Of a DNA stretch of 64,000 bases, positions 1 through 64,000 are shown in pieces. The DNA lies in assembly GCF_001434835.1 (NCBI RefSeq), contig NZ_AZDV01000006.1:62001-126000 (forward strand). Direction: 5' to 3'. The number at the start of each line of letters is the position of its first letter. Positions within the stretch are counted from its first letter, which is position 1. Source of the DNA: Levilactobacillus acidifarinae DSM 19394 = JCM 15949 (GTDB taxonomy: Bacteria > Bacillota > Bacilli > Lactobacillales > Lactobacillaceae). The notes below the pieces were generated by a model. The model was not told where the DNA came from. It did not search any database and was given only the letters and a program-made list of their open reading frames with translations. Both the position numbers and the translations under genes were made by a program.

Positions 1-304
1 TTTCAATTTCGAGCTTGGTACCGTCGTCCCGGGTTAACGGTAAGGTTCCGATGCCGCCCGACCCGGCGAGCGTTAACTGCGCGTCGTAGGGTGTCTTGTT
101 CTTATTCAATTCGAGCTTGAGACTCTGAAACTCGGTATCCGATAAGGGCGTTCCCGTCAACTTCCGAGCGTTGTTCTGATTCAGGATATCCCGCCAGTGA
201 TCATATAAAGCCTGAGTTGTCACGCCCGATAGGTCTTTACGTTCGGTCCACCCTTCGGCCTTTAGTTGTTCAATAACGGCGGTTTCAAATTTGTTCTCAG
301 CCAT
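1..304 (-). CDS. hsdR: Type I restriction enzyme R subunit, N-terminal part (cut by window edge)
   Basis: The first 101 residues of a minus-strand protein start MAENKFETAVIEQLKAEGW and run off the left edge. The ATG at 304-302 follows a good GGGAGG site. The N-terminus matches the start of HsdR, where an endonuclease domain precedes the helicase motor; neither the PD-(D/E)XK residues nor the motor is inside the window. It is the third gene of an hsdM-hsdS-hsdR order and lies 63 bp after hsdS. A perfect 7-bp-arm hairpin sits in that gap at 337-351 (GGGGGTT/AACCCCC). HsdR would cut DNA as part of the R2M2S complex. The family call rests on this N-terminus plus context. Confidence 0.85.
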   Translation of the reverse strand, partial: MAENKFETAVIEQLKAEGWTERKDLSGVTTQALYDHWRDILNQNNARKLTGTPLSDTEFQSLKLELNKNKTPYDAQLTLAGSGGIGTLPLTRDDGTKLEIE

Positions 305-367
305 TTTGGCTAATGCCTCCCTGGATTCTATGTAGTGGGGGTTCAACCCCCGGATTGCTTGATTGGT

Positions 368-1555
368 TTAGACAAACATTTTTTGTAGTAAGACTTTTTT
401 GAGGCTTTTTAGGATTTCACCTTTACGCTGATTGGAAGCGATAAGATTCTCTAAGGCAGATAGAAATACGCCGATTCTTTCTTGTTCTTGAATAATCGGT
501 AACGGAACTAAAAACTTAACTAACACATTCTTATTTAAATGTTTAATCGTCCCTCCGGTCGACTGCTTACTAGCAAAATTCAATAAAAAAGGTGCCTTTA
601 AATAATGAAAAAGATATTTATTATTCGTCTTGAAGCGGTCCTTAACCTCAACATTAAAGACTCCTGCATTTAATGTAGCCGGCTTTAATAAGTCCTTTAC
701 ATAAGCAACTTTTCCAAGTGTCCCATCTTTCGTAATAAGGATACTACCATTTTTTATTTGAATTTTTTCATCTTGATCATACCGTTCCTTTTGTACATAA
801 TGAACACCAGCGTAATTTATTGCACCATCCCTAAAGTCAGTCCCTGTAATAAGCATATAATTACCACTACTTAAAAACTCTGATGTCCTTAGATTTTGCC
901 ACCCAATTCTTGCGTCTATAGTTGCAAGGTCTGCTAGCTTACGCTGTTCCCATGCGTCAGTATATCCCGAGAACCTAATATCTGGAACTGTCTTTTTGCC
1001 AGATACAAACATTTTTTGTAGTAGCGCTTTTTTGAGCTCTTTTAGAATTTCACCCCTACGCTGATTGGAAGCGATAAGGTTATCTAAAATGTTAAAAAAC
1101 TCTCCGGCACTATTTTGTTCACTTAAGCTAGGTACCTTCAATGTAATCTTATTAAGCGTACTTTTTGATAAACTAGGTACGCCTGTTGATTCATCATACC
1201 GTTTCCATTGAACCAACTGACACCATGCATATAAGAAACGAAGGCTATTATTTCCCTCACTTGTCATAAAAAATAGTGTATCCACTGTCCAGAAAGGCGC
1301 CTTTAAAAATTGAGGTCTATCAATTGTCCCCTTTCTTCCTATGCCAATAGCATCATCTGAAGATAATTGACCATTAACATTAAGCATAAATCCACCAGTA
1401 CCATAAACAGGAATATTCCCCGGCTTAAGATTTTTATAGTCTCTACCAGAATTTACTTTTAACACATTTTTCAACTTACGCTGTTCCCAAGCATCAGTGA
1501 AGCCTTTAAAACGAATGGCCGGCACCAGGGGTTTAACTGGTTGTGTCTCACTCAT
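368..1555 (-). CDS. hsdS: Type I restriction-modification specificity subunit S
   Basis: A 395-residue HsdS with two half-subunits, each made of a target recognition domain followed by a conserved helical spacer. The pseudo-repeat is obvious: DAWEQRKL opens both halves (about residues 22 and 203), and both halves end in NLIASNQR-GEIL-LKK-LLQKMFV. The half-spacers are also repeated at DNA level (about 376-445 and 1011-1080). The recognition domains are more AT-rich than the flanking hsdM, which is usual for exchanged specificity modules. HsdS picks the bipartite target for methylation and cutting. Its start overlaps the end of hsdM by 8 bp, implying coupled translation. Confidence 0.93.
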   Translation of the reverse strand: MSETQPVKPLVPAIRFKGFTDAWEQRKLKNVLKVNSGRDYKNLKPGNIPVYGTGGFMLNVNGQLSSDDAIGIGRKGTIDRPQFLKAPFWTVDTLFFMTSEGNNSLRFLYAWCQLVQWKRYDESTGVPSLSKSTLNKITLKVPSLSEQNSAGEFFNILDNLIASNQRRGEILKELKKALLQKMFVSGKKTVPDIRFSGYTDAWEQRKLADLATIDARIGWQNLRTSEFLSSGNYMLITGTDFRDGAINYAGVHYVQKERYDQDEKIQIKNGSILITKDGTLGKVAYVKDLLKPATLNAGVFNVEVKDRFKTNNKYLFHYLKAPFLLNFASKQSTGGTIKHLNKNVLVKFLVPLPIIQEQERIGVFLSALENLIASNQRKGEILKSLKKVLLQKMFV

Positions 1556-3137
1556 GATCCAAAATCCCCCTTAAGTCATCCAAGATGTGCTGGTCCTCTG
1601 GATTAGTCACTACTAAATCTGCCATCATGCGCTTTAATTCTGCCGTTTCTTGGGCTTCTTCTTGGGTGACCGTCTGCATCTCCGCTAAGAGCTTTGCCGT
1701 ATCAACCGGGGGCTCCTCCTCGAAGGTGTCCACGTAGCGCGGAATGTTGAGGTTATAGTCATTTTCCTGAATCTCTGATAACGGTGCGACGTGCGCGTAC
1801 TTTTCCACGTCCTGTCGGGTCAAATAGGTCTGAACAATCTTTTCGATGTCTTCCGGCCGTAAGACGTTGGCGTTCTTTTGCTTTTCAAAATCCTTCGATG
1901 CGTCAATAAACAACACATCATCTGCCGTCCGGTTCTTCTCCAATACCAAGATCACCGTTGGAATGGAAGTGTTGGTGAAGATATTGGCCGGCAAACCAAT
2001 GACTCCCGCGATGTTGTGGTTATCCAACAATTCCTTGCGGATGCGGCCTTCCGCAGCGCCCCGGAACAACACCCCGTGCGGTAAGACAATCGCCATCCGG
2101 CCATCCGCCTTTAAATGGTACAGGCAGTGCAGTAAGAACGCGTAGTCGGCTTTCGACTTCGGTGCTACCCCCATTTTAAACCGGGGATCGTCTTCGCGGT
2201 CCGTGTTGTCCCACTTCAAAGAGTACGGTGGGTTGGCCATCACCGCGTCGAACATCCGGGGGGAGTCTACCCCGTCGACCAATCCGTCCGGCCAGTCACC
2301 GTTTAACGTATCGGCGTTATGTAGGTTAATATCGTTGTACTCAACCCCGTGCATCATTAGGTTCATCCGCGCCAAGTTGTAAGTGGTGGTGATGATTTCC
2401 TGACCATAGTACTTAATCGCGCCCCGCACGCCAGCGCGTTGCATGTGCGCCCCGGTGGTGAGCAGTAACGACCCCGAGCCCAGTGCCGGGTCGTAGAGGG
2501 TGTATTCTTCTTGGTTCTCACGCCCCGCCGTTAAAATCTGCGCCATAATATCGGAAACTTGGTGCGGCGTATAGAATTCCCCCGCTTTACTTCCGGAGTT
2601 GGCCTGGAACATGCCAATTAGGTACTCGTAGAGGTCCCCCAAGACATCCCCGTCGGCATCCAGTTCTACCTTATCTAACAGGTTAATCCAGTCCATCATG
2701 GTAGCCGTTCGTGTCTGGGCGTTGGCCCCGAGCCGTGAAGACGTCAGATCCATGTCGTCAAAGATGCCAGAGAAATCGTCTTTGGCGTCGGCGCTAATTC
2801 CCTGATCAAAATGCACCAGTGCATCGGACACCATCATAATGTTGAATTTATCTTCGTTGATGGCCTGTAGCCAATCGGCAAACATGTCGCCCGGCTGAAT
2901 CACGTACCCTAGGTTCTTTTGCATGAACTCGGCGGCACGTTGCTGGTCCTGGGACCAGACACTGGCCCAGTTTTCACCTCGTAAGACACCCTGCAACCAA
3001 GCTTGAGCCTTTTCTGACAAGAACTTATAAAACATGATGCCAAATATGTAGTTTTTGTATTCCGAAGGTTCGATCTTCCCCCGGGTATCGTTTAACGTTT
3101 TCCAAATCATTGTTTGTTTTTCAGCGGATAATGCCAT
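1548..3137 (-). CDS. hsdM: Type I restriction-modification methyltransferase subunit M
   Basis: A 529-residue N6-adenine methyltransferase. An HsdM N-terminal helical domain is followed by a SAM-binding motif (YDPALGSGSLLL, about residue 215) and catalytic motif IV NPPY (about residue 303). The sequence RGKIEPSEYKNYIFGIMFYK near the N-terminus is typical of HsdM. Start ATG at 3137 has an AGGAGA site. It is the first gene of the operon and overlaps hsdS. With HsdS it protects host DNA; with HsdR it forms the restriction complex. Length and motifs look intact. Confidence 0.96.
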   Translation of the reverse strand: MALSAEKQTMIWKTLNDTRGKIEPSEYKNYIFGIMFYKFLSEKAQAWLQGVLRGENWASVWSQDQQRAAEFMQKNLGYVIQPGDMFADWLQAINEDKFNIMMVSDALVHFDQGISADAKDDFSGIFDDMDLTSSRLGANAQTRTATMMDWINLLDKVELDADGDVLGDLYEYLIGMFQANSGSKAGEFYTPHQVSDIMAQILTAGRENQEEYTLYDPALGSGSLLLTTGAHMQRAGVRGAIKYYGQEIITTTYNLARMNLMMHGVEYNDINLHNADTLNGDWPDGLVDGVDSPRMFDAVMANPPYSLKWDNTDREDDPRFKMGVAPKSKADYAFLLHCLYHLKADGRMAIVLPHGVLFRGAAEGRIRKELLDNHNIAGVIGLPANIFTNTSIPTVILVLEKNRTADDVLFIDASKDFEKQKNANVLRPEDIEKIVQTYLTRQDVEKYAHVAPLSEIQENDYNLNIPRYVDTFEEEPPVDTAKLLAEMQTVTQEEAQETAELKRMMADLVVTNPEDQHILDDLRGILDHE

Positions 3138-3305
3138 AATTTCTCTCCTATTTACAGTTAATTAGTGTCAATCTCGAAGCGCATGTCTAACAGTTAAGTT
3201 ACCTGTTATTATACAGGTTCTGCGGCGATTTTCGGCCGGAACCTCAACCTTCGTCAAATCCACGATAAAAGTCATAATACTGGGCCCGGTGGTTAACCAA
3301 TCATT

Positions 3306-4211
3306 TTATTTGAATTGATAGTAATAGTCATCTAAGGCATAGGTCACAATCGGTGTGATATGCAGCTGGTATTTTTCGACTAAATCAGCTAATTCTTGAC
3401 CATCAATTAACGTCACGGTGTTCGAGCCCTGGGTCGCTTTTTTCTTCGCTTGTTCTGTGAAATGGCTGGTCGTCACAAAGATACCGTACTCTGCATTAAA
3501 ACCGTCCATGGCGCCCTTAAATTTATCAATTTCCGGTTCCGATACCGCACCTTCCGTATAACGTTTACATTGAATCGCAACCCGACTAGTTCGAAATTCA
3601 TCCGACGTAAAATAACCAAACCCGTCGATTCCGTGATCACCGGAGCGAACAATTCCCCGCTCCTTGTCGATCACAACGCCCATCTTAGAAATTAGCAGCC
3701 GCGAAAAGCTCTCAAACTTAGCGGGATCAAAAGCCATTAAACACGCTAGCAGTTCTGCCTTCCAGCTTAGATTATCCGTATCTTCTTTGTCCGTCGAATC
3801 CGTCATCACAACGTCTTCGCTCGGATCATCTTTAGTCTTAGAACGAGCAATCCGTTCGGCCTTTTTCTGGTCCCAATAAGTATCAATTGCTTTCTGCTGT
3901 TCATCAGTCGGATAGCTTTTTAAATCATCGTTTCGGCCTAAATCGGTTAAGACAATATCCTGCCCCCGTTTGGGTTGTTCAAGATACCCTACGCTATGTA
4001 AGTTTTTAATGCCAAAATTAAAATCAAACATGAATGGCGAATAAGTATTCCCTTTGCGGCCGGTTTTGCTAGAATAAACCATCTTATAGGTGAGACCGTC
4101 ATATTCATTATCAGCCATCAGTTTTCGAATCGCTTGACGACTCGCAGTTCCTCCGAGATCCCGTAACGCTAGAACAATTGCCCTTTCAACGGAACGTCTT
4201 TTGTATACCAT
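3306..4211 (-). CDS. Mrr-like type IV restriction endonuclease
   Basis: The start is placed at ATG 4211 because AGGAGGA lies 7-8 bases upstream; an in-frame ATG 12 codons further up has no comparable site. The 301-residue product has an N-terminal winged-helix-like region and a C-terminal PD-(D/E)XK nuclease core, seen as DHGIDGFGYF followed by VAIQCKRY. That is the Mrr family signature (D...QxK). Family members cut methylated DNA, so this enzyme could exclude modified foreign DNA beside the type I system. It is separated from hsdM by about 170 bp and probably has its own promoter. The exact target modification cannot be read from sequence. Confidence 0.85.
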   Translation of the reverse strand: MVYKRRSVERAIVLALRDLGGTASRQAIRKLMADNEYDGLTYKMVYSSKTGRKGNTYSPFMFDFNFGIKNLHSVGYLEQPKRGQDIVLTDLGRNDDLKSYPTDEQQKAIDTYWDQKKAERIARSKTKDDPSEDVVMTDSTDKEDTDNLSWKAELLACLMAFDPAKFESFSRLLISKMGVVIDKERGIVRSGDHGIDGFGYFTSDEFRTSRVAIQCKRYTEGAVSEPEIDKFKGAMDGFNAEYGIFVTTSHFTEQAKKKATQGSNTVTLIDGQELADLVEKYQLHITPIVTYALDDYYYQFK

Positions 4212-4364
4212 TTTGAATGTCCTCCTGGTTGCTAAGTCATGTCTCAATTATGCACGTGAAATGATGAGTGAACAACCAAGATTAATTACAAATACTTTTT
4301 TCAAAAAAGCGTTAGCCTACACCAGCATTTCTTTACACGTTCATACTAAATTACTAAGGTTCTA

Positions 4365-5018
4365 TTATTGATAACTTAAAATTATTCCCTTTTCTTGCAA
4401 TAACCCTGTTGCATCTTCTACATGAACCAAAACCGAATACATATTATGTTCCGTTTTACCACCGCAGAGGAACTTAACGCTCTCGCTCATTGCCTTAGTT
4501 GGTTCTATAAAGAAAACTAATCTACCATTAGAATTAATTCGCAGCCTATCTGATGATTTAATTACATTTCCTTTACTATCTTTAACCGATTTTTCAAACT
4601 CTTTTCCCATAGTATCAACTGCACTAAGCCACTTTATTTCCGAAAATTCCACATTATTATATTTCTGGAGATTTCCAACGGTTATAGATATTTTAACATC
4701 CGTACTATTTTGCCCATAATTTACAAGTTCACACTCATTACTAAAAGGATTAGAATTTTTTATCCATTTAAGATCTGATGAATTTGATTTATTTGCGAGA
4801 TATAGTGAAACCCATACAGCCGAAAACGTAGCAATCGCGGCTACCCAAGTTCCAACATCCCCAAATTGAACAGTTCCTTGAAGCATTAAGGCATACGTAG
4901 GCATGGTGGCGCCAATAACAAATCCCCATATTGCTCCTAAGTTCAATGGATGCTGAAATGCGTTATTTAAAACATCGTTGATTCTAATTTTAAACTTTTT
5001 TCTGGAACCACTTTTCAT
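4365..5018 (-). CDS. AT-rich membrane protein of unknown function
   Basis: I do not recognise this family. The ATG at 5018 is preferred because GGGAGG sits 9 bases upstream; the in-frame ATG at 5027 directly abuts that site. The 217-residue product has two probable membrane helices (about residues 25-45 and 55-72). These are followed by a soluble, beta-rich C-terminal domain of about 140 residues ending in ILSYQ. Base composition is clearly more AT-rich than in housekeeping genes to the right. The position between a restriction gene and a tRNA gene suggests acquired DNA. A role in defence is possible only by association. Confidence 0.6.
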   Translation of the reverse strand: MKSGSRKKFKIRINDVLNNAFQHPLNLGAIWGFVIGATMPTYALMLQGTVQFGDVGTWVAAIATFSAVWVSLYLANKSNSSDLKWIKNSNPFSNECELVNYGQNSTDVKISITVGNLQKYNNVEFSEIKWLSAVDTMGKEFEKSVKDSKGNVIKSSDRLRINSNGRLVFFIEPTKAMSESVKFLCGGKTEHNMYSVLVHVEDATGLLQEKGIILSYQ

Positions 5019-5227
5019 TTTTACCATCCTCCCAATACTCAATATCAAAAAACTCCAAATTCCCTACTCTATAAAATTACCATTCACCATATCTTGATAT
5101 TTTTTAAAATTAATTTATTTAACAAAACAAAATAATAATCTACTATACACTCAATTCAAATTATTAAACGCTAATAACATCACTGAGTATATGGGATCCT
5201 AGTAATTGTCACCAAAAGTGTCACCAC

Positions 5228-5255
5228 AAAAAAAGGCGCTAGCCCTTAGCTAGCG
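5228..5255 (-). terminator. Rho-independent terminator after tRNA-Arg
   Basis: Read on the minus strand, CGCTAGC and GCTAGCG pair around a 5-base loop and are followed by CC and seven T. It ends the tRNA transcript. Confidence 0.8.
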
Positions 5256-5292
5256 TCTCATCAGCGTTTCCGCCGGTTCATACCCGATTCAA

Positions 5293-5364
5293 TGCGCCCC
5301 CCGAGAGTCGAACTCGGATCATGAGGACCGAAATCTCATGTGCTATCCATTACACTAAGGGCGC
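5293..5364 (-). tRNA. tRNA-Arg (anticodon UCG)
   Basis: A 72-nt cloverleaf can be folded. The acceptor is GCGCCCT paired with GGGGCGC plus discriminator A. The D arm is GTGT/GCAC, and the T arm is CCGAG-TTCGACT-CTCGG. The anticodon loop TTTCGGT places TCG at positions 34-36. The base pair closing the anticodon loop is an A-C mismatch. CCA is not encoded. The 3' end faces the restriction gene block. Confidence 0.85.
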
Positions 5365-5424
5365 TGAACACTTTCATTCTAATACAAAATTAAGTCCATG
5401 ACGCACTTTTTTACTTAATGGGTC

Positions 5425-5568
5425 ATTAGTTTTAGAAAGGTTGTGTCCAATCATTTAACCTTAAAATTCACGGTTACGGTCAGTCGCCTTACCAAGTTAG
5501 TTAAGTGAAGTCCCTAAGCCCCTACTTTCTCCTGAATCCGGTTACACTAGGCTTATTCTAAAACTAAT
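5425..5568. repeat. 13-bp perfect inverted repeat in the gldA leader
   Basis: ATTAGTTTTAGAA at 5425-5437 is repeated in inverted form at 5556-5568. The right arm directly abuts the gldA ribosome site (GGAGGGG). It could be an operator pair or a long-range RNA stem affecting translation. Confidence 0.6.
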
Positions 5569-5581
5569 GGAGGGGATTCTC

Positions 5582-6691
5582 ATGACCACCGCTTTTGCTA
5601 GTCCATCCACCTACGTTCAAGGCGATCAACTGCTCGACCGTGCTGCCCCCTACATCACCCCGTTCGGCGACCACGGGTTACTACTCGCCGATGACATTGT
5701 TTGGCAACTCATTGGTCAAAAATTCTACGACAATCTCACCGCCGCTCACCTCACCATCGAACACGTACACTTCAACGGTGAAAGTTCACCCGAGGAAATC
5801 GAGCGAATTAAGACCATCGGCCAACAAACCGACGCCAAATTCGTGATTGCCTTGGGTGGCGGGAAAACCAACGACACCACCAAGGCCGTCGGTGATGCGC
5901 TGGGCATCCCCGTGGTCATCGTGCCCACACTAGCGTCCAACGACTCGCCCTGCACGCGTCTGAGCGTCCTGTACTCGGAAAATGGCGAATTTCTCAAATA
6001 CCTCTTTTATGATAAGAATCCCGATCTGGTCTTGGTCGATTCAGCCGTCATTGCTGGCGCCCCGGTCCGGTTCCTGATCGACGGAATTGCCGACGCTCTC
6101 TCGACCAACGTCGAATCGCGAAGCGTCTCCTGGGCGCGTGAGACCACCCTTCTGCCCTTAAACACGCAACAAACCGAAGCCGGCATCGCCCTAGCCGAAA
6201 AATGTGAAGAACTGCTATTCAAATACACCGACCAGGCCGTCGCCGCCGCGAGTGATCACGTGGTCACGCCCGCTTTAGAGCACATCATTGAAGCCAATAT
6301 TCTGCTCAGTGGCGTGGGGGCCGAAAGTTCCGGCCTTGCCGCCGCGCACAGTTTCCAAAACGGGCTGACCGCCCTTTCCGGTGACGTTCACAAACTCTCT
6401 CACGGCCAAAAGGTGGCCTTTGGGACGCTGGTCAACCTGGTGCTCGAAGGCGCTAGCGACGCACGGTTCCGCAAATACCTGGATTTCGAAGTCGCTCTGG
6501 GCCTACCGACCACGTTTGCCGACCTACATCTGGGTGACGCCACCGACGCCGACCTCCTGAAGGTGGCCGAACTCGCCACTCAGGAAGGCGAAACCATTCA
6601 TAACATGGGCTTCCCGGTCGACGCACGGACCTTATTAGCCGCTATGAAGGGCGCCGATGCCCTCTCTCGTAACTTCCAGCACTTGAATTAG
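5582..6691 (+). CDS. gldA: Glycerol dehydrogenase
   Basis: A 369-residue iron-type alcohol dehydrogenase of the GldA family, which oxidises glycerol to dihydroxyacetone with NAD. Start ATG 5582 follows GGAGGGG. NAD-binding segment GGGKTNDTTKAVGD (about residue 94) and PTLASNDSPC are clear. The metal ligands expected for the family are present in DGIADALST, AAHSFQNGL and KLSHGQKVAFG. It stands alone, with a tRNA upstream on the other strand and a palindromic repeat downstream. In lactobacilli it may also work in the reductive direction on diols or ketols. The substrate is inferred from family only. Confidence 0.92.
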   Translation: MTTAFASPSTYVQGDQLLDRAAPYITPFGDHGLLLADDIVWQLIGQKFYDNLTAAHLTIEHVHFNGESSPEEIERIKTIGQQTDAKFVIALGGGKTNDTTKAVGDALGIPVVIVPTLASNDSPCTRLSVLYSENGEFLKYLFYDKNPDLVLVDSAVIAGAPVRFLIDGIADALSTNVESRSVSWARETTLLPLNTQQTEAGIALAEKCEELLFKYTDQAVAAASDHVVTPALEHIIEANILLSGVGAESSGLAAAHSFQNGLTALSGDVHKLSHGQKVAFGTLVNLVLEGASDARFRKYLDFEVALGLPTTFADLHLGDATDADLLKVAELATQEGETIHNMGFPVDARTLLAAMKGADALSRNFQHLN

Positions 6692-6798
6692 AAACTTTCT
6701 TAAAGCTCATCCATCACGCAAAACAATAACACTTACTCAAAATTAGCTAGTTGAAAAACAACCTAAAGTTATCATCAATTCCAGTATAAGCTGGAGGA

Positions 6799-6933
6799 CC
6801 AGTCAGAAATGGGTTCAGGGGCGAAATTTGTGTTGGTTGGTGTTTTTTGCCAACCTAGACAAAGGCCGGTCTTTGAGACCTGAACCTTGGGCTCAAAGCC
6901 GTGCCCGCCCCGTTCCAACCCATTTCTGACTGG
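6799..6933 (+). repeat. Palindromic intergenic repeat A, copy 1
   Basis: A 135-bp element bounded by a perfect 17-bp inverted repeat (6799-6815 and 6917-6933). Inside are small stems such as GTTGG/CCAAC, GGTCT/AGACC and GGCT/AGCC. A second copy, in inverted orientation and about 80% alike by eye, lies at 8801-8930. It occupies most of the 334-bp gap between gldA and brnQ. Confidence 0.75.
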
Positions 6934-7025
6934 GCCGGAAGCGCTTATTCAACTAGTTTAGTTTCGTGATGAAAACCAAAAACTGTCGTCACCGGGCCCA
7001 CACGACCGGTGACGACAGTTTTTCA

Positions 7026-8396
7026 TTACCGCGCGCTTTCGGCGGATTCTTGGGCGACCAAGCGGAAGTGCCCCCAAGCCAGGCTTAAAACAAAAGCCAA
7101 GCCGGTTGGTACCAACCACCCAAGTCCCAGACTCGCAAACGGCACGTAGGTGTGATAAGCGTGTAAGACTGCGGCTACCGGGCCAAACCCAGCTACCACG
7201 GCCGGCGCATTCGCCAGCATATCCAAGACGGCCGGAACCGCCGTCACCGCGATGGTGGTCTTGTAAACCACACTGGCGTACGGTTTCTTGGCAACGGTCA
7301 ACGAAACCAAGATTAGAGCCAAAGACATCGGGTACAGCAGCATCAAGACGGGTAACGACCAGGCGATGATGTTGTCCAGTCCGGCGTTCGCGACTAAGAA
7401 CGACGCCACCGTAGTGACCCGCAACCAAGCCAAGTAGCTGACCTTGGGGAACAATTTATGAAAGTCTTGAGCAAACGAGGTCACCAGACCCAACGCCGTG
7501 GTGAAGACTCCTAAGGTAACTAAGACCCCCAGGAAGGCCGTCCCAAAGTTACTGAAGTAATGACCGACGATTTGTGATAAGGCCACGCCCCCGTTATCGG
7601 AAAGCTTCAATTGGCCCAGACTCAAGGTCCCTAACAATACTAACCCGAAGTAAACCACAACTTCTAACACGATACTCAACGTGCCGGCTTTGGCGGTCAA
7701 CCGGGTCAATTCCTTATCCCGGTAACCCAGCCCGCGGACGGCGTGGACGAAGGTGACGCTCAACGCCAGTAAGGCCACGGCGTCGATGGTGTTGTACCCT
7801 TCCAATAACCCGCTGATGGTAGCGTTGGTCTGGTAGGCGACCGTTGGCGTGTGCGCCACGTTACCCATCGGCTTTAAGAAGGCCACCACGAAAACGATAG
7901 CCAGTAAGGCTAAGAATCCGGCGTTCAAATACTTGCCGACCACCTTGACCAGGCTGTTTTGATGCGTCGCTAAGACGTAGGCCAACGCGAAGAACGCGGC
8001 GGTAAACACCCACTGGCCGAACGTGGCCCACTGTTTCGGTAAGAACGGTTCGGCCGCCATCTGGTAGGCGGTTGCGGCCGTCCGGGGCGTCCCAAAGAAC
8101 GGGCCGATGGTCAGGTGGACTAAGACCAGAAAGACCGCCGCGTACTTGGCACTGACCGGTTTGGCCAAGTCGTAAAGGCCGTCACTCTTGGTGACCACCA
8201 CGGCTAAAATTGCCAGTAACGGGAACAGGGAGCCGGACACGGCGAAGCCTAGGGCCGCCGTGAACCAGTTCTGCCCCGCCATTTGACCCAAGTGAACGGG
8301 AAAAATCAAGTTGCCAGACCCGAAAAACATGCCGAAAATTAACGAACTCACCACTAATAATTGCCAAAAATTGTGCCGCTTGTCTGTTTGTTCCAT
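7026..8396 (-). CDS. brnQ: Branched-chain amino acid transporter (LIVCS family)
   Basis: A 456-residue polytopic membrane protein with about 12 hydrophobic segments. The start ATG at 8396 has GGAGG upstream. The N-terminal LIFGMFFGSGNLIFPVHLG matches the BrnQ/LIVCS family, which imports leucine, isoleucine and valine with Na+ or H+. It is monocistronic and preceded by a T-box leader (8430-8695), so expression should rise when a cognate tRNA is uncharged. The gene plus leader is bracketed by inverted copies of repeat A. The length is normal for the family. Confidence 0.95.
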   Translation of the reverse strand: MEQTDKRHNFWQLLVVSSLIFGMFFGSGNLIFPVHLGQMAGQNWFTAALGFAVSGSLFPLLAILAVVVTKSDGLYDLAKPVSAKYAAVFLVLVHLTIGPFFGTPRTAATAYQMAAEPFLPKQWATFGQWVFTAAFFALAYVLATHQNSLVKVVGKYLNAGFLALLAIVFVVAFLKPMGNVAHTPTVAYQTNATISGLLEGYNTIDAVALLALSVTFVHAVRGLGYRDKELTRLTAKAGTLSIVLEVVVYFGLVLLGTLSLGQLKLSDNGGVALSQIVGHYFSNFGTAFLGVLVTLGVFTTALGLVTSFAQDFHKLFPKVSYLAWLRVTTVASFLVANAGLDNIIAWSLPVLMLLYPMSLALILVSLTVAKKPYASVVYKTTIAVTAVPAVLDMLANAPAVVAGFGPVAAVLHAYHTYVPFASLGLGWLVPTGLAFVLSLAWGHFRLVAQESAESAR

Positions 8397-8429
8397 CTTG
8401 ATTCCTCCAGTCGTTTTTAATCTGTTAAC

Positions 8430-8695
8430 GTTAAAAAAGCCCTTCTCTCGCCGAAACGGGAAAAGGGCTCTATTTTTAAGTAGAACGGTACCACCTTTTT
8501 GTGACGGCCACAGCCACCACACTCATCACGGACAATCATCCGCTAGCCTGGTAATGGTGGCCGCCACGGTAGCTTAGAGGATTCACAATCTTTTCAGCAC
8601 CGAACTCAGAAATGATTTTCACTTACGCTAGACGGTCACTTCTCACTAAACGTGACTCACTGGGCATCGCTGCGCGCGTTACTTTTTTCTTCAAC
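8430..8695 (-). promoter_or_regulatory. T-box leader of brnQ, probable isoleucine specifier
   Basis: On the minus strand the T-box core AAGGTGGTACCGTT is at 8497-8484. It is followed by a terminator hairpin (AGCCCTT...AAGGGCT plus T run, about 8470-8433). Upstream is a Stem I region. The AUC triplet at 8616-8614, in the context GUGAAAAUCA, is the best specifier candidate and would read tRNA-Ile. Uncharged tRNA would favour antitermination. Confidence 0.9.
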
Positions 8696-8800
8696 GTTTT
8701 TCAAATATTGATTTTTATTATAAGCACTACTAAACGAAAAATCAATGGCAGTTCTCATCTTTTTTTAATTTTAAAATCATTTCGCTAACTTCCTCGCCTC

Positions 8801-8930
8801 CGGGACAGGTCGAAAACGGACTGGAACGGCGTGGGCACGGCTTCAAGCCCGTAGCCCAGGTCTTGAAGACCGACCTTTGTCTAAGCCGACTGAAAAATGC
8901 CAACTAAGACAAATTTCACTCCTGAGCCCA
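8801..8930 (-). repeat. Palindromic intergenic repeat A, copy 2
   Basis: Read on the minus strand this aligns along about 120 bp with the element at 6799-6933. The shared blocks include GAAATTTGT, TAGACAAAGG, CGGTCTT and AGCCGTGCCC. The long outer inverted repeat of copy 1 is not conserved here. It lies between the brnQ leader and rarA. Confidence 0.75.
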
Positions 8931-8943
8931 CCATCACTTTACC

Positions 8944-10275
8944 TTATTTATCCTGATGGTCCCGCCGCCACTTCTTCACGTAATCCAATCGCTTCTTGAA
9001 CAAGTCTTCGCGGCCCTGATCCGTGGGGTGGTAGTATTCGTGGCCCACCAAGGCATCCGGTAGGCTCTGCATGGCCGTCAGCTTATCCGGCGCATCGTGG
9101 GCGTACTGGTAGTCCTTGCCGTAATCCAGGTCGGCCATCAACTTGGTCGGCGCGTTGCGAATCTGCAACGGGACCGGTTCGTCACGGGTCTCCTGAACGT
9201 CCTTCTTCGCCGCCAAGCGGGCCTTGTAAATGGCGTTGGACTTCGGCGCCAACGCCAAGTAGATCACCGCTTCGGTCAGGTGCACGTCACACTCCGGCAT
9301 CCCCAGAAACTGACAGGCCTGAAAGACGTTGACCGCCACGTTGAGTGCATTCGTGTCGGCCAATCCGATATCTTCACTGGCAAACCGCACCAACCGCCGC
9401 GCGATGTACAGCGGGTCTTCGCCACCTTCTAGCATGCGCGACAGCCAGTAAATGGCCGCGTCGGCGTCACTGTTACGCATCGACTTATGCAGCGCGGAAA
9501 TGATGTTGTAGTGTTCCTCGCCGCTCTTATCGTATAGCACGAACTTCTGGGTGATCAGTTGTTTCAAATCGTCTCTGGTCACCGTTACTCGCCGATCAGT
9601 CTTTTGACCGTTAAGCACCGCCATTTCCAGCGTGTTTAAGGCCGTGCGGGCATCCCCGTTAGCAAACTCGGCCATCGCCCGTAACTCATCATCCCCCACC
9701 TGAACGGTCAAATCCGGAAAGCCGGCCGGGTTCTTCAACGCGTTTTGTAACAATTGCTCGATATCGGCGGTCTCTAAGGCCTTGAGCACGAAGACCTTAC
9801 ACCGCGACAACAGCGCCGAGTTGAGTTCGAACGACGGGTTTTCGGTGGTCGCCCCGATTAACGTGATACTGCCGCGTTCCACGTAGGGCAGAAAGGCGTC
9901 CTGTTGGGCCTTGTTGAACCGGTGGATTTCGTCAACGAAGACCAGGGTTCGTTCGCCGATTTGCCGGTCCCCCTCAGCCAGTTGCATGACCTTCTTAATC
10001 TTACTAATACTACTAATACTACTGTCGACCGCACTGAACCGGATAAACTTGGCCCGAGTTTGCTGGGCAATAATTTCGGCTAACGTGGTCTTTCCGACCC
10101 CCGGCGGCCCCCAGAAAATCATCGACGAGACCTGGTCGTTTTCAATCAGTTCCCGTAAGATTTTCCCGGCCCCTAACAAGTGCCGCTGTCCCACAAAGTC
10201 GTCGAGCGTTTCCGGACGCACCCGGTTGGCCAACGGCATCTGTTGGGGATTGTCGAATAACGATTCTTGTTCCAT
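8944..10275 (-). CDS. rarA: Replication-associated recombination protein A (AAA+ ATPase)
   Basis: A 443-residue AAA+ protein of the RarA/MgsA/WRNIP1 family. Walker A GPPGVGKT lies near residue 57, Walker B LVFVDEIHRF near 114, sensor 1 GATTENPSFELN near 140, and a C-terminal tetramerisation domain completes it. RarA acts at stalled replication forks together with SSB. The segment just after Walker A contains a 9-bp duplication giving SSISSIS (DNA about 10003-10022). It is followed 26 bp upstream in the same direction by a small conserved-looking gene, so the two may be co-transcribed. Confidence 0.95.
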   Translation of the reverse strand: MEQESLFDNPQQMPLANRVRPETLDDFVGQRHLLGAGKILRELIENDQVSSMIFWGPPGVGKTTLAEIIAQQTRAKFIRFSAVDSSISSISKIKKVMQLAEGDRQIGERTLVFVDEIHRFNKAQQDAFLPYVERGSITLIGATTENPSFELNSALLSRCKVFVLKALETADIEQLLQNALKNPAGFPDLTVQVGDDELRAMAEFANGDARTALNTLEMAVLNGQKTDRRVTVTRDDLKQLITQKFVLYDKSGEEHYNIISALHKSMRNSDADAAIYWLSRMLEGGEDPLYIARRLVRFASEDIGLADTNALNVAVNVFQACQFLGMPECDVHLTEAVIYLALAPKSNAIYKARLAAKKDVQETRDEPVPLQIRNAPTKLMADLDYGKDYQYAHDAPDKLTAMQSLPDALVGHEYYHPTDQGREDLFKKRLDYVKKWRRDHQDK

Positions 10276-10301
10276 ACCGTTTCCCCCTTCAACACACAGC
10301 T

Positions 10302-10628
10302 TTACCGACCACCCGCGGCTTGATCCGCTTGTTGTTCCAAGTAAAGTTGCGTGGCTTCTGCGTTGGCCCGAAAATCCGCCACAAACGAGTCACTCATCGG
10401 GGCCACCGTGGCGGTTTGTTTGCCTAAAATATCAATCACGATGAGCTGGTTATCCTGCCACTTCGCCGTATCATAGTGGCCGTCTTCAATCTGGTCTAAA
10501 AACGTCTGAAAGGTATCGAGGACGCCCTGCCGAATCACGTCGTCTTCACTGACCTTTTCGCCTAACTTTTGGAGCTGTAACTGCCGCAATTGGACTTCAT
10601 CCATATCGGCTGGAATTTGAATAAACAT
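10302..10628 (-). CDS. Small acidic protein of unknown function, upstream of rarA
   Basis: A 108-residue soluble protein starting MFIQIPADMDEVQLRQLQLQ, with GGGGGAAC upstream of the ATG. It looks mostly helical, with an acidic, Gln-rich composition and no cysteine, signal peptide or membrane segment. It ends 26 bp before rarA on the same strand, so the two probably form a transcription unit. I do not recognise a domain. A role linked to RarA is possible but based on position alone. Confidence 0.7.
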   Translation of the reverse strand: MFIQIPADMDEVQLRQLQLQKLGEKVSEDDVIRQGVLDTFQTFLDQIEDGHYDTAKWQDNQLIVIDILGKQTATVAPMSDSFVADFRANAEATQLYLEQQADQAAGGR

Positions 10629-10787
10629 GGTTAGTTCCCCCAGTTTGTTTTTAATTTATTCTATCACTTCATTCTAACGAAAAGAACGAGACGAATCGTT
10701 ATCCTTAACCGTTATCTGGTGTAAACTAAAGATAATGCGCGGGCGCTTCCCGCGTAACGAGTTCGAATCGTTAAGGAGGGGCGTTTT

Positions 10788-11243
10788 ATGGAAGACTACA
10801 TTCTAGACTTCACCACTAACCTCGCCATCCTCCACCGTCAATTTCAGCGTGATATGAACCAAATTCTAGAGGCGGATAAGGTTCCCATCAACATCACGGA
10901 ATTTTACCTGTTAGTTTTGGTTTCCGAGACCAGTCCCATTAATCAACGGATGGCGGCACGTACGATTGCGGTGGACGAAGGCCTGATGACCCGCATGGTC
11001 CGCCACCTGGTGGCCTTAGATTTCCTGCAAAAGACCGATGACCCAGCCGACCGCCGCAACAAGCAGTTGACCCTAACGGCTACCGGTGAACAGCTAGTCC
11101 AGCGGGCGGTGCAAGTCCTGCACCACTGGTGGCAAAACGTCACCCCGACCGATACCACCGTGAATTTCCAAGCCATGACCGAACAGCTACAGCGGTTATC
11201 CATGCGCGTTTTGCAGTTCGATCATCCACTCGAAAACCTTTAA
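10788..11243 (+). CDS. MarR-family transcriptional regulator
   Basis: A 151-residue MarR-type winged helix regulator. The N-terminal dimer helix is followed by a helix-turn-helix (INQRMAARTIAVDEGLMTRMVRHL) and the beta-wing signature KTDDPADRRNKQLTLTATGE. The start ATG has a strong AAGGAGGGG site. The nnrE gene begins 33 bp downstream on the same strand, so both are probably co-transcribed. No ligand can be predicted. A short GC-rich hairpin (GCGCGGG...CCCGCG) lies just upstream of the leader. Confidence 0.9.
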   Translation: MEDYILDFTTNLAILHRQFQRDMNQILEADKVPINITEFYLLVLVSETSPINQRMAARTIAVDEGLMTRMVRHLVALDFLQKTDDPADRRNKQLTLTATGEQLVQRAVQVLHHWWQNVTPTDTTVNFQAMTEQLQRLSMRVLQFDHPLENL

Positions 11244-11276
11244 GTTGTTTTTGTGACATTCAAGGAGGGACTATTA

Positions 11277-11924
11277 ATGAGTAAAGCCATTACGATTGCG
11301 CAAGCGCAGAGTTACGACGCCCATACCATTAACGAGATTGGCATTCCCGCCATGGTGCTGATGGAACGCGCGGCGTTAGCCACCTTCAACAACCTGTTAA
11401 ATGATGATTACGACCTCACCCGTGTGGTGGTGGTCGCTGCGACCGGGAACAACGGCGGGGACGGCATTGCCGTGGCCCGCTTACTGAAGGTCCGCAACAT
11501 TGACGTCGCCATCTACCTGCTAGGCGACCCCGCTAAGGCTACGGACCAAACGGCCCAACAGTTAAAAATTGCCAACTACTACCACATTCCGTTCACCACG
11601 GACCTAAACGACGTGATCAACGCCACCACAATTATTGACGCCATCTTCGGCGTGGGGTTGAGTCGGCCGATTACCGGCAAGTTCGCCGAAGCGGTCAACG
11701 CGATTAACGCTACCGACGCCTCGACCGTGGCCATCGACGTGCCATCCGGCATCAACGCCGACAGTGGTGAAACGTTAGGCGTGGCGGTTCAAGCCGATTC
11801 CACGACCACCATGGCCTACAAAAAAGTCGGCATGCTGACCGCCAACGGTAAGCAACACACCGGCATTCTCCACGTGGCCGACATCGGGATTTACGGGGCC
11901 GATCACGTGGAAACCATCAAATAG
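11277..11924 (+). CDS. nnrE: NAD(P)H-hydrate epimerase (YjeF N-terminal domain)
   Basis: A 215-residue protein made of the YjeF-N domain only. The enzyme interconverts the R and S forms of damaged NAD(P)H hydrate so that a dehydratase can repair it. Visible motifs are the YDAHTINEIGIPAMVLMERAA N-terminus, the phosphate-binding NNGGDG, and DAIFGVGL and IDVPSGI. The start at 11277 follows AAGGAGGGA; an earlier in-frame codon lacks a site. The partner dehydratase is not fused, unlike in E. coli NnrD/YjeF. It is downstream of marR and ends at a terminator. Confidence 0.92.
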   Translation: MSKAITIAQAQSYDAHTINEIGIPAMVLMERAALATFNNLLNDDYDLTRVVVVAATGNNGGDGIAVARLLKVRNIDVAIYLLGDPAKATDQTAQQLKIANYYHIPFTTDLNDVINATTIIDAIFGVGLSRPITGKFAEAVNAINATDASTVAIDVPSGINADSGETLGVAVQADSTTTMAYKKVGMLTANGKQHTGILHVADIGIYGADHVETIK

Positions 11925-11933
11925 ACTTCATCC

Positions 11934-11963
11934 AAACGGGTTCCTAACGAACCCGTTTTTTTT
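11934..11963 (+). terminator. Terminator of marR-nnrE
   Basis: AACGGGTTC pairs with GAACCCGTT around a 5-base loop and is followed by a run of eight T. Confidence 0.92.
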
Positions 11964-12031
11964 AGGCATTTTTGTTGCCTTTTTCAGGGGGCCTTGGTAT
12001 ATTGAAATCGGTTACATAAAGGAGGTTTTCG

Positions 12032-12583
12032 ATGTCCAAAAAAACCGGCTTTAGCAACATTCAAACCTTAGATCCAACCCTGCTAGTTGACTTGCGTTAC
12101 GCAACCCCCAACAACTTCACAGGACAAGTTATCTACGACTTCACCACGGCCATCGCACGCACGGGGACGGCCCAGAAATTGGTTGTCGCCAATGCTGCGC
12201 TCCGTCAACAGGGCTACCGACTTAAAGTTTGGGACGCCTATCGCCCGGTGACCGCCCAAAGACGCCTTTTTGACGTTTACCCCGACCCGAATTTTGTGGC
12301 ACAGCCCGATTCGAACTTCTCGCATCAAAAAGGGGTCACTTTCGATTTAACGCTCTGTGATGCTGCGGGCCACGAACTCGAGATGCAAAGCGCGTTCGAC
12401 GACTTTTCCGAACGGGCCCACCGCGAGTACCCCCGCACAGCCGAACAAGAACACAACTACCAACTCCTGAACCAAGCGATGTTGGCCGCTGGTTTTGTCG
12501 GCTACATCAACGAGTGGTGGGACTACCGAGACGCGGACCAAGCTGCCTACGCCCCGCTAGCCGCCAATCCGAATGATTTCTAG
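12032..12583 (+). CDS. VanX-like D-Ala-D-Ala dipeptidase with an altered zinc ligand
   Basis: A 183-residue M15D-family protein. The SNFSHQKGVTFDLTL segment (about residue 95) supplies the first two zinc ligands (His and Asp) of the SxHxxGxxxD motif. The C-terminal motif reads NEWWDYRD (about residue 160). In VanX this motif is EWWH, whose His is the third zinc ligand and whose Glu is the catalytic base; here the His is Asp. Family members release D-Ala for reuse. The protein has no signal peptide. The altered ligand could change metal use or activity, or may be a normal variant in this lineage. Confidence 0.8.
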   Translation: MSKKTGFSNIQTLDPTLLVDLRYATPNNFTGQVIYDFTTAIARTGTAQKLVVANAALRQQGYRLKVWDAYRPVTAQRRLFDVYPDPNFVAQPDSNFSHQKGVTFDLTLCDAAGHELEMQSAFDDFSERAHREYPRTAEQEHNYQLLNQAMLAAGFVGYINEWWDYRDADQAAYAPLAANPNDF

Positions 12584-12617
12584 GCTTTACTTATTTACTC
12601 AATAGCACTCCCCCCTA

Positions 12618-12664
12618 AAACGGACGTTTAACCGGTGATTGAGACCGCGTTTAAACGTCCGTTT
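12618..12664 (+). terminator. Long hairpin after the VanX-like gene
   Basis: A perfect 14-bp stem, AAACGGACGTTTAA paired with TTAAACGTCCGTTT, surrounds a 19-base loop. The T tail is weak, so termination is likely but not certain. Confidence 0.55.
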
Positions 12665-12771
12665 GACGTTTGGCCAAACCCATTGCGGTTAAATAACTAA
12701 GCAACTTATCACCACTTCTTACCACAAATGGTGTTAACTAGAAGTAAGTACGTTTTGAGGAGGGAACTGTT

Positions 12772-13716
12772 TTGTTTGCCTTAGTTATGGGGGTCGTCAT
12801 CGGCCTCATTTTACCGTTACAAACCAGCATTAATTCGCGTTTACGCCGCTCCGTCGGGTCGCCCTTCGTGGCCTCATTAATTTCCTTTACCATCGGCACC
12901 CTATTTCTCGCCGTCGTCACGCTGGGCGTCGATCACCACCTGTTCTTCAGTCCCCACCTATTTAGCCAACAACCGGCCTGGCTGTGGATTGGCGGGTTAT
13001 TCGGGGTCGTCTACCTGACCTGCAACATCCTGTTGTTCCCCCAACTGGGAAGCGTCCAAACCGTGATTCTACCCATGTTTGGTCAAATTCTGATGGGGTT
13101 GTTGATCGATAACTTCGGTTGGTTTCACGCCAAGGTGAGTCCCCTGACCCCCGTTCGACTGGGGGGCGCCGTTCTGGTCTTAATCGGCGTCATCGTCACC
13201 GTGGCGTTAAGTACCTGGTTATTAAACCGGCGCGACACGTTGACTCCTAGCGCTCGCTCGGCCCAACTCGGTCTGTGGCTCTGGCGCTTACTTGGTATCG
13301 GCGCCGGGATGCTCGGGGCCGCCCAATCCGCCATCAACGGCCACTTGGGTCTAGTCCTCAAGTCATCGTTAAATGCGGCCTTTATTTCGTTTTTCGTGGG
13401 AACCCTAGCCCTGATTGTGGTTAATCTGGTCTTGCGTTCACCACGACAACTCATTCACCCCGATCACCAACCGAATCCTTGGTGGATGTGGCTGGGTGGC
13501 GTCATCGGCGCATTGTTCGTTTTAGGCAACGTCTATCTGGTACCGATTCTAGGAACCGGTTTAACCGTTGTGATTGTTTTAGTTGGTCTGATGGGCGGCA
13601 GCTTGTTGATCGACAACTTCGGTTGGCTGGATAGCAAACGTAACCCGGTCACGTTGGTTCAAATCGTGGGCCTACTGATCATGATTGGTGGCGTCGCACT
13701 CATTCATTTAGCTTAA
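12772..13716 (+). CDS. YdcZ-type (DUF606) drug/metabolite transporter
   Basis: A 314-residue membrane protein with about ten helices and an internal duplication. PLQTSINSRLRRSV near the N-terminus corresponds to AAQSAINGHLGLVL near residue 185, and DNFGWFHAK to DNFGWLDSK. This fused-tandem arrangement is typical of the YdcZ branch of the DMT superfamily. Substrates of this branch are unknown. Translation starts at TTG 12772, placed by a GGAGGG site; no better ATG is available. It stands alone and is followed by a strong terminator. Confidence 0.85.
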   Translation: MFALVMGVVIGLILPLQTSINSRLRRSVGSPFVASLISFTIGTLFLAVVTLGVDHHLFFSPHLFSQQPAWLWIGGLFGVVYLTCNILLFPQLGSVQTVILPMFGQILMGLLIDNFGWFHAKVSPLTPVRLGGAVLVLIGVIVTVALSTWLLNRRDTLTPSARSAQLGLWLWRLLGIGAGMLGAAQSAINGHLGLVLKSSLNAAFISFFVGTLALIVVNLVLRSPRQLIHPDHQPNPWWMWLGGVIGALFVLGNVYLVPILGTGLTVVIVLVGLMGGSLLIDNFGWLDSKRNPVTLVQIVGLLIMIGGVALIHLA

Positions 13717-13718
13717 AG

Positions 13719-13768
13719 TTAACTCCGGTTAGTCGCTTGAATTTTTTGGCGACTAACCGGAGTTTTTT
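13719..13768 (+). terminator. Terminator of the YdcZ-type gene
   Basis: A 16-bp stem, AACTCCGGTTAGTCGC paired with GCGACTAACCGGAGTT, is followed by a T run. Confidence 0.93.
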
Positions 13769-13802
13769 GCTTTTCGTTATTTTAGTGAACCCAATTCGCT
13801 CG

Positions 13803-13955
13803 ACTAGCGCTATCTGCGGCCGCCGAAACGTGCTTTTAGGGGACAGCCAGGTTCAGGCTCTTTTTGGTAATTACTTGTAAGTAACAGTGCCCCCAGTTAC
13901 TAGCGCTATCTGCAACTTCTGAAACGTGCGACTGACGGGCAGCCGGTTCCGCTTA
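13803..13955. repeat. Two direct copies of intergenic repeat B
   Basis: ACTAGCGCTATCTGC occurs at 13803 and again at 13899, exactly 96 bp apart. Both are followed by a variable 7-mer, then GAAACGTGC, then a related G-rich block ending CAGCC. No ORF or RNA family accounts for it. Confidence 0.65.
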
Positions 13956-13960
13956 ATCCC

Positions 13961-14003
13961 GATAACGGATTCATCCCCAAGGACCGGGGATAAACCCGTT
14001 ATC
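13961..14003. repeat. Stable hairpin next to repeat B
   Basis: An 18-bp stem with two mismatches, from GATAACGG to CCGTTATC, has a 7-base loop and no T run. It lies between convergent genes in a 400-bp gap. Its function is unknown. Confidence 0.6.
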
Positions 14004-14051
14004 GGCCTTAATGCTCACCAGCTAAACGCCCTTCGTCGCACTCTAACACAA

Positions 14052-14083
14052 AAGGACCGTCCCCTCTCTGGAGAACGACCCTT
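14052..14083 (-). terminator. Terminator of the adh-ald pair
   Basis: On the minus strand, AAGGGTCGTTCTC and GGGGACGGTCCTT pair along 13 positions including G-U pairs. The next bases are TTTGTGT. Confidence 0.75.
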
Positions 14084-14117
14084 TCGATCAAAGCTGCTGT
14101 TCTTGCAAAGTTAGATT

Positions 14118-15593
14118 TTAGCCTTGAGCCTTTTCTGGATGACCTTGCAAGTAGATGACATGCGTATTCAAGTATTCTTCAATCCCGTGACGCCCGTCGT
14201 CACCGCCGATACCGGATTCCTTCCAACCGGAGTGTGACCCGTTCATGGCTTCGAAGTTGAACCGGTTGATGTAGGTTTCCCCGTCTTCCAGTTCGTTCGC
14301 CGCCCGGGCCGCGTTGTCCAAGTTCTGCGTGAAGATGGACGATGTCAGCCCAAAGTCGCTGTCGTTAGCCATGTTAATCGCATCGTCTAAGGTCTTGAAG
14401 GTCACAATTGGCAATACCGGCCCGAAGATTTCGTCTTGCACGATTTCGGAGTCCTGCTTAACGTTGGTGATCACCGTTGGCTCGTAGTAGAACCCGTTTT
14501 CGATGGTGACCTTGTGGCCCCCGGTCGTAATCTTACCGCCGGCCTTGACCGCCCGTTGGACCATCCCGTCTACCTTGTCCAAGGCAGCCTGGTTGATCAG
14601 TGGTCCCATGCCGGAATCCTTATCGGTAATTGGATTAGCAACCTTGACGGCAGCCATCTTGGTGGTCAACTTCTTGGTGAATTCGTCGGCCACGTCTTCT
14701 TGAACGTAAATTCGTTCACAGTTATTGCAAAGTTGGCCGTTGTTGTCGATCCGTGAATCGATGATGGCTTGAGCGGCCAAGTCTAGGTCGGCATCGCTGC
14801 AGACGATGGCTGGCGCCTTCCCGCCTAATTCCAGGGAAACCTTGGCCATGTGAGTTGCGGCGGCCCCCATGACGCGTTTCCCGGAATCCACGGACCCGGT
14901 CAGACTAATGATGCCAATCTTCTTGTTCCGGGATAGTTCGTCCCCGACGACCGAGCCAGGCCCGGTAACAAAGTTGACGACCCCCTTCGGAATGCCCACC
15001 TTATCGACGATCTTGGCAAATTCCAAGGCCAGGTTAGGCGTATCGGAACTTGGTTTCATCACGATGGTGTTCCCGGTAACCAAAGCCGGCCCCATCTTCC
15101 GCGCAATCAGGAAGAATGGGAAGTTCCACGGTAAGATCCCCGCGGCCACCCCAATGGGTTGCTTAGCAATCATGATGTTTTCGTTAGCGTTGTCGGATTG
15201 GAGAATTTCCCCTTCGTAGGTCCGGGCCGCCGCAGCCATGTAGTCGAAGTAGTCCGCGGAGAACATAATTTCCGTGGTGGCTAACGACTTGATCTTCCCC
15301 TGTTCTTCTTGCAACAAAGCAATCAGATGGTCGGCTTGGTTGCGAACTTCCGTGGCGACGTCGTGGAGGTACTGCCCCCGGGTCGCCGCTGGCACGAACT
15401 TCCAAGTCTTTTCGGCTTCATAGGCGTCGTTGATTGCCGCTTGGGTTTCTTCGCGCGTGGCACTCGGCACGGTTGAGATCTTCTCACCGGTCGACGGGTT
15501 AATCACCGTCAGTAATTTACCAGAAGTTGAGTCCTTAAATTCACCATTAACATACATTTGGTAGTGCTTTAATCCAGTTTCTGTTGCTGGCAT
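14118..15593 (-). CDS. Aldehyde dehydrogenase (NAD(P)-dependent)
   Basis: A 491-residue member of the ALDH superfamily, which oxidises aldehydes to acids. PWNFPFFLIARKMGPAL, the catalytic Glu in LELGGKAPAIV (about residue 254) and the catalytic Cys in GQLCNNCERIYV (about residue 288) are all present, so it should be active. It follows the zinc alcohol dehydrogenase gene by about 50 bp on the same strand, suggesting an alcohol-to-aldehyde-to-acid pair. The start ATG 15593 gives a normal-length N-terminus. It resembles lactaldehyde/glycolaldehyde-type enzymes, but the substrate is not readable from sequence. Confidence 0.93.
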   Translation of the reverse strand: MPATETGLKHYQMYVNGEFKDSTSGKLLTVINPSTGEKISTVPSATREETQAAINDAYEAEKTWKFVPAATRGQYLHDVATEVRNQADHLIALLQEEQGKIKSLATTEIMFSADYFDYMAAAARTYEGEILQSDNANENIMIAKQPIGVAAGILPWNFPFFLIARKMGPALVTGNTIVMKPSSDTPNLALEFAKIVDKVGIPKGVVNFVTGPGSVVGDELSRNKKIGIISLTGSVDSGKRVMGAAATHMAKVSLELGGKAPAIVCSDADLDLAAQAIIDSRIDNNGQLCNNCERIYVQEDVADEFTKKLTTKMAAVKVANPITDKDSGMGPLINQAALDKVDGMVQRAVKAGGKITTGGHKVTIENGFYYEPTVITNVKQDSEIVQDEIFGPVLPIVTFKTLDDAINMANDSDFGLTSSIFTQNLDNAARAANELEDGETYINRFNFEAMNGSHSGWKESGIGGDDGRHGIEEYLNTHVIYLQGHPEKAQG

Positions 15594-15643
15594 TGCTAAG
15601 GCTTCCTTTTCGTTAAATTCTTAAACGACAACGTCACAAAAAC

Positions 15644-16765
15644 TTATTTACCAGGTACGTAGTCGGGGTCGATGACCAGCACGGGCTTGATGGTCTTCCC
15701 GCTACCGGAATCGGCGTTAGCTTCGTTGATTTGGTCGAAGCGGTAGAACTTTTCGGTCTTGTCGAAGTCAAACATCCCGGCCTGGTAGAACCGAATCAAC
15801 CGTGGAATATCGATTTGTGGTACGGAATCACCCATGTTGACCCCGACGACTTTCCGGTCGCTCACACACAGGTCGTTCCAGGTATCCAAGTCGATGTGGT
15901 GTGGCGTAACGGCGATGGTGGCCGTAGTTCCACCCTGGGCTAAGGCTTGGATGGAGTCTTCCATGACCTGCTTAACCCCGGTCGTATCAACCGCCCAGTC
16001 GACCCCGTAGCCGCCGGTCAGCTTCTTGATGGCTTCGACGGCGTTTTCGGTCTTACTGTTGATGGTGTCGGTCGCACCGAGCTCTTTAGCCAAAGCCAAA
16101 CGAGAGTCCACCACGTCCACGGCAATGACGGTCGTGCACCCGGAGATCTTACCGGCCATCATGGCGGCTAACCCAACGGCCCCGGTCCCGAAGACGGCGA
16201 TCGTATCACCGGGCTTCGGCTTCAAGGTGTTCAGGACGGTCCCGGATCCAGTCACGTACCCGCAACCTAGTGGGCCTAATTTCCGCAAATCCAAATCCTT
16301 AGGAACTTTGACGGCGTTCCGTTCCCGAACTACCGTGGTCGTGGTGAAGGAAGATTGGTCGAACATGTCGGCAACTTGGTGGCCATTTTCCGTGAAGTGG
16401 GCGCTCCCATCGGGCCGAACCCCAGACAAGTTATTAGCCGCGTAGTTCAGACACTGTGTCGGCATCCCCTTCAAACAATTCGTGCAATTTCCACAACCAT
16501 AGAAGGATAAGATGACGTGGTCACCGGGCTTGAAGTCCTTGACTTCGGGCCCCACCTTTTCGACAATTCCGGAACCTTCGTGGCCCAAAATGATTGGATA
16601 GCCAATTTCGGCGTCACCCTTTCGCAGCGCTTCGTCGGAGTGACAAATCCCGGTCGCAACCATGTGAACTTGTAAGTCGTCCGCCTGCATCGGTGCCAAT
16701 TCAACGTCATCTTTAATTTCGAAGGAACCGCCCTTCTTATCAACAACTGCCGCTTTGATCCGCAT
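15644..16765 (-). CDS. Zinc-dependent alcohol dehydrogenase (aryl-alcohol type)
   Basis: The start is taken at ATG 16765, with AAAGGATG upstream, giving 373 residues. Catalytic zinc motif GICHSDE and GHEGSGIVEKVG, structural zinc CGNCTNCLKGMPTQC and the Rossmann motif FGTGAVGLAAM are all present. The size and the FTENGHQVADMF segment fit the aryl-alcohol/propanol-preferring branch of medium-chain dehydrogenases. It probably forms a two-gene unit with the downstream aldehyde dehydrogenase, working on alcohols with NAD(P). The long leader carries a 9-bp inverted repeat (16808-16816 and 16866-16874). Confidence 0.93.
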   Translation of the reverse strand: MRIKAAVVDKKGGSFEIKDDVELAPMQADDLQVHMVATGICHSDEALRKGDAEIGYPIILGHEGSGIVEKVGPEVKDFKPGDHVILSFYGCGNCTNCLKGMPTQCLNYAANNLSGVRPDGSAHFTENGHQVADMFDQSSFTTTTVVRERNAVKVPKDLDLRKLGPLGCGYVTGSGTVLNTLKPKPGDTIAVFGTGAVGLAAMMAGKISGCTTVIAVDVVDSRLALAKELGATDTINSKTENAVEAIKKLTGGYGVDWAVDTTGVKQVMEDSIQALAQGGTTATIAVTPHHIDLDTWNDLCVSDRKVVGVNMGDSVPQIDIPRLIRFYQAGMFDFDKTEKFYRFDQINEANADSGSGKTIKPVLVIDPDYVPGK

Positions 16766-17206
16766 AATATCATCCTTTCTAAAATAATGATTCAGCAACT
16801 TGATCGACGTGATTAGAGACTCGCAATCCGTGGATCATGGTATGCCCCCACAGTTATCGGGGCCGCTAATCACGATGATGGTTAATCAAAGATTGTGAAT
16901 TACTAATCATTCGCTCTACAAGTTCGTTATAGTCCTTTTTCGGCCGTAATTAAAGGGCTTTCATAATATTTTTATATATTTTTGATGTGCCGTTTTACAA
17001 GTTTGTTTATTAATTTGTTTGTAAATTCACATTATTAATCGGTCGATTACCTACCGCAATCCCCGGCCGAACGCGGCATAAATCGTTATACTTGCACGCA
17101 ATTAACCGGCCAAATTTTTCGGTTTTTTGCTATTCAAGACTAAAAAATCGCGTCCACAAAAAAATCCGAACCACCATGTGATTCGGACCATTTAGTCAGA
17201 CTTTGC
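16766..17206. promoter_or_regulatory. Leader and promoter region of adh
   Basis: A 440-bp gap. A weak minus-strand promoter (TTTAAT, 17 bp, TATAAC) lies near 16924-16952. CGTGATTAG and its inverse frame a 49-base loop in the transcribed leader. Further up, near 17022-17033, the partly palindromic TGTGAATTTACA recalls a Rex redox-regulator site. These are sequence resemblances only. Confidence 0.35.
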
Positions 17207-17833
17207 TTATTTTTGGACCATAAACGAATGATCCGGAATGCGAATCAGCGTAAACCGGTTTGCTAACCGCCCAGCGTGCAACCCAATCCCGTTAACGAAA
17301 CTCTTCTTATAGGTGGTCTCAATGACGCCGACCCAGGCCTTCTGGTGCCGTTGGTCGTAACGCGCGACCCGCTGTTTATCCCAGTGGTACGCCGATGCCG
17401 GTAAGTTGATGGGGTTCTTCCCCGTCGCCACCGTTGCCGCCGTACTATCGACCCGGTACTGCTCGCCTTCGGTCAGGTAAGTATATTGTTGAATGGGTTT
17501 CTGACCACTATTATTGGTTACCGCGACGTAATAGGAAGACCCGCTTCCCGTTCCCGTGTTCAAGACCAGTGGTTCGTAGCGCGTGGTCTGGGAGACCCGG
17601 TTTCCTAGTTGATTGACGTTTTGGAAAAAGGTGGTGTAGCTCATGCCGCCAAAGAAAAGGAGCCAAGCCACTAATTCCACCGTCGAGATGGTGAAATTGC
17701 GCCAAGAAAAGCTCCGGCCCTCCTTAACGATTAAATGAATTCGCCGCACACGCATATCGTGCGTCATCCAGATGAGAGTGATCAAGACCAAGAGCCACAA
17801 GACCATCCCGACTAAGTTCCAAGTTGATTTCAT
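17207..17833 (-). CDS. Two-helix membrane protein, function unknown
   Basis: A 208-residue protein. One membrane helix is at about residues 6-24 and a second at about 50-68. A basic linker lies between them, and an extracellular domain of about 135 residues follows, rich in Thr, Tyr and Asn. Similar architectures are widespread and uncharacterised in Lactobacillaceae; I cannot name a function. The gene is monocistronic and divergent from the choloylglycine-hydrolase-like gene. The soluble domain has no cysteine or obvious catalytic motif. Confidence 0.7.
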   Translation of the reverse strand: MKSTWNLVGMVLWLLVLITLIWMTHDMRVRRIHLIVKEGRSFSWRNFTISTVELVAWLLFFGGMSYTTFFQNVNQLGNRVSQTTRYEPLVLNTGTGSGSSYYVAVTNNSGQKPIQQYTYLTEGEQYRVDSTAATVATGKNPINLPASAYHWDKQRVARYDQRHQKAWVGVIETTYKKSFVNGIGLHAGRLANRFTLIRIPDHSFMVQK

Positions 17834-17987
17834 GAAACGATTCGTTCCCTTCCCAAATCTTGCTTAGTTTAATGTCACGTTTTCCATTACCCCTTAGCTT
17901 ACGAGATTGCCGCCCCGAATACAAGCGCATTTCGTGATAAATTCCGTTATACTAAGGCTAACCACATCCTATAAGGAGGGATTTCTC

Positions 17988-18944
17988 ATGTGTACTAGTC
18001 TGACCTACACCAACGGCGCCGGGCAACACTTCTTTGCCCGAACCATGGACTTCCCCACCACCACGCCTTGGCGCCCCATCTTCTTACCTAGAGACTACCG
18101 GTGGATGACGGCATTACAAACGCGGCGAATGACCCGCTACGCCTTACTCGGTGGCGGCCGACTGGCCGTGGATCGGCCGGCTTACCTGATGGCCGATGGG
18201 ATCAACGAACGGGGCTTAACCTGTGCCGAGCTCTACCTGCCCGGCGCAACCACCTACGCCGACGAGCCACTCGCCGGTAAAGTCAACCTGACCCCGCAAG
18301 ACTTTATCAACTGGGCGCTGGGCGAACACGCCACGTTGGCCGAGATTGTGGCCGACCTGCCCCAAGTCCGGTTGGTGAGTCGCCGCTGGGGGAACGACCG
18401 TTACGTCTACCCCTTCCACTGGATTCTAAGCGACCGGACCGGGCAAACTCTGGTGATTGAACCCACCGAGCTCACCCTGCACGCCCAAATTGATACCAGT
18501 GGTGTGCTGACCAACACCCCCGTTCTGGCGACCCATTTACATAATCTCAACCAATTTCTCCACGTCCCCGGCGACACCTTCCAACCAGCGACCATCACCG
18601 CCGCGCGGGAATACCTCACGAGTAGCGCGCCCCTCCCCACTGGTCCCGTCCCCACCGACCGTTTCATCCGGACGGCCATCACCCGTTGGGGGACCCCGCT
18701 ACTACCCACGAGTCTAGCCACTCAACGAGCCATTTTCGCCTGGTTAGCCGCGGTAAGCCTCCCTTATCACCCCGAACGCCGCCACGAACGGAACCATAAT
18801 TACACCCATTACCGGTCCCTCATCAATCTCAACACCTTAAGTTATACATTTATTCCCCGGACCACTCACCGTCTGCAACAAATCAAATTAACGCCACGAA
18901 TGGCGGCCAGCCGGCATTCTCCACACGTTTACCCCGCTAACTAG
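17988..18944 (+). CDS. Choloylglycine hydrolase family protein (bile salt hydrolase / penicillin acylase type)
   Basis: The start at ATG 17988 follows AAGGAGGG and yields MCTS at the N-terminus. The conserved Cys2 becomes the nucleophile after Met removal. The 318-residue product keeps FARTMDF (Arg18 and Asp21) and the NTP segment near residue 171. A C-terminal NHNYTHYRSLINL supports the Ntn-hydrolase fold. The enzyme would cleave an amide bond, as bile salt hydrolases and penicillin V acylases do. Which substrate it uses cannot be told without comparing active-site loops. No signal peptide is seen. Confidence 0.85.
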   Translation: MCTSLTYTNGAGQHFFARTMDFPTTTPWRPIFLPRDYRWMTALQTRRMTRYALLGGGRLAVDRPAYLMADGINERGLTCAELYLPGATTYADEPLAGKVNLTPQDFINWALGEHATLAEIVADLPQVRLVSRRWGNDRYVYPFHWILSDRTGQTLVIEPTELTLHAQIDTSGVLTNTPVLATHLHNLNQFLHVPGDTFQPATITAAREYLTSSAPLPTGPVPTDRFIRTAITRWGTPLLPTSLATQRAIFAWLAAVSLPYHPERRHERNHNYTHYRSLINLNTLSYTFIPRTTHRLQQIKLTPRMAASRHSPHVYPAN

Positions 18945-19097
18945 TCGCTAATTTTACAAAATCTCTACCCACCTTTAACCCGATTGATATGCCGTTGAAA
19001 CATTTCTGTAATGACTCCCTGATAGTATTAAACACATCGATTACGAAATGACCAAATAAAAAATGATTTAATAATATTAAGGAGTTTGTTTATTTTT

Positions 19098-19580
19098 ATG
19101 AAGAAGACGTTAACGAAATTTATCCTGTCCCTAGTTGCCACGGTAGCTTTTGCCTTTACCGGTGCCCAACTCAGCCAACCAACGGAAGCCCACGCGGCAA
19201 CCGAAATCTCTTACAGCAAGATCCAAACCGTTGCTAAAGCCCAATTGGGTAAGCCTTACGGTTGGGGTTCCACGGGTCCTTCCCGGTTTGACTGCTCCGG
19301 GTTCACCAGCTACGTGTACAAGCACGCCGCTAAGAAAGTGATCCCCCGCACCGCCCAAGCGCAATACAACAAGTACAAGCACGTTTCTTACAAGAACATC
19401 AAGAAGGGTGACCTGGTCTTCTTCGGTGGGAGCAAGCGTTCCATCTCCCACGTCGGCTTATACGTCGGTAACGGTAAGATGATCGATTCCCAAAACCGTG
19501 GTGTTGTGACCGAAGCCGTTCACGCCCCATGGTGGCACGCCGTTGGTTACGCCCGCGTTGGTAACGTGGTCGCCGACTAA
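19098..19580 (+). CDS. Secreted NlpC/P60 cell-wall peptidase
   Basis: A 160-residue protein with a signal peptide (KKTLTKFILSLVATVAFAF, probable cleavage near AHA-A). A single NlpC/P60 domain follows. Catalytic Cys lies in FDCSGF, His in SHVGLYVG, and a third polar residue in WWHAVGY. Such enzymes cut the peptide stems of peptidoglycan. No separate wall-binding domain is present, so it is a minimal hydrolase. ATG 19098 was chosen over an upstream in-frame TTG that sits too close to the GGAG site. A terminator follows. Confidence 0.92.
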   Translation: MKKTLTKFILSLVATVAFAFTGAQLSQPTEAHAATEISYSKIQTVAKAQLGKPYGWGSTGPSRFDCSGFTSYVYKHAAKKVIPRTAQAQYNKYKHVSYKNIKKGDLVFFGGSKRSISHVGLYVGNGKMIDSQNRGVVTEAVHAPWWHAVGYARVGNVVAD

Positions 19581-19621
19581 TTCTTCTCTTCTAAAACGTA
19601 AAATCATAAACTTAAACCTTG

Positions 19622-19655
19622 ACCCTTCCCACCATCGGCGTGCGGAAGGGTTTTT
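19622..19655 (+). terminator. Terminator of the NlpC/P60 gene
   Basis: ACCCTTCC pairs with GGAAGGGT and is followed by TTTTG. Confidence 0.85.
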
Positions 19656-19723
19656 GTTTGCCTGCTAGTCAAAAGCGCCCCGTTCTAACGACAATCGTCG
19701 CCAAAACGGGGCACGCTTTGTCT

Positions 19724-20065
19724 TCACTTACCAAAAAAACTACCAATAATCGCCACGATTGCGATCAGCACCCACCAATACCGGGCCAGAAAGTCCCAAC
19801 CGTTGAGGTGTTCTCCGGGTCGCGGCTGGTGTTGGGTCATGTCCATCGGGTCCGACTGACTCCCCAACACCAATTGGTCTAAACTCACATTCAGTTGGGC
19901 AGCCAAACGAACCAGCATCGTTAGATCCGGGGTTGCTTGTCCCTGCTCCCAATCCGTCACCGCCTGCGCCGACACACCTAACTGGGTCGCTAACTGGTCC
20001 TGCGATAGATGACGTTTTTGCCGCAACTGGGTCAGTTGCCGGCTAAAATGCATCGTCATGGTCAT
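19724..20065 (-). CDS. XRE-family regulator with C-terminal membrane anchor
   Basis: A 113-residue protein. Residues 8-62 form an HTH_3/XRE domain (LRQKRHLSQDQLATQLGVSA...LAAQLNVSLDQLV). A short linker follows, then a single hydrophobic helix (about 92-110) at the C-terminus. A tethered DNA-binding protein of this shape could sense a membrane condition, or the tail may bind another membrane protein. It is not clearly linked to its neighbours. The start is among clustered ATG codons near 20065 and is not certain to within four codons. Confidence 0.82.
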   Translation of the reverse strand: MTMTMHFSRQLTQLRQKRHLSQDQLATQLGVSAQAVTDWEQGQATPDLTMLVRLAAQLNVSLDQLVLGSQSDPMDMTQHQPRPGEHLNGWDFLARYWWVLIAIVAIIGSFFGK

Positions 20066-20225
20066 CCCCGCCTTTCTTCCTTAATTCTATCAAGACCACC
20101 GCGTTAATGCCCGAAAAGCACCTCGATACTGCCTAAAATCGGGATCCTCAATTAGTAAACCTGAACGCCTAAACATATCGCCTCGTAGCCGAACTGAACC
20201 TGGCATTACGTCTACTCATCGGTCA

Positions 20226-20265
20226 ACAAAAACGGCGCCCGTCATCAAGCTGATGACGGGCGCCG
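20226..20265 (-). terminator. Terminator of the S9 peptidase gene
   Basis: On the minus strand a 14-bp GC-rich stem (TGATGACGGGCGCC with its inverse) is followed by GTTTTTG. Confidence 0.93.
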
Positions 20266-20282
20266 CTAATTTTAGTGTGAGT

Positions 20283-22256
20283 CTATTTTTCCACAGATGG
20301 GTGGGCCGTAAACCACTCGTCCATGTCTAAGATCCGTTGAATTTTCAGACTCGGTAAACCGGCCCGGGAGACCCCGTGGAAGCTTTGCGGGTACCGGACA
20401 AAGTCGGCATCCACCCCAGTCTGTTTGACTGCCGTAAAGTACTCTTCGGATTGGCTGATAGGGCAACGCATGTCCCATTCACCGTGAAGTAACCGAATCG
20501 GCGTCGTAACCTGCGGCGCGTAGGCTAGTGGGGACTGTTTCCAATAGGAAGCCACCCCACCCTTGGCGAAGAGGTCTTGGCCCAATTCTCGTGGATTGAA
20601 GTAAAAGCCGATATCACTGGTCCCGTACAGGCTGATCCAGTTGGTAACGGGCCGTTGGGCGACCGCCCCGGCAAACCGGTGCGTGTGGCCAATGGTCCAC
20701 AGGGTCATGAAGCCCCCGTAAGAACCGCCGGCGATGTATTGCCGGTCGGCATCTAGTTCGGGGAACTGGGCCAGCGCCGCGTCTAAACCGCTCATCACGT
20801 CGGTATAGTCACCCTCACCGTAGTGTTCGTTGACCGCATTTTCGAAGTCCTGCCCGTAACTAGTGGAGCCTCGGGGGTTCACGAAGACCACGCCGTACCC
20901 TAAGTTGGCGTGGACCTGGAACTCGTAAAAGAAGGTCTCCCCGTAGTTGGCGTGCGGACCCCCGTGGACGTATAACAGGACCGGCGTCTTGGGTGCCTTA
21001 GTCTGGGCGGGCAGATACCAGCCTTCTAAAGCTTGCCCGTCGGCTGCTTTATAGTCGAAATGTTGCGGTTGGGCGTAATCGTGACTCTGTTCGTAGGCCG
21101 CGTTAGGATTATACACGGCGCGAACCTGCTGATCGCTAACCGTGACCGTTTGGAGTTCCGCCGGCCGGGTCTGCGCGGAAACCGCTAAGACCACGTGATC
21201 ACCATCGACCACGTCAAAATCGACGATTTCGTGGGCGGCATCGTTGAGCAACTCGATACCGGCCACCGTTCCCACGTATAACTGACTATGAGCGTGGTAG
21301 GCCGCCGTGAAGACCACTCGCTGGTTATCCAGCCACCGGACGAGTTTGCCGCCCGGTTGTTGGGTCCAATCGGCCGCAAATTCGGAGGTGCAATCCGCCG
21401 CTAAATCGGTGGTCAAATCGGTTAATTTTCCGGTTTTCAAGTCGACCAAGTAAAGATCCGCGATGGTTTGCGAATCGAACCGGCCATCGCTCCCCACCAG
21501 GGCCACGGTTTGACCATCGGGCGCGATGGTGGCGTCGGCAAAGCGGCCCTGTTCGAGACTCGCCGTCAGGTCCGTCGTCTCACCGGTCGCCACGTTGTAG
21601 CAATAAGCCCCGTGAGCGAAGTCCCGGTCGTTAGCCGGTTGGTCGTCCTGTAAGAACGTGACCGTTTGTCCGTCGGTGCTGACCGAGGTCAACGCAAAGT
21701 CGTATGGTCGTTGGAAAACCTCTTCGACGGCACCGGTCGCTGGTAAATATCGGCGTAAGCGGTAGGTCACGTGCAACGGCAGCCAACCATAGCCGTCCGC
21801 CTTATTGATCAGGCGTTCGACGTGCCGGGGCTGAGGAAACGCTTCGGGATTCGGTAACTTGGGCCGTTCCGTGGTTTCGGTGGTCTTAAAGTAAATACTC
21901 TGGCCGTCCGCCGCCGCAATCACGGTGTTCACGGCTTCACCTGCGGTCGCAATCACGGCCGGCTCGCCACCCGTCACGGGGACTTGGTAGAGTTGGGCGG
22001 GCGCACTGCCCACCTTAGCCGCGTAAAAAACGGTCGTCGCCGTTACGGCCGGTTGAACGTTGAGTTCTCCCGTCGTGGCCACCACCCGTTGATGACCGGC
22101 GTCATCCACGCTATTAATCTGCGCCCGATACCCATCGGTTGCTTGATCCATGTGATTTTCCACAAAATAATACCGCCCGTTCGCCGCTACCGGCTGCGAG
22201 AGCGCCTTTAACCGGAATAAATCTCGTGCACTAACCCCTGTTGCTGTCATCCGCAT
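20283..22256 (-). CDS. S9 family prolyl oligopeptidase-type serine peptidase
   Basis: A 657-residue protein. An N-terminal beta-propeller of about 400 residues (TolB/WD40-like repeats such as ATIAPDGQTVALVGSDGR) is followed by an alpha/beta-hydrolase catalytic domain. The nucleophile is in GGSYGGFM (about residue 511), the Asp in GEWDMRCP and the His in QSFHGVS. This is the acylaminoacyl-peptidase/dipeptidyl-peptidase layout. It has no signal peptide, so it likely trims cytoplasmic peptides. It is monocistronic with a strong terminator. Exact specificity is unknown. Confidence 0.92.
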   Translation of the reverse strand: MRMTATGVSARDLFRLKALSQPVAANGRYYFVENHMDQATDGYRAQINSVDDAGHQRVVATTGELNVQPAVTATTVFYAAKVGSAPAQLYQVPVTGGEPAVIATAGEAVNTVIAAADGQSIYFKTTETTERPKLPNPEAFPQPRHVERLINKADGYGWLPLHVTYRLRRYLPATGAVEEVFQRPYDFALTSVSTDGQTVTFLQDDQPANDRDFAHGAYCYNVATGETTDLTASLEQGRFADATIAPDGQTVALVGSDGRFDSQTIADLYLVDLKTGKLTDLTTDLAADCTSEFAADWTQQPGGKLVRWLDNQRVVFTAAYHAHSQLYVGTVAGIELLNDAAHEIVDFDVVDGDHVVLAVSAQTRPAELQTVTVSDQQVRAVYNPNAAYEQSHDYAQPQHFDYKAADGQALEGWYLPAQTKAPKTPVLLYVHGGPHANYGETFFYEFQVHANLGYGVVFVNPRGSTSYGQDFENAVNEHYGEGDYTDVMSGLDAALAQFPELDADRQYIAGGSYGGFMTLWTIGHTHRFAGAVAQRPVTNWISLYGTSDIGFYFNPRELGQDLFAKGGVASYWKQSPLAYAPQVTTPIRLLHGEWDMRCPISQSEEYFTAVKQTGVDADFVRYPQSFHGVSRAGLPSLKIQRILDMDEWFTAHPSVEK

Positions 22257-22447
22257 CGCTTCCCTTTTCTCATTGTTTTCTCACAAAGTGATTAGTCCTA
22301 TCCTAGCCTTTCACTTCAGGCCTGTCAATTCTAAAATGATTGGTCCCCCATTTATAGTAGGAACCTGCTAAACTAGACTTGTCTCACCGGGCGTGGCGCT
22401 GGTTACGCGTCAACGCTTCACTATTGTTTAAAAGGAGTGTTTAATTT

Positions 22448-23377
22448 ATGAAGATTGCAATTGCCGGGGCCGGCGCCATGGGGAGTCGGTTTGGCGTTAA
22501 ACTCCAACAAGCGGGCAACGCCGTCACGTTGATCGATAACTGGGCCGACCACGTTCGAGCGATCCAGACGAACGGGCTGGTGGTCACCAAGGACGGTCAC
22601 GACACGGTCATTCCCATGACCGCGGCTTTGCCACAAGACGTTCACGACACCTTTGACCTCATCATCCTCTTCACCAAGGCCATGCAGATGGACCACATGC
22701 TTCAGGAATTAAAAGCCCAACTTGGCAACCAACCGGCCGTCTTAGTTTTAGCCAACGGGATCGGTAACGTCGAAACCATCGAACGCTACGTCCCGAAACA
22801 AAACATCGTCGCCGGCACCACGGTCTGGTCATCGAGTCTTACCGGACCCGGTCACATCACTGTCACCGGGTCCGGGAGCATCTCGCTGCAAGCCATCGTC
22901 CCCGATCAATTCGGTGACCTGGACCACATCGTCGAGACGCTGAACGGCGCCGGTCTAAAGGCCAGTCCGGCACCCGACGTCCTCGCCGCCATCTGGAAAA
23001 AGGCGGGCTTAAACAGCGTGCTCAACACCTACTGCACCCTCTTTGACTGTAACATCGCCGAATTCGGTGCGTTACCCAACTGGCGAGAATTGACCGCGGG
23101 CGTGCTGGACGAATTCCAAGCCGTGGCGACCGCCGCCAACGTTGCCTTTGACGCTCAGGCCGACACCGACCTAATTGCCGCCCAGTTCGCGCCGGATAAA
23201 AACGGGGAACACTACCCCTCAATGCACCAGGACATGGCCAACCGCCGGCCCACAGAAATCGATTTTCTTAACGGTTACGTGGCCCAGCTCGGCCAAAAAC
23301 TGGCCGTTCCGGCGCCGAATAACGCCCTGTTAACCCAATTGATCCATAGCCAAGAGGCCTTGCACGGGATCGCCTAA
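22448..23377 (+). CDS. panE: 2-dehydropantoate 2-reductase (ketopantoate reductase)
   Basis: A 309-residue PanE/ApbA-family enzyme that reduces ketopantoate to pantoate with NADPH in pantothenate synthesis. The Rossmann motif GAGAMGSRFG starts at residue 7. ILFTKAMQMD and the family segment around IWKKAGLNSVLNTYC contribute the catalytic Lys. AAAGGAG lies upstream of the ATG. No other pantothenate gene is nearby. Lactobacilli often carry several PanE-like reductases acting on other 2-oxo acids, so the substrate is probable, not certain. Confidence 0.88.
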   Translation: MKIAIAGAGAMGSRFGVKLQQAGNAVTLIDNWADHVRAIQTNGLVVTKDGHDTVIPMTAALPQDVHDTFDLIILFTKAMQMDHMLQELKAQLGNQPAVLVLANGIGNVETIERYVPKQNIVAGTTVWSSSLTGPGHITVTGSGSISLQAIVPDQFGDLDHIVETLNGAGLKASPAPDVLAAIWKKAGLNSVLNTYCTLFDCNIAEFGALPNWRELTAGVLDEFQAVATAANVAFDAQADTDLIAAQFAPDKNGEHYPSMHQDMANRRPTEIDFLNGYVAQLGQKLAVPAPNNALLTQLIHSQEALHGIA

Positions 23378-23417
23378 CTCCACCTCAGAAAAAGGAACAC
23401 CACAGAACGTGGTTTTG

Positions 23418-23462
23418 ACACCACATATAGATTTACAAGTAGTTTTTATCTATATGTAGTTG
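23418..23462. promoter_or_regulatory. NrdR-box-like sites and inverted repeat upstream of the ATP-cone gene
   Basis: Perfect 10-bp arms ACATATAGAT (23423-23432) and ATCTATATGT (23448-23457) face each other. Each arm lies inside a 16-mer resembling the NrdR box ACACWATATATWGTGT (about 12 and 10 matches). The centres are 29 bp apart. Confidence 0.5.
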
Positions 23463-23564
23463 TAATTTGTGATTTTTCATCGTACCATAGACCTATACTT
23501 ATTTTTAACCGCCAATCATCATTTTAACCATTATTGGCAGCTGAACCTTAGGAGGGTCGCCATC

Positions 23565-23840
23565 ATGGACGTTATTCGTCGATCACAAACTAATATGTAC
23601 CCTCAGAGTCTCACCGTGGAACGACCTACCGGAGCCCACGCAGCGTTTGATTCCACCCGGATTCACCGTGACCTGGCCGCTCTCACCAGTGACCCCACCG
23701 TTGTTCACCGGGCCGAAAGCTTAATCGTCGCCCAGTTGGCGGGCTTTGACGTGGTCGCCACGGGGACCATCGAAACCACCGTGGTCAACACACTCACCCA
23801 GTTGGGCTACCCCCAAATGGCCCTGCAATATCAACGTTAA
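23565..23840 (+). CDS. Stand-alone ATP-cone domain protein
   Basis: A 91-residue protein starting at ATG 23565 after GGAGGG. Residues 15-90 follow the ATP-cone pattern: LTVERPTGAHAAFDSTRIHRD, then helices, then IETTVVNTLTQLGYPQMALQY. ATP-cones normally sit at the N-terminus of ribonucleotide reductases or after the zinc ribbon of NrdR, where they sense ATP/dATP. Here nothing else is attached: there is no zinc-ribbon cysteine cluster and no catalytic domain. NrdR-box-like sites upstream fit a link to dNTP control. The function is inferred from the domain only. Confidence 0.7.
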   Translation: MDVIRRSQTNMYPQSLTVERPTGAHAAFDSTRIHRDLAALTSDPTVVHRAESLIVAQLAGFDVVATGTIETTVVNTLTQLGYPQMALQYQR

Positions 23841-23846
23841 CCTAAC

Positions 23847-23885
23847 AAAACGTGGTCGCCCGCTAATTGCGAACGACCACGTTTT
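23847..23885 (+). terminator. Terminator of the ATP-cone gene
   Basis: AAAACGTGGTCG pairs with CGACCACGTTTT. It could work from both directions. Confidence 0.85.
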
Positions 23886-23897
23886 AGTTTAACCAAT

Positions 23898-23941
23898 CAA
23901 AAACCCGGCATTGGGGCTTATACAGCCACGCGATGCCGGGT
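23898..23941 (-). terminator. Terminator of the Spx-like gene
   Basis: On the minus strand, ACCCGGCAT and ATGCCGGGT form the stem, followed by TTTTTG. Confidence 0.8.
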
Positions 23942-24008
23942 ATCTTTAGACGTCTAACCTAAGCACTAAAAATCGATCAGCACTCCCCCGAGAACTGACC
24001 GACTTCGA

Positions 24009-24407
24009 TTAGGAACTCAATTGAGATTCCAAATGATGTAATTCAGCCGTCCGTACCTCACGAGGTAAGAAACGCCGAATTTCTTCTTCGTTGTAACCTA
24101 CTTCCAACCGCTTATCATCAAAGATAATTGGGCGTTTGATGAGGTCAGGGTATTTAACCACAAGATCAACTAATTGACTGACTGACAGACTATCGAGGTC
24201 GACGTGGAGTTGCTTGAAAATGTTCGACCGCGTCGAGATAATATCTTCACTGCCATTCTCGGTAAGCCGTAAAATCTGCTTCACCTCAGCAGCGTTCAAT
24301 GGCTTGGACTTGATGTTCCGTTCTTGGAACGCAATATCGTGTTCCTTCAGCCATGCGCGTGCTTTCCGACTGGATGCACTACTTGGTGCAATATACAAAT
24401 TAATCAT
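24009..24407 (-). CDS. Spx-family regulator lacking the CxxC redox switch
   Basis: A 132-residue ArsC/Spx-family protein matching Spx along its length (KARAWLKEHDI, IISTRSNIFKQL, RPIIFDDKRLEVGYNEEEIRRFLPR). The family motif at residues 10-13 is CxxC in B. subtilis Spx. Here it reads SASS, and the whole protein contains no cysteine. The glycine after ILRLTEN, corresponding to Gly52 needed for RNA polymerase alpha contact, is kept. It should therefore still bind polymerase but cannot use the usual disulfide switch. Control may be by amount or proteolysis. It is monocistronic. Confidence 0.88.
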   Translation of the reverse strand: MINLYIAPSSASSRKARAWLKEHDIAFQERNIKSKPLNAAEVKQILRLTENGSEDIISTRSNIFKQLHVDLDSLSVSQLVDLVVKYPDLIKRPIIFDDKRLEVGYNEEEIRRFLPREVRTAELHHLESQLSS

Positions 24408-25053
24408 ATCTCAGCACTTCCTTATCGTTGGATTGAGTAACGATAGAAAACAACAACTGACTCACTTGGGTTCTCCCCCAACAATTCATTGAACTATCTA
24501 GTAGAACCAATTTATATGTTACCACAATTGAATGAATAATCAACCCTTTCTGGAAAATTTATGAACAAATAGTCACATTACTTTCAGAGTTAGTTGGTTC
24601 ACTCAACAATTCCTTTGTTTACAATCGTTTTTGTGATTTGTCCGGACAATTCGCGTCAAAGTCGCTTTTATCATCATCACAAGCAAAATTTTTGCTTAAA
24701 ACCGACCTTACCATTTTTTAACTAGATGCAGGTGGACGCTCGCAAAATTCAAAAGAATCCATTTTTGAATATTTATCTAATTGAAATGAATATTTAGTCA
24801 TCACAAAGCGCGATTAAAAGCGTTTTCTTCCCACACATTCCCTAAAATGTGGCTAAAAATTCGTCTAGCGCGTCACCGCGTTCCAGACCAATCTACGGTC
24901 TAAATCCTCAAAATAGGGTAAAATTAAAAGCATCAGGATCTGGCCGACGTTCCTCACTGCGGACTTCTTATTGTAGCCGTTTGTATCTTATCTGCAACCC
25001 CCAATTTTGCGGACAAGTCAGTCGGACCATTCCTTAACCTGGAGGCGTTTATT
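24408..25053. other. AT-rich intergenic region between the Spx-like and NhaP-type genes
   Basis: Divergent promoters for both neighbours must lie here. Sequence near 24916-24925 (GGTAAAATTA) could be a -10 for the antiporter, giving a leader of about 125 bases. I recognise no riboswitch or coding region. Confidence 0.4.
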
Positions 25054-27075
25054 TTGGAGATTTTTTATGCCGTCGTGCTTTTGATTGTGGCTACGATTGC
25101 GGCGAACTTAGCCTACCCCTACTTTCCCGTAATTCCGCAAGCCTTCTATCAAATTTTCGCCGGCGCGCTACTATCGTTTGTGCCCTTTTTCCACCATTTC
25201 GTGCTTGAGCCCGAAATGTTCATGCTAATCATCATTGCGCCACTAATGTTTTACGACGGCCAAAATGCCGACACGCACGCGCTCCGTAAACACATCCCCT
25301 CGGTCCTTTCCATGGCCGTCATTCTGGCCGTACTGACCGTCATTTTAATGGGGTACGTCAGCCACGCCGTGATTGCCGGCTTACCGTTAGCCCTTGCCTT
25401 CGCGCTGGCCGCCATCGTCACGCCAACCGACGCCGTGGCGGTCTCGTCGATTACCACCAACATGGCGGTCCCCGAGAAGGTCATGGGCATGCTAGAACGC
25501 GAATCGCTGTTCAACGACGCTTCCGGTTTGGTGGCCTTTAACCTCGCATTGACCGCCTTTATCACCGGCGAATTTTCCGTCCGTGACGGTGTGGAACACT
25601 TCTTCGTGGTCTTTTTAGGAGGACTCCTGATTGGGACCATCCTGGGAATTCTCTTCACCTGGGGCCGCATCTATCTGGTTCAGACGGGGATGGATTCAAC
25701 CAGCGTCATCGTCCCCTACGATATCCTGACCCCCTTTATCATCTACTTAGCCGCCGAACACCTCGAGTTATCCGGCATCTTGGCCGTGGTGGCCGCTGGT
25801 CTGCTTCGGAGCGCCGCTAGTAAGCAGATTCGACTGTCGAGCACTCAGCTGCAGCTGGTCTCCCGCTCAACCTGGCGCATCCTCACGAGTATCTTAAACG
25901 GGTTCGTTTTCGTCCTCTTGGGGGTCTCGTTGCCGACGGTCTGGCACAACATCCAAGCTGAGCACACCACGGCGTTATCCAGCTACATCTTATTAGCGGT
26001 GATTTTGTACCTGGTGATGTTTGGCCTGCGTTACCTTTGGATTCGCTTCGACTGGGCCCAAATCCACTCCGCGCCGAAGGATCAACGCCACCACGCGTTG
26101 ATTGGGGCCCTTTCGGGGATTCACGGGACCATCACGTTAGCCATGGCCTTCTCCTTACCCCTGACGCTACACGGCCAAGCCTTTCCGTTCCGTAACACCA
26201 TGATTTTCATTGCTGCCGTCGTCATCATTTTAAGTCTGTTGATACCAGCCATCGTCTTACCGCTCATCTTACCAAGCCGCGAACAACCGATTGATCCGGA
26301 GATGGCCAAACGTGAACGGCAAAATCTGATTGTTTACGCCACCCAGCAGCTGATGCTTGAGCACCCCGAACATCAGGAAGAGACCCAAGCCGTGGTGGAA
26401 ATTCTTAATAGTCAGTACGGCGACCATCGGCCCAACCGGAAACTGGTCGGGAACCTAATGACCCAAACCAACCAGATCGAAGTAGCTAGTGTTCAGAAAT
26501 TAGCCGATACCAATCAGGTTAGTCCGGCCTATGCTAACCGCTACGTCCGCGGTCTGATCTGGAAGACCCGGTCGAATAGCCGCCTCTCCTTCGCGGGCTT
26601 CGGGATGTGGTTCCGCTACGTCAATCACCGGCTCACCCACCGCTTGCGTCACCGGGGCAACCGGAACCATCACGACCGCCGGCGCCAACAACCCGGTTAC
26701 CCCACCCCCGCGCAGATTGACGCCCTGAAGACGCAACGCGAAAAAACGCACGCCAACATGCGCGCGGTCTTTACCTTGATGGAAACCCAGGGCTATAACG
26801 ACGTAATGGCTTACTTAGCCACCCACACCACCCCCGAAAATCAGGCCGAAATCAACGCCGTGCGGACCTCATATAACACCCGCCACCGGCACTTTACCCA
26901 ACACGATACCAGCGACCTTCAAAACGAATTGTTCATTCAAGCCTTCCAATATGAATACAACTACGTTCGCCAGCAACGGGTGAAGCACGCGATTCCCATT
27001 GCGCTAGCCGACGATCTGTACCAACAGATTTCGACCGATCAAATGTTGTACATGCAAGAGATTGCGGGTGACTAA
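25054..27075 (+). CDS. Na+/H+ antiporter, CPA1/NhaP type
   Basis: A 673-residue protein. About 12 membrane helices span residues 1-405, with the CPA1 core segments ALAAIVTPTDAVAVSSI and ESLFNDASGLVAFNLALT (TP and ND residues for ion binding). A hydrophilic C-terminal tail of about 260 residues probably has a regulatory role. It exchanges Na+ or K+ for H+ at the membrane and supports pH and salt homeostasis. Translation starts at TTG 25054 behind a GGAGG site. The gene is monocistronic. Confidence 0.9.
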   Translation: MEIFYAVVLLIVATIAANLAYPYFPVIPQAFYQIFAGALLSFVPFFHHFVLEPEMFMLIIIAPLMFYDGQNADTHALRKHIPSVLSMAVILAVLTVILMGYVSHAVIAGLPLALAFALAAIVTPTDAVAVSSITTNMAVPEKVMGMLERESLFNDASGLVAFNLALTAFITGEFSVRDGVEHFFVVFLGGLLIGTILGILFTWGRIYLVQTGMDSTSVIVPYDILTPFIIYLAAEHLELSGILAVVAAGLLRSAASKQIRLSSTQLQLVSRSTWRILTSILNGFVFVLLGVSLPTVWHNIQAEHTTALSSYILLAVILYLVMFGLRYLWIRFDWAQIHSAPKDQRHHALIGALSGIHGTITLAMAFSLPLTLHGQAFPFRNTMIFIAAVVIILSLLIPAIVLPLILPSREQPIDPEMAKRERQNLIVYATQQLMLEHPEHQEETQAVVEILNSQYGDHRPNRKLVGNLMTQTNQIEVASVQKLADTNQVSPAYANRYVRGLIWKTRSNSRLSFAGFGMWFRYVNHRLTHRLRHRGNRNHHDRRRQQPGYPTPAQIDALKTQREKTHANMRAVFTLMETQGYNDVMAYLATHTTPENQAEINAVRTSYNTRHRHFTQHDTSDLQNELFIQAFQYEYNYVRQQRVKHAIPIALADDLYQQISTDQMLYMQEIAGD

Positions 27076-27117
27076 ATTAAGGAGCGTCACATTTTCTTCA
27101 CAATTAAGGGGTATAGT

Positions 27118-27285
27118 GGAAACATAACTTACGAATTGAAGATGAATAAGTTACGAAATTTTACTCCTCCAAAGTAATTGTACCCCGGAATGTCTCGGCA
27201 GATGTCTGAGCGTCCGTGTACACGTAATTTACGTTTCAAGCAAAAGCGGTGAGTCCCATCCTGGTTGGTGGGGCGCACCGCTTTT
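27118..27285 (+). ncRNA. Candidate small RNA with UCCUCC in a hairpin loop
   Basis: A -10-like TATAGT (27112-27117) is followed by about 165 bases with no ORF. Stem TAACTTA/TAAGTTA lies at 27125-27153. A short stem TTAC/GTAA (27161-27177) holds the loop TCCTCCAAA. A strong terminator (27242-27285) ends it. The -35 is weak. Confidence 0.5.
27242..27285 (+). terminator. Terminator hairpin
   Basis: AAAAGCGGTG and CACCGCTTTT flank an inner GTCCCATC...GGTGGGGC stem. It ends either the nhaP-type transcript or the candidate small RNA. Confidence 0.88.
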
Positions 27286-27327
27286 GGTCGTTTAGGGGGC
27301 CGTTTGTCTCCCCGCTAGACCTGCTAG

Positions 27328-27345
27328 TATGAGAAAATTCTCATA
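27328..27345. promoter_or_regulatory. Palindromic operator candidate
   Basis: TATGAGAA-AA-TTCTCATA is a perfect 8-bp-arm palindrome 25 bp upstream of the -35 of the 5'-nucleotidase promoter. The cognate regulator is unknown. Confidence 0.55.
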
Positions 27346-27369
27346 ATTTTAAGAAAATGAGACCAAAAA

Positions 27370-27398
27370 TTTACAGTTTCCGCAAACTAGCTTATAAT
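27370..27398 (+). promoter_or_regulatory. SigA-type promoter of the 5'-nucleotidase gene
   Basis: TTTACA, 17-bp spacer, TATAAT; a near-consensus housekeeping promoter with a leader of about 85 bases. Confidence 0.8.
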
Positions 27399-27487
27399 TT
27401 CTTTAACACGTTCCACACTTAGCGTTTTCTTGCCAGCAGCTGGCGGCTTACAAAACGCCAGTTAGACGTAATCGGAGGGTGACTTTT

Positions 27488-29068
27488 ATGAAGCTGACAA
27501 TTCTATCAACCAGCGATACACACGGGTACGTTTTTCCCACGAACTACGTGAAGAAAGGCAGTAAGCAGGGCTTCGGCCTCGCCCGGGCCGCAACGGTGGT
27601 AGCGCGCGAACAAGCCGCGGCTGAGGGACCGGTAGTGACCATTGAAAACGGCGATTTTTTAGAGGGTTCTCCCCTGGCCTATTACGTTGCGCGGGTCCAA
27701 CCCGACCGCAATCCCGCCCCGCTCATGAATATCTATAATCAGGTCGATTACGACTGCGGGATCCTGGGCAATCACGAATTCAATTACGGCCAGGAGTACC
27801 TGCAGACCGCGATTCGCGATGCCAAACGCCAGATTCTGTGCGCCAACATCCTCGACCACAACGGCGAACCCGAATACGGCAAACCTTACACCATCATCGA
27901 AAAGGCGGGTATCAAGATTGGCGTGCTGGGATTAACTACGCAAGCCGTTTATAAATGGGAAAAGGCCACCAATATCAGTGGGCTTCAATTCGAATCGGCC
28001 TTTATCGCCGCCAAGAAGTACGTACCCATCATCCGCGAACAAGCCGATATCGTGGTGGTCTGTTACCACGGCGGTTTCGAACGCGATCTGGCCACCGGCG
28101 AACCCAATGACATTCACGTGGGTGAGAACGAAGCCTACCATATGTTAGCTGAGATTCCCGGTATCGACGCCATGGTCACCGGCCACCAGCACCGCCAAAT
28201 CGCGACCGAACTCTTCGACATCCCCACGACCCAACCAGGCTTCCGGGGACAAGCGGTCGGTAAAATCACCCTCGATCTGAAACGCGACGCAGCCGGTAAA
28301 ATCACAGTGATCAACCACGATTCCGAACTGGTCTCGGCCGCAAATGCCCCGCTAGATTCCAAGGTGATTAACGCTGCGGCCACCCTGAACTCGCGCGTGG
28401 GCCACTGGCTGGACCAACCACTAGGCCACATCAACGGAGACATGACCTTCCACGACCCGTTCAAGGCCCGGATGCACGAAACGCCCTACATTGAATTCAT
28501 TCAACAGGTCCAAATGGCGACCATGGGCGCCGACATTTCCGCCACGGCGTTGTTCAGCGACGAGGCGTTAGGCTTCGAAAATCCGATTACCATGCGTAAC
28601 ATCATGACCAACTACGTCTACCCCAACGGGTTATCCTTGTTAAACATCACGGGGGCCGACCTCAAGGGGGCCCTGGAGGTCACGGCGCGGTACTTCACCA
28701 TCTCGAATGGTCAGATTACTGTCAACCCGGCGTTTGTTCACCCCAAACACCGGCAATACAACTATGATATGTACGAAGGCGTCAATTACACACTCAACAT
28801 TGCCCAACCAATGGGCCACCGAGTTGAGAACCTGACCTACCACGGCCAACCGGTCAAGCCGGACCAACCCCTGCGGATCGTGCTCAACCAGTACCGCGCG
28901 GTGGGCGGCGGGCATTACGGCATGTACGAGGCCAGCAAGATCATCGCGGAAAGTCAAAGTCCCATGAGCGAGCTGATTGCCGACTACTTGCAGGAACACC
29001 CGACCATTGACGCCACCACCAACGATAATTTCCAAGTGGTCAACGAGCCCCACGACCTGACCGACTAA
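27488..29068 (+). CDS. 5'-nucleotidase / metallophosphoesterase (UshA-like, cytoplasmic)
   Basis: A 526-residue protein with two domains. The N-terminal calcineurin-like phosphoesterase carries its metal motifs in order (STSDTHG, NGDFLEGSP, GNHEFNYG, CYHGG, GHQHRQ). A C-terminal 5'-nucleotidase domain begins near residue 330. It hydrolyses nucleotides or related phosphomonoesters/diesters. No signal peptide or wall anchor is seen, unlike secreted UshA, so it should act in the cytoplasm. The ATG at 27488 follows GGAGGG; an earlier in-frame GTG overlaps that site. A strong promoter and a palindromic operator lie upstream. Confidence 0.9.
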   Translation: MKLTILSTSDTHGYVFPTNYVKKGSKQGFGLARAATVVAREQAAAEGPVVTIENGDFLEGSPLAYYVARVQPDRNPAPLMNIYNQVDYDCGILGNHEFNYGQEYLQTAIRDAKRQILCANILDHNGEPEYGKPYTIIEKAGIKIGVLGLTTQAVYKWEKATNISGLQFESAFIAAKKYVPIIREQADIVVVCYHGGFERDLATGEPNDIHVGENEAYHMLAEIPGIDAMVTGHQHRQIATELFDIPTTQPGFRGQAVGKITLDLKRDAAGKITVINHDSELVSAANAPLDSKVINAAATLNSRVGHWLDQPLGHINGDMTFHDPFKARMHETPYIEFIQQVQMATMGADISATALFSDEALGFENPITMRNIMTNYVYPNGLSLLNITGADLKGALEVTARYFTISNGQITVNPAFVHPKHRQYNYDMYEGVNYTLNIAQPMGHRVENLTYHGQPVKPDQPLRIVLNQYRAVGGGHYGMYEASKIIAESQSPMSELIADYLQEHPTIDATTNDNFQVVNEPHDLTD

Positions 29069-29072
29069 CTTA

Positions 29073-29130
29073 AAAAAGCGTTCGCTGCAACATCTAACTT
29101 CACGGTTAGGTTTCGCAGCGAACGCTTTTT
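29073..29130. terminator. Bidirectional terminator
   Basis: A 15-bp stem, AAAAGCGTTCGCTGC with its inverse, lies between converging genes. T runs occur on both sides. Confidence 0.9.
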
Positions 29131-29142
29131 CAGTTTAGAACT

Positions 29143-29934
29143 TTATGATTCAGCATTGCCCGCAAACGTGTAATAGGTCTGCTTGCCGAATTTGTAAACG
29201 TGGTAATGATCCGGATAGCTCTGATTCTTAGGCGTTTGTAGTTTGGTCTTTTTCGTGTCGGTCACCGTCAATCGGTATTGGTATTTCCCGTGGGTCGCCA
29301 CCCGCTTGGTCGGGATTCCCTTTATAGCCTTTTGGGTGTAATAATACCGGTGGGTCCCCTTCTGGGTGAACTTGGTGATCTTCGCGCTGGCCTGGGGCCG
29401 ATACTCCGTTCGTTGCCGCGACTGCTTGACCGTACCAAAGGATTCCAGGTACCCGTCGGTCGTGACAGTGATCCACGGTCCGGTCCAGGTACTGGTCTTC
29501 ACTGACGGCGTAAAGGCGGGGGACTCCCCTTTGGCTTCCAACATGTACTTGGGCCGCGTGGTCATCGTCAGGTACCGGCCCACGTTATTTAACGCCGTAT
29601 ATTCGCCGACGCCGCCCGCATGGACCTTCTTCGGCCAGCCGTTTTTAACCTTCAACTGGTAGTTGACCGTTAACAGATCAAAACTTGCCTCTAACCGCGT
29701 TTTGGCGGGATCCGTTAACCCCGGTAAGGGCTCGGATACCTGACCTTTAACCACGGTCCCCCGAGGAATGGTCACCCGTTGACTAGAACCGTACAGTTGA
29801 ATCCGAAAGGTCTGGTTGGCCCGGTAATAGGTATGGTCGCTCCGTGAAGTGGCCGTCGCGGTGATTCCGGCACTTACCCCTAATCCCACCGCTGCCAACA
29901 GGAGCAAGCTCGATTTAACCCAATTAACTCTCAT
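29143..29934 (-). CDS. Secreted protein of unknown function
   Basis: The start at ATG 29934 follows a GAGGAGGA site and gives 263 residues. A signal peptide (about residues 1-28, SLLLLAAVGLGVSAGITATA) is followed by a basic, Tyr/Thr/Lys-rich mature region with no cysteines. Predicted character is all-beta, as in surface proteins of lactobacilli, but no known domain or anchor motif is visible. It is monocistronic and convergent with the 5'-nucleotidase gene. Confidence 0.72.
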   Translation of the reverse strand: MRVNWVKSSLLLLAAVGLGVSAGITATATSRSDHTYYRANQTFRIQLYGSSQRVTIPRGTVVKGQVSEPLPGLTDPAKTRLEASFDLLTVNYQLKVKNGWPKKVHAGGVGEYTALNNVGRYLTMTTRPKYMLEAKGESPAFTPSVKTSTWTGPWITVTTDGYLESFGTVKQSRQRTEYRPQASAKITKFTQKGTHRYYYTQKAIKGIPTKRVATHGKYQYRLTVTDTKKTKLQTPKNQSYPDHYHVYKFGKQTYYTFAGNAES

Positions 29935-30036
29935 GATCGTCCTCCTCCGATAATCCATGATTGGGTTAAGTATAGCACACCGCCCACTCAAAAAGTGGTC
30001 CGGTTGCCAACCGGCCCCCGAACCACTGTAAACGAC

Positions 30037-31641
30037 CTATGAAGCGTTGGCCGCTTTTTTCTTTTTCTTCTTCTTTTTCTTTTCGTCGCCAACGTATTCG
30101 ACCGCCGTCAACTTGCGAATGGTGGTAACTTTGATTTTCCCGGGATAGGTCAGTTCGGCCTCGACTCGCTTGGCCACTTCCTGAGTCAGATTGGCCGCCG
30201 CTTGATCGTTTAAGGTTTGCGGGTTCACGATGATCCGCAACTCCCGACCAGCCTGGATGGCGTAACTTTCCGTGACGCCGTCTTGGTCGTTGGCAATCTT
30301 TTCTAGCGACCGCAACCGGTTGATGTAATCTTCCACGGATTCACTCCGCGCCCCCGGTCGGGCCCCGGAAATCGCATCGGCCGCCGCCACCAAGTCGGAA
30401 ATCGGTGACGTCTTCTCCACGTCGCCGTGGTGCGCAGCAATCGCGTTGATGACGACCGGATCTTCCTCGTACTTCTCGGCAAATTCGACCCCGATTTCCA
30501 CGTGGGTGCCTTCGACTTCGTGGTCGATGGCCTTCCCCAAGTCATGCAAGAGACCGGCTCGCCGCGCTAAACGGGTATTGTACCCCAAGCGAGCGGCCAT
30601 GGCCCCCGTCATCTGGGCAACTTCGATCGAGTGTTGTAGGACGTTTTGCCCGTAGCTGGTCCGGTATTTAAGCCGACCAATCAGCTTCATCAAATCGGGA
30701 TGCATCCACCCAACGTGTAAGAGGCTGACGGCCTGCTCACCGGTCTCCCAGAGGCTGTGGTTAACGTCGCGTTGGGCGTTTTCCACCTGCGTCTCGATCT
30801 GGTTAGCCGAGATGCGCCGACTGGCCACCAAATTGGTGATGGCCACCCGGGCGACTTCTCGACGAATCGGGTCGTGGGTGCTGATAAATAACGTGGTGTT
30901 GTCGTCCGGCACGAAGATCAGGTCCGTCCCGGTCAGCGTTTCGAGTAACCGAATATGCTGCCCATCGCGACCAATAATCTTGCTCCGCACTTCGCCGTTT
31001 GGCACCGTGACCGTATGCTCTAAGTGTTCCTTAGGCAGGTCTTGCGGCCCAGATTGGGTAGCGGGTAAGACCACATCCTTGGCCCAGCGTTCGGCGTTGG
31101 CCTCGGCGTTATCATTTTGCGCCTTGATTTCAATGTCTCGGTCGCGCTTTAATTCGATCTCCGCTTGACGCAATACTTCATCTTGTGCGGCCTGGGTATC
31201 CATCCCCGCCCGCTCGGCAAGCGTCGTCGTCCGGGTCTCCCGCAACTCCGCTGCCTGATCCCGTAAATCATGGATGGCGTGGCGTTGTTGCTGGTTGACT
31301 TGGCTCCGCTCATCGAGCATGGCGGTCTGGTCGTCCAACCGCACGGTCATCTGGTCTAACAATTGTTCCCGTTGCTGGCGGCGCTGTTCACGCACCGCAA
31401 TATCACTTTGTTGTTCGGTCAATTCGTCCTTGACGGATTGCTGATAGGCTAAGGTTTCTCGTTGGTTTTTCGCTTGTAACTTTGCCACTTGAGCTTTGGT
31501 TTTCGCCGTCGCCTGAGCCACAATGTCACGCGCCTGTTCTTGCACCGCGAGTAGTTCTTGACGGTGTTGGTGTTGACGCACGAGATAACCCAGTACCAGC
31601 CCAATCAATAACAGACCGATTATCAATCCAGTTATTAACAA
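30037..31641 (-). CDS. RNase Y-type endoribonuclease (KH + HD domains), divergent, with poly-lysine tail
   Basis: A 534-residue protein with RNase Y architecture. It has an N-terminal membrane helix (residues 2-20) and a coiled coil to about residue 200. A KH domain (SKIIGRDGQHIRLLETLTG) and an HD domain (NVLQHSIEVA...LLHDLGKAIDHEVEG) follow. It would start mRNA decay at the membrane. The KH region is less standard than in typical RNase Y (DLIFVPDDNTTLFI). The C-terminus extends past the usual end into nine consecutive lysines. It starts at TTG behind AAGGAG. It may be a paralogue of the main enzyme, and a second copy outside the window is likely. Confidence 0.85.
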   Translation of the reverse strand: MLITGLIIGLLLIGLVLGYLVRQHQHRQELLAVQEQARDIVAQATAKTKAQVAKLQAKNQRETLAYQQSVKDELTEQQSDIAVREQRRQQREQLLDQMTVRLDDQTAMLDERSQVNQQQRHAIHDLRDQAAELRETRTTTLAERAGMDTQAAQDEVLRQAEIELKRDRDIEIKAQNDNAEANAERWAKDVVLPATQSGPQDLPKEHLEHTVTVPNGEVRSKIIGRDGQHIRLLETLTGTDLIFVPDDNTTLFISTHDPIRREVARVAITNLVASRRISANQIETQVENAQRDVNHSLWETGEQAVSLLHVGWMHPDLMKLIGRLKYRTSYGQNVLQHSIEVAQMTGAMAARLGYNTRLARRAGLLHDLGKAIDHEVEGTHVEIGVEFAEKYEEDPVVINAIAAHHGDVEKTSPISDLVAAADAISGARPGARSESVEDYINRLRSLEKIANDQDGVTESYAIQAGRELRIIVNPQTLNDQAAANLTQEVAKRVEAELTYPGKIKVTTIRKLTAVEYVGDEKKKKKKKKKAANAS

Positions 31642-31740
31642 TTTAACTTACTCCTTAATTTGACTCCCGGGAAACGCTCCCGGGTGGGTTGGTCAGGTTT
31701 CTCGTTAATTATACGCCATTTTGAGGGACAACCCAACTCT

Positions 31741-32427
31741 TCAATTTTCCGGCGGCGTCATCGCGACCGGTAAAAATAGCCAGACCAGTAATCCCGCTTT
31801 AAGCCCACTGGCGACCCACAGCACGGCCGGTGCGGCCCACTGGGCTAACGCCGCGCCACCGCCACACCCGAGTAAAAAGGTACCGATGGTCCAGGCAAAC
31901 TGACGCTGGCGGTGCCGGGCCACCGGATCACGGTGTATCCAGGCCCGGTAACTGGCCGTCGCCAGGTTCTTCGTATTGCCGGTCATGATGCCATTGTTGA
32001 TGGGAATCCCCCCGACCTCGCGAAAGACTGTCAGTTCGTAGCCAGCCACGACGCCCAGTCCAAAGATCAACCAGGCGGTCGGCAGGATCAGTTGCAACTC
32101 CGCTAGGGCCAGGTAAACGCCCACGTCAATGGCCATCAGCCAGCGCATTTGCCGGCGGGCGTTACCGCGACTCAGGTGGTCGCTAATCCCCTGTGCCCCA
32201 AAACATCCCAGAAAGTAGCCAATCAACACGGGGACGTTAACCCAGGCGGCCGCCCAGCCGTGCTGGACCAGCTTGACCATCATCACGACCAGATTCCCCG
32301 TCTGGGCACTGACAAACACGGCACCGTGATTCAGGAAAGTATCGGCATCAATCATCCCCATCACTAACGTCGCGCCCAGGGTCAGAATCGTCTGGGTCAA
32401 CGGCCGAAATGTCGGTGTTTGGGCCAT
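31741..32427 (-). CDS. YoaK family (DUF1275) membrane protein
   Basis: A 228-residue polytopic protein with about six helices. It carries the family pattern GMIDADTFLNHGAVFVSAQTGNLV near the N-terminus and NNGIMTGNTKNLATA in the middle. The molecular function of DUF1275 is not established. The ATG has GAAAGGAG upstream. It lies between the rny-like and alpha/beta-hydrolase genes, all on the minus strand. It starts 16 bp after the hydrolase gene, so those two are probably co-transcribed. Confidence 0.85.
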   Translation of the reverse strand: MAQTPTFRPLTQTILTLGATLVMGMIDADTFLNHGAVFVSAQTGNLVVMMVKLVQHGWAAAWVNVPVLIGYFLGCFGAQGISDHLSRGNARRQMRWLMAIDVGVYLALAELQLILPTAWLIFGLGVVAGYELTVFREVGGIPINNGIMTGNTKNLATASYRAWIHRDPVARHRQRQFAWTIGTFLLGCGGGAALAQWAAPAVLWVASGLKAGLLVWLFLPVAMTPPEN

Positions 32428-32442
32428 GGCGCTGACTCCTTT

Positions 32443-33393
32443 CTAGTGGAAGTACTGAGCTAAGAAGCGTTTAACGGTCGACTGATACAACTGCGGATTG
32501 TGCGACAATGCCGCGGCGTGTTGGGCCCCCGGTACCACTAATAGTTGTTTTGGTCCGGCGTCGGCGTGGTAGACCTGATAGACCATCTTGGTCGGCACAA
32601 AAGTATCCGCCCCGCCGTGGATGAACAGCATCGGTTTATGGTTCCGCTTGACCGCACTTAACGCGTCGGCATCCTTGAAACTAAAGCCGGCACGGACCCG
32701 CGTCACGGCACTGGTCATGGGGACCAACGGCCAGTACGGTAAGTTATACATCTGCCGGGCTTGGTAACGAATCTCGGCATCGGCCGTGGTGTAGCCACAG
32801 TCTTCAATGTAGGCTTTCAACTGCGTAGGGGTCTTCAGGCCACTGGCGATCATGGTTGTGGCCCCACCCATCGAAACCCCGAAGAGCACAATCTGCGACT
32901 GCTTACCTTGGCGGGCAATCACCTGGTTGATCCACTTTAAGTAATCCCGACTTTCGAAATAACCATAGCTCATGGCCTGACCACCACTGGCCCCCTGTGC
33001 GCGATCATCGGGGACCAGCACGTTATAACCTAACTGGTGAAACATGCCGGCGTACCCGCCCATCTGTTCCTTACTGGACGCGAAGCCGTGCACCAAGACC
33101 ACCGTTTTTTTGGTGGCTCGGGCTGCCGGCAGATAGTTCGCCACCAACTTGAACTTGGCGCCCGCCGCCGTTTCGGTCCACCGGTATTTCTTGGCGGCCT
33201 GGTACCAGTGTTTCTGTGGGTACAACGGATCGTTCGTGGTCAGGGCTTTCGGCGCCCCGATAAAACTCTTTTTTCCGCGGGCCACCGTCATGTTATAGAA
33301 GTAAAAGCTGGCCCCCACCAGCGCCACGACGAGTAATCCCACTAAAATTCCGCCGGCAATTAACCAACGTTTTAAAACTTTATTCAACTGCAT
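32443..33393 (-). CDS. Membrane-anchored alpha/beta hydrolase
   Basis: A 316-residue protein. One N-terminal helix (about 11-33) acts as anchor or uncleaved signal, followed by an extracytoplasmic alpha/beta-hydrolase domain. The oxyanion region VLVHGFASSKEQMGG, nucleophile elbow GVSMGGATT (Ser about residue 172), Asp in HGGADTFVPT and His in PGAQHAAALS complete the triad. It resembles YqkD/YfhR-type hydrolases of Firmicutes; the substrate is unknown. It is probably co-transcribed with the downstream DUF1275 gene. Confidence 0.87.
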   Translation of the reverse strand: MQLNKVLKRWLIAGGILVGLLVVALVGASFYFYNMTVARGKKSFIGAPKALTTNDPLYPQKHWYQAAKKYRWTETAAGAKFKLVANYLPAARATKKTVVLVHGFASSKEQMGGYAGMFHQLGYNVLVPDDRAQGASGGQAMSYGYFESRDYLKWINQVIARQGKQSQIVLFGVSMGGATTMIASGLKTPTQLKAYIEDCGYTTADAEIRYQARQMYNLPYWPLVPMTSAVTRVRAGFSFKDADALSAVKRNHKPMLFIHGGADTFVPTKMVYQVYHADAGPKQLLVVPGAQHAAALSHNPQLYQSTVKRFLAQYFH

Positions 33394-33598
33394 TTCCCCC
33401 TTAAGCTTGCCTAGAGATAGTATACGGGGTTCCGTAGTTCAACGCAATTGTTAAGAAGTTTGCTATAATATAGCCAACTTCGTGTGCCGATAGGTCTCCT
33501 GCTGACTAATTCAAGGACTTCTAAGCCGCTTATGCTGCTCAGTGGCCGGACGACCTCGGTACACATCACCCGCTATTATCTAAAGGAGGCTACCATCC

Positions 33599-35422
33599 AT
33601 GACCTACTCATTAAATTGGGATCTCGATTCACTCTTCACCGGGGGGATTCACTCCGCCCAACTCAAAACCAAACTCATACAGATTAAGACCGACACCGCC
33701 GCACTCGGCGACCTGCTCGACCGGTGGGACGTGACCAGCGACGCCCCCAACTTTCAACAATTCATCAAGCTCATCACCCAGTTGCAAGCCGTCGAAGCCG
33801 GGTTAGCTCAGGCCAACCTCTTCGTCAGTTCGATTGGCTCCGCCGACATCGCCAACCCCGCCGTTGCGCCGACCGAGGACCGCTTACGCAACCTAGAGAC
33901 TCAGATTCAGACCGTCAGCGATAAACTCAAAAAGGTGCTGGTTCAGGTCCCCGATACGCAATTTGCCGCGATGCTCACCCAACCGGCCTTACAACCCATC
34001 GCCTTTAACCTGACCGAAATGCGCGACGCCGGCAAGGAACTGCTCGACGATAAGACCGAAAACCTCATCAACCAGTTGAACCTCGACGGCAAGGCCGCCT
34101 GGAGTTCCCACTATGATTCATTGGTCGCCACGGTCAGCGTCCCCTTCCACGATACCGACGGTAAGCCCGTGACCCTCTCGGCCGGGCAAGCCGACAACAA
34201 CCTTTTAGGCAACGCCGATCCACAATACAGAGCCGATCTCTTACCCGCCTGGGAGCAAGCTTGGGCGGACAAAGAACAACTCTTTGCCGACACGCTGAAT
34301 CACTTGGCCGGTTTCCGTCTAACGGAGTACCAGGCCCACGGTGTCAGCGACTTCCTACGCGCGCCGTTAAAGGATAACCGGCTAAGTGCGGCCACCCTAA
34401 AGACCATCTGGCAAGTGGTCGATGACAACAAACAATTTCTTCTCGATTATCTAGATCGTAAGGCGGCACTACTCGGCAAGAAACACGCCGGTTGGCAGGA
34501 CGTTGAGGCACCGTTGACGCTCCCAGGCGGTCAGCTACACCGTTTCACCTACGACGAAGCTGCTGCTTTTATCATCAAACACTACGGCGAATTCTCCCCG
34601 AAGATGGCCGCTTTAGCCCAAAAGGCCTTTGAAAATCACTGGATCGAAGCCGAAGACCGCGCGGGTAAGGCCCCCGGCGGCTGGATGGAAAGTGCCCCCG
34701 AGACCAACGAATCCCGAATCTTCATGACCTTTACCGGCTCACCCAACGACGTGTCGACGTTGGCTCACGAACTGGGACACGCCTTTCACTCCAGCGTCAT
34801 GGGCGACCTGCCTTACCTGCGCCAGGGGTACGCCATGAACGTGGCCGAAACCGCCTCGACCTTCGGGGAACTGATTGTGGCCGACGCCAACGTCAAGGCG
34901 GCCACCAGTGATGCCGAGAAAATCACGTTGCTGAACGCTAAGATGGATAACCCGGTCGCCATGTTCCTCAACATCCGGGCACGGTTCCTGTTCGAAACCC
35001 GCTTCTACCAACTTCGGCAACAAAAGTTAGTGACGCCAGCCGAACTCAACGAACTGATGTTAAACGCCCAAAAAGAAGCCTTTGGCCACGACCTGTCAAC
35101 CTACTCGCCGCATCTCTGGGCTAGCAAGTTACATTTCTACATCGACGACCTGTCCTTCTACAACTTCCCGTACGTCTTCGGTTACCTCTTCAGTCTAGGC
35201 ATCTACGCCAAAGCCCAACAGACCGACGACTTCGAGGATCAATACATCGCCCTGTTGCGTGACACGGCCAACATGTCCAGCGAAGCCCTGGCTCAAAAAC
35301 ACCTGGGTGTCGACCTAACCCAACCGGACTTCTGGTTAGCGGGCGTGGATTTGATCAAAAAGGACGTCGCCGAATTCATGCGGCTGACCGATCCTTTAGT
35401 TAACACGACCCCACACGCTTAA
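33599..35422 (+). CDS. pepF: Oligoendopeptidase F (M3 metallopeptidase)
   Basis: A 607-residue M3-family zinc peptidase. The HELGHAFHS zinc site starts near residue 390, with a glutamate ligand in the downstream ETASTFGE segment. N-terminal helical domains match PepF. It is cytoplasmic and degrades oligopeptides of about 7-17 residues in lactic acid bacteria. AAAGGAGG precedes the ATG. The gene is monocistronic with an apparent leader of about 130 bases after a TATAAT at 33464-33469. The sequence is full length with no disruptions. Confidence 0.93.
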   Translation: MTYSLNWDLDSLFTGGIHSAQLKTKLIQIKTDTAALGDLLDRWDVTSDAPNFQQFIKLITQLQAVEAGLAQANLFVSSIGSADIANPAVAPTEDRLRNLETQIQTVSDKLKKVLVQVPDTQFAAMLTQPALQPIAFNLTEMRDAGKELLDDKTENLINQLNLDGKAAWSSHYDSLVATVSVPFHDTDGKPVTLSAGQADNNLLGNADPQYRADLLPAWEQAWADKEQLFADTLNHLAGFRLTEYQAHGVSDFLRAPLKDNRLSAATLKTIWQVVDDNKQFLLDYLDRKAALLGKKHAGWQDVEAPLTLPGGQLHRFTYDEAAAFIIKHYGEFSPKMAALAQKAFENHWIEAEDRAGKAPGGWMESAPETNESRIFMTFTGSPNDVSTLAHELGHAFHSSVMGDLPYLRQGYAMNVAETASTFGELIVADANVKAATSDAEKITLLNAKMDNPVAMFLNIRARFLFETRFYQLRQQKLVTPAELNELMLNAQKEAFGHDLSTYSPHLWASKLHFYIDDLSFYNFPYVFGYLFSLGIYAKAQQTDDFEDQYIALLRDTANMSSEALAQKHLGVDLTQPDFWLAGVDLIKKDVAEFMRLTDPLVNTTPHA

Positions 35423-35463
35423 ACCCAACGCTTCGTGGTATAATAAGGTTAGATATTAACTTT

Positions 35464-35481
35464 TATAATCATACGTATGAT
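35464..35481 (+). promoter_or_regulatory. Palindromic operator overlapping a -10 box upstream of the XRE regulator
   Basis: ATCATACGTATGAT (35468-35481) is a perfect 14-bp palindrome sharing two bases with TATAAT (35464-35469). This is the arrangement expected for autorepression. A hairpin (35520-35550, AAAGAT/ATCTTT outside GGC/GCC) with a T-rich tail follows in the leader. Confidence 0.5.
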
Positions 35482-35643
35482 ACTGACAACGATTTGCCAA
35501 CTACCAAACCAAAAGCTATAAAGATAAGGCCGAGGCGCCGCTGAGCCAATCTTTATTTTACTTTCAACGTACAGCTGGAGGGCGACCAACTTTATCCCAA
35601 TTAGTATTACGCGTATAACCAACATAAAGAAGTGGGTGAGCAG

Positions 35644-36066
35644 ATGTTTCCGGAACGACTTCGGGCTTTGCGCCGGGGGCAACACATTACCCTCGAACAA
35701 CTAGCAGAGGCTTTGAACCAACAATTGTCAACGGACGATGATGAACACAAGAATACCGCTTCTCAGATTGGCAATTGGGAACGCGGGGTGCGGACACCCT
35801 CGTTCGTTGAAGTCCGCAAATTAGCGGAATATTTCGACGTGACCATGGACTACTTGGCCGGCAAGACGGAACGTGACGCCTATGATTTAAGCCGCCTGTT
35901 CCTGTCTGGCAAACAACTCAGTTTCAACCGAGAGGTGTTGAGTGGTCAAGACCGTTACGAAATTTACCAGTTGATTGACGGCTATTTGCACGGTAAGGAG
36001 AACCGCTTTACCCATACCACGCCCAATCAGCAAGAGGAATTGGACCTACACCTCGACGACCATTAA
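35644..36066 (+). CDS. XRE-family transcriptional regulator
   Basis: A 140-residue protein. The N-terminal HTH domain (LRALRRGQHITLEQLAEALN...SQIGNWERGVRTPSFVEVRKLAEYFDVTMDYLAGK) contains an insertion of about 10 polar residues between helices 2 and 3. The C-terminal part is acidic with no recognised ligand domain. ATG 35644 is chosen; an in-frame GTG four codons earlier is an alternative. The upstream palindrome is a natural candidate for its own operator. A terminator separates it from the methyltransferase-like gene. Confidence 0.87.
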   Translation: MFPERLRALRRGQHITLEQLAEALNQQLSTDDDEHKNTASQIGNWERGVRTPSFVEVRKLAEYFDVTMDYLAGKTERDAYDLSRLFLSGKQLSFNREVLSGQDRYEIYQLIDGYLHGKENRFTHTTPNQQEELDLHLDDH

Positions 36067-36071
36067 GGCCC

Positions 36072-36098
36072 AAGTCGGCTGTTATCAGCCGACTTTTT
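36072..36098 (+). terminator. Terminator of the XRE regulator
   Basis: AAGTCGGCTG pairs with CAGCCGACTT around a 4-base loop, followed by TTT. Confidence 0.9.
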
Positions 36099-36208
36099 GT
36101 TTGGTGCCTGCCCGTCTCGACGGCGTTAAAGTAACTTCCGCAAAACCCGCTGCTTTTTTCGCCCAATATCGTTATGGCACCCACTTATTTTACCTAGGAG
36201 GCTATCCC

Positions 36209-37060
36209 TTGAATCCCCGTAAACTCAAAAAGTTAAAAAAGACGTTCCGGCACCAACCGTTACCGCAGCAACGGACGGCCTACATGGACCGAATGAACGG
36301 TTACTACAAACAGTTCAACGATTATCCCGCCATCAAGATTCTCATCAGCAACGTCCTACTGGCCGACCACATGCTGGCGGCCGGCGACTTGCCGCAACAG
36401 TTGCCGCTCCTTCAATTGCCGGACAACAGTGAAGACCTGATTTACCAGAAACTCAATCAGCTGTACCCGGCTGGTGATCAGACCGGTGACCGACTCTGGA
36501 ATGACCTGATCGACGCGTTACCGCATCTAGATCACGATCTGCGCTCCTTCCGCGACTACCTGGAAGACCACTACGGCATGTGGGCCTACACGCCGCGGCC
36601 ATTCATCAGTGATCTCGCCGACTTTGTGGGTGACCGGGCCGTGCTCGAGGTCATGGCCGGTAACGGCTACATCTCCAAGGGGCTTCGCGACGCCCACAAA
36701 ACCGTCTACGCCACGGACAGTCAGGCGTGGACCGCCGAAAACGAGACCGGTCGGCACCCCTTAACGACCATTGAGGCGTTAAGTGCCACGGACGCTTTTC
36801 AGAAATACCAAGACCAAGTCGGCGTGGTGGTGATGTCCTGGTCACCGGACGGTCTGCCACTGGATTGGGACTTACTCCAGACCATCCGCCAATCTAAGAC
36901 GACGGTGGACTTCGTAGTCATCGGCGAGCCCCACGGAGCCACCGGATCGGCCAAGTTCTGGGATAACGCCGAGTTCATCGAAAACGCCGCATCCCGCCAG
37001 TTGAACCGCCACTACACTGCCATCGATCTGATCAAAGACCACGTCTATCTGGTGAAATAG
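36209..37060 (+). CDS. SAM-dependent methyltransferase-like protein
   Basis: Translation most likely starts at TTG 36209, which follows TAGGAGGC. A longer frame upstream overlaps the XRE gene and terminator and is not credible. The 283-residue product has a basic helical N-terminal region of about 135 residues, then a class I methyltransferase motif I, AVLEVMAGNGYISKGL. Further Rossmann strands follow (YATDSQAW, GVVVMSWSPDG). The substrate is unknown. No catalytic NPPY or similar motif is visible, so a DNA adenine methyltransferase is unlikely. Confidence 0.75.
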   Translation: MNPRKLKKLKKTFRHQPLPQQRTAYMDRMNGYYKQFNDYPAIKILISNVLLADHMLAAGDLPQQLPLLQLPDNSEDLIYQKLNQLYPAGDQTGDRLWNDLIDALPHLDHDLRSFRDYLEDHYGMWAYTPRPFISDLADFVGDRAVLEVMAGNGYISKGLRDAHKTVYATDSQAWTAENETGRHPLTTIEALSATDAFQKYQDQVGVVVMSWSPDGLPLDWDLLQTIRQSKTTVDFVVIGEPHGATGSAKFWDNAEFIENAASRQLNRHYTAIDLIKDHVYLVK

Positions 37061-37066
37061 TTGCCT

Positions 37067-37115
37067 AAAAAAGACCGTTGCCACCCGCCAAATTGGCAGA
37101 TGGCAACGGTCTTTT
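37067..37115 (+). terminator. Terminator of the methyltransferase-like gene
   Basis: AAAAGACCGTTGCCA pairs with its inverse, with T runs on both sides. Confidence 0.9.
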
Positions 37116-37165
37116 ACTCGTCCACGAGATTCCCCGTAAACTTCTCATAATAACCTGAATAATAG

Positions 37166-37474
37166 CTAATCCAATTCCGGCGTCACCGAGTGGTGAGTTG
37201 GCAGGTTCCCCCGCCAGATCCAGCCATCGGCGTTATCCCGATCGCTAGGAACCCGGTACACGGGCGTCACACGTTGCTGACGCCTCGCTGGGTAACACGT
37301 CACCGCCGCGGCCACGCGATTCTGACCATAGTGAACCTGCAGTTGCTGAACAGCGAGACGATTAGCCGCCACTAACACGTGCGAATGCCTCGCCGTCGTC
37401 GAACTGATTGCCGCAGAATACATCCCCGATAAACTTAAACCTAATAACATCCCCGCTTTGAAAAATTTATGCAT
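37166..37474 (-). CDS. Small secreted protein with a GWIWRG surface motif
   Basis: A 102-residue protein. A signal peptide (about residues 1-27) is followed by a short basic region, ending in DGWIWRGNLPTHH. The GWIWRG motif also ends both repeats of the large secreted protein at 55493-56791 (LQGWIWRGYLK). This protein therefore looks like a shortened relative of that surface module, or a stand-alone unit of it. The mature part is too short for the complete 100-residue repeat. The function is unknown. Confidence 0.6.
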   Translation of the reverse strand: MHKFFKAGMLLGLSLSGMYSAAISSTTARHSHVLVAANRLAVQQLQVHYGQNRVAAAVTCYPARRQQRVTPVYRVPSDRDNADGWIWRGNLPTHHSVTPELD

Positions 37475-37641
37475 GAGTCTAAATTCCCCTCTATATTATC
37501 AACCGACGCGTTAGGCCCCGATTCCCCACGCTCCGGTCACACTAAATTAACTATCTTAGTTACTTTACTCTCCCTGAATTCAGTCTAGCACAAAATTAAT
37601 TACCCGATGAGATAACTTTTAGTTTCCTGGTTTAGCCACGA

Positions 37642-37857
37642 CTAGCACCCCATGTGCCACCCCGCACCTAACCAGAGAAAACTGCAGACGCCACCGATCA
37701 GCACGACCAACGCCAACAGATAAAGCCCCGTCAACGCGGCCAGCGTTGGTCGCCCCGGCGCTGCCGCTTGGCGGTTCGCCACGACTGTGGTTCGCACCAC
37801 CAAAGTCACCAGAAGACTCACGACCCCAACGACTATCAGTAAATAGGCCCACATCAT
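37642..37857 (-). CDS. Small two-helix membrane protein
   Basis: A 71-residue protein with two hydrophobic helices (about 3-22 and 43-64) and a short basic loop. Start ATG 37857 is preferred since AAAGG lies 8 bases upstream. An overlapping reading frame on the same strand lacks a ribosome site. It follows the CPBP protease gene by about 20 bp in the same direction, so it is probably co-transcribed with it. No family is recognised. Confidence 0.6.
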   Translation of the reverse strand: MMWAYLLIVVGVVSLLVTLVVRTTVVANRQAAAPGRPTLAALTGLYLLALVVLIGGVCSFLWLGAGWHMGC

Positions 37858-37878
37858 GTTAATCACCTTTCTTAACGT

Positions 37879-38652
37879 TCACCAGACATTTTCCACCGGC
37901 TGGGTCGGCCACTCAAGTCCGGCTCGCTTCGTCGGTCGCAACAAAATCATCGCCGTAACAACATAGACCACGGCCACCGCTAGTCCGGTCGGCACTGACG
38001 CCGTCGGCCGGGTATCCTCGGCTAGACCGGTCATGACCATCACCGTAAAATCGTTAACGAAGTGGCAAAGGATCGGCCACAACAGGCCGCGCGTGCGTAA
38101 ATAAACGGCGGACAGTAACAAGCCCATGGCCCACGCGTTGCCCATCTGCAGTAACGTCACGTTCAGCGGTTGGTGGACCCAGTTGACCAGGTGAAACAAC
38201 CCGAAGATCAAGCTGGCTCCCATCACCGCGCTCAATAAGTGGTGCGGCATCAGACGCATTACCAGCGCCAAAACTAAGCCGCGAAAGAAATACTCCTCGT
38301 AGCTCGCCGCACACAACGCCAACAAAAAGGCCAGCGTAATCGGCATCACGAAGGGTCGCAGTTGCACCTGCGTGAAGGTCAACAGTTCAAGGCCCGTCAG
38401 CCCGATGATCACCAACGGTACCGCATTAATGGCTACCTGTTGGCGAAAGGGTAACGCCGACCGGAGAAAAATCGGGACCCGTAACCACTCGGCGTTCAGT
38501 CCCAACATCAGAACCAACAGGATGCCGTCTTGCAAGATGATGTCGGTGGGATCGGACAGTTGGCGCAGGTGACCAATCGTCCCCAACCCCAACATCACCA
38601 CTAATGACAGGGCACAGAGTCCACCTAAGCGTAAAATTGCTTTGATGTGCAT
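37879..38652 (-). CDS. CPBP family intramembrane metalloprotease
   Basis: A 257-residue polytopic protein with about seven helices. CPBP (CAAX protease/bacteriocin-processing) motifs are present: motif 1 SYEEYFFRGLVLAL (Glu-Glu...Arg), motif 2 FGLFHLVNW and motif 3 HFVNDF. Such proteins process peptides in the membrane and in lactobacilli often accompany bacteriocin loci or self-immunity. A paralogue lies upstream at 38840-39616. No bacteriocin precursor is seen next to them. Confidence 0.88.
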   Translation of the reverse strand: MHIKAILRLGGLCALSLVVMLGLGTIGHLRQLSDPTDIILQDGILLVLMLGLNAEWLRVPIFLRSALPFRQQVAINAVPLVIIGLTGLELLTFTQVQLRPFVMPITLAFLLALCAASYEEYFFRGLVLALVMRLMPHHLLSAVMGASLIFGLFHLVNWVHQPLNVTLLQMGNAWAMGLLLSAVYLRTRGLLWPILCHFVNDFTVMVMTGLAEDTRPTASVPTGLAVAVVYVVTAMILLRPTKRAGLEWPTQPVENVW

Positions 38653-38839
38653 GCCTTTAACGCCCCCTCAACAAGCCCATTATAGACGGGCTATGGTGAC
38701 ACCAAGCGTGGTCCTTACTGGTTGGGTAAACCAACCGGTCAAACAATTTAACGATTTTAAATCGGGTTGATGGATCAATGACCACTCCCCAACACTAAAA
38801 CCGGCGTCCCAATTATCCGGGACACCGGTCGTTTAACAG

Positions 38840-39616
38840 TTAATGCTCAATGGCCGCAAAGTTGGCTTGCACCTGAGGCAATTGTTGGCGCCGTAACAGG
38901 TACAACGCGACCCCACAGTACAGGACGACCATCACCCCGACCGCGACGACACTGCCCACCGGCCGGGCCTCTTCAGATAGGCCACCAATCAGGATGGCCA
39001 CAAAGTCGTTGAAGAAGTGAATTAGAATCGGCCAGACCAGACTGCGGGTCCGCAGATAACTAGCCGCAAACAACACGCCCAACGCAAACGCGTTTAGAAT
39101 TTGCACCAGCGTCGGTTCTAGGCCTTGATGAGTCAGGTTGACCAGGTGCGTGGCGCCGAACAGCAGACTGCTTAACGCCACAGCTGCCCACACCCGACGT
39201 AACGTGGTGAGGTGAAAGAGCCGCAGACATAACCCCAGGATCAGGCCGCGAAACAGGTACTCCTCACAACACCCCACTAACAGGGCAATGACCAACGTTA
39301 AGCCGACGCCCAACGCCGGCCGACCAGTTGCTAAACTCCCGACTAGCGCGACGGCCAGTAACACCATCCAGATGACCGGTAACGTGTTAATTTTTACCTG
39401 GTCGCGCAACGACGGGGTCGGTCGCAAGTAGACCGGCACGTGGAACCACCAGTGGTTAAGACCAATCAACGCGGCCAGTAACACCCCGTCCTGCAGTAAC
39501 AGGCGGCCGGTTGGACTCCACCCCAGACTCCGGCCCAAGAAGGCCCCGCCGAACATGATGCCTAAGACCAAAACCACTAATTCTAGGATCTGAATACCTT
39601 GTCGTTGTAACTTCAC
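38840..39616 (-). CDS. CPBP family intramembrane metalloprotease, paralogue
   Basis: A 258-residue paralogue of the neighbouring CPBP protease. It has the same helix plan and motifs CCEEYLFRGLILGL, FGATHLVNL and HFFNDF. Shared stretches such as YLRTRSLVWPILIHFFNDF versus YLRTRGLLWPILCHFVNDF point to tandem duplication followed by divergence. The two genes are separated by about 190 bp, so each may have its own promoter. The substrate is unknown. The ATG has AGGAGG upstream. Confidence 0.88.
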   Translation of the reverse strand: MKLQRQGIQILELVVLVLGIMFGGAFLGRSLGWSPTGRLLLQDGVLLAALIGLNHWWFHVPVYLRPTPSLRDQVKINTLPVIWMVLLAVALVGSLATGRPALGVGLTLVIALLVGCCEEYLFRGLILGLCLRLFHLTTLRRVWAAVALSSLLFGATHLVNLTHQGLEPTLVQILNAFALGVLFAASYLRTRSLVWPILIHFFNDFVAILIGGLSEEARPVGSVVAVGVMVVLYCGVALYLLRRQQLPQVQANFAAIEH

Positions 39617-39707
39617 ACCTAAATCCTCCTTTGCGCTCGCTTCGTACAGCTTACGATGGATTAAATCCTGACTTGACCATTATTCACTAATGATTGACTA
39701 TTTTTAG

Positions 39708-39738
39708 TTGACTGGGTGGTCACCACACAGTTTATGCT
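39708..39738 (+). promoter_or_regulatory. MerR-type promoter with 19-bp spacer
   Basis: TTGACT and TATGCT are separated by 19 bp, the overlong spacing twisted open by MerR-family activators. The spacer holds the dyad GTGGT-C-ACCAC. It lies directly upstream of merR. Confidence 0.7.
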
Positions 39739-39770
39739 GACCTTATCAACTTCAGAAAGGAAGTCTCTGT

Positions 39771-40508
39771 ATGTCCGAACTCTCTAGCGGAAACCTCTGT
39801 CAGTTGGCTGGCATCACCAAGGCAACCCTCCGCCACTATCTCGACATCGGGTTAATCACGCCGACCCGGCAAACACCCGCCGGTTACCGTAAATTCGACC
39901 AACACCAGCTCTACCAGCTCTATTATATCCGTTTTCTCCGGCAAATTGGTTGCGATTTACCGACCATTCAACACCTTTTAGTCAGTCCAGACGCAACTCC
40001 GGAACTCCGTCAGTTACAAACGCAGGTGGCCGCCCAAATCACGCAACTTCAAGTAACTCAACAGAATCTCACGGCCCTACTGACTGCCCAGCAGTCCACG
40101 CCGCTTAATCAGCTCACCTTCGCCAACCGCCCACAACGGTTCCTCACCGCACTCACCCCAACGGCCGTTGCGCAGCATGACGTGCACACGGCTCAGGCGT
40201 TAGCCGACCAGGGAAAGTTGAGCCGCCTCCACCCGATTATTTATCGACAGCAGGCGGGCCACACGACGACCATCCCGTACCAACAGGTCACCCACCCCAC
40301 GGCCGTTGACTTACCGGCGGGGACTTACGCCGTTCAGGCCGTTCCCATCACGAGCGAAGCGGACCTCGTCGCGGCGGCGACTGCGTTACGCAAAGATCCC
40401 CTTTGCCAATTCGTGCCCCAGCCGGACTTGATCATTTACGAGAATCTCAATCTTTCACTGGTTTACAGTCAGGCCGTTGTCTACAACTTGGAGGTGCGGC
40501 TAAAATGA
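39771..40508 (+). CDS. MerR-family regulator with C-terminal effector domain
   Basis: A 245-residue protein. The N-terminal MerR DNA-binding domain (LCQLAGITKATLRHYLDIGLITPTRQTPAGYRKFDQHQLYQL) is followed by a coiled coil near 85-110. A C-terminal domain of about 130 residues resembles the GyrI/effector-binding fold (YAVQAVPI). It should respond to a small organic ligand; there is no cysteine cluster for metals. It overlaps the next gene by ATGA and lies behind a 19-bp-spacer promoter, so autoregulation is expected. Confidence 0.88.
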   Translation: MSELSSGNLCQLAGITKATLRHYLDIGLITPTRQTPAGYRKFDQHQLYQLYYIRFLRQIGCDLPTIQHLLVSPDATPELRQLQTQVAAQITQLQVTQQNLTALLTAQQSTPLNQLTFANRPQRFLTALTPTAVAQHDVHTAQALADQGKLSRLHPIIYRQQAGHTTTIPYQQVTHPTAVDLPAGTYAVQAVPITSEADLVAAATALRKDPLCQFVPQPDLIIYENLNLSLVYSQAVVYNLEVRLK

Positions 40509-41119
40509 TTATCAGAGCAAGCGAGCCCCCCCAACTAGACGCCCACCGCATCGGTACCCTGTTTCTGCAAGGGTTTCACGGTAAGTTTGAACATTTTGGG
40601 TTCACGCCCACCGAAGCCCGGCTGAGTGCCGACTTGCTGGGCGATTACCTCCTAACCTTTTACGCCCCATCACTCATCGTCGCCGTTCCCCCTAAAGGAG
40701 GTCCTCTGAATGGCTGTCTACTCCTCAATCAAGGTCAGACTCTCGGCCAACGCACTTTTAAACATCGTCTGGGCCAGGTTCTGCCTGGTTGGTCTGGTCT
40801 TAAGCTGCTTCTATTTCTTCAATTGTTAGATCAACCGGCAAGTCCCGCTCAGCCCGTAGTCGATTTCATCGCAGTGGACCCGCTGACCCGTCATCAAGGA
40901 ATTGGGACCGCCCTACTACGTTACTGTCAGGCGCACACGACCCAATTAACCTTGAACGTCGCCGCCACTAACCCCACCGCCCACCGACTCTATTACCACC
41001 TAGGATTTTGCGACCGCCAAACGCAACACAGCTGGTTGACCCAGCGGTTCCTCGGTTTCGACCAATGGACAACTATGGATTGGGGCAATCAAAAAGGCCC
41101 CCGAGACATTTCCCGGTAG
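40505..41119 (+). CDS. GNAT family N-acetyltransferase
   Basis: A 204-residue GNAT protein. The start is at ATG 40505, overlapping the merR stop by ATGA; longer frames upstream fall inside merR. The acetyl-CoA motif appears as VDFIAVDPLTRHQGIGTALLRYC (V...QGIGTALL) near residue 120. The motif B region NPTAHRLYYHLGF follows. The acceptor substrate is unknown. Co-transcription with the MerR regulator suggests a drug- or metabolite-inducible modification unit. Confidence 0.85.
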   Translation: MIIRASEPPQLDAHRIGTLFLQGFHGKFEHFGFTPTEARLSADLLGDYLLTFYAPSLIVAVPPKGGPLNGCLLLNQGQTLGQRTFKHRLGQVLPGWSGLKLLLFLQLLDQPASPAQPVVDFIAVDPLTRHQGIGTALLRYCQAHTTQLTLNVAATNPTAHRLYYHLGFCDRQTQHSWLTQRFLGFDQWTTMDWGNQKGPRDISR

Positions 41120-41127
41120 GCCCGTCT

Positions 41128-41331
41128 TCATTCACTAACGCTTAATGATCCCTGCATTCCCGCAATGACACAGGTCGCAACCAGTGCGATAAACGCACTG
41201 ACGATCACCGTATAAATCACTTGGATCGACGCGACCCCCTTGGTGCGGGTGGCCCCAGAAGTTCCCCGAATATGAAAGGCCACGGCTAGCTCCACCACAA
41301 AAAAGATCAACGGTAAATTTCGAATTAACAT
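41128..41331 (-). CDS. Small two-helix membrane protein
   Basis: A 67-residue protein starting MLIRNLPLIFFVVELAVAFH. The ATG at 41331 is set by GGGGGAG upstream. Two membrane helices (about 5-21 and 36-60) are separated by a polar RGTSGATRTKG loop. It is convergent with the GNAT gene. No family is recognised and no partner gene is evident. Confidence 0.6.
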   Translation of the reverse strand: MLIRNLPLIFFVVELAVAFHIRGTSGATRTKGVASIQVIYTVIVSAFIALVATCVIAGMQGSLSVSE

Positions 41332-41532
41332 CTTCTCAGCTCCCCCAAGCTTATTTACCCCCATTATGCCAAGTTTTGTGGGGAAATAGGTCGTTGGGCG
41401 GTTGGTTAAGCCAGCTTCCCTGATAACGTTACAAAATTACCAAATCTTTACCAGTTTTGCCCGTTGAATTTAAAGGTTCACCTCTTCATAATTAGGTTAG
41501 TTTCACAGATCATCTATAAGGGAGTTCTTTCG

Positions 41533-42285
41533 ATGTTTTCACGATTATTACTTGGTGGTTTCGTTCTGAGCGGTAGCCTCTTCCTGGGCGGAGGGGCGGC
41601 CCAAGCGGAGACGACCGGCACACAGCTTCGCGTTGTCTCCACCACGGGCAAGACCCTTCGCGCCACCAAAACCATTTATCCGACCAGCTCCGATCCCGTC
41701 GACCCCGACGCTGGCACTGAACTAGACGCCGCGGTCTACACCCCCTATATCCAGGGCTATGTCCCTTACAAGTTGGGCAAGACTTACTCGGCCACGCAGC
41801 TTCCCCGGCAGATCACCTTAAAATACGTCAAAACCAGTACGGTCGCCCAAAAGGTGGGCACCCAGTACCTGAAGCAGATCAACGCCTACCGGAAGCAAAA
41901 ACACCTGCGACCGTTTCGTCACCAAGCAGCTTTGACTAAGAAGGCCAGAGTCCGGGCCCATGAACTCTGGCAAAAACCCAGCCACGTGCGTCCCAACGGC
42001 ACCTCGTACAACGCCAAGAATAGCGGCTACGCGGAAGTCATGGCCTACACGCCGGCCGTTTTCCTGCAGGGAAGTGGCTTTCAAGACGCGGGCCCCGTAG
42101 TCTGTTACACGCCCGGTGGAACCCTCAGTTACAAGCGGACCGCTCAGTCGGCCAGTCACTTCCTCCTGACGGTTGACCAGACTCACCGTCAGACCGAACT
42201 GAACACCTGGGCCCGGTACAGCGCCGTTAGCTTCAGCTTCAAGGACGACTACTCCGGCACCATGGCTCAACTTTTTCATCTTTAA
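41533..42285 (+). CDS. Secreted CAP/SCP-domain protein
   Basis: The start at ATG 41533 follows AAGGGAG and gives 250 residues. A signal peptide (about 1-27, ending AQAE) precedes a linker, then a CAP (cysteine-rich secretory/SCP) domain from about residue 112. Typical segments are INAYRKQKHLRPFRHQAALTKKARVRA and NSGYAEVMAY. Bacterial CAP proteins are secreted and mostly uncharacterised. The helix usually carrying the first His reads ELWQKPSHVRPNG. No anchor is seen. A strong terminator follows. Confidence 0.82.
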   Translation: MFSRLLLGGFVLSGSLFLGGGAAQAETTGTQLRVVSTTGKTLRATKTIYPTSSDPVDPDAGTELDAAVYTPYIQGYVPYKLGKTYSATQLPRQITLKYVKTSTVAQKVGTQYLKQINAYRKQKHLRPFRHQAALTKKARVRAHELWQKPSHVRPNGTSYNAKNSGYAEVMAYTPAVFLQGSGFQDAGPVVCYTPGGTLSYKRTAQSASHFLLTVDQTHRQTELNTWARYSAVSFSFKDDYSGTMAQLFHL

Positions 42286-42292
42286 ATACACA

Positions 42293-42331
42293 AAAAAACG
42301 AGCCGAGAAGTAAACTTCTCGGCTCGTTTTT
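42293..42331 (+). terminator. Terminator of the CAP-domain gene
   Basis: ACGAGCCGAGAAG pairs with CTTCTCGGCTCGT around a 4-base loop, followed by a T run. Confidence 0.95.
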
Positions 42332-42550
42332 GGCAGCCGTTAGGGCGAACCCTAACAGGATTTATTTTGGAATCCACATTCCCGCAAAATCAGACACATC
42401 ACAATACGGTGATCAAAAGTGCCCTGCCGCTCAAAATTCACCTAGCCGCTTGCGCGGACGTGATTGGCAAGCCAATCGCGCGTGATTTCTCGACTCATCG
42501 CATAAAAGTACTTTACCATATCTCTTCGCCCGATGCAAGACCCAAACAAA

Positions 42551-42577
42551 AACGCCCAGGTCATTACCCTAGACGTT
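42551..42577 (-). terminator. Terminator of the 43.6-42.6 kb unit
   Basis: On the minus strand, AACGTCTAGG pairs with CCTGGGCGTT (G-U pairs included), followed by TTTTG. Confidence 0.7.
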
Positions 42578-42582
42578 TCGGC

Positions 42583-43179
42583 CTATTTCTTAGGTGTCGT
42601 TTTCTTGGTAGTCGTCTTACGCGTCGGCGTTTTCCGCTTCGTTGCCGACTTACGCGTAGTGGTTTTAGTGGCGGGTTGCTTCAATTCAGCCTTAGGTTGA
42701 TCCGTTTCAGCCGCGGCCTCCTTGGCGTTCTCGGCCGCCGTCTGCAACTTCTCAATCTGGAGCTTTAACCAGTCGTGCAGACTGGCATCCGCCGTATCGG
42801 TTTGCGCCACGTAGGTATCGGCCGGCGCTAAGGCGTCGATTCGTAAACCCGACACGTTAATGTCTGGCGTCTCGATCACGGCGTTGACGTTGAGTGGGGC
42901 CGTTTCAGCCACGTCCATAATCTTGGCAATGGTCTTGGTATCCTGCAACGGGAGGTTAATCACGCTGAGCTCCAAGCGCACCGAGATATCGGTACCGTTG
43001 ACCGTGGTTTCGGCTTGGGCCAAGTGGTCCTGCCCAATCTGTTCGCGGATAAAGGCCGCTAACGGCGCCACGGCCTTGTCGGGATCCGCGTAAAAGGCCT
43101 TTTGGGGCGTTTTAGAGGTGAAATGTTCCACCTCATCGTTCTCGACAGCATCAATAAAATCTTGAATCTTGCGTTCCAT
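42583..43179 (-). CDS. Protein of unknown function with a basic Lys/Thr-rich tail
   Basis: A 198-residue protein. The acidic, cysteine-free folded part (about residues 1-150) includes a segment SVRLELSVINLPLQDTKTIAKIMD. A low-complexity, strongly basic C-terminus of about 40 residues is made of Lys, Thr, Arg and Pro in KTTTRKS-like repeats. Such tails bind nucleic acid or anionic polymers, but no family is recognised. It is 16 bp downstream of a four-helix membrane protein gene on the same strand. Confidence 0.7.
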   Translation of the reverse strand: MERKIQDFIDAVENDEVEHFTSKTPQKAFYADPDKAVAPLAAFIREQIGQDHLAQAETTVNGTDISVRLELSVINLPLQDTKTIAKIMDVAETAPLNVNAVIETPDINVSGLRIDALAPADTYVAQTDTADASLHDWLKLQIEKLQTAAENAKEAAAETDQPKAELKQPATKTTTRKSATKRKTPTRKTTTKKTTPKK

Positions 43180-43195
43180 TTCTACTCACCTCGTC

Positions 43196-43603
43196 CTATT
43201 CGCCAAATCGTCTGCGGTCACGGCCGTCCCGTTCGGACTTCCGCAAGCGCAATGCCAGGACTAACCAGTACGCGTTGGCCACCAGCATGCCAATGCTGAA
43301 GGCCGACATCAGTAACCGGATCGTCATGCTGGCGTGACTGGTTCCCCACATCACGAACAACATGCCTAGCAGACCCAAAGAATACAACACAATCACGAGT
43401 CCCAGCAAGTAAAATGATGGTTTCCAGTCCAGCACGGCCAACACGATAGGCACGGCGTACAGGACCAGCGCTAGAATCGACGTCTTACCAAAGTCGTTGG
43501 TCACACTACCGATCTTAACAAAGGGTTGGTTCATCAAAAAATTAATTACTAAAAAGCCCACTAACGAAATAATGGCCCAGGAAATAACGTTACGATCTCT
43601 CAT
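43196..43603 (-). CDS. Four-helix membrane protein of unknown function
   Basis: A 135-residue hydrophobic protein with four predicted helices (about 8-24, 43-60, 67-88 and 98-118). The C-terminus is very basic (RLRKSERDGRDRRRFGE). Start ATG 43603 has AAGGAG 9 bases upstream. It precedes the Lys/Thr-tailed protein gene in a two-gene unit. No catalytic residues or family are recognised. Confidence 0.68.
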   Translation of the reverse strand: MRDRNVISWAIISLVGFLVINFLMNQPFVKIGSVTNDFGKTSILALVLYAVPIVLAVLDWKPSFYLLGLVIVLYSLGLLGMLFVMWGTSHASMTIRLLMSAFSIGMLVANAYWLVLALRLRKSERDGRDRRRFGE

Positions 43604-43633
43604 TTCAAAAAACTCCTTATCGACGGGAAAATA

Positions 43634-43658
43634 AAAAACGTGGTCAACCGACCACGTT
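43634..43658 (-). terminator. Terminator of the lipoate ligase gene
   Basis: On the minus strand, AACGTGGTC pairs with GACCACGTT and is followed by TTTTTATTTT. Confidence 0.88.
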
Positions 43659-43727
43659 TAGTCAATTTGATTCTATTTTAACGTATTCCGTAGGGAAAAT
43701 CAGTAAAATCCCCGAATCCGTTTCCAA

Positions 43728-44741
43728 CTAGTCCACGAGTAGGTCTAAAACGTCGTTAACGTCGATCCCGTTAAAGTACTTTTGGGTATCGGCGGCATTC
43801 AAGACGGCCCCCACGTGTTCGCGGTCGTAACGCACGCCTTCCAGCTTAGTCGCCAGTTCGGTCACGTCACTAGGCCCGAAGAAGTCCCCGTAGAACTTGA
43901 TGTTCTTGATCTTACCACCCTCGACCAATAACCGTGCGTCGATGGTGCCGGCCGTAAAGTGTTGCCGCTTCTTGACCGTAAATTCTGGGGAATTGCCGTA
44001 AACCCAATCCCAGTTACTGTAGTATTGGTTAAAGATCTCATCGATGGCGGATTGTTCGTCGTCGTTGATCTGAACTTCCTTGTCCTGGATGGCGTCCAGA
44101 CTGTCCACGTGGAAGAGTTCCTTGAGTAAGGTGTCGCGGAATTCTGGCACGGTCAGGTTTTGGTATTCTGGTGCCAAATACGGCTTCAAGTTCGTGACCC
44201 GAGAACGAACGGACTTGATACCCTTAGACTTCATCTTATCGGCGGGCACGTTCAAGGCGTGGGCAATCACGTCTTGGTCCACGTCAAGCATCAAGGTCCC
44301 GTGAGAGAAAGTCTTACCGCTGTGCGAGTACATCGCGTTTCCGGAGAACTTCTTGCCGTCAACTAAGATGTCGTTCCGACCAGAAACTTCGGCGGTCGTG
44401 GCGCCCATGTCATGTAGCGCATCGACGACCGGTTGGACGAAGGACTTGAAGTCCCCGAACTCTTCGCTGTCGCTATCCACCACGAAACTAAAGCACAGGT
44501 TGCCGAGGTCTTGGTAGACCGCGCCACCACCGGATAACCGCCGGGTCACCGTGATGTTATTTTCTTCAACGTATTTTTGGTTGATTTCTTCCAAAGTGTT
44601 TTGGTTACGTCCCACAATGATGCAGGGACCTTCGTAGTAGAACAAAACCAATGGTTCATCGAATTGCTTGTTGTTCATTAAGTATTGTTCGGTGGCTAAG
44701 TTCCGCCGAATATCGTGTGACTTCATCGCATACCAGTACAT
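43728..44741 (-). CDS. lplA: Lipoate-protein ligase A
   Basis: A 337-residue LplA that attaches scavenged lipoate to E2/GcvH lipoyl domains using ATP. Family motifs are EQYLMNN near the N-terminus, RRLSGGGAVYQDLGNLCFSF (about residue 74) and GRNDILVDGKKFSGNAM. The Lys in GKKFSGNA is the expected catalytic residue. A C-terminal accessory domain begins near residue 250. The gene is monocistronic with its own terminator. Lipoate scavenging rather than synthesis is common in lactobacilli. Confidence 0.95.
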   Translation of the reverse strand: MYWYAMKSHDIRRNLATEQYLMNNKQFDEPLVLFYYEGPCIIVGRNQNTLEEINQKYVEENNITVTRRLSGGGAVYQDLGNLCFSFVVDSDSEEFGDFKSFVQPVVDALHDMGATTAEVSGRNDILVDGKKFSGNAMYSHSGKTFSHGTLMLDVDQDVIAHALNVPADKMKSKGIKSVRSRVTNLKPYLAPEYQNLTVPEFRDTLLKELFHVDSLDAIQDKEVQINDDEQSAIDEIFNQYYSNWDWVYGNSPEFTVKKRQHFTAGTIDARLLVEGGKIKNIKFYGDFFGPSDVTELATKLEGVRYDREHVGAVLNAADTQKYFNGIDVNDVLDLLVD

Positions 44742-45032
44742 AACCCAAAAACCCCTTTCAAATTAACCAACCGTGTGTCCGGCGACCAAGCCGGAACACT
44801 GGTTACCTAAAAGCATAGCACGGATTGAAAACGATTACAATTGTGCTTTCAGATATAAATTTCATTGTGAAAAGACGCGCAAATCAACGTTTACAGCAAC
44901 CTACCTTTAGCCGTTAGACCGGTGCGTAAAATTCTGAAAATTATCGAAATATTATGATTGGAAACAACGGGATTTGTACTGGGTCAACACGATTAAACTG
45001 GGCTATCACCAGTCCATGAAACCACCCCACGC

Positions 45033-45064
45033 AAAAAGGGTACCCACCATGGGGGTACCCTTTT
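45033..45064 (-). terminator. Terminator downstream of the Rrf2 gene
   Basis: AAAAGGGTACCC pairs with GGGTACCCTTTT. Confidence 0.88.
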
Positions 45065-45130
45065 CGGCCGGGATGTTTTTCCTGGCTAGTTTTACTTAAT
45101 GGTGGCCGTAGCCGCCATCCCTTTTATACC
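45033..45130 (-). ncRNA. Candidate short RNA under a cre box
   Basis: A cre-like site and TATAAT-like boxes (45126-45149) are followed by about 90 bases. These end in a perfect terminator (GGGTACCC stem, 45033-45064). A stem GGCGGC/GCCACC-type repeat lies inside. It may instead be the 3' region of the Rrf2 gene. Confidence 0.35.
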
Positions 45131-45135
45131 TATAT

Positions 45136-45149
45136 TATAAGCGCTTTCA
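45136..45149 (-). promoter_or_regulatory. CcpA cre-like site
   Basis: On the minus strand, TGAAAGCGCTTATA fits the left and central part of cre (TGWAANCGNTNWCA). It overlaps TATAAT. Confidence 0.5.
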
Positions 45150-45175
45150 TCAAGAAAGGGGCTAATTTTGCTCAG

Positions 45176-45652
45176 TTAGGCTTGGGGATGATTTTGACCC
45201 ACCAGATTGCGGAAGAAGCCGTGATTGTGTAAATCTCGTTTTAGATCCGTCATGGTGAATCGGTGATAAAACCGCCGATAGTCCTCATCGGCTAAGGTGA
45301 ATAAATCGGTCAGCGTCTGTGAGATATTCGCCGAAATATCGGTGCTATCACTGGCCTTAGCGCCCTTAGAATCCCCCGTAATAAAGCGCGCGTAGCTAAT
45401 TGTCGGCGGAATCGTCAAATCGTACAATTCGCCCACGTTGATGTCGCTGAGATCACGAATCAGTTGGTACCCCCCATTTTTACCGACCGACCCTTCGATG
45501 TAACCCTGTTTGTGTAACACCGATAAGATGTTACGAATCATCACCGCGTTCAGTTGTAAGGACGTTGCCAGTTCACGGCTAGCAATTTTACGGGGACGGT
45601 TTTCGTCCAGGTAGAGCAAGCTATGCACGGCAACGGAAAAGTCTAGTCTCAT
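45176..45652 (-). CDS. Rrf2-family regulator without cysteines
   Basis: A 158-residue Rrf2 protein. Its winged helix covers residues 1-75 (FSVAVHSLLYLDENRPRKIASRELATSLQLNAVMIRNILSVLHKQGYIEGSVGKNGGYQL). Rrf2 members such as IscR or NsrR carry three cysteines for an Fe-S cluster. This one has no cysteine at all, so it must sense something else, as CymR-type members do. The target is probably its own promoter or a nearby gene. The ATG at 45652 is the only reasonable start, although its ribosome site is weak. Confidence 0.87.
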   Translation of the reverse strand: MRLDFSVAVHSLLYLDENRPRKIASRELATSLQLNAVMIRNILSVLHKQGYIEGSVGKNGGYQLIRDLSDINVGELYDLTIPPTISYARFITGDSKGAKASDSTDISANISQTLTDLFTLADEDYRRFYHRFTMTDLKRDLHNHGFFRNLVGQNHPQA

Positions 45653-45975
45653 GGTTTAGCCATCACTTTCCAAAAATTCTGTAATCATAATTCTATGATA
45701 ACACACTCCGTTAACGAATCTCTGCTGATTTTGTGAGTTCGTGGTAATCCTACTGATTTTTATCATTGTAGATAATTTCTTCACGAATTTGTAAATTGAT
45801 TTAATGATTTCTCTGATCAAAGTCATGGCTAATAGCGGTTCAAGGCCATAAAAATAGTGCTGGCGGATAACGACCATCAACACTAATTTTCATGAACCCG
45901 ATTAAAATGGTCTCCCCAAGTTGGCCTATCTGCCCAGCTTGAAGAGACCATTCGCTCACAATATGCTTTAATTCT
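45653..45975. other. Intergenic region upstream of the Rrf2 gene
   Basis: AT-rich region holding the Rrf2 promoter and, at 45903-45951, the terminator of the GntR/ABC operon. A 75-codon open frame here has no ribosome site and no protein-like composition. Confidence 0.5.
45903..45951 (-). terminator. Terminator of the GntR/ABC operon
   Basis: ATGGTCTC pairs with GAGACCAT around an inner CAAGCTGGGC...GGCCAACTTG stem, followed by TTTT on the minus strand. Confidence 0.8.
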
Positions 45976-46158
45976 TCATAAATTCAAATACTTCCGCCGC
46001 GCATAAGCGTCCCACAGCGTCATCACCAGTAAGACGATTCCACTCAGGCCTAGACACAGGTGCCATTCCCACATGACGCCGCCTAAGGAATCGCGTAAGA
46101 GATTATAGAAATTCAACAACAAGACCATGGCCAACCAAAATTTTACGGATCTTAGCAT
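45976..46158 (-). CDS. Small membrane protein ending the GntR/ABC operon
   Basis: A 60-residue protein with two hydrophobic helices (about 6-22 and 31-50) and a basic C-terminus YARRKYLNL. GGGGG lies upstream of the ATG. It is 16 bp after the second permease gene and just before the operon terminator. It is probably the last gene of the operon and perhaps a small subunit or modulator of the transporter. No family is recognised. Confidence 0.6.
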   Translation of the reverse strand: MLRSVKFWLAMVLLLNFYNLLRDSLGGVMWEWHLCLGLSGIVLLVMTLWDAYARRKYLNL

Positions 46159-46174
46159 GTCATTTCCCCCGTTT

Positions 46175-46957
46175 CTAAGCCCGAGCTTCCACCCAGTGAC
46201 GCATCAAATACACGTTCATGCCACTCATCACGACCGTCCAAAAGACGGGAACCATTAAACTGATCCAGTCTTGGGCCGTATCGGACACGGACCCCACAAC
46301 ACTGGCTTGCACGTCCATTCCCCAACGAACAACCATGATTCCCGCGTAAACCAGCAGGATCGCTAGCCCAATTTTAACCAATTTTTGCTGAAAATTCGGT
46401 AAGAAGGCGCTAATCGTGGTCACGATGAACTGAACCAAGATGACGGCCGCCCATACCCATAACGTTACCAGCAACAACATGGCCACTAAGTATCCCGCCG
46501 TCAAATACAGGCTAGCCGTACTATGATCTTGCAGGCCACTGTTTAGAAAGAGCCATCTGCGAATCTCGGCGTGTTCCCACTGCGGCAACCACGGCCAATT
46601 AAAACTAATCAGCGTCATTCCCAAACCAACGGCCAACACGTAACCATAGGTGACAAACGAACTAGCTAAGCTCGCCAGATAAAGTTGCCACTCGCGCACC
46701 GGCATTAACCGGTAGGTCATACTTACCAGTTCCTGGTTTCCCCGCCGAGCCAAATCAATCAAGACTACTAAACCCCAGATTCCCGTAAAGACTAAGAACG
46801 TCCCCGGAAAATCAAGTTCCGCTAGGCCATCTAGCCAAACTTGTACGCCTAGACTCACCACCACGGCAATGAAATACAACCCCACTAACCGATTAGCCCG
46901 ATGCAATTTGGGCCGCCAAAGGACCCGAAAACTCTCCTGAAACGTGGCCATGGCCAA
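46175..46957 (-). CDS. ABC transporter permease-like membrane protein (second)
   Basis: A 260-residue protein with six predicted helices. It begins MAMATFQESFRVLWRPKLHRANRL and includes SMTYRLMPVREWQLYLASL. The neighbouring permease has the same layout (SDTYRLMPASEAKQYLAGL), so the two are paralogues and likely form a heterodimeric membrane part for the upstream ATPase. Substrates of such YtrA-controlled exporters are usually unknown; cell-envelope antibiotics or peptides are a frequent theme. Confidence 0.8.
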   Translation of the reverse strand: MAMATFQESFRVLWRPKLHRANRLVGLYFIAVVVSLGVQVWLDGLAELDFPGTFLVFTGIWGLVVLIDLARRGNQELVSMTYRLMPVREWQLYLASLASSFVTYGYVLAVGLGMTLISFNWPWLPQWEHAEIRRWLFLNSGLQDHSTASLYLTAGYLVAMLLLVTLWVWAAVILVQFIVTTISAFLPNFQQKLVKIGLAILLVYAGIMVVRWGMDVQASVVGSVSDTAQDWISLMVPVFWTVVMSGMNVYLMRHWVEARA

Positions 46958-46974
46958 CGCCTCCCCCTAAAAAT

Positions 46975-47730
46975 CTAATATTTTGCTTCCACCCATTTCC
47001 GCATCAAGCAGATGTTGATGGTCACGGTAACCACAATGGTGACCAAGGCCACAACTAGGTCCACCCACATGTTTACCGTACTCGACGCCCCGTGGAGGAG
47101 CTGGTATTGTAACCGCCCCAGCCAGACCGATAGGGCAATCGTTGCGGCAACGACCAGAATCGCCACCACCACTTTGACAACCTTTTGTTGGCCAGCTGGT
47201 AAGAAGGCACTGACCGTATTTAAAATAAAATGAATCAAGCTGACGTACACCCAGGCGTTAATCATCAGTAAGAGCACCAACAAGGCCACAAACACAGCAA
47301 TCATTTGCCAGTTGTGCGGTAGACCAGTCAGGTTGGACCGCAGTTGGTCGAGCTCCACGGAAAGTCTTGGCCATTCCAGTCCTAGTCCGACTCCCATAAC
47401 CAAACTCCGAACCGCCACAAAATACAAGTAGGCGACAAAGGCGGTGCTGAGACCGGCCAGGTACTGTTTGGCTTCGCTGGCCGGCATTAAACGGTAAGTG
47501 TCGCTCACGTAATCCCGTTCGGTCTGCACGGTCAGCCAGATAAAGGTGACCACGCCCAGGCCAAAGTCACCGGACGACGCTTTTAAGAGACTAAAGTCGC
47601 CCATGCCCCCGTGAATCACCTGGCCAATCAAGCTGATGACCACGATCAACAGGTAGAAGAACAACATCAAGTTAACGATGTGACCCTTGGGTTTCCACAT
47701 ACTCCGAAACAGTTCACTAAAGCTCGTCAT
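46975..47730 (-). CDS. ABC transporter permease-like membrane protein (first)
   Basis: A 251-residue protein with six helices. The start ATG 47730 overlaps the end of the ATPase gene by 14 bp and has GGGGGACATTCACG upstream. Its sequence parallels the next gene: SFSELFRSMWKPKGHIVN at the N-terminus, TYRLMPASEAKQYLAGL in the middle and an MRKWVEAKY-like end. This supports a paired permease. Together with the 239-residue ATPase it should make an ABC exporter. Confidence 0.82.
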   Translation of the reverse strand: MTSFSELFRSMWKPKGHIVNLMLFFYLLIVVISLIGQVIHGGMGDFSLLKASSGDFGLGVVTFIWLTVQTERDYVSDTYRLMPASEAKQYLAGLSTAFVAYLYFVAVRSLVMGVGLGLEWPRLSVELDQLRSNLTGLPHNWQMIAVFVALLVLLLMINAWVYVSLIHFILNTVSAFLPAGQQKVVKVVVAILVVAATIALSVWLGRLQYQLLHGASSTVNMWVDLVVALVTIVVTVTINICLMRKWVEAKY

Positions 47731-48436
47731 CGTGAATGTCCCCCCCGTACACGCTTTCGTAGAAGTCTTCGACCCCGATGCCAAATTGACTGCGGATCTC
47801 TTCGCTACTCTTGTGCGTGCAAACCGTATGGTCCTTGATGATCACCACTTCGTCCAACAACGCCGCAATCTCGGTGACGTAATGGTCACTGATCAACATG
47901 GTCGCGTCGTCAGCCTTCCACTTGATAATGCTACTGATGATGCGTTTACGACTCATACTATCGATCCCATTAAAGGGTTCATCCAGCAAGTACACTGCGG
48001 CCTGACGTGATAAGGTCAACGCAATGATGAACTTCTCGCGGGTCCCCCGGGACAACTTGTTGAGCTCCAAATCATCATCGATCTGCAAGAACGTGGTTAA
48101 ATCTATGTACTTCTGCGCGGAAAAATCCGGATAGACCGTCGCGTAAACGTCGCGAATCTGACTCAGCTTGCTCCCCGGCCGAAATCCCCGTAGCGACTCG
48201 GTAAAGCTGATCAGGCCACGGCGCTTGGTGCCGTCGGTTTCTTGATTAATCGCAATGGTCCCTTTGGCGCCCTTGGCCACGTCGGCCATCAAGCGCATTA
48301 AGGTGGTTTTCCCGGCACCGTTTTCCCCTAACAGGCCGACTACTCTTCCTTGAACGATCTGTAAGTTAACGTCGTGCAGAATCGTTTTGGTGTTTTTCCG
48401 ATAACTCAAATCGGTGATCTCAATTGCGTTGGTCAT
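47717..48436 (-). CDS. ABC transporter ATP-binding protein
   Basis: A 239-residue ATPase. Walker A is GLLGENGAGKTTL (about residue 34), the signature is KLSRGTREK (variant of LSGGQ) and Walker B is AVYLLDEPFNGID. The H-loop is LISDHYVTE. It energises the two downstream permeases and follows the gntR gene by 2 bp, so the four main genes form one operon. The acidic C-terminal tail DDEL overlaps the permease start. Confidence 0.93.
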   Translation of the reverse strand: MTNAIEITDLSYRKNTKTILHDVNLQIVQGRVVGLLGENGAGKTTLMRLMADVAKGAKGTIAINQETDGTKRRGLISFTESLRGFRPGSKLSQIRDVYATVYPDFSAQKYIDLTTFLQIDDDLELNKLSRGTREKFIIALTLSRQAAVYLLDEPFNGIDSMSRKRIISSIIKWKADDATMLISDHYVTEIAALLDEVVIIKDHTVCTHKSSEEIRSQFGIGVEDFYESVYGGDIHDDEL

Positions 48437-48438
48437 GA

Positions 48439-48810
48439 CTACTCCTCCTCGTTAGTTGTTGCCATGTATTCCTGAATGGCTGCCACGATTTCCCCGTCGC
48501 TCAGCCGCAACGCGTGAAGTTGCGTGTACAATCGTTCGATATACCCGTGACTTAACCGTTGTTTCAAAGCGGTGATCTTCGTCGTATCTTGCGTGACGAA
48601 GTTCCCCACACCGCGTTTGGATGTTAACACCTGCTCCGTGACCATCTCACTAAGGGCCCGCTGCACCGTGTTGACGTTGACGGTTAGGTCAACCGCCAAC
48701 TGCCGCACCGCGGGCAACTTCTCGCCGGGGGCTAAGTCGCCCGCAACGATCCGGTGGTACAGGTCATTTTTGATCTGATAATAGATTGGTATTTTATCAT
48801 CAAATTCCAT
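48439..48810 (-). CDS. GntR-family regulator (YtrA subfamily)
   Basis: A 123-residue protein. A GntR winged helix (IPIYYQIKNDLYHRIVAGDLAPGEKLPAVRQLAVDLTVNVNTVQRALSEM) is followed by a short C-terminal helical part without an effector domain. That is the YtrA subfamily, which generally represses adjacent ABC exporter genes. ATG 48810 is used because GAGGTGGG lies upstream; the in-frame GTG overlaps that site. The operator candidate 48824-48852 lies at its promoter. Confidence 0.9.
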   Translation of the reverse strand: MEFDDKIPIYYQIKNDLYHRIVAGDLAPGEKLPAVRQLAVDLTVNVNTVQRALSEMVTEQVLTSKRGVGNFVTQDTTKITALKQRLSHGYIERLYTQLHALRLSDGEIVAAIQEYMATTNEEE

Positions 48811-48823
48811 TGATCCCACCTCA

Positions 48824-48852
48824 ATAGTGTTCTACTTTTCTATTACACTATA
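48824..48852 (-). promoter_or_regulatory. Operator and promoter of the GntR/ABC operon
   Basis: ATAGTGT (48824-48830) and ACACTAT (48845-48851) form an inverted repeat. The upstream arm overlaps the -10 TATAGT (48847-48852). TTGGCG lies 17 bp further up as a -35. This fits self-repression by the GntR protein. Confidence 0.65.
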
Positions 48853-49158
48853 GCATATTCTCGAAAAATCGCCAACCCCTATAACTAATTTAATTTGAAA
48901 GAATTTCATTGTGAACGTGAACAATTTTACGCTGGTAAGATTTCCCTTCCCGTCCCCTGGCCACCAAAGTGCGGTATAATAATCCCAATAAGTCGTCATG
49001 GAAACCTACTGTTGACTAGCCGTTACGCCAAAGAATTCCCAGACTCGTTTTCATCATTTTCATGGTCGTCACTGGTAATTAAGGGCTTACATGGTAAGGA
49101 ATAAATGATATAGTATAAGTAAGGTTTCTATATGCATCGTGAAGGGGTGGCATCCATT
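48853..49158 (+). promoter_or_regulatory. Long leader region of the usp gene
   Basis: TATAAT at 48975-48980 would start a leader of about 170 bases; a second -10-like TATAGT lies near 49111. Lactobacillales usp genes can carry the lacto-usp RNA motif, but I cannot confirm it here. Confidence 0.35.
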
Positions 49159-49614
49159 ATGTTACAACAATATCAAAATATTCTGGTTCCCGTTGATGGT
49201 TCAAAAGCAACCCAACCAGTTCTCGAAAAAGCAATTGAAGTCGCGAAGCGGAATAAAACACACCTGGACATTTTAAATGTGCTGGAAGTCAACCAATTCA
49301 GCGATACTTACGGTGGCGCCGTTAGTGGCGACGTGATCTACAAGTTATCGCAAGATGTCCAAGACCGCCTGAACGCGCTGAAGCAACAAGCGATCGACGC
49401 CGGCGTCCCCGACGTCAGCATTCACGTTCGGTTTGGGAATCCCAAGCCCGTTATCGCCCGTGAATTCCCAGCGGACCACGATACGGAACTCATCATCATT
49501 GGTTCAACCGGGTTAACCGCCGTTGAACGTTTAATGGTCGGTTCTGTCACCAACTACGTCAGCCGCTCCGCTATCTGCGACGTGCTGATCGTTAAGCCCG
49601 AAGAAACGAAATAA
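49159..49614 (+). CDS. Universal stress protein (UspA family)
   Basis: A 151-residue UspA-fold protein starting MLQQYQNILVPVDGSKATQP at ATG 49159, after GGGGTGG. The ATP-binding signature GSTGLTAVERLMVGSV (G-x2-G-x9-G-S) is intact, so it should bind ATP. It has a long leader. It probably acts in stress survival, as most Usp proteins do, though the precise role is unknown. The gene is monocistronic, with its own terminator before the pseudouridine synthase gene. Confidence 0.92.
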   Translation: MLQQYQNILVPVDGSKATQPVLEKAIEVAKRNKTHLDILNVLEVNQFSDTYGGAVSGDVIYKLSQDVQDRLNALKQQAIDAGVPDVSIHVRFGNPKPVIAREFPADHDTELIIIGSTGLTAVERLMVGSVTNYVSRSAICDVLIVKPEETK

Positions 49615-49628
49615 TCTTGCAACTAACG

Positions 49629-49660
49629 GAACCTACCGTCTGCGGACGGCGGGTTCTTTT
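49629..49660 (+). terminator. Terminator of usp
   Basis: GAACC-ta-CCGTC pairs with GACGG-cg-GGTTC, followed by TTTT. Confidence 0.85.
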
Positions 49661-49678
49661 GTGTTATTGAGGAGGTTT

Positions 49679-50566
49679 ATGATGCACTGGACGTATACTC
49701 GCGACTATCCCCGCGACCGCCCCGCCCAACCCGTGCGCGCCCTATTAAGCGCGTGGTTGATTCCCAGTCACCTGATTCACAGCCTGCGCGTCAACCAACG
49801 GGTCCTGGTCAACGACCATTACCGCTCGATGAACCAGTTGGTCCAACCCGGCGACCGGCTCACGCTCACCTTCGTGCCGACTGACTTCACGCACCCGTTT
49901 CCGGACGTCGACCCAGACAGTGCGGCCACGGTCAGTGTGCTCTACGAAACGGCCGATCTGCTGGTGATCAATAAGACCCGTGGCAGTAAAACCCACCCCA
50001 ACCAGCCGGGCGAACGGGGCACGACGCTCAACCACGTAGCGGCCTACCTGGGAGCCGACCAGCCCGGGCCCTACATCCTGAGTCGCCTGGATCAGGAAAC
50101 CACCGGGGCGTTACTGATGACCAAAACCCCGGCCGTGGTGCCCATCATGGTTCGTAACATTGCCGAAAAACGGGTCCAACGAACGTATCTGGCCTGGGTC
50201 CACGGTGACCTTACAGACGAGGGCACCTTTGACGCCCCAATCGGCCGCGACCCGCTGGACAAGCGCAAACGCTTGGTTAACGGCGATCACGCCCAACGCG
50301 CCGTCACCCACTACCGGGTGGTCGACCACCAACCGGGCGCGACGTTGGTGCAACTCTGGCTGGAAACCGGCCGGACTCACCAATTACGAGTTCACTTGGC
50401 CGCTAGCGGCCATCCCCTGGTGGGCGACCCGCTCTACGGAATCACCGATGGTCAGCGGTTAAAACTACATTGTTGGCGGTTAGCCTTTCCACAACCGTTC
50501 ACGCTGGGTGACGAGCTAACTACGGTCACGGCTCCGGTGCCGGAGGGATTTAACGACCTAACCTAA
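49679..50566 (+). CDS. RluA-family pseudouridine synthase
   Basis: A 295-residue enzyme that converts uridine to pseudouridine in rRNA or tRNA. The catalytic Asp is in ILSRLDQETTGALL (RLD motif). VHKPrG-like NKTRGSKTHPN and TGRTHQLRVHLAASGHPLVGDPLYG are typical. GGAGG is 5 bases before ATG 49679. The N-terminal S4-like segment LLSAWLIPSHLIHSLR is degenerate. The target nucleotide cannot be assigned. A shared bidirectional terminator separates it from the anti-sigma gene. Confidence 0.92.
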   Translation: MMHWTYTRDYPRDRPAQPVRALLSAWLIPSHLIHSLRVNQRVLVNDHYRSMNQLVQPGDRLTLTFVPTDFTHPFPDVDPDSAATVSVLYETADLLVINKTRGSKTHPNQPGERGTTLNHVAAYLGADQPGPYILSRLDQETTGALLMTKTPAVVPIMVRNIAEKRVQRTYLAWVHGDLTDEGTFDAPIGRDPLDKRKRLVNGDHAQRAVTHYRVVDHQPGATLVQLWLETGRTHQLRVHLAASGHPLVGDPLYGITDGQRLKLHCWRLAFPQPFTLGDELTTVTAPVPEGFNDLT

Positions 50567-50567
50567 A

Positions 50568-50607
50568 AGACGGCTTAAGTCCCGAAAAATCAGGACTTAA
50601 GCCGTCT
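50568..50607. terminator. Bidirectional terminator
   Basis: AGACGGCTTAAGTCC pairs with GGACTTAAGCCGTCT between convergent genes. Confidence 0.92.
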
Positions 50608-50619
50608 CTTTTAGATCCG

Positions 50620-51546
50620 TTATTTAAACGTTGCCACCGCTTGAAAATACCCCACTGAACTAGCAGCCACCCACTGGGGTTGTCCTAGTTGGCGGAAATC
50701 ATCACTCTTCCCCGTCACTATGGCACCCGCGAATTTAGCCGTTTTTGGGGTCGGGTAGTGCCGGGCATACCGTCCCCCATAGGCAAATAAGCCGTTTAAA
50801 TCTATTTTTGACCGGTCAGCCCGTACCAGTGTTTGGCGAAAATACCGATAGTCTCTGGTAGTCAATTCTCCTTGGGGTCCGCTTGCTTGAACGCCTAAAA
50901 AGTTATTTTCCATCGTGGTGGTGTCCGCTCCTTTGGGGACCCCTAACCAGTACCAAACGGCATGTACGCCCCGGGGTAAGCGCTTCCGAATCTGGTCGTA
51001 GGTTAACGGCTGATCAAAGGTTAAGGCCATTTCCGTGATGCGGTTGGGGGTTCGCTGAACCTTTTTTAAGTCGTGAGCGAGGTGATAATCCCTGGCTTGA
51101 GTGCTCGGATGATAACGGCAATTATAGAAGATGGGCACCCGTTGTTGGGTCACCCGGTTATACGCCGCGTTACGTTCATCATCCGTGCTATTAAAGGCAC
51201 TCGGTGTTTCCGGTCCCGTTAACCACGAATAATTGGCGACCAAGGGAGACCAAACCAGCCGCTGACCCTCAATTTGTTTATACCGGTGGCTGACCAGCTG
51301 CCCGCTCCCCATGGTTCGATTCGTCAAATATTGGTCACTCACTCGAATGTTGGGCGATAATAGGGTCCCCACTAAATCGAAATAATTATTTTCCCACGCG
51401 GTGGCTTGCCGTGACCGCGTGTCCATGATTTTTAGGCCCACGCCCAGCGTCCCCACGCAGACCACAAACGCAATCAGAATCGTGATTACCCAGCGGCGCC
51501 ACTTCAACCGGCGTGCTAATCGCTTAAACTGTTGTTCATCCGTCAT
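50620..51546 (-). CDS. Anti-sigma factor (membrane-anchored)
   Basis: A 308-residue protein. A short cytoplasmic N-terminus with basic RLARRLKWRRW precedes one membrane helix (about 17-38). A large extracytoplasmic domain follows, with FDQPLTYDQIRKRLPRGVHAVWYWLG and a conserved-looking C-terminus. It starts 1 bp after the sigma gene (GGAGG inside the sigma 3' end), so the two are translationally coupled. It should hold the ECF sigma at the membrane until an envelope signal releases it. The signal is unknown. Confidence 0.82.
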   Translation of the reverse strand: MTDEQQFKRLARRLKWRRWVITILIAFVVCVGTLGVGLKIMDTRSRQATAWENNYFDLVGTLLSPNIRVSDQYLTNRTMGSGQLVSHRYKQIEGQRLVWSPLVANYSWLTGPETPSAFNSTDDERNAAYNRVTQQRVPIFYNCRYHPSTQARDYHLAHDLKKVQRTPNRITEMALTFDQPLTYDQIRKRLPRGVHAVWYWLGVPKGADTTTMENNFLGVQASGPQGELTTRDYRYFRQTLVRADRSKIDLNGLFAYGGRYARHYPTPKTAKFAGAIVTGKSDDFRQLGQPQWVAASSVGYFQAVATFK

Positions 51547-51547
51547 C

Positions 51548-52027
51548 TTAATCTTCCTCCAAATATTTCCGTAATTTTCGTTGTAACCGTTGGAGCCGCA
51601 TCTTAACGGCGGCCGGACTCGTTCCCAAAACCCGTGCGATCCGCCGCATCGACCACCGCTGATGGTACCGATAAACCAATAATTGTTGCTCATGGGGCCG
51701 GAGCCGCCGTAAGCTCCCTGTAAGTTCGATCAAAAAAGGACTGGTCGGAAAACTCGTCGTTTCTAAGTTAGGTCCTAACGCCTCGTTAACTAATTGTTCC
51801 CACCGATTCTCTCGTCGGCACCAATCAATATAGGTGGACCACACGATTCGGTATAGGTAGGGCCGGAGCTTCTCCGGTGGCAGGACCAGTTCCATCTCTA
51901 AAACCTTCATAAAGGTGTCTTGTACAATATCTTCGGCAACTTCCAGCGACGCGCCGCGCTTGATTAAGTATCCCCGTAACTCCACAGCTAACTCGCCAAC
52001 TAGCTTTTCGTACCGTGCCAAATTCAC
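51548..52027 (-). CDS. ECF-type sigma-70 factor
   Basis: A 159-residue sigma factor. Region 2 is VAEDIVQDTFMKVLEMELVLP...LYRIVWSTYIDWCRR. Region 4 is RLRPHEQQLLVYRYHQRWSMRRIARVLGTSPAAVKMRLQRLQRKLRKY. With the next gene it forms a classical ECF sigma/anti-sigma pair, probably responding to cell-envelope stress. A TGAAAC box (52082-52087) and CATC 17 bp downstream may be its autoregulated promoter. Confidence 0.92.
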   Translation of the reverse strand: MNLARYEKLVGELAVELRGYLIKRGASLEVAEDIVQDTFMKVLEMELVLPPEKLRPYLYRIVWSTYIDWCRRENRWEQLVNEALGPNLETTSFPTSPFLIELTGSLRRLRPHEQQLLVYRYHQRWSMRRIARVLGTSPAAVKMRLQRLQRKLRKYLEED

Positions 52028-52060
52028 AGTCGTTTCCCTCCCCCGATAAGAAGACGATTG

Positions 52061-52087
52061 GATGTCTCAAAAGTAACGGTCGTTTCA
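52061..52087 (-). promoter_or_regulatory. Candidate ECF promoter of the sigma gene
   Basis: On the minus strand TGAAAC, 17 bp, CATC. The ECF consensus is TGAAAC, 16-17 bp, CGTC/CGTA, so the -10 is one base off. Confidence 0.4.
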
Positions 52088-52279
52088 AAAAAAATTTTCG
52101 ATTAAAAAGGCCGCCATTTTTCAACGGCGGCCTAACATTAATTCTATCGATGGTTTGTCTAACTCCAGTTTATACCAGTTTTAGCCATTCTATTAGCTAA
52201 CGCAAACTTTCATCGAATTCACTTATTTTCTGGCAAAAGCCCTACTGAAAGACTACCGTTGCCCTCTCTCATTCTTAGC

Positions 52280-52870
52280 TTAATGCAATTGACTGGCTTT
52301 TTCTGAAGACCACACCGTCGCCATTACCAACCCAATGCCACCAACGATGAGGACCCCCACAAACCAAACCGGTGGCAACAATTCTGCCACCATCAATAGG
52401 CCGCCCCACGGCACCATGATTCGTTCCGCCAATTGATTCGTTTGGCGCCACCGTTGCGGCGAATTCAGGGTTCCGGGTAACCGAATCCCAATCCAACTAT
52501 TCCGTGGCATGTAAGCCCCTAGAATTCCCAGAGCGGTAATTAATCCCCCCACGGGCAGCTGCCGGACAAAGGCTTGTGGGGTTAACACCAATAGCAAACT
52601 GTAAAGGCTAATCCCCAAACTCAAGTCCATCGCCAACTCTGGCGCACGCCGCATGCCAAAATGCCGGTGTAAAATTCCCGGTAACCCCAGACTAACCCCG
52701 TACAAGATCACCATTCCTAAAAATAATTGCCATGAGCGGTCCGGTTGAATCACACCCCAGCGGACCCGTACCAGCTGTAACCCGCCGGCTAGAATCAGTA
52801 AGCCTGCATTTAATAACCGCAAAATTCGTAAGCCCTTGGTCCCTGTATAGTTAATGAGCATCGTGCCCAT
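52280..52870 (-). CDS. SdpI-like membrane protein
   Basis: A 196-residue protein with six hydrophobic helices. A signature near residue 122, MPRNSWIGIRLPGTLNSPQRW, followed by QTNQLAERIM, resembles the RNxxxGIRTPWTLxSexvW pattern of the SdpI/YfhL family. B. subtilis SdpI gives immunity to the SdpC toxin and signals to the SdpR repressor. The start is at ATG 52870 or 52861; both fit the GGAGAAGGGG region. It lies directly upstream of the ECF sigma operon and has its own ECF-like promoter. Confidence 0.72.
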   Translation of the reverse strand: MGTMLINYTGTKGLRILRLLNAGLLILAGGLQLVRVRWGVIQPDRSWQLFLGMVILYGVSLGLPGILHRHFGMRRAPELAMDLSLGISLYSLLLVLTPQAFVRQLPVGGLITALGILGAYMPRNSWIGIRLPGTLNSPQRWRQTNQLAERIMVPWGGLLMVAELLPPVWFVGVLIVGGIGLVMATVWSSEKASQLH

Positions 52871-53029
52871 CCCCTTCTCCAGAATTAGCTTCACTCTAAG
52901 CGCCGGTATCAGGGGGGACAACCCCCAACACCCGTACCTATTTTTCAAGGAAGTTCAACTACTAATGCCTCGCGACCAATAAACACCTTATCTACCGGTC
53001 GCTGCCGTTTCAAAATCACCCTATTTCCC

Positions 53030-53056
53030 AACGATTTTTGCGTTTTGACCGTTTCA
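53030..53056 (-). promoter_or_regulatory. Candidate ECF promoter of the SdpI-like gene
   Basis: TGAAAC (53056-53051) and CGTT (53033-53030) on the minus strand are separated by 17 bp. A second TGAAAC at 53012-53007 lacks a matching -10. Confidence 0.4.
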
Positions 53057-53135
53057 ATCTAGTCCGGATGCTATAGTTGATTTTGTCGGGCCTGCGCCCG
53101 GCACTAATCTAACTGTATTGGAGAAACGACTTTAA

Positions 53136-53342
53136 ATGAAAGCTAAACTTAGCGCACTATGTCTCACCATCTTCTACGCTAATTTAATCGGCTTGTTCGC
53201 CCACTTCATGACCAACCTCATCACCGATCGCTGGTCCGGGATTGCTCTGGCCTTACGCCTACTGCTTATCATCGCCATGGGGTTAAGTGTCGTGGGAACC
53301 GTCCGTCATTTTCTAAAATTAATCACGCCTAATCGGGCCTAA
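53136..53342 (+). CDS. Small two-helix membrane protein
   Basis: A 68-residue protein (MKAKLSALCLTIFYANLIG...). It has two hydrophobic helices (about 5-27 and 35-58) and a basic C-terminus HFLKLITPNRA. TTGGAG lies 12 bases upstream of the ATG, which is slightly long. It is divergent from the SdpI-like gene, sharing an intergenic region with ECF-like boxes. It is followed by a terminator. No family is recognised. Confidence 0.6.
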   Translation: MKAKLSALCLTIFYANLIGLFAHFMTNLITDRWSGIALALRLLLIIAMGLSVVGTVRHFLKLITPNRA

Positions 53343-53345
53343 TCC

Positions 53346-53379
53346 AACGACCGTGAAAAATCTTTTCGCGGTCGTTTTT
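53346..53379 (+). terminator. Terminator
   Basis: AACGACCG with inner TGAAAA/TTTTCG pairs to CGGTCGTT, followed by TTT. Confidence 0.85.
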
Positions 53380-53432
53380 CAATGCACTCAAAAACGCCTA
53401 ACCCGAAAGTTAGGCGTTGTACGCTCTCATCT

Positions 53433-53786
53433 TTAATAGTGTTGAGCGGCCTTGAGCACCCGATAATGGGTCACCCCGTAATGTTGGTTCACCGTCACGC
53501 GCACCCACTGGCCCTTACGAAACGGCCCCGGATTATCGCTGTTCGTTTTAAGCGTCACCATCTGCGAATGCCCCGCCGCGTTCACCGCGCGGCCCCGGTA
53601 AACGTACCCCGTGATTTGATAATTAACGGGCTGACTTAACGGCCGCGTCCCCACGCTGTGGGTGATCTGCAAATCATAGTGGGTGCCCCCGTACCGGTAG
53701 ACACACCATCCCGCTATGCCCAGAATTTCTAGCACCAATAACCCAACCGCCAATCGTCCCAAATACTGTTCGACAAATTTTTCCAA
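53433..53786 (-). CDS. YxeA-family (DUF1093) secreted or anchored protein
   Basis: A 117-residue protein. I place the start at TTG 53786, which has GGGGGA 7 bases upstream, rather than at an ATG 12 codons earlier without a site. An N-terminal helix (about 8-28) acts as signal or anchor. The domain pattern NYQITGYVYRGRAVN...RKGQWVRVTVNQHYGVTHYRVL matches DUF1093. The function is unknown; B. subtilis yxeA is linked to bacitracin-type envelope stress. Confidence 0.7.
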   Translation of the reverse strand: MEKFVEQYLGRLAVGLLVLEILGIAGWCVYRYGGTHYDLQITHSVGTRPLSQPVNYQITGYVYRGRAVNAAGHSQMVTLKTNSDNPGPFRKGQWVRVTVNQHYGVTHYRVLKAAQHY

Positions 53787-54018
53787 TATGTAATCCCCCG
53801 AATGGTTCAATTTAGGCGTCACCGGGCAACCACCCGTTTGCCGCTTCCCCGTGGCCTACCGGTAAACACCTCATCTTAGAATAAATTGGAATCCCATTAC
53901 GGGCAATAGCTTTCCAAGTCTCCACCCCAAACCTAACGAAAACGTTAAAAACGTTGGCGTTACCCATTAACCCGGCCACTAATTATTCCTGCGAATCATG
54001 GGAAGTTCTTACGTTTTG

Positions 54019-54032
54019 TGTAAGCGCTGACA
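54019..54032. promoter_or_regulatory. CcpA cre site
   Basis: TGTAAGCGCTGACA matches the cre consensus TGWAANCGNTNWCA at every position, about 55 bp upstream of the next gene's ATG. Confidence 0.7.
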
Positions 54033-54087
54033 ATTAATTAGATTCACCACAAGTTCAATGGTACACTTGGGTTAAGGAAGTGACCAA

Positions 54088-54360
54088 ATGATGCTCAATC
54101 CTCAGGCCCACCACGAATGTTTCGCCCTCCCGCAAAAAAACGGGGCACTGTTATTGATTCCCGAAACGCAGCGGGTCTTGTACACTGATCTTTTAGCCTA
54201 CCAGGAAATTGCCGACGACCTCAACGACACCTTCGACGATCCCGGCATCGACGAAGCCGCCCGCAGTCAGTGGCTCACCTACCTGGACGACCAAGCCACC
54301 CAGGCCGGACAATCCCTGGACGTGGCCACGTTAGAAGACTACCTCTTTTTACTCGATTAA
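54088..54360 (+). CDS. Small acidic protein of unknown function, probably CcpA-controlled
   Basis: A 90-residue soluble protein, strongly acidic in its second half (DDLNDTFDDPGIDEAARS, LDVATLEDYLFLLD). The start MMLNPQAHHECF follows GGAAGTGA. A perfect cre box sits 56-69 bp upstream, so expression should respond to carbon source. No domain is recognised. It is monocistronic with a terminator. Confidence 0.65.
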   Translation: MMLNPQAHHECFALPQKNGALLLIPETQRVLYTDLLAYQEIADDLNDTFDDPGIDEAARSQWLTYLDDQATQAGQSLDVATLEDYLFLLD

Positions 54361-54371
54361 ATGAACTAAAC

Positions 54372-54410
54372 AACCGGTCAGCGCTTTTCATCAAGCCGCT
54401 GGCCGGTTTT
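54372..54410 (+). terminator. Terminator
   Basis: AACCGGTCAGCG pairs with CGCTGGCCGGTT, followed by TT and GATTT. Confidence 0.82.
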
Positions 54411-54413
54411 GAT

Positions 54414-54833
54414 TTAACGGCGTTGTTTGACCCACTGATAGGCCAATACGAAAATGCCCGCCGCCACCAAGAACAGCCGGTAAATCAGACTCGTTCCCCA
54501 GCGCACAACGGCAAATTCATGGTCCCCGGCATCCCCAATTCGGGCCACCCCAAAGTGGCCGGTATTGGCGTAAGATGAGCCGGTCCGCACCGCTTCTTGG
54601 TCCGCATTGTCGTGCGGGTGTTGTAGCTTTTCACCCAAATCTGCCGTCTGGTTGAACGAGCCGAACGTGCGGCGATAGACCGTCGGGAAAACAATCAAAT
54701 AACTCAACAGGTAATACCCATCCCAGCCGTTCAGGTGCCAGCTAAAGGAGATGGGCGTCAATTCCATGCCACTGATCAAAATCAACAAGGCCGCCGGAAA
54801 CAGCCCCTTTAAATATAATTGTTTTCGGGTCAT
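54414..54833 (-). CDS. Membrane protein of unknown function
   Basis: A 139-residue protein. The start at ATG 54833 follows GGAGAG. Three hydrophobic segments (about 9-25, 36-52 and 112-132) flank a polar loop of about 60 residues (GEKLQHPHDNADQEAVRTGSS). The loop contains no metal or catalytic motif that I recognise. It is monocistronic and convergent with the preceding small acidic gene. Confidence 0.6.
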   Translation of the reverse strand: MTRKQLYLKGLFPAALLILISGMELTPISFSWHLNGWDGYYLLSYLIVFPTVYRRTFGSFNQTADLGEKLQHPHDNADQEAVRTGSSYANTGHFGVARIGDAGDHEFAVVRWGTSLIYRLFLVAAGIFVLAYQWVKQRR

Positions 54834-55026
54834 CTTGCTCTCTCCTTCATTAATCTGCTTGGTGTCTTTAAACTCTAAATGTCGGCCTCGCCAAAGCAAG
54901 CTAGTGAACATACTTAGGCATTTAGAGTCTGAATAGATGCATCCGCCCCCACCTTCTTCTATCCTATAGCTAAGCTCATGTTTAAGACTAGCTCAGTTTA
55001 GGTCCATAGATTGGAGGAGAAACACC

Positions 55027-55296
55027 ATGACGAAAGTTTATTACCCCGTCACCCTAGCAAAAATCGTGATGATTCTGTTTAATTTAGCCATCTTAGTGGC
55101 GGGACTCGCCCTCCACGACGCCCTCTGGTTGTCCGGCGTCTTCTTCTGCGGCCTGATTGGCGTTCAATTTCACTTCACCGTCTTCGAAGACACCCGCGAT
55201 ACCAACTGGGCCAACCGGCTGGACATCTGGTTGTCGCTACTGACCCTGTTATTTCTACTCTGTAAATTCTTCGTGGTGACCGCGGTTCCCGCCTAA
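55027..55296 (+). CDS. Small three-helix membrane protein
   Basis: An 89-residue protein with three hydrophobic helices (about 9-28, 31-50 and 66-86) and an acidic loop FEDTRDTNWANR. GGAGGAG precedes the ATG. It stands alone. No family is recognised; sequence composition and the strong ribosome site support it being real. Confidence 0.62.
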   Translation: MTKVYYPVTLAKIVMILFNLAILVAGLALHDALWLSGVFFCGLIGVQFHFTVFEDTRDTNWANRLDIWLSLLTLLFLLCKFFVVTAVPA

Positions 55297-55492
55297 AGGG
55301 ACCGGTCCGTGACCTTTTTAAATTCTACGCTAGATTAGGCTTAATCGCCCAATCTTTTTTTGATTTAACCGCTCTTTTGCGGATTAATGTCTAGTAACAA
55401 TTATTACAATACCAATTCGTTTGGCGGATTAGCCTAGTGCGCCATTTCTCCCGGTGCTACACTGAAAGTAAGTCTAAAGGAGGAATTTTGAG

Positions 55493-56791
55493 ATGCGCAA
55501 AATCGTTCAAGGCGCGTTGGTTTGTGGCTTGGGACTGAGTGCGTGGTTCGGCTTGACCGCCACGACCACCGCTCACGCCGCTAGTTACTCGGCCGCGCGC
55601 AGTCAATCCGTCAAGTTGGTCTGGCGCAAGAGCATGGGCCAAAAGACCTACACCGCGACCACCGGGGCCCGTTATTCCAAGCACCTCGGGACCAAGTACG
55701 GGAATAATTCAACCACGAAAACGGTGGTCTGGGTCACCGACGCCCACGAAAAACTCTACCGACCGGCCAAGGGCACGTCCGCCATTTACTATCACGTTAA
55801 AAGCAGCGACGGGAAGCTTCAGGGCTGGATCTGGCGCGGCTATCTGAAGACCACCCAGGCACACACCACCACAACTAAGGGGCAGTATTCCGCGGCCCGT
55901 TCTAATTCCGTCAAGTTGGTCTGGCGTAAGAGTATGAAGCAACACGCTTACGTTGCCACTACCGGTGCCCGCTATTCCCAGCACCTGGGAACCAAGTACG
56001 GTAACAACGCCGACACGGCCGACGTGACCTGGTTAACCGACGGCCACGAAAAGCTCTACCGTAAGGCTAAGGGCAGCTCAGCCATTTACTACCACGTCAA
56101 GAGTCGCGACGGCCAGCTCCAAGGCTGGATCTGGCGCGGTTATCTCAAGGCCCAAACTGCCGACAGCCAGGATAATCCCGCGACAACTACCAGCACGACC
56201 GACCTTAAGGCTAACCAATCCGCCAAGAGTTTTACGGTCCAGAAGAGTGCCAATAACGACGTACTCGGGCAGCAAAACAACGCCTTTACCCAACTAGTCA
56301 CCGCGCAACTGGTCAAGGACGGCTTCAAGGTCAGTCAGGACCTCGCCGGGGCCTACCAGGGACTCGCCCATATTGATGATTGGGACGGTGCCCTCACCAC
56401 GACCGCCTTCGCCGATAATTTTGATCCCTACGATCAAGTCACCGGCAAACTCAAGGCCAAGGACATCAACTTCCTTTACTCCAGTACCGCTGGTCGGGTG
56501 GGCTCCAGTCACGATAAGTTGACCGCTAATATGGACCCGTGGTTCCCCGAAGACATCCAACAAGTTTTGGGCACTAAGGTCGATCCAGATACCGGGGACG
56601 CTAAAACGCTGGTCAAGGATCTCGCTCAGTATTTAGAGCAGACCCTTAATCGCGATAAAATGAAGAACTTTTACTTAAACGCCGCCGTGGGTTATCCCGC
56701 TAGCATGGGCTACACCACCTACAACACCGATACGGACCTCTCCGTTGAGTTCCAACTGCTGTACACCAAGGTCGCCGACGGTAAACATTAA
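55493..56791 (+). CDS. Secreted surface protein with two 100-residue GWIWRG repeats
   Basis: A 432-residue protein. A signal peptide (about 1-28, ending AHA) precedes two near-identical modules of exactly 100 residues each, starting YSAARSxSVKLVWRKSM and ending LQGWIWRGYLK. The DNA copies are offset by 300 bp (55611 and 55911). A Thr/Asp-rich linker follows. The C-terminal domain of about 190 residues (AFTQLVTAQLVKDGF...TTYNTDTDLSVEFQLLYTKV) has no cysteine and no recognised family. The repeats look SH3/SLAP-like and may bind the wall. A strong AAAGGAGG site is present. Confidence 0.82.
   Translation: MRKIVQGALVCGLGLSAWFGLTATTTAHAASYSAARSQSVKLVWRKSMGQKTYTATTGARYSKHLGTKYGNNSTTKTVVWVTDAHEKLYRPAKGTSAIYYHVKSSDGKLQGWIWRGYLKTTQAHTTTTKGQYSAARSNSVKLVWRKSMKQHAYVATTGARYSQHLGTKYGNNADTADVTWLTDGHEKLYRKAKGSSAIYYHVKSRDGQLQGWIWRGYLKAQTADSQDNPATTTSTTDLKANQSAKSFTVQKSANNDVLGQQNNAFTQLVTAQLVKDGFKVSQDLAGAYQGLAHIDDWDGALTTTAFADNFDPYDQVTGKLKAKDINFLYSSTAGRVGSSHDKLTANMDPWFPEDIQQVLGTKVDPDTGDAKTLVKDLAQYLEQTLNRDKMKNFYLNAAVGYPASMGYTTYNTDTDLSVEFQLLYTKVADGKH
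55589..56143 (+). repeat. Tandem 300-bp coding repeat
   Basis: Two copies of one module inside the surface-protein gene are in register at exactly 300 bp. They are highly alike at protein level and somewhat diverged at third positions. Confidence 0.85.
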
Positions 56792-56804
56792 CCCCAGAAT
56801 CCCC

Positions 56805-56844
56805 AAATAGCGTTGCCGTCAATCTCGACGACAACGCTATTTTT
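56805..56844 (+). terminator. Terminator of the surface-protein gene
   Basis: AAATAGCGTTG pairs with CAACGCTATTT, with an inner CGTC/GACG stem and a T run. Confidence 0.9.
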
Positions 56845-57262
56845 AGTATGGTCTCCGATGACCAGCTTACCCTTTGGCTCAAATTGCCAATTTTCGTTTC
56901 AATGGGTTGCAATTAACGATGACACAACTGATTTTGACCGCAAGCGACCCCCACCATCACCGCCATTCCCCCCGGTCGGCAGCGCTGGTGCTTCAAGCTG
57001 TTCAATAGTCATGCCTTTGTTAATGCCCCAAAACTATGTATTCCATAGAACAGTCTTACTATAGACTTCCTCGACCGCCCTGACAAGCTTTTAAATATTA
57101 CATTTGTCCTGGTCCGGGTCGGTTTGGGCCTAGACCATTTCCCGTACTAACCGACCATTAGTCAGTAACTAACCCGGCCAATACCGTTAGACCATCCACT
57201 CATTCTTTTACCGTGGTCAGCAAATTTCATCGCCGGATTCATTCTTTTTGACCGCTAAAAAA
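56845..57262. other. Intergenic region without a recognised feature
   Basis: About 420 bp with a C-rich stretch near 56940-56990. I see no ORF with a ribosome site, no repeat from elsewhere in the window and no clear hairpin. Confidence 0.4.
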
Positions 57263-57288
57263 CGGCCGCCGACTTTTGCCAACGACCG
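57263..57288 (-). terminator. Terminator of the 57.5-57.3 kb gene
   Basis: On the minus strand CGGTCGTTGGC pairs with GTCGGCGGCCG (with G-U pairs) around AAAA, followed by six T. Confidence 0.75.
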
Positions 57289-57303
57289 CTCACCATAAAT
57301 AGT

Positions 57304-57492
57304 TTAATTCCGGGTGCGTTTCCCGGAGAAGCTAAAGACCCCCATGAGGGTAAAAAGCAGGCCCGCGCCCACGCCACCGATATTATACGCGACGTTGAGA
57401 TAGACGTTTTCAAGCACCGTAATCATTAAAAACACGACGCCCAGCCAAAAGTAGAAATTCTTATAAAAAGTTCCGTTAAACCCAAATCTCAT
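57304..57492 (-). CDS. Small two-helix membrane protein
   Basis: A 62-residue protein (MRFGFNGTFYKNFYFWLG...). It has two hydrophobic helices (about 12-30 and 36-54) and a basic end SFSGKRTRN. GGGGG lies 9 bases upstream of the ATG, and a terminator follows. No family is recognised. It lies just downstream of the regulatory RNA candidate, on the same strand. Confidence 0.58.
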   Translation of the reverse strand: MRFGFNGTFYKNFYFWLGVVFLMITVLENVYLNVAYNIGGVGAGLLFTLMGVFSFSGKRTRN

Positions 57493-57630
57493 AGGTCCTG
57501 GCCCCCTTTGTCGTCTGCTTGCTGATCAGACGGATTAGCCCGTGTTCATCACTGAGCTTATCCTTATGGTATCGTGTTCATCCGGTCGCCACAATCAGGC
57601 ATTTCCCTGATTTCTGTCGAGTAAATCGAC

Positions 57631-57658
57631 AAAAAAACCGGAGTAACCACACTCCGGT
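57631..57658 (-). terminator. Terminator
   Basis: ACCGGAGT pairs with ACTCCGGT, followed by TTTTTT on the minus strand. Confidence 0.9.
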
Positions 57659-57899
57659 TCCCACTAGCATCATTAGAGTTTAAGCGTATCACAGTTTGTA
57701 GTCAGGAAACGTCGTCGCTCAAATTAGCTAAAACCTCAATATGTAGTATTGAGTTTGTTCAGTGCCAACCTCGAACAACACACCGTTATTCGAAGTATGA
57801 ATAAAATCTAATCGTCACAATTAGGATTTATTCACAAAATCAAGAAACTGCAAAACGCTTCTATTTCCCAGCTTCTCTGAAAGATTGATTGGTATTACA
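57631..57899 (-). ncRNA. Candidate structured RNA downstream of the sensor-kinase operon
   Basis: Promoter TTGCAA-16 bp-TATACT (57933-57906) and terminator (57658-57631) bound about 265 bases. No ORF with a ribosome site is present. Stems include GAATAAA...TTTATTC (12 of 14 pairs, around 57794-57831), CTCAATA/TATTGAG and CGAA/TTCG. A cre box overlaps the -35. Confidence 0.5.
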
Positions 57900-57905
57900 A
57901 CTCTT

Positions 57906-57933
57906 AGTATATCAGAGGTACCTATAATTGCAA
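57906..57933 (-). promoter_or_regulatory. Promoter of the candidate structured RNA
   Basis: On the minus strand TTGCAA (57933-57928), 16 bp, TATACT (57911-57906). Confidence 0.65.
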
Positions 57934-57942
57934 GCGCTTTCT
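57929..57942 (-). promoter_or_regulatory. CcpA cre-like site over the -35
   Basis: AGAAAGCGCTTGCA on the minus strand fits cre except for the first base. Its position on the -35 implies repression by CcpA. Confidence 0.55.
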
Positions 57943-58009
57943 TTACAATTATACATTTCTTAGATAAACAATAAGTTATTACTTAGTTTGTGAAATTTAC
58001 TTACCTCGC

Positions 58010-59329
58010 CTAAATCATCGGGAAGGTAACCACTAATCGGCCCCAATGTAATTTCGTTTCGAGCTGTAAGGTCACCGTGGGCGGTAACCCCTTCAAGACA
58101 TCGGCGTAGTCTAGCCCAAAATGGGCCCCCATCAATCGGTTCCCGTGAATGAGTTGGACGTCAGTGGGCACCGGAAAGGTTAGCTCAACCCACGCTAATT
58201 CCACAGATTCCGTAATTTTCAGATTAACCACCGCGGGTTCCAACGACGCCACCGCTCGGACAGTCGCCGGTAAGGCCTGGGTCAGCACGCGACCCACCCG
58301 TTGGTTAACCGCGACCGTCGCGATTAACGGCTTAGGAATATCAACAAACAGGTTGACTCCGAGCCGCTGCGCCAATAAATAATCGTGATAAATCCCGTAC
58401 TGCACGACGCCTTGTGGCATGTTATTCAAATCATCGATCGTTAAATCCGCGGCGTCACTGGTCTTCCACTTCGAGCGAATATCGATGTAGTACTGCCGAA
58501 ATCCCGCGTAATCCTTTTCGTTGAGGTAGCCCCCCAAGCCCAGCAGAATATTCTGATAGTCGTGGCGAAATTTACGCACCAACACCGACTGCCGTTGTAA
58601 CTCCGTCGTATACTGCTGATGATAAGCCTGATGGCGACGCTGACTTCGGGCGTGTTCTTGCTGCAAATGGGTCTGCAGTAAGAAATAGACGCTTACGGAG
58701 AAGCTCACCATGACCACCCCCGTGATGCCCACCAGAAAAAGCAGGTACCCCGTCGAACGATGTAATAACCGTAATAGCGACAAAAACGTCATGAAGACGC
58801 CCCACATCACCGTCATAAACAAGAGTAACCAATACTGGGTTCGGCGGCTAATCACGGATTGCATAAAATTTTCCATTGGGGCTTGCGTCCCTAACAACCC
58901 CAACGCAATCATTGAAAAAATCACCGAACTAAAGGTCAATAAGACGAGTACGCCTAACGTCGTCACGGTGAAGTGATACGACGTTAAGAGGGCCGTCAAC
59001 GTGACACTCACACTATTCACAAAGGCACTTAGTAGGTAGTCCAGAATCGAAACGGATAGGAAGGCCGGAATCAATTGCAGTCGTTTGCGATAACCCAGCC
59101 ACCCCAACTCAATTGCCAATAGGATCAGCACCGAAAATCCCCGTAGCCACGCCCAAATTTCCCACCTGGCTAATAAATTCAGTGCCGTAAACAAGACGGC
59201 TAATCCCACGTAAGCCCATTGAAACCAACGCGTCCGCAAAGTTGGAAACCAGTAAAATTGAAAGGAGATGAACCACGCACACATCACAAAGTTAGTGACC
59301 CAAAAATCGCTACCACTTGGTGTTAACAT
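58010..59329 (-). CDS. HPK10-like sensor with phosphoacceptor His but no ATP-binding boxes
   Basis: A 439-residue protein. About six membrane helices (residues 10-215) precede a coiled coil and a dimerisation segment VRKFRHDYQNILLGLGGYL, in which His256 is the expected phosphoacceptor of the Agr/Pln-type (HPK10) family. The C-terminal part should be a HATPase_c domain, but there is no NxxDNAxEA N-box and no GxGLG G-box. RVLTQALPATVRAV stands where the N-box should be. It is a paralogue of the neighbouring sensor (59347-60684). It is the last gene of a four-gene operon. Confidence 0.82.
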   Translation of the reverse strand: MLTPSGSDFWVTNFVMCAWFISFQFYWFPTLRTRWFQWAYVGLAVLFTALNLLARWEIWAWLRGFSVLILLAIELGWLGYRKRLQLIPAFLSVSILDYLLSAFVNSVSVTLTALLTSYHFTVTTLGVLVLLTFSSVIFSMIALGLLGTQAPMENFMQSVISRRTQYWLLLFMTVMWGVFMTFLSLLRLLHRSTGYLLFLVGITGVVMVSFSVSVYFLLQTHLQQEHARSQRRHQAYHQQYTTELQRQSVLVRKFRHDYQNILLGLGGYLNEKDYAGFRQYYIDIRSKWKTSDAADLTIDDLNNMPQGVVQYGIYHDYLLAQRLGVNLFVDIPKPLIATVAVNQRVGRVLTQALPATVRAVASLEPAVVNLKITESVELAWVELTFPVPTDVQLIHGNRLMGAHFGLDYADVLKGLPPTVTLQLETKLHWGRLVVTFPMI

Positions 59330-59346
59330 CTTGGTCGTCGCCTCCC

Positions 59347-60684
59347 TCAGTTCTGGCCGTTCTTAGGTAACACGATCTCCAACTGTCCCCAGTGTCGCTT
59401 AACCTGCAGGACCATACTGGTATCTAAGGTCAGATTCTGCGTGACCTGACTAAAGTCTAGCTGGCCTTGAGTGCTAGTCAGTTGATGGGCAGCCGTTACT
59501 TGCGCGTGATCACCCACCGGAAAGGTTAACTGAAAACGCACGTCGTACTGGGTGTCTAACAGCTCCAGCGACACCATGGCTGGTTGCATCTGGGCGGCGT
59601 AAGGCAACACGATGGGAAACGTTCGCGTGACGATCCGCGCTAATTGACGCAACGCTTCGATGGTCAACGTCAGGGGCTCCGGAGTGTTCACGTACATATC
59701 AACCCCGAGCCGCCGGGCTTCCAAATACTGATGATAAACTTCGTAACGAACCCCAATCTTAGGAATGTTGGCTAAATCATCAATCGTTAGATCCGCAGCG
59801 TTACTGGTCGTCCACCGCGAGCGAATATCGATATAGAGTTGCCGAAACCCCGCGTAGTCGTGCGCAGCCAGGTAGCCACCTAATCCCAACAACATGTTTT
59901 GGTAGTCGTGTTGAAACTGGCGGACTAACACCACTTGCCGGTGAAGTTCCGCCTCGTATTGATCGCGAAACCGTTTATCCTGAAGCTGTGCGTGGGTGTG
60001 TTCCACTTGAAGGTGACTCTGTACCAGAATATAGGCGCTTAGCGTAAAGCCCAACATCAAGACGCCCGAGATGCCCATGAGAAAGACGAGATACCCCACC
60101 GAACCGTCCAATGCTTGCAGGGAATATTCAAACAGACTAAAGACCAACATCATGATTGACATCAGACTCAAAAACAGATACTCCACATCCCGGCCTAACA
60201 TCGATTGTACCAAGTTCTCGATGGGCGCCTGAGTGGAGAACGCCCCCAGTAGCGTCAGGGTAAAGAACACGGAATCAAACGTTAACGTCACCGCATTTCC
60301 CATCAACGTATTCATAAAATGAACGTTGGTTAATAACATCGTGACCGTTAGACTGACCGTATCCACAAACTCGATCAGCAGGTACGCTAAAATCGTCATG
60401 CTCACAAAGACCGGTAAATAACGCCGATTGTGGGGAACCAATAACAGGCACTCGCCGCCCACTAACATTAAGGCCGGTAACGAAGTGAATAACGCATGCT
60501 GGGTAAACACCATGAACCACGAATCCACCGTGGCGTACGCCGCAGCTAATCCTAGAGCGTACGCGCTAAAGTGACGCACCCGCAATTGGGGCAACCAATA
60601 ATATTGAAAATAGACGAACCAAAACCCCATCACAAAATCGGCCAACCAAAAGCTAGGAACCGTTACGGCTAACACGCTAGTCAC
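59347..60684 (-). CDS. HPK10-like sensor with phosphoacceptor His but no ATP-binding boxes, paralogue
   Basis: A 445-residue protein with the same plan: about six helices, then LVRQFQHDYQNMLLGLGGYL with His259. The pseudo-ATPase domain reads ARIVTRTFPIVLPY where the N-box should lie and has no glycine-rich box. Long shared stretches with the next sensor (YIDIRSRWTTSNAADLTIDDL versus YIDIRSKWKTSDAADLTIDDL) show duplication. Its start overlaps the end of the upstream kinase gene by 8 bp. Confidence 0.82.
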   Translation of the reverse strand: MTSVLAVTVPSFWLADFVMGFWFVYFQYYWLPQLRVRHFSAYALGLAAAYATVDSWFMVFTQHALFTSLPALMLVGGECLLLVPHNRRYLPVFVSMTILAYLLIEFVDTVSLTVTMLLTNVHFMNTLMGNAVTLTFDSVFFTLTLLGAFSTQAPIENLVQSMLGRDVEYLFLSLMSIMMLVFSLFEYSLQALDGSVGYLVFLMGISGVLMLGFTLSAYILVQSHLQVEHTHAQLQDKRFRDQYEAELHRQVVLVRQFQHDYQNMLLGLGGYLAAHDYAGFRQLYIDIRSRWTTSNAADLTIDDLANIPKIGVRYEVYHQYLEARRLGVDMYVNTPEPLTLTIEALRQLARIVTRTFPIVLPYAAQMQPAMVSLELLDTQYDVRFQLTFPVGDHAQVTAAHQLTSTQGQLDFSQVTQNLTLDTSMVLQVKRHWGQLEIVLPKNGQN

Positions 60685-62011
60685 CTCCCGTCTTCGTTAG
60701 AATAATCGTAAAGTAGAGATGGTGCCGTTTGATCATAATTTGTAACGACGCGTTGGGGGTTTGGTCGACGATTTCTTGAACCGTACTCAACCCCAGGCCG
60801 TGGCCCCCACCCTTCGTGGTGTAACCGGCCCGCATAAATTGTGTGATGGCGGGTGGCGTTTCCGTGGAGATCGGATTAGCGACCGCCAATTCGACGGCAT
60901 CCGGATAATCCAAAATCGCACAGTAGATTTCGGGAATTTCCCCCACCAAAGGGGCCTCAATTGCATTATCCAGTAAGATTCCCAGTACTCGTAATAGTTG
61001 GACATTATTCATGGGAATCATCTGAATGGCCTCGGGAACCTCCAGGCGAAAATGCCAGTGGTGGTTTTGCGCCGCTAAGATCTTCTGAAACAGGAGATTT
61101 TTTAAGGGCGGATCGTTCAGCCGCTGTAAGCCATCAATTTCCAGCCCAGCTAATTGGTTAGTGGTTTGCCAGCGCGTGTTTAACGTCTGATAGTACCGCT
61201 CCAAACCCTGATAATCTTCCGCGTCTAAGTAATCCCCCAACCGGAGCATTTGATCTTGATACGTTCGTTTAAAATCCCGAATGTTTTGAACTTGATCCGA
61301 AATTCGCCGGTCGTACCGGCTTTGGAGCATCGCCGTTTGGTAATCGGCCTTCACCCGCTGGCGGATCATAAAGCTCCGTAAAAAGATAAACAGGCTGACT
61401 ACGATCAGACCAATCATGAGCACTTCAATTCCCAGAGCAAACGTCAACATGCCCTGGCTGAGGCTCATCTGGTGAATAATGGCCGACGATAGTCCCACTA
61501 ACACCGATAAACTCAGTAAGAGTGACAAGACGGTCCACTGTTCTCGGCGACTCAACGCCAGCTGATCGAGATTCCCCGGTTGGACGTGCATCCCCGCCAC
61601 TCCCAAGGAGATCAATGAGTAGACAATCAGCTGCACCGTCAGTCGGCTACCCACGCCCATGACGCTTTGTGCCACACCGTCCCCCCAGAGTTGCCGCATT
61701 AGTTCCCACGAGAAATCATTAACCAACACCACAATCAAAAAAATAATAATCGTAGCGTTCAGAAAAACCAGGGCTAAGTTCCGGTGGTGACGAACGAGGT
61801 AACTTAAGGCCGCTAGTGGGGGAATAACCAAGCTCCAGCCTTCCCCAATCACCGCCGGGAGCAACGCCCAACCAACCCATTTAACGGGCAACGTCCAATT
61901 TTGGGGCCGAATTTCCCCAATCCAGATCGTCCAGAACCACTGCATGGTCATCGCCAAGACAAAGTTAACCCAGAAATTTTGATCAAATAAATGAAAAGTC
62001 ACGTTCATCAC
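60677..62011 (-). CDS. HPK10-like sensor with intact ATPase boxes but no phosphoacceptor His
   Basis: A 444-residue protein. About six helices are followed by a dimerisation segment IRDFKRTYQDQMLRLGDYL, aligned with RKFRHDYQNILLGLGGYL of its neighbours. Arg249 replaces the phosphoacceptor His and Thr250 the following Asp. The HATPase_c domain looks functional: N-box RVLGILLDNAIEA (Asp348, Asn349) and G-box TTKGGGHGLGLSTV (about 398-411). It sits 4 bp after the response regulator gene and overlaps the next sensor gene. It could bind ATP but not autophosphorylate in the normal way. Confidence 0.85.
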   Translation of the reverse strand: MMNVTFHLFDQNFWVNFVLAMTMQWFWTIWIGEIRPQNWTLPVKWVGWALLPAVIGEGWSLVIPPLAALSYLVRHHRNLALVFLNATIIIFLIVVLVNDFSWELMRQLWGDGVAQSVMGVGSRLTVQLIVYSLISLGVAGMHVQPGNLDQLALSRREQWTVLSLLLSLSVLVGLSSAIIHQMSLSQGMLTFALGIEVLMIGLIVVSLFIFLRSFMIRQRVKADYQTAMLQSRYDRRISDQVQNIRDFKRTYQDQMLRLGDYLDAEDYQGLERYYQTLNTRWQTTNQLAGLEIDGLQRLNDPPLKNLLFQKILAAQNHHWHFRLEVPEAIQMIPMNNVQLLRVLGILLDNAIEAPLVGEIPEIYCAILDYPDAVELAVANPISTETPPAITQFMRAGYTTKGGGHGLGLSTVQEIVDQTPNASLQIMIKRHHLYFTIILTKTGGD

Positions 62012-62015
62012 CCTA

Positions 62016-62771
62016 TCATTCGTTTAAATGCTTCTGCACCAGGGTTTTTACTTCATGGAATCGGCGCGTCGCAACGTCGGTCTGATCGCCGTTCGGAAAG
62101 ATCAACCGGCGCGTCGTCGACTCAATCCCGCTAACGTTATCGAGGTTGACCAAAAAACTTTTGTCCGTGCGGTAGAGGTCCGGATATTGGTCCGCAATAT
62201 CCTTTAGAAATCCCGGAAATTCCACCAGTTGGTTGGCGGCGTGTACCGACACCTTATGCGGGGTGTCCGCGGTCGACACGAAATAAACGTCGCCCATCGG
62301 TAAGCTAAAAGTTCGGCCCCCAATGGTGTATTGGAACAAATTTTCCGTATTTTCCAGATAATTCGTATAGCGTTGATACCCGTAATCCACGTTCTCGCGC
62401 AGCTTCTGATCGATCTGTTCCCGTCCTAAATCCTTGACCACAAAGTCCATCGGTTCCACCTTACGTTCAAACGTCAATAACGCCATCTCTGAGTGCGTGG
62501 TCACGAACACGATCTCCGCAAACCCCAGCTGCTGCCGAATCGCAATGGCAGTTTCCAACCCGTTCATATCTTCTGCCGGAAATTCGATATCTAAAAACAA
62601 CAGGGCATATTTCGGCGCGTCCGCCTCCAATGCCGCTAACAATTCTTTGGGACTGACCGTCGCCAGCTTAATCTGCATGTTGTAATCGTTAATCATGATG
62701 TACCGCTGAACAACTTCCTGGTAGTGCGCTAGTTGCTCGGGGTTATCTTCACAGAAATAGACCGATAACAC
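62016..62771 (-). CDS. LytTR-family response regulator (AgrA/PlnC type)
   Basis: A 251-residue protein. The receiver domain has acidic pocket CEDN (residues 7-10), phosphoacceptor Asp61 in LLFLDIEFP, Thr in VFVTTHSE and Lys in FVVKDLG. It is followed by a C-terminal LytTR DNA-binding domain from about residue 145 (YTIGGRTFSLPMGDVYFV...SFLVNLDNVSGIE). Translation starts at GTG 62771 with GGGAGA upstream. It is the first gene of the operon. Such regulators bind paired direct repeats and usually activate quorum-sensing or bacteriocin genes; no clear repeat pair is seen upstream. Confidence 0.92.
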   Translation of the reverse strand: MLSVYFCEDNPEQLAHYQEVVQRYIMINDYNMQIKLATVSPKELLAALEADAPKYALLFLDIEFPAEDMNGLETAIAIRQQLGFAEIVFVTTHSEMALLTFERKVEPMDFVVKDLGREQIDQKLRENVDYGYQRYTNYLENTENLFQYTIGGRTFSLPMGDVYFVSTADTPHKVSVHAANQLVEFPGFLKDIADQYPDLYRTDKSFLVNLDNVSGIESTTRRLIFPNGDQTDVATRRFHEVKTLVQKHLNE

Positions 62772-63318
62772 CGCTATCGTCTCCCTTCACTAAACACCCT
62801 TAATGTAACGTGATTTAGAACTAGTTGCAATCCTTTTCATGGGTAAAACACACTTATACTTTACATTTTGTGCAGGTGTGGTAATTTGCTGGATTCCCCG
62901 TCAAATCACACAATCCCCAGACCATGTTCCCTGACCACCATCGCCCGTGCCCGTCGTCAAGCCCCTCAAGGACAAAAAAAGTACCGCCCCCATTGGACGA
63001 TACTTTAAGCAGATTATTCCATTAACTAGTAGATAAAATTTAGCACTCCCCCAAGTTCTTAATTTTAATCGCTGACTACTTTGGTAATAATCCGTTATTT
63101 ATTGAAGCTTACTCCTTAGCACATTGTGACGTCCCAAAAAAGTTCCTCAACTAGGTGTTTACAAAGCGGGGCGCATGTTCCCCACTTGGTTAGGAACCAA
63201 GTCCTGAAGTTGTTGGTCCCTTCCAACTGCATTAAGAATATCATGGAATTAACCATTCAGACGATAAGACGCAAAAACGTCATTTAATGCACGTTAAAGT
63301 GCCTATTTTCACAACAAT
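62772..63318 (-). other. Promoter region of the sensor operon and 3' part of an upstream transcript
   Basis: On the minus strand TATAAG near 62858-62853 may be the operon -10. The terminator at 62974-63006 ends a separate upstream transcript. Near 63187-63204 a perfect CTTGGTT/AACCAAG hairpin is seen. No further coding region is recognised. Confidence 0.4.
62974..63006 (-). terminator. Terminator upstream of the sensor operon
   Basis: On the minus strand AAAGTATCG pairs with CGGTACTTT (one G-U or mismatch), followed by TTTT. Confidence 0.72.
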
Positions 63319-63396
63319 TCAATTGTGCCTAATTAGATAGGACACAAAACCAACTAAAATAACCAAATTAGCCAGGACCAAACAACCTGCAATCAA
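63319..63396 (-). CDS. Candidate 25-residue hydrophobic peptide
   Basis: A short frame starting at TTG 63396, with GGGGAG 8 bases upstream. It encodes MIAGCLVLANLVILVGF followed by VSYLIRHN. The peptide is one membrane helix with a basic C-terminal end, similar in shape to type I toxin peptides or small membrane regulators. A long untranslated tail leads to a terminator at 62974-63006. No homologue is recognised and it may be fortuitous. Confidence 0.35.
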   Translation of the reverse strand: MIAGCLVLANLVILVGFVSYLIRHN

Positions 63397-63584
63397 AACT
63401 AACTCTCCCCTTTAGTGACGCCTTAGGAGCGGCTTGGACCCAGACCGTTTGGGGGTAGCGTTCGTAGATTAAGCCGGCGGTTTCGGTGGAATGTGGCAAC
63501 CGTCACGTTGCGGGGAGTCCACTTGTCAAAGCTCGTAGCGACTGGTTAGCTTCACAACGGTTTCCTTCCTTCTACAAACTGCGT

Positions 63585-63597
63585 TAAACTTAGTTTA
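63585..63597. promoter_or_regulatory. Palindrome in the greA-like leader
   Basis: TAAACT-T-AGTTTA is a perfect 6-bp-arm palindrome about 90 bp upstream of the start. A stem TGGGAC/GTCCCA enclosing AGCC/GGCT follows at about 63604-63638. Confidence 0.45.
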
Positions 63598-63686
63598 GAG
63601 ATGTGGGACGTTAGCCGAAACCGGCTGATTCAGTCCCATCAACTCTAAGTCAATATTTAATTATTTTAATGCAAGGGGTGTCGAAA

Positions 63687-64000
63687 ATGGCCAACCAACG
63701 AGACTTTAACCCCATCACAGCGGCGGGGTACCACCAAATCGAACAAGAAATTGCGGCCCTGGAGGCCGACCGACCACATAAGATTGCTAGTCTAGCGGAG
63801 GCCCGGGCACACGGCGACCTCTCCGAGAATGCGGAGTACAGCGCCGCTAAACGTGACCTGCGTCACCTGGAAAGCCGGCTACGTTTTCTCAACAAGGAAC
63901 TCCAATACGCCCGTATCGTCACACCCAGTGCCGATCAAGTCGTCGAACTGGGTAAGTGGGTCACCCTCGAATTTCTGGACGACCACGATACCGTGACCTA
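63687..64000 (+). CDS. GreA-family transcription elongation factor (cut by window edge)
   Basis: The first 104 residues of a GreA-like protein, with AAGGGGTG upstream of ATG 63687. The N-terminal coiled coil is clear: ITAAGYHQIEQEIAALEADRP, the signature ARAHGDLSENAEYSAAKRD containing the acidic tip, and the second helix. The C-terminal FKBP-like domain begins near WVTLEFLDD and runs off the edge. GreA rescues backtracked RNA polymerase by stimulating transcript cleavage. Lactobacilli often have more than one paralogue, so it may not be the main GreA. Confidence 0.88.
   Translation, partial: MANQRDFNPITAAGYHQIEQEIAALEADRPHKIASLAEARAHGDLSENAEYSAAKRDLRHLESRLRFLNKELQYARIVTPSADQVVELGKWVTLEFLDDHDTVT

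Follow-up and report, generated by a model that had tools for sequence, protein, structure and literature searches.

As a rule, receptor histidine kinases pair two copies of a single complete protein. The 64,000-nt stretch of Levilactobacillus acidifarinae DNA analysed here (the window) contains an operon of one LytTR response regulator (RR) and three AgrC-like sensors (S1, S2 and S3), all on the minus strand, and raises the question of how such a system could signal if none of its sensors is a kinase in its own right. A preliminary description of the window had proposed that the kinase functions are divided among the three proteins. The frames, gene order and coordinates that it gave were confirmed, as was the tight spacing (RR–S1 gap, 4 nt; S1–S2 overlap, 8 nt; S2–S3 gap, 17 nt). 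The features of the locus are as follows.

62974-63227, minus strand: U-RNA, conserved upstream RNA; core 62974-63126, the core end being a terminator
62826-62837, minus strand: 12-mer AAAAGGATTGCA overlapping the operon promoter
62802-62837, minus strand: operon promoter, by resemblance to the consensus (-35 TTGCAA, 62825-62830; -10 TACATT, 62802-62807)
62016-62771, minus strand: RR, LytTR response regulator (Pfam Response_reg and LytTR); phosphoacceptor Asp61
60677-62011, minus strand: S1, ATPase-bearing AgrC-like sensor; Arg249 replaces His (codon 61265-61267)
59347-60684, minus strand: S2, sensor that keeps the phosphoacceptor His (His259, codon 59908-59910); its former ATPase domain lacks the motifs
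58010-59329, minus strand: S3, a further sensor with the His (His256, codon 58562-58564), arisen by lineage-specific duplication
57929-57940, minus strand: cre-like 12-mer AAAGCGCTTGCA overlapping the D-RNA promoter
57906-57940, minus strand: D-RNA promoter, by resemblance to the consensus (-35 TTGCAA, 57928-57933; -10 TATACT, 57906-57911)
57631-57899, minus strand: D-RNA, downstream structured RNA of about 269 nt; start placed from the promoter

Kinase motifs in the window and across the genus

S1 carries the N-box LLDNAIEA (from residue 346) and the G-box GGGHGLGLS (from residue 401), with Arg249 (codon CGA) at the position of the phosphoacceptor His, as had been claimed and as both residue and codon bear out. 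It matched HATPase_c_5 (2.3e-9) and HATPase_c (5.6e-8) in Pfam at E ≤ 10 and the NCBIfam AgrC model at 1.9e-42; its predicted structure was weak (pLDDT 68). S2 and S3 keep the His (His259 and His256, both encoded by CAC and both within F-x-HDYQN), and the place of the N-box reads TFPIVLPYAA in S2 and ALPATVRAVA in S3. Neither protein matched Pfam at E ≤ 10, and the AgrC model matched S3 at 3.8e-17 and S2 at 2.8e-8, covering residues 96-285 only in the latter. The complete HPK10/AgrC set (F-x-HDYxN, N-box and G-box in one protein) was found in none of the three, whereas His box, N-box and G-box occur together in 47/47 AgrC-like rows from outside the genus (46 distinct proteins), a comparison that upholds the earlier view that the operon encodes no complete kinase. 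By their NCBIfam matches, S1, S2 and S3 are homologous to the AgrC family, and none of them is a complete member.

The predicted S2 structure (pLDDT 81) best matched the AgrC structures 6e52 and 6e95 and gave a TM score of 0.68 on the target against the AgrC ATP-binding domain 4bxi; this AgrC-like fold may be favoured, because complete kinases make up 7 of the 38 rows of the alignment behind the model. The former ATPase domain of S2 and S3 is probably a retained, non-catalytic fold.

The locus was present in all 34 near-complete Levilactobacillus genomes searched. All 34 loci read contain S1 together with one or more His-bearing sensors, S1 and S2 lying side by side, and a genome search of the kind that the preliminary description had suggested found the complementary losses together in all of them. 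HDYQN is kept in 41/41 S2/S3 proteins from these loci; a GxGxG G-box was found in 0/41 and an N-box at the homologous place in 0/41, so that the losses claimed for the window extend across the genus. A loose [DN]N[ASV] occurs in nine of the 41, as DL[DN]NV.. just past the His region or as VPNNAQLD, in either case away from the N-box place. For the His region of S2/S3 the mean pairwise identity is 0.81, against 0.52 for the sensor and 0.49 for the former ATPase domain, and the retention of HDYQN in 41/41 amid divergence elsewhere is more than chance.

LLDNA and HG[LQ]GL are kept in 34/34 S1 proteins (N-box conservation, 0.92), and the +1 acid and +4 Asn of the acceptor site are absent from 34/34. 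The acceptor His itself is absent from 29/34; the other five have a His at the site, never with the +1 acid or the +4 Asn. Moreover, the S1 tree (39 rows, covering the window and named loci only, with outgroup rows set as His by hand) required four changes among H, Q and R at this position. Given these five proteins and four changes, the loss of His from S1 was therefore not clean. A displaced His in S1 had been named as possible counter-evidence; no other universal His was found in residues 215-305 of the 34 proteins. With the five His-bearing S1 proteins as the exception, ATP-binding and phosphoacceptor motifs, as read from the sequences, lie on separate proteins in the 34 loci.

The acceptor site also bears on the alternative that S2 and S3 are mainly phosphatases or decoy receptors and that S1 activates the regulator otherwise, through a non-His residue or through the His of some species. 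The His in 5/34 S1 proteins is consistent with this, as is the fit of HDYQN to HE/DxxN, given as a phosphatase motif in the excerpts of PMC3591291. However, most S1 proteins lack the site His and share no other in its place, and all lack the +1 acid and +4 Asn; we regard this alternative as unlikely.

Another alternative is that a different, complete kinase phosphorylates S2 and S3, S1 being a regulatory or scaffold subunit only. Cross-talk between kinases is generally known, and the S1 ATPase could serve another role. Against this stand the adjacency of S1 and S2 in every locus read, the conservation of the S1 N-box and the content of the window's own genome, in which the S1 profile was fitted by S1 alone among five PF14501 matches and the remaining four have the classical SHE[LM]RTP box; on this evidence the reading is very improbable. 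An S2 query against the same genome returned S1, S2 and S3 only at E ≤ 1e-8. Spread on plasmids was considered separately and rejected, since 72,556 plasmid records yielded no S2 match.

Broken frames were found for RR in L054 and L056 and for the first His-bearing sensor in L084 and L113, which would suit a decaying locus made up of functionless pieces of an old kinase pair. By contrast, S1 and at least one S2 are open in 34/34 loci, HDYQN is universal, both flanking RNAs are kept, and the RR residues Glu8, Asp9, Asp61, Thr91 and Lys113 are present in 31/31 full-length orthologues (31 of 34 loci, leaving out L054 and L056 for their broken or interrupted frames and L060, cut by a contig end). 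Decay is scarcely credible beside this conservation.

One part of the preliminary description not borne out as worded is the view of three sensors as the basic design. Two sensors are the usual state (27/34 loci, as in Levilactobacillus brevis ATCC 14869), and the third, present in 7/34 and also represented by L. zymae DSM 19395, arose by the S2/S3 tree through duplication of the His-bearing partner in particular lineages. That tree has 36 rows, covering the window and named loci only, one of which (L113 first) is a fragment of 377 aa from a broken gene.

Proposed phosphate flow and its precedents

Comparison across the genus lends good support to the earlier proposal of a split kinase acting in trans. 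We consider it probable, at roughly 0.75, that the locus encodes a split AgrC-type (HPK10) histidine kinase with a Fas-like layout, in which S1 phosphorylates S2 or S3 in trans, Asp61 of the regulator is phosphorylated in turn, and the output is most likely an RNA. S1 would bind ATP, form a heteromer with S2 or S3 and phosphorylate His259 of S2 or His256 of S3; the phosphate would then pass from that His to Asp61 of the LytTR regulator. Because HDYQN fits the published HE/DxxN motif, free S2 or S3 may remove the phosphate from the regulator. The third sensor would offer a second possible partner and input, and the one regulator would then receive two inputs.

AgrC/AgrA, PlnB/PlnC and ComD/ComE have one complete kinase each. 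They belong to the same sensor and regulator families (NCBIfam AgrC, Pfam LytTR). Agr-type quorum sensing was considered and rejected: PF04647 (AgrB) had no match in the window's own genome, a weak control given that the same search was positive in 1 of 14 control genomes, and no pheromone or other small peptide gene was recognised near the operon. The preliminary description was right that the Agr and Pln systems use a single complete kinase; what it missed is a closer precedent, FasB/FasC/FasA (PMC12675982, excerpts).

According to those excerpts, FasB, an ATPase-bearing kinase, and FasC, a His-bearing pseudokinase, heterodimerise in group A Streptococcus; H246 of FasC is needed while its kinase domain is dispensable, and FasB–FasC contacts were seen whereas self contacts were not. 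By analogy, this pair appears to be the closest precedent for the split sensors. Compared by description with the same source, both systems have two AgrC-like membrane sensors and a ComE-like regulator, one sensor being the kinase and the other contributing an essential His with a dispensable kinase domain, and in both the locus ends with the gene of a small RNA, here the predicted D-RNA in 34/34 loci. The gene order is fasB-fasC-fasA-fasX in one and RR-S1-S2(-S3)-RNA in Levilactobacillus. FasC, unlike S2 and S3, for which Pfam recognises none, has a recognised HATPase domain, and FasB has candidate His residues, whereas 29/34 S1 proteins have no acceptor His (FasB and FasC as in PMC12675982, excerpts). 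The third sensor in 7/34 loci and the second, upstream RNA also set the Levilactobacillus locus apart from FasBCAX.

Two further systems are informative. In CheA3/CheA4 of Rhodobacter sphaeroides, ATP binding and the phosphorylated His reside on different proteins, but these are CheA-type chemotaxis kinases that have lost whole domains and not AgrC-type membrane sensors (PMC3591291, excerpts). GacS and RetS of Pseudomonas aeruginosa are distinct sensor kinases that share a complex, in which RetS inhibits GacS and the ATPase and His functions are undivided (PMC12189002 and PMC12675982, excerpts).

In theory, a split, bifunctional kinase gives a switch-like response (PMC3591291, excerpts). A wider and more tentative version of the split-kinase reading, which we hold to be doubtful, has one ATPase subunit serving interchangeable His-bearing subunits with signals of their own, the free ones acting as phosphatases, so as to form a bistable switch with both flanking RNAs as outputs. 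If this modular reading were true, the genus would show a complete receptor kinase that was split to begin with and of which the input side alone was later multiplied. Two kinase half-reactions are apparently kept on separate genes, with clear sequence signatures, throughout a genus of food bacteria. The system could serve to test the predicted ultrasensitivity and bistability of split kinases (PMC3591291, excerpts) and the FasBC model outside a pathogen (PMC12675982, excerpts), and with the duplicated His-bearing partner the addition of inputs could be tested directly. Among the matches listed from open-licence papers, no title concerned the Levilactobacillus locus or its flanking RNAs.

Structured RNAs on either side of the operon

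Two conserved RNAs flank the sensor genes, an observation absent from the preliminary description. Neither D-RNA nor U-RNA matched Rfam; both accompany the operon, and one or both could be its output.

D-RNA lies beside the operon in 34/34 loci (model R2). In its alignment A5 (30 rows, leaving out L099, whose terminator was missed by the pattern though its RNA is present), 19 of 45 predicted pairs show two-sided changes, that is, covariation; alignments A6 and A7 hold 23 of these 30 rows and A8 holds 21. The region 57628-57890 gave a fold z of -5.26, and the 3′ end is the terminator CCGGAGT..ACTCCGGTTTTTTT. Outside the genus there were no matches in 388 and 286 other sampled genomes, sets that may include unlisted Levilactobacillus. 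A coding role was rejected: with at most three frames listed per copy, 7/30 copies, the window's included, had no frame of at least 20 aa, and therefore no open reading frame is common to all copies.

By analogy with FasX for FasBCA, D-RNA is most likely the output of the system. A serious alternative, compatible with a split kinase and less probable in our view, is that D-RNA is a small RNA in its own right, possibly under CcpA control, and that the true output of the regulator lies elsewhere. The D-RNA promoter has a near-consensus -10 and is overlapped in most relatives by the cre-like TGAAAACGCTTGCA; a search by eye upstream found no convincing LytTR direct repeats. The promoter looks strong on its own and overlaps a cre-like site, so that its control by the regulator is putative. 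The independent reading is opposed by the shared range and fixed adjacency of D-RNA and sensors, by a neighbourhood that is the same as that of fasX, and by the 12-mer around the D-RNA -35, which recurs at the operon promoter in 13/30 loci.

The 5′ end of U-RNA is a guess from sequence conservation. Model R3 scored 84-140 bits in 15 genomes of the genus and gave weak matches of 23-36 bits in 40 of 286 other genomes. Of these 40, the eight inspected all lacked the U-RNA motif and by eye resembled gene ends with terminators, and the 40 were therefore treated as false. Within the genus, R3 matched 33/34 locus sources, CTTGGGGGAGTGC within 63043-63056 is invariant, and 13 of 24 predicted pairs show two-sided change (29 rows).

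Operon and sensor motifs across the genus

The preliminary description placed four tightly packed genes here, a LytTR response regulator (RR) and three sensors with complementary losses, and the genes were recovered at the same coordinates, all on the minus strand:

62016–62771, minus: RR, LytTR response regulator, first gene of four
60677–62011, minus: S1, sensor with LLDNAIEA from residue 346, GGGHGLGLS from residue 401 and Arg249 (CGA) at the place of the phosphoacceptor His
59347–60684, minus: S2, sensor with His259 in F-x-HDYQN
58010–59329, minus: S3, sensor with His256 in F-x-HDYQN

RR and S1 are separated by 4 nt, S1 and S2 overlap by 8 nt, and S2 and S3 are separated by 17 nt. Among the three sensors, Pfam identified an ATPase domain in S1 only, and no Pfam match was obtained for S2 or S3 at E ≤ 10. 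The NCBIfam AgrC model matched residues 66–432 of S1 (1.9e-42), 65–370 of S3 (3.8e-17) and 96–285 of S2 (2.8e-8).

When S2 was used as a query, 34 of 35 Levilactobacillus genomes matched, the exception being an assembly of 72% completeness; for genomes with a completeness of 90% or more, the count was 34/34. Named records yielded 39 loci, comprising 30 close relatives (45–82% identity) and 9 distant AgrC-like kinases of other genera. The locus set consisted of the window and 33 others, with 9–17 kb taken around each of the latter. Every one of these 34 loci contains S1 together with either one (27 loci) or two (7 loci) His-bearing sensors (n = 41). HDYQN is kept in 41/41 of these sensors and GxGxG in none, and a loose [DN]N[ASV] in nine of them lies right behind the His region or inside VPNNAQLD, not at the N-box place. 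LLDNA and HG[LQ]GL occur in 34/34 S1 proteins, in which the His column holds Gln in 24, Arg in 5 and His in 5; no S1 has an acidic residue at the next position or Asn at +4. The claims that S1 keeps both ATP-binding boxes with Arg replacing His, and that S2 and S3 keep the His without such motifs, are borne out. The search for a displaced His in S1 residues 215–305 gave no universal candidate, the most frequent occurring in 18/34. Independent loss of single members had also been proposed as a counter-indication: the duplicate third sensor does vary between loci, and no other member does.

Among the S2/S3 sequences, the His region has a mean pairwise identity of 0.81, compared with 0.52 for the sensor and 0.49 for the former ATPase part; the ten residues from 261 attain 0.98. 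The value for the S1 N-box is 0.92. Selection on the S2 His helix and the S1 ATPase is the pattern expected to remain from trans-phosphorylation. RR active-site residues are kept in 31/31 full-length orthologues.

A control alignment set S1 and S2 beside 47 AgrC-like rows (46 distinct proteins) drawn from other genera; these rows are the best-matching loci of the searches, not every kinase of those genomes, and all 47 contain the His box, N-box and G-box. At E ≤ 1e-8, S2 matched 37 of 301 genomes of the family, 15 of them from Levilactobacillus. The split is thus, as far as sampled, a feature of this genus against a background of complete kinases. PF14501 has five matches in the window's own genome; only S1 fits the S1 profile, and the remaining four have classical-type SHE[LM]RTP boxes, so no obvious AgrC-type substitute kinase appears among these matches.

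A probable split receptor kinase and its known counterparts

The locus is real and conserved, and its sequence features are best explained by a split receptor kinase. Autophosphorylation in trans inside its dimer is reported for AgrC. In the Levilactobacillus locus, S1, in complex with S2 or S3, would phosphorylate the partner's His, from which the phosphate would move to Asp61 of RR. The S2 model (mean pLDDT 81, alignment of 38 rows) best matched the AgrC cytoplasmic structures 6e52 and 6e95, and aligned with the AgrC ATP-binding domain 4bxi at a TM of 0.68 on the target; because of these matches, the dead ATPase domain of S2 probably keeps the fold, with the proviso that the folding alignment contained seven complete kinases and may favour an AgrC-like fold. 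Confidence in the S1 model is low (pLDDT 68).

The S2/S3 HDYQN fits HE/DxxN, described as a phosphatase motif in PMC3591291, which also argues that ultrasensitive or bistable behaviour can arise in a split kinase if the unbound His-bearing protein has the phosphatase activity. Because the control kinases bear the same kind of box, HDYQN would be a permissive sign of phosphatase activity only.

The nearest known system is FasBCAX of group A Streptococcus (PMC12675982), in which kinase activity comes from the sensor FasB, whereas the sensor FasC has an essential His246 and a dispensable kinase domain; two-hybrid assays detected FasB–FasC contact and no self contacts, the regulator FasA is phosphorylated at Asp60, and the small RNA gene FasX adjoins the fas genes. 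The same two-kinase layout is described for a related streptococcus in PMC12345147. FasBCAX and the Levilactobacillus locus share a kinase/His split between two sensors, a regulator and an adjacent small RNA, whereas the Levilactobacillus locus differs in gene order, more thoroughly decayed partner domains, a duplicated partner and a second RNA. We liken it to Fas in layout, by description and not by sequence, and do not call it an orthologue. At least two cases of such split kinases are already on record, one very recent. Among the papers listed in our literature search, none reported this Levilactobacillus locus; what appears new is its form throughout the genus, the duplication of the partner and the RNAs on either side.

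Flanking RNAs and promoters

FasX prompted a search past the last sensor, where a conserved non-coding stretch with promoter and terminator (D-RNA) is common to 31/31 aligned loci (30 named plus the window). A second conserved RNA (U-RNA) lies upstream of RR. Neither RNA had been noted in the preliminary description.

57631–57899, minus: D-RNA, 269 nt in the window, start inferred
57929–57940, minus: 12-mer overlapping the D-RNA −35 box
62826–62837, minus: 12-mer overlapping the operon −35 box, similar to that of D-RNA
62974–63227 (core 62974–63126), minus: U-RNA, containing the invariant segment CTTGGGGGAGTGC and a terminator of its own

In a 30-row alignment, 19 of 45 predicted D-RNA pairs show at least one two-sided compensating change, and the window copy folds with a z of −5.26 (57628–57890, including the terminator). 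The D-RNA copies share no common reading frame. No Rfam match to D-RNA was obtained in the window at the gathering threshold or in 57000–64000 at E ≤ 5, where just two matches, at chance level, fell outside it. A 3′ model found exactly one copy per locus (34/34) and, in 395 genomes of the order, seven matches, all in Levilactobacillus (0/388 others); a 5′ model gave 15 matches in 301 genomes of the family, again all in the genus (0/286 others), these genome scans using stricter filters by which weak matches can be lost. U-RNA is present in 33/34 loci, the single miss being a contig end, and has no Rfam match. Its model matched 15 genomes of the genus strongly (84–140 bits) and 40/286 others of the family weakly (23–36 bits); the U-RNA motif was absent from the eight weak matches examined.

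The D-RNA promoter in the window is TTGCAA-16-TATACT. The −35-region 12-mer AAA[ACG][CG]GNTTGCA occurs in 29/30 D-RNA and 13/30 operon promoters (window included; L095, a relative's locus missing the regulator, excluded), and these promoters, without the window, account for 40 of its 42 matches on both strands of the relatives' loci L085–L114, counts that are not independent since the loci are orthologous. In most relatives the D-RNA 12-mer is TGAAAACGCTTGCA, which resembles the CcpA cre box consensus, making catabolite control, judged from this motif, as likely as control by RR. Upstream of U-RNA, a strongly conserved AACGTGC..TGACGTTTTTGC block (about 63270–63300, minus, and in relatives) is a possible operator.

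Elsewhere in the window, 55493–56791 (plus) encodes a protein whose N-terminus looks signal-like by eye, with two near-identical repeats near that end and no Pfam match above cut-off. A separate small RNA at 42369–42502 (minus) matches Rfam Ref68/Lacto-3 at 86.4 bits.

Sensor history and irregular loci

In an unrooted S2/S3 tree, in which long branches were flagged, the ten sequences of five loci with two His-bearing sensors (the window and four named) are set apart together by a branch with full support (100*). This suggests a single duplication behind the second His-bearing sensor, after which gene order would differ between the lineage of the window, L. zymae and L. suantsaii and that of L. 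namurensis and L. spicheri, the two being swapped. Four changes between H, Q and R are required inside the genus on the S1 tree, where the four named His-bearing S1 proteins (three neighbouring species and L. spicheri) occupy two places; their His may reflect either retention or reversal.

Several relatives' loci are irregular. In L. namurensis DSM 19117, the first of two His-bearing sensors is split over two overlapping frames (L084, 7434–8754; L113, 6624–7944), and the corresponding gene is open in its close relative L075. The RR gene is spread over two frames in L054 and broken by about 1.3 kb in L056 (pieces 8617–9003 and 10334–10750), where the frames of both sensors are open and neither RNA is missing. 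In L. brevis CD0817 (L076, 2965–5760; also L100), about 2 kb separates RR from S1, unlike in other loci with an open RR.
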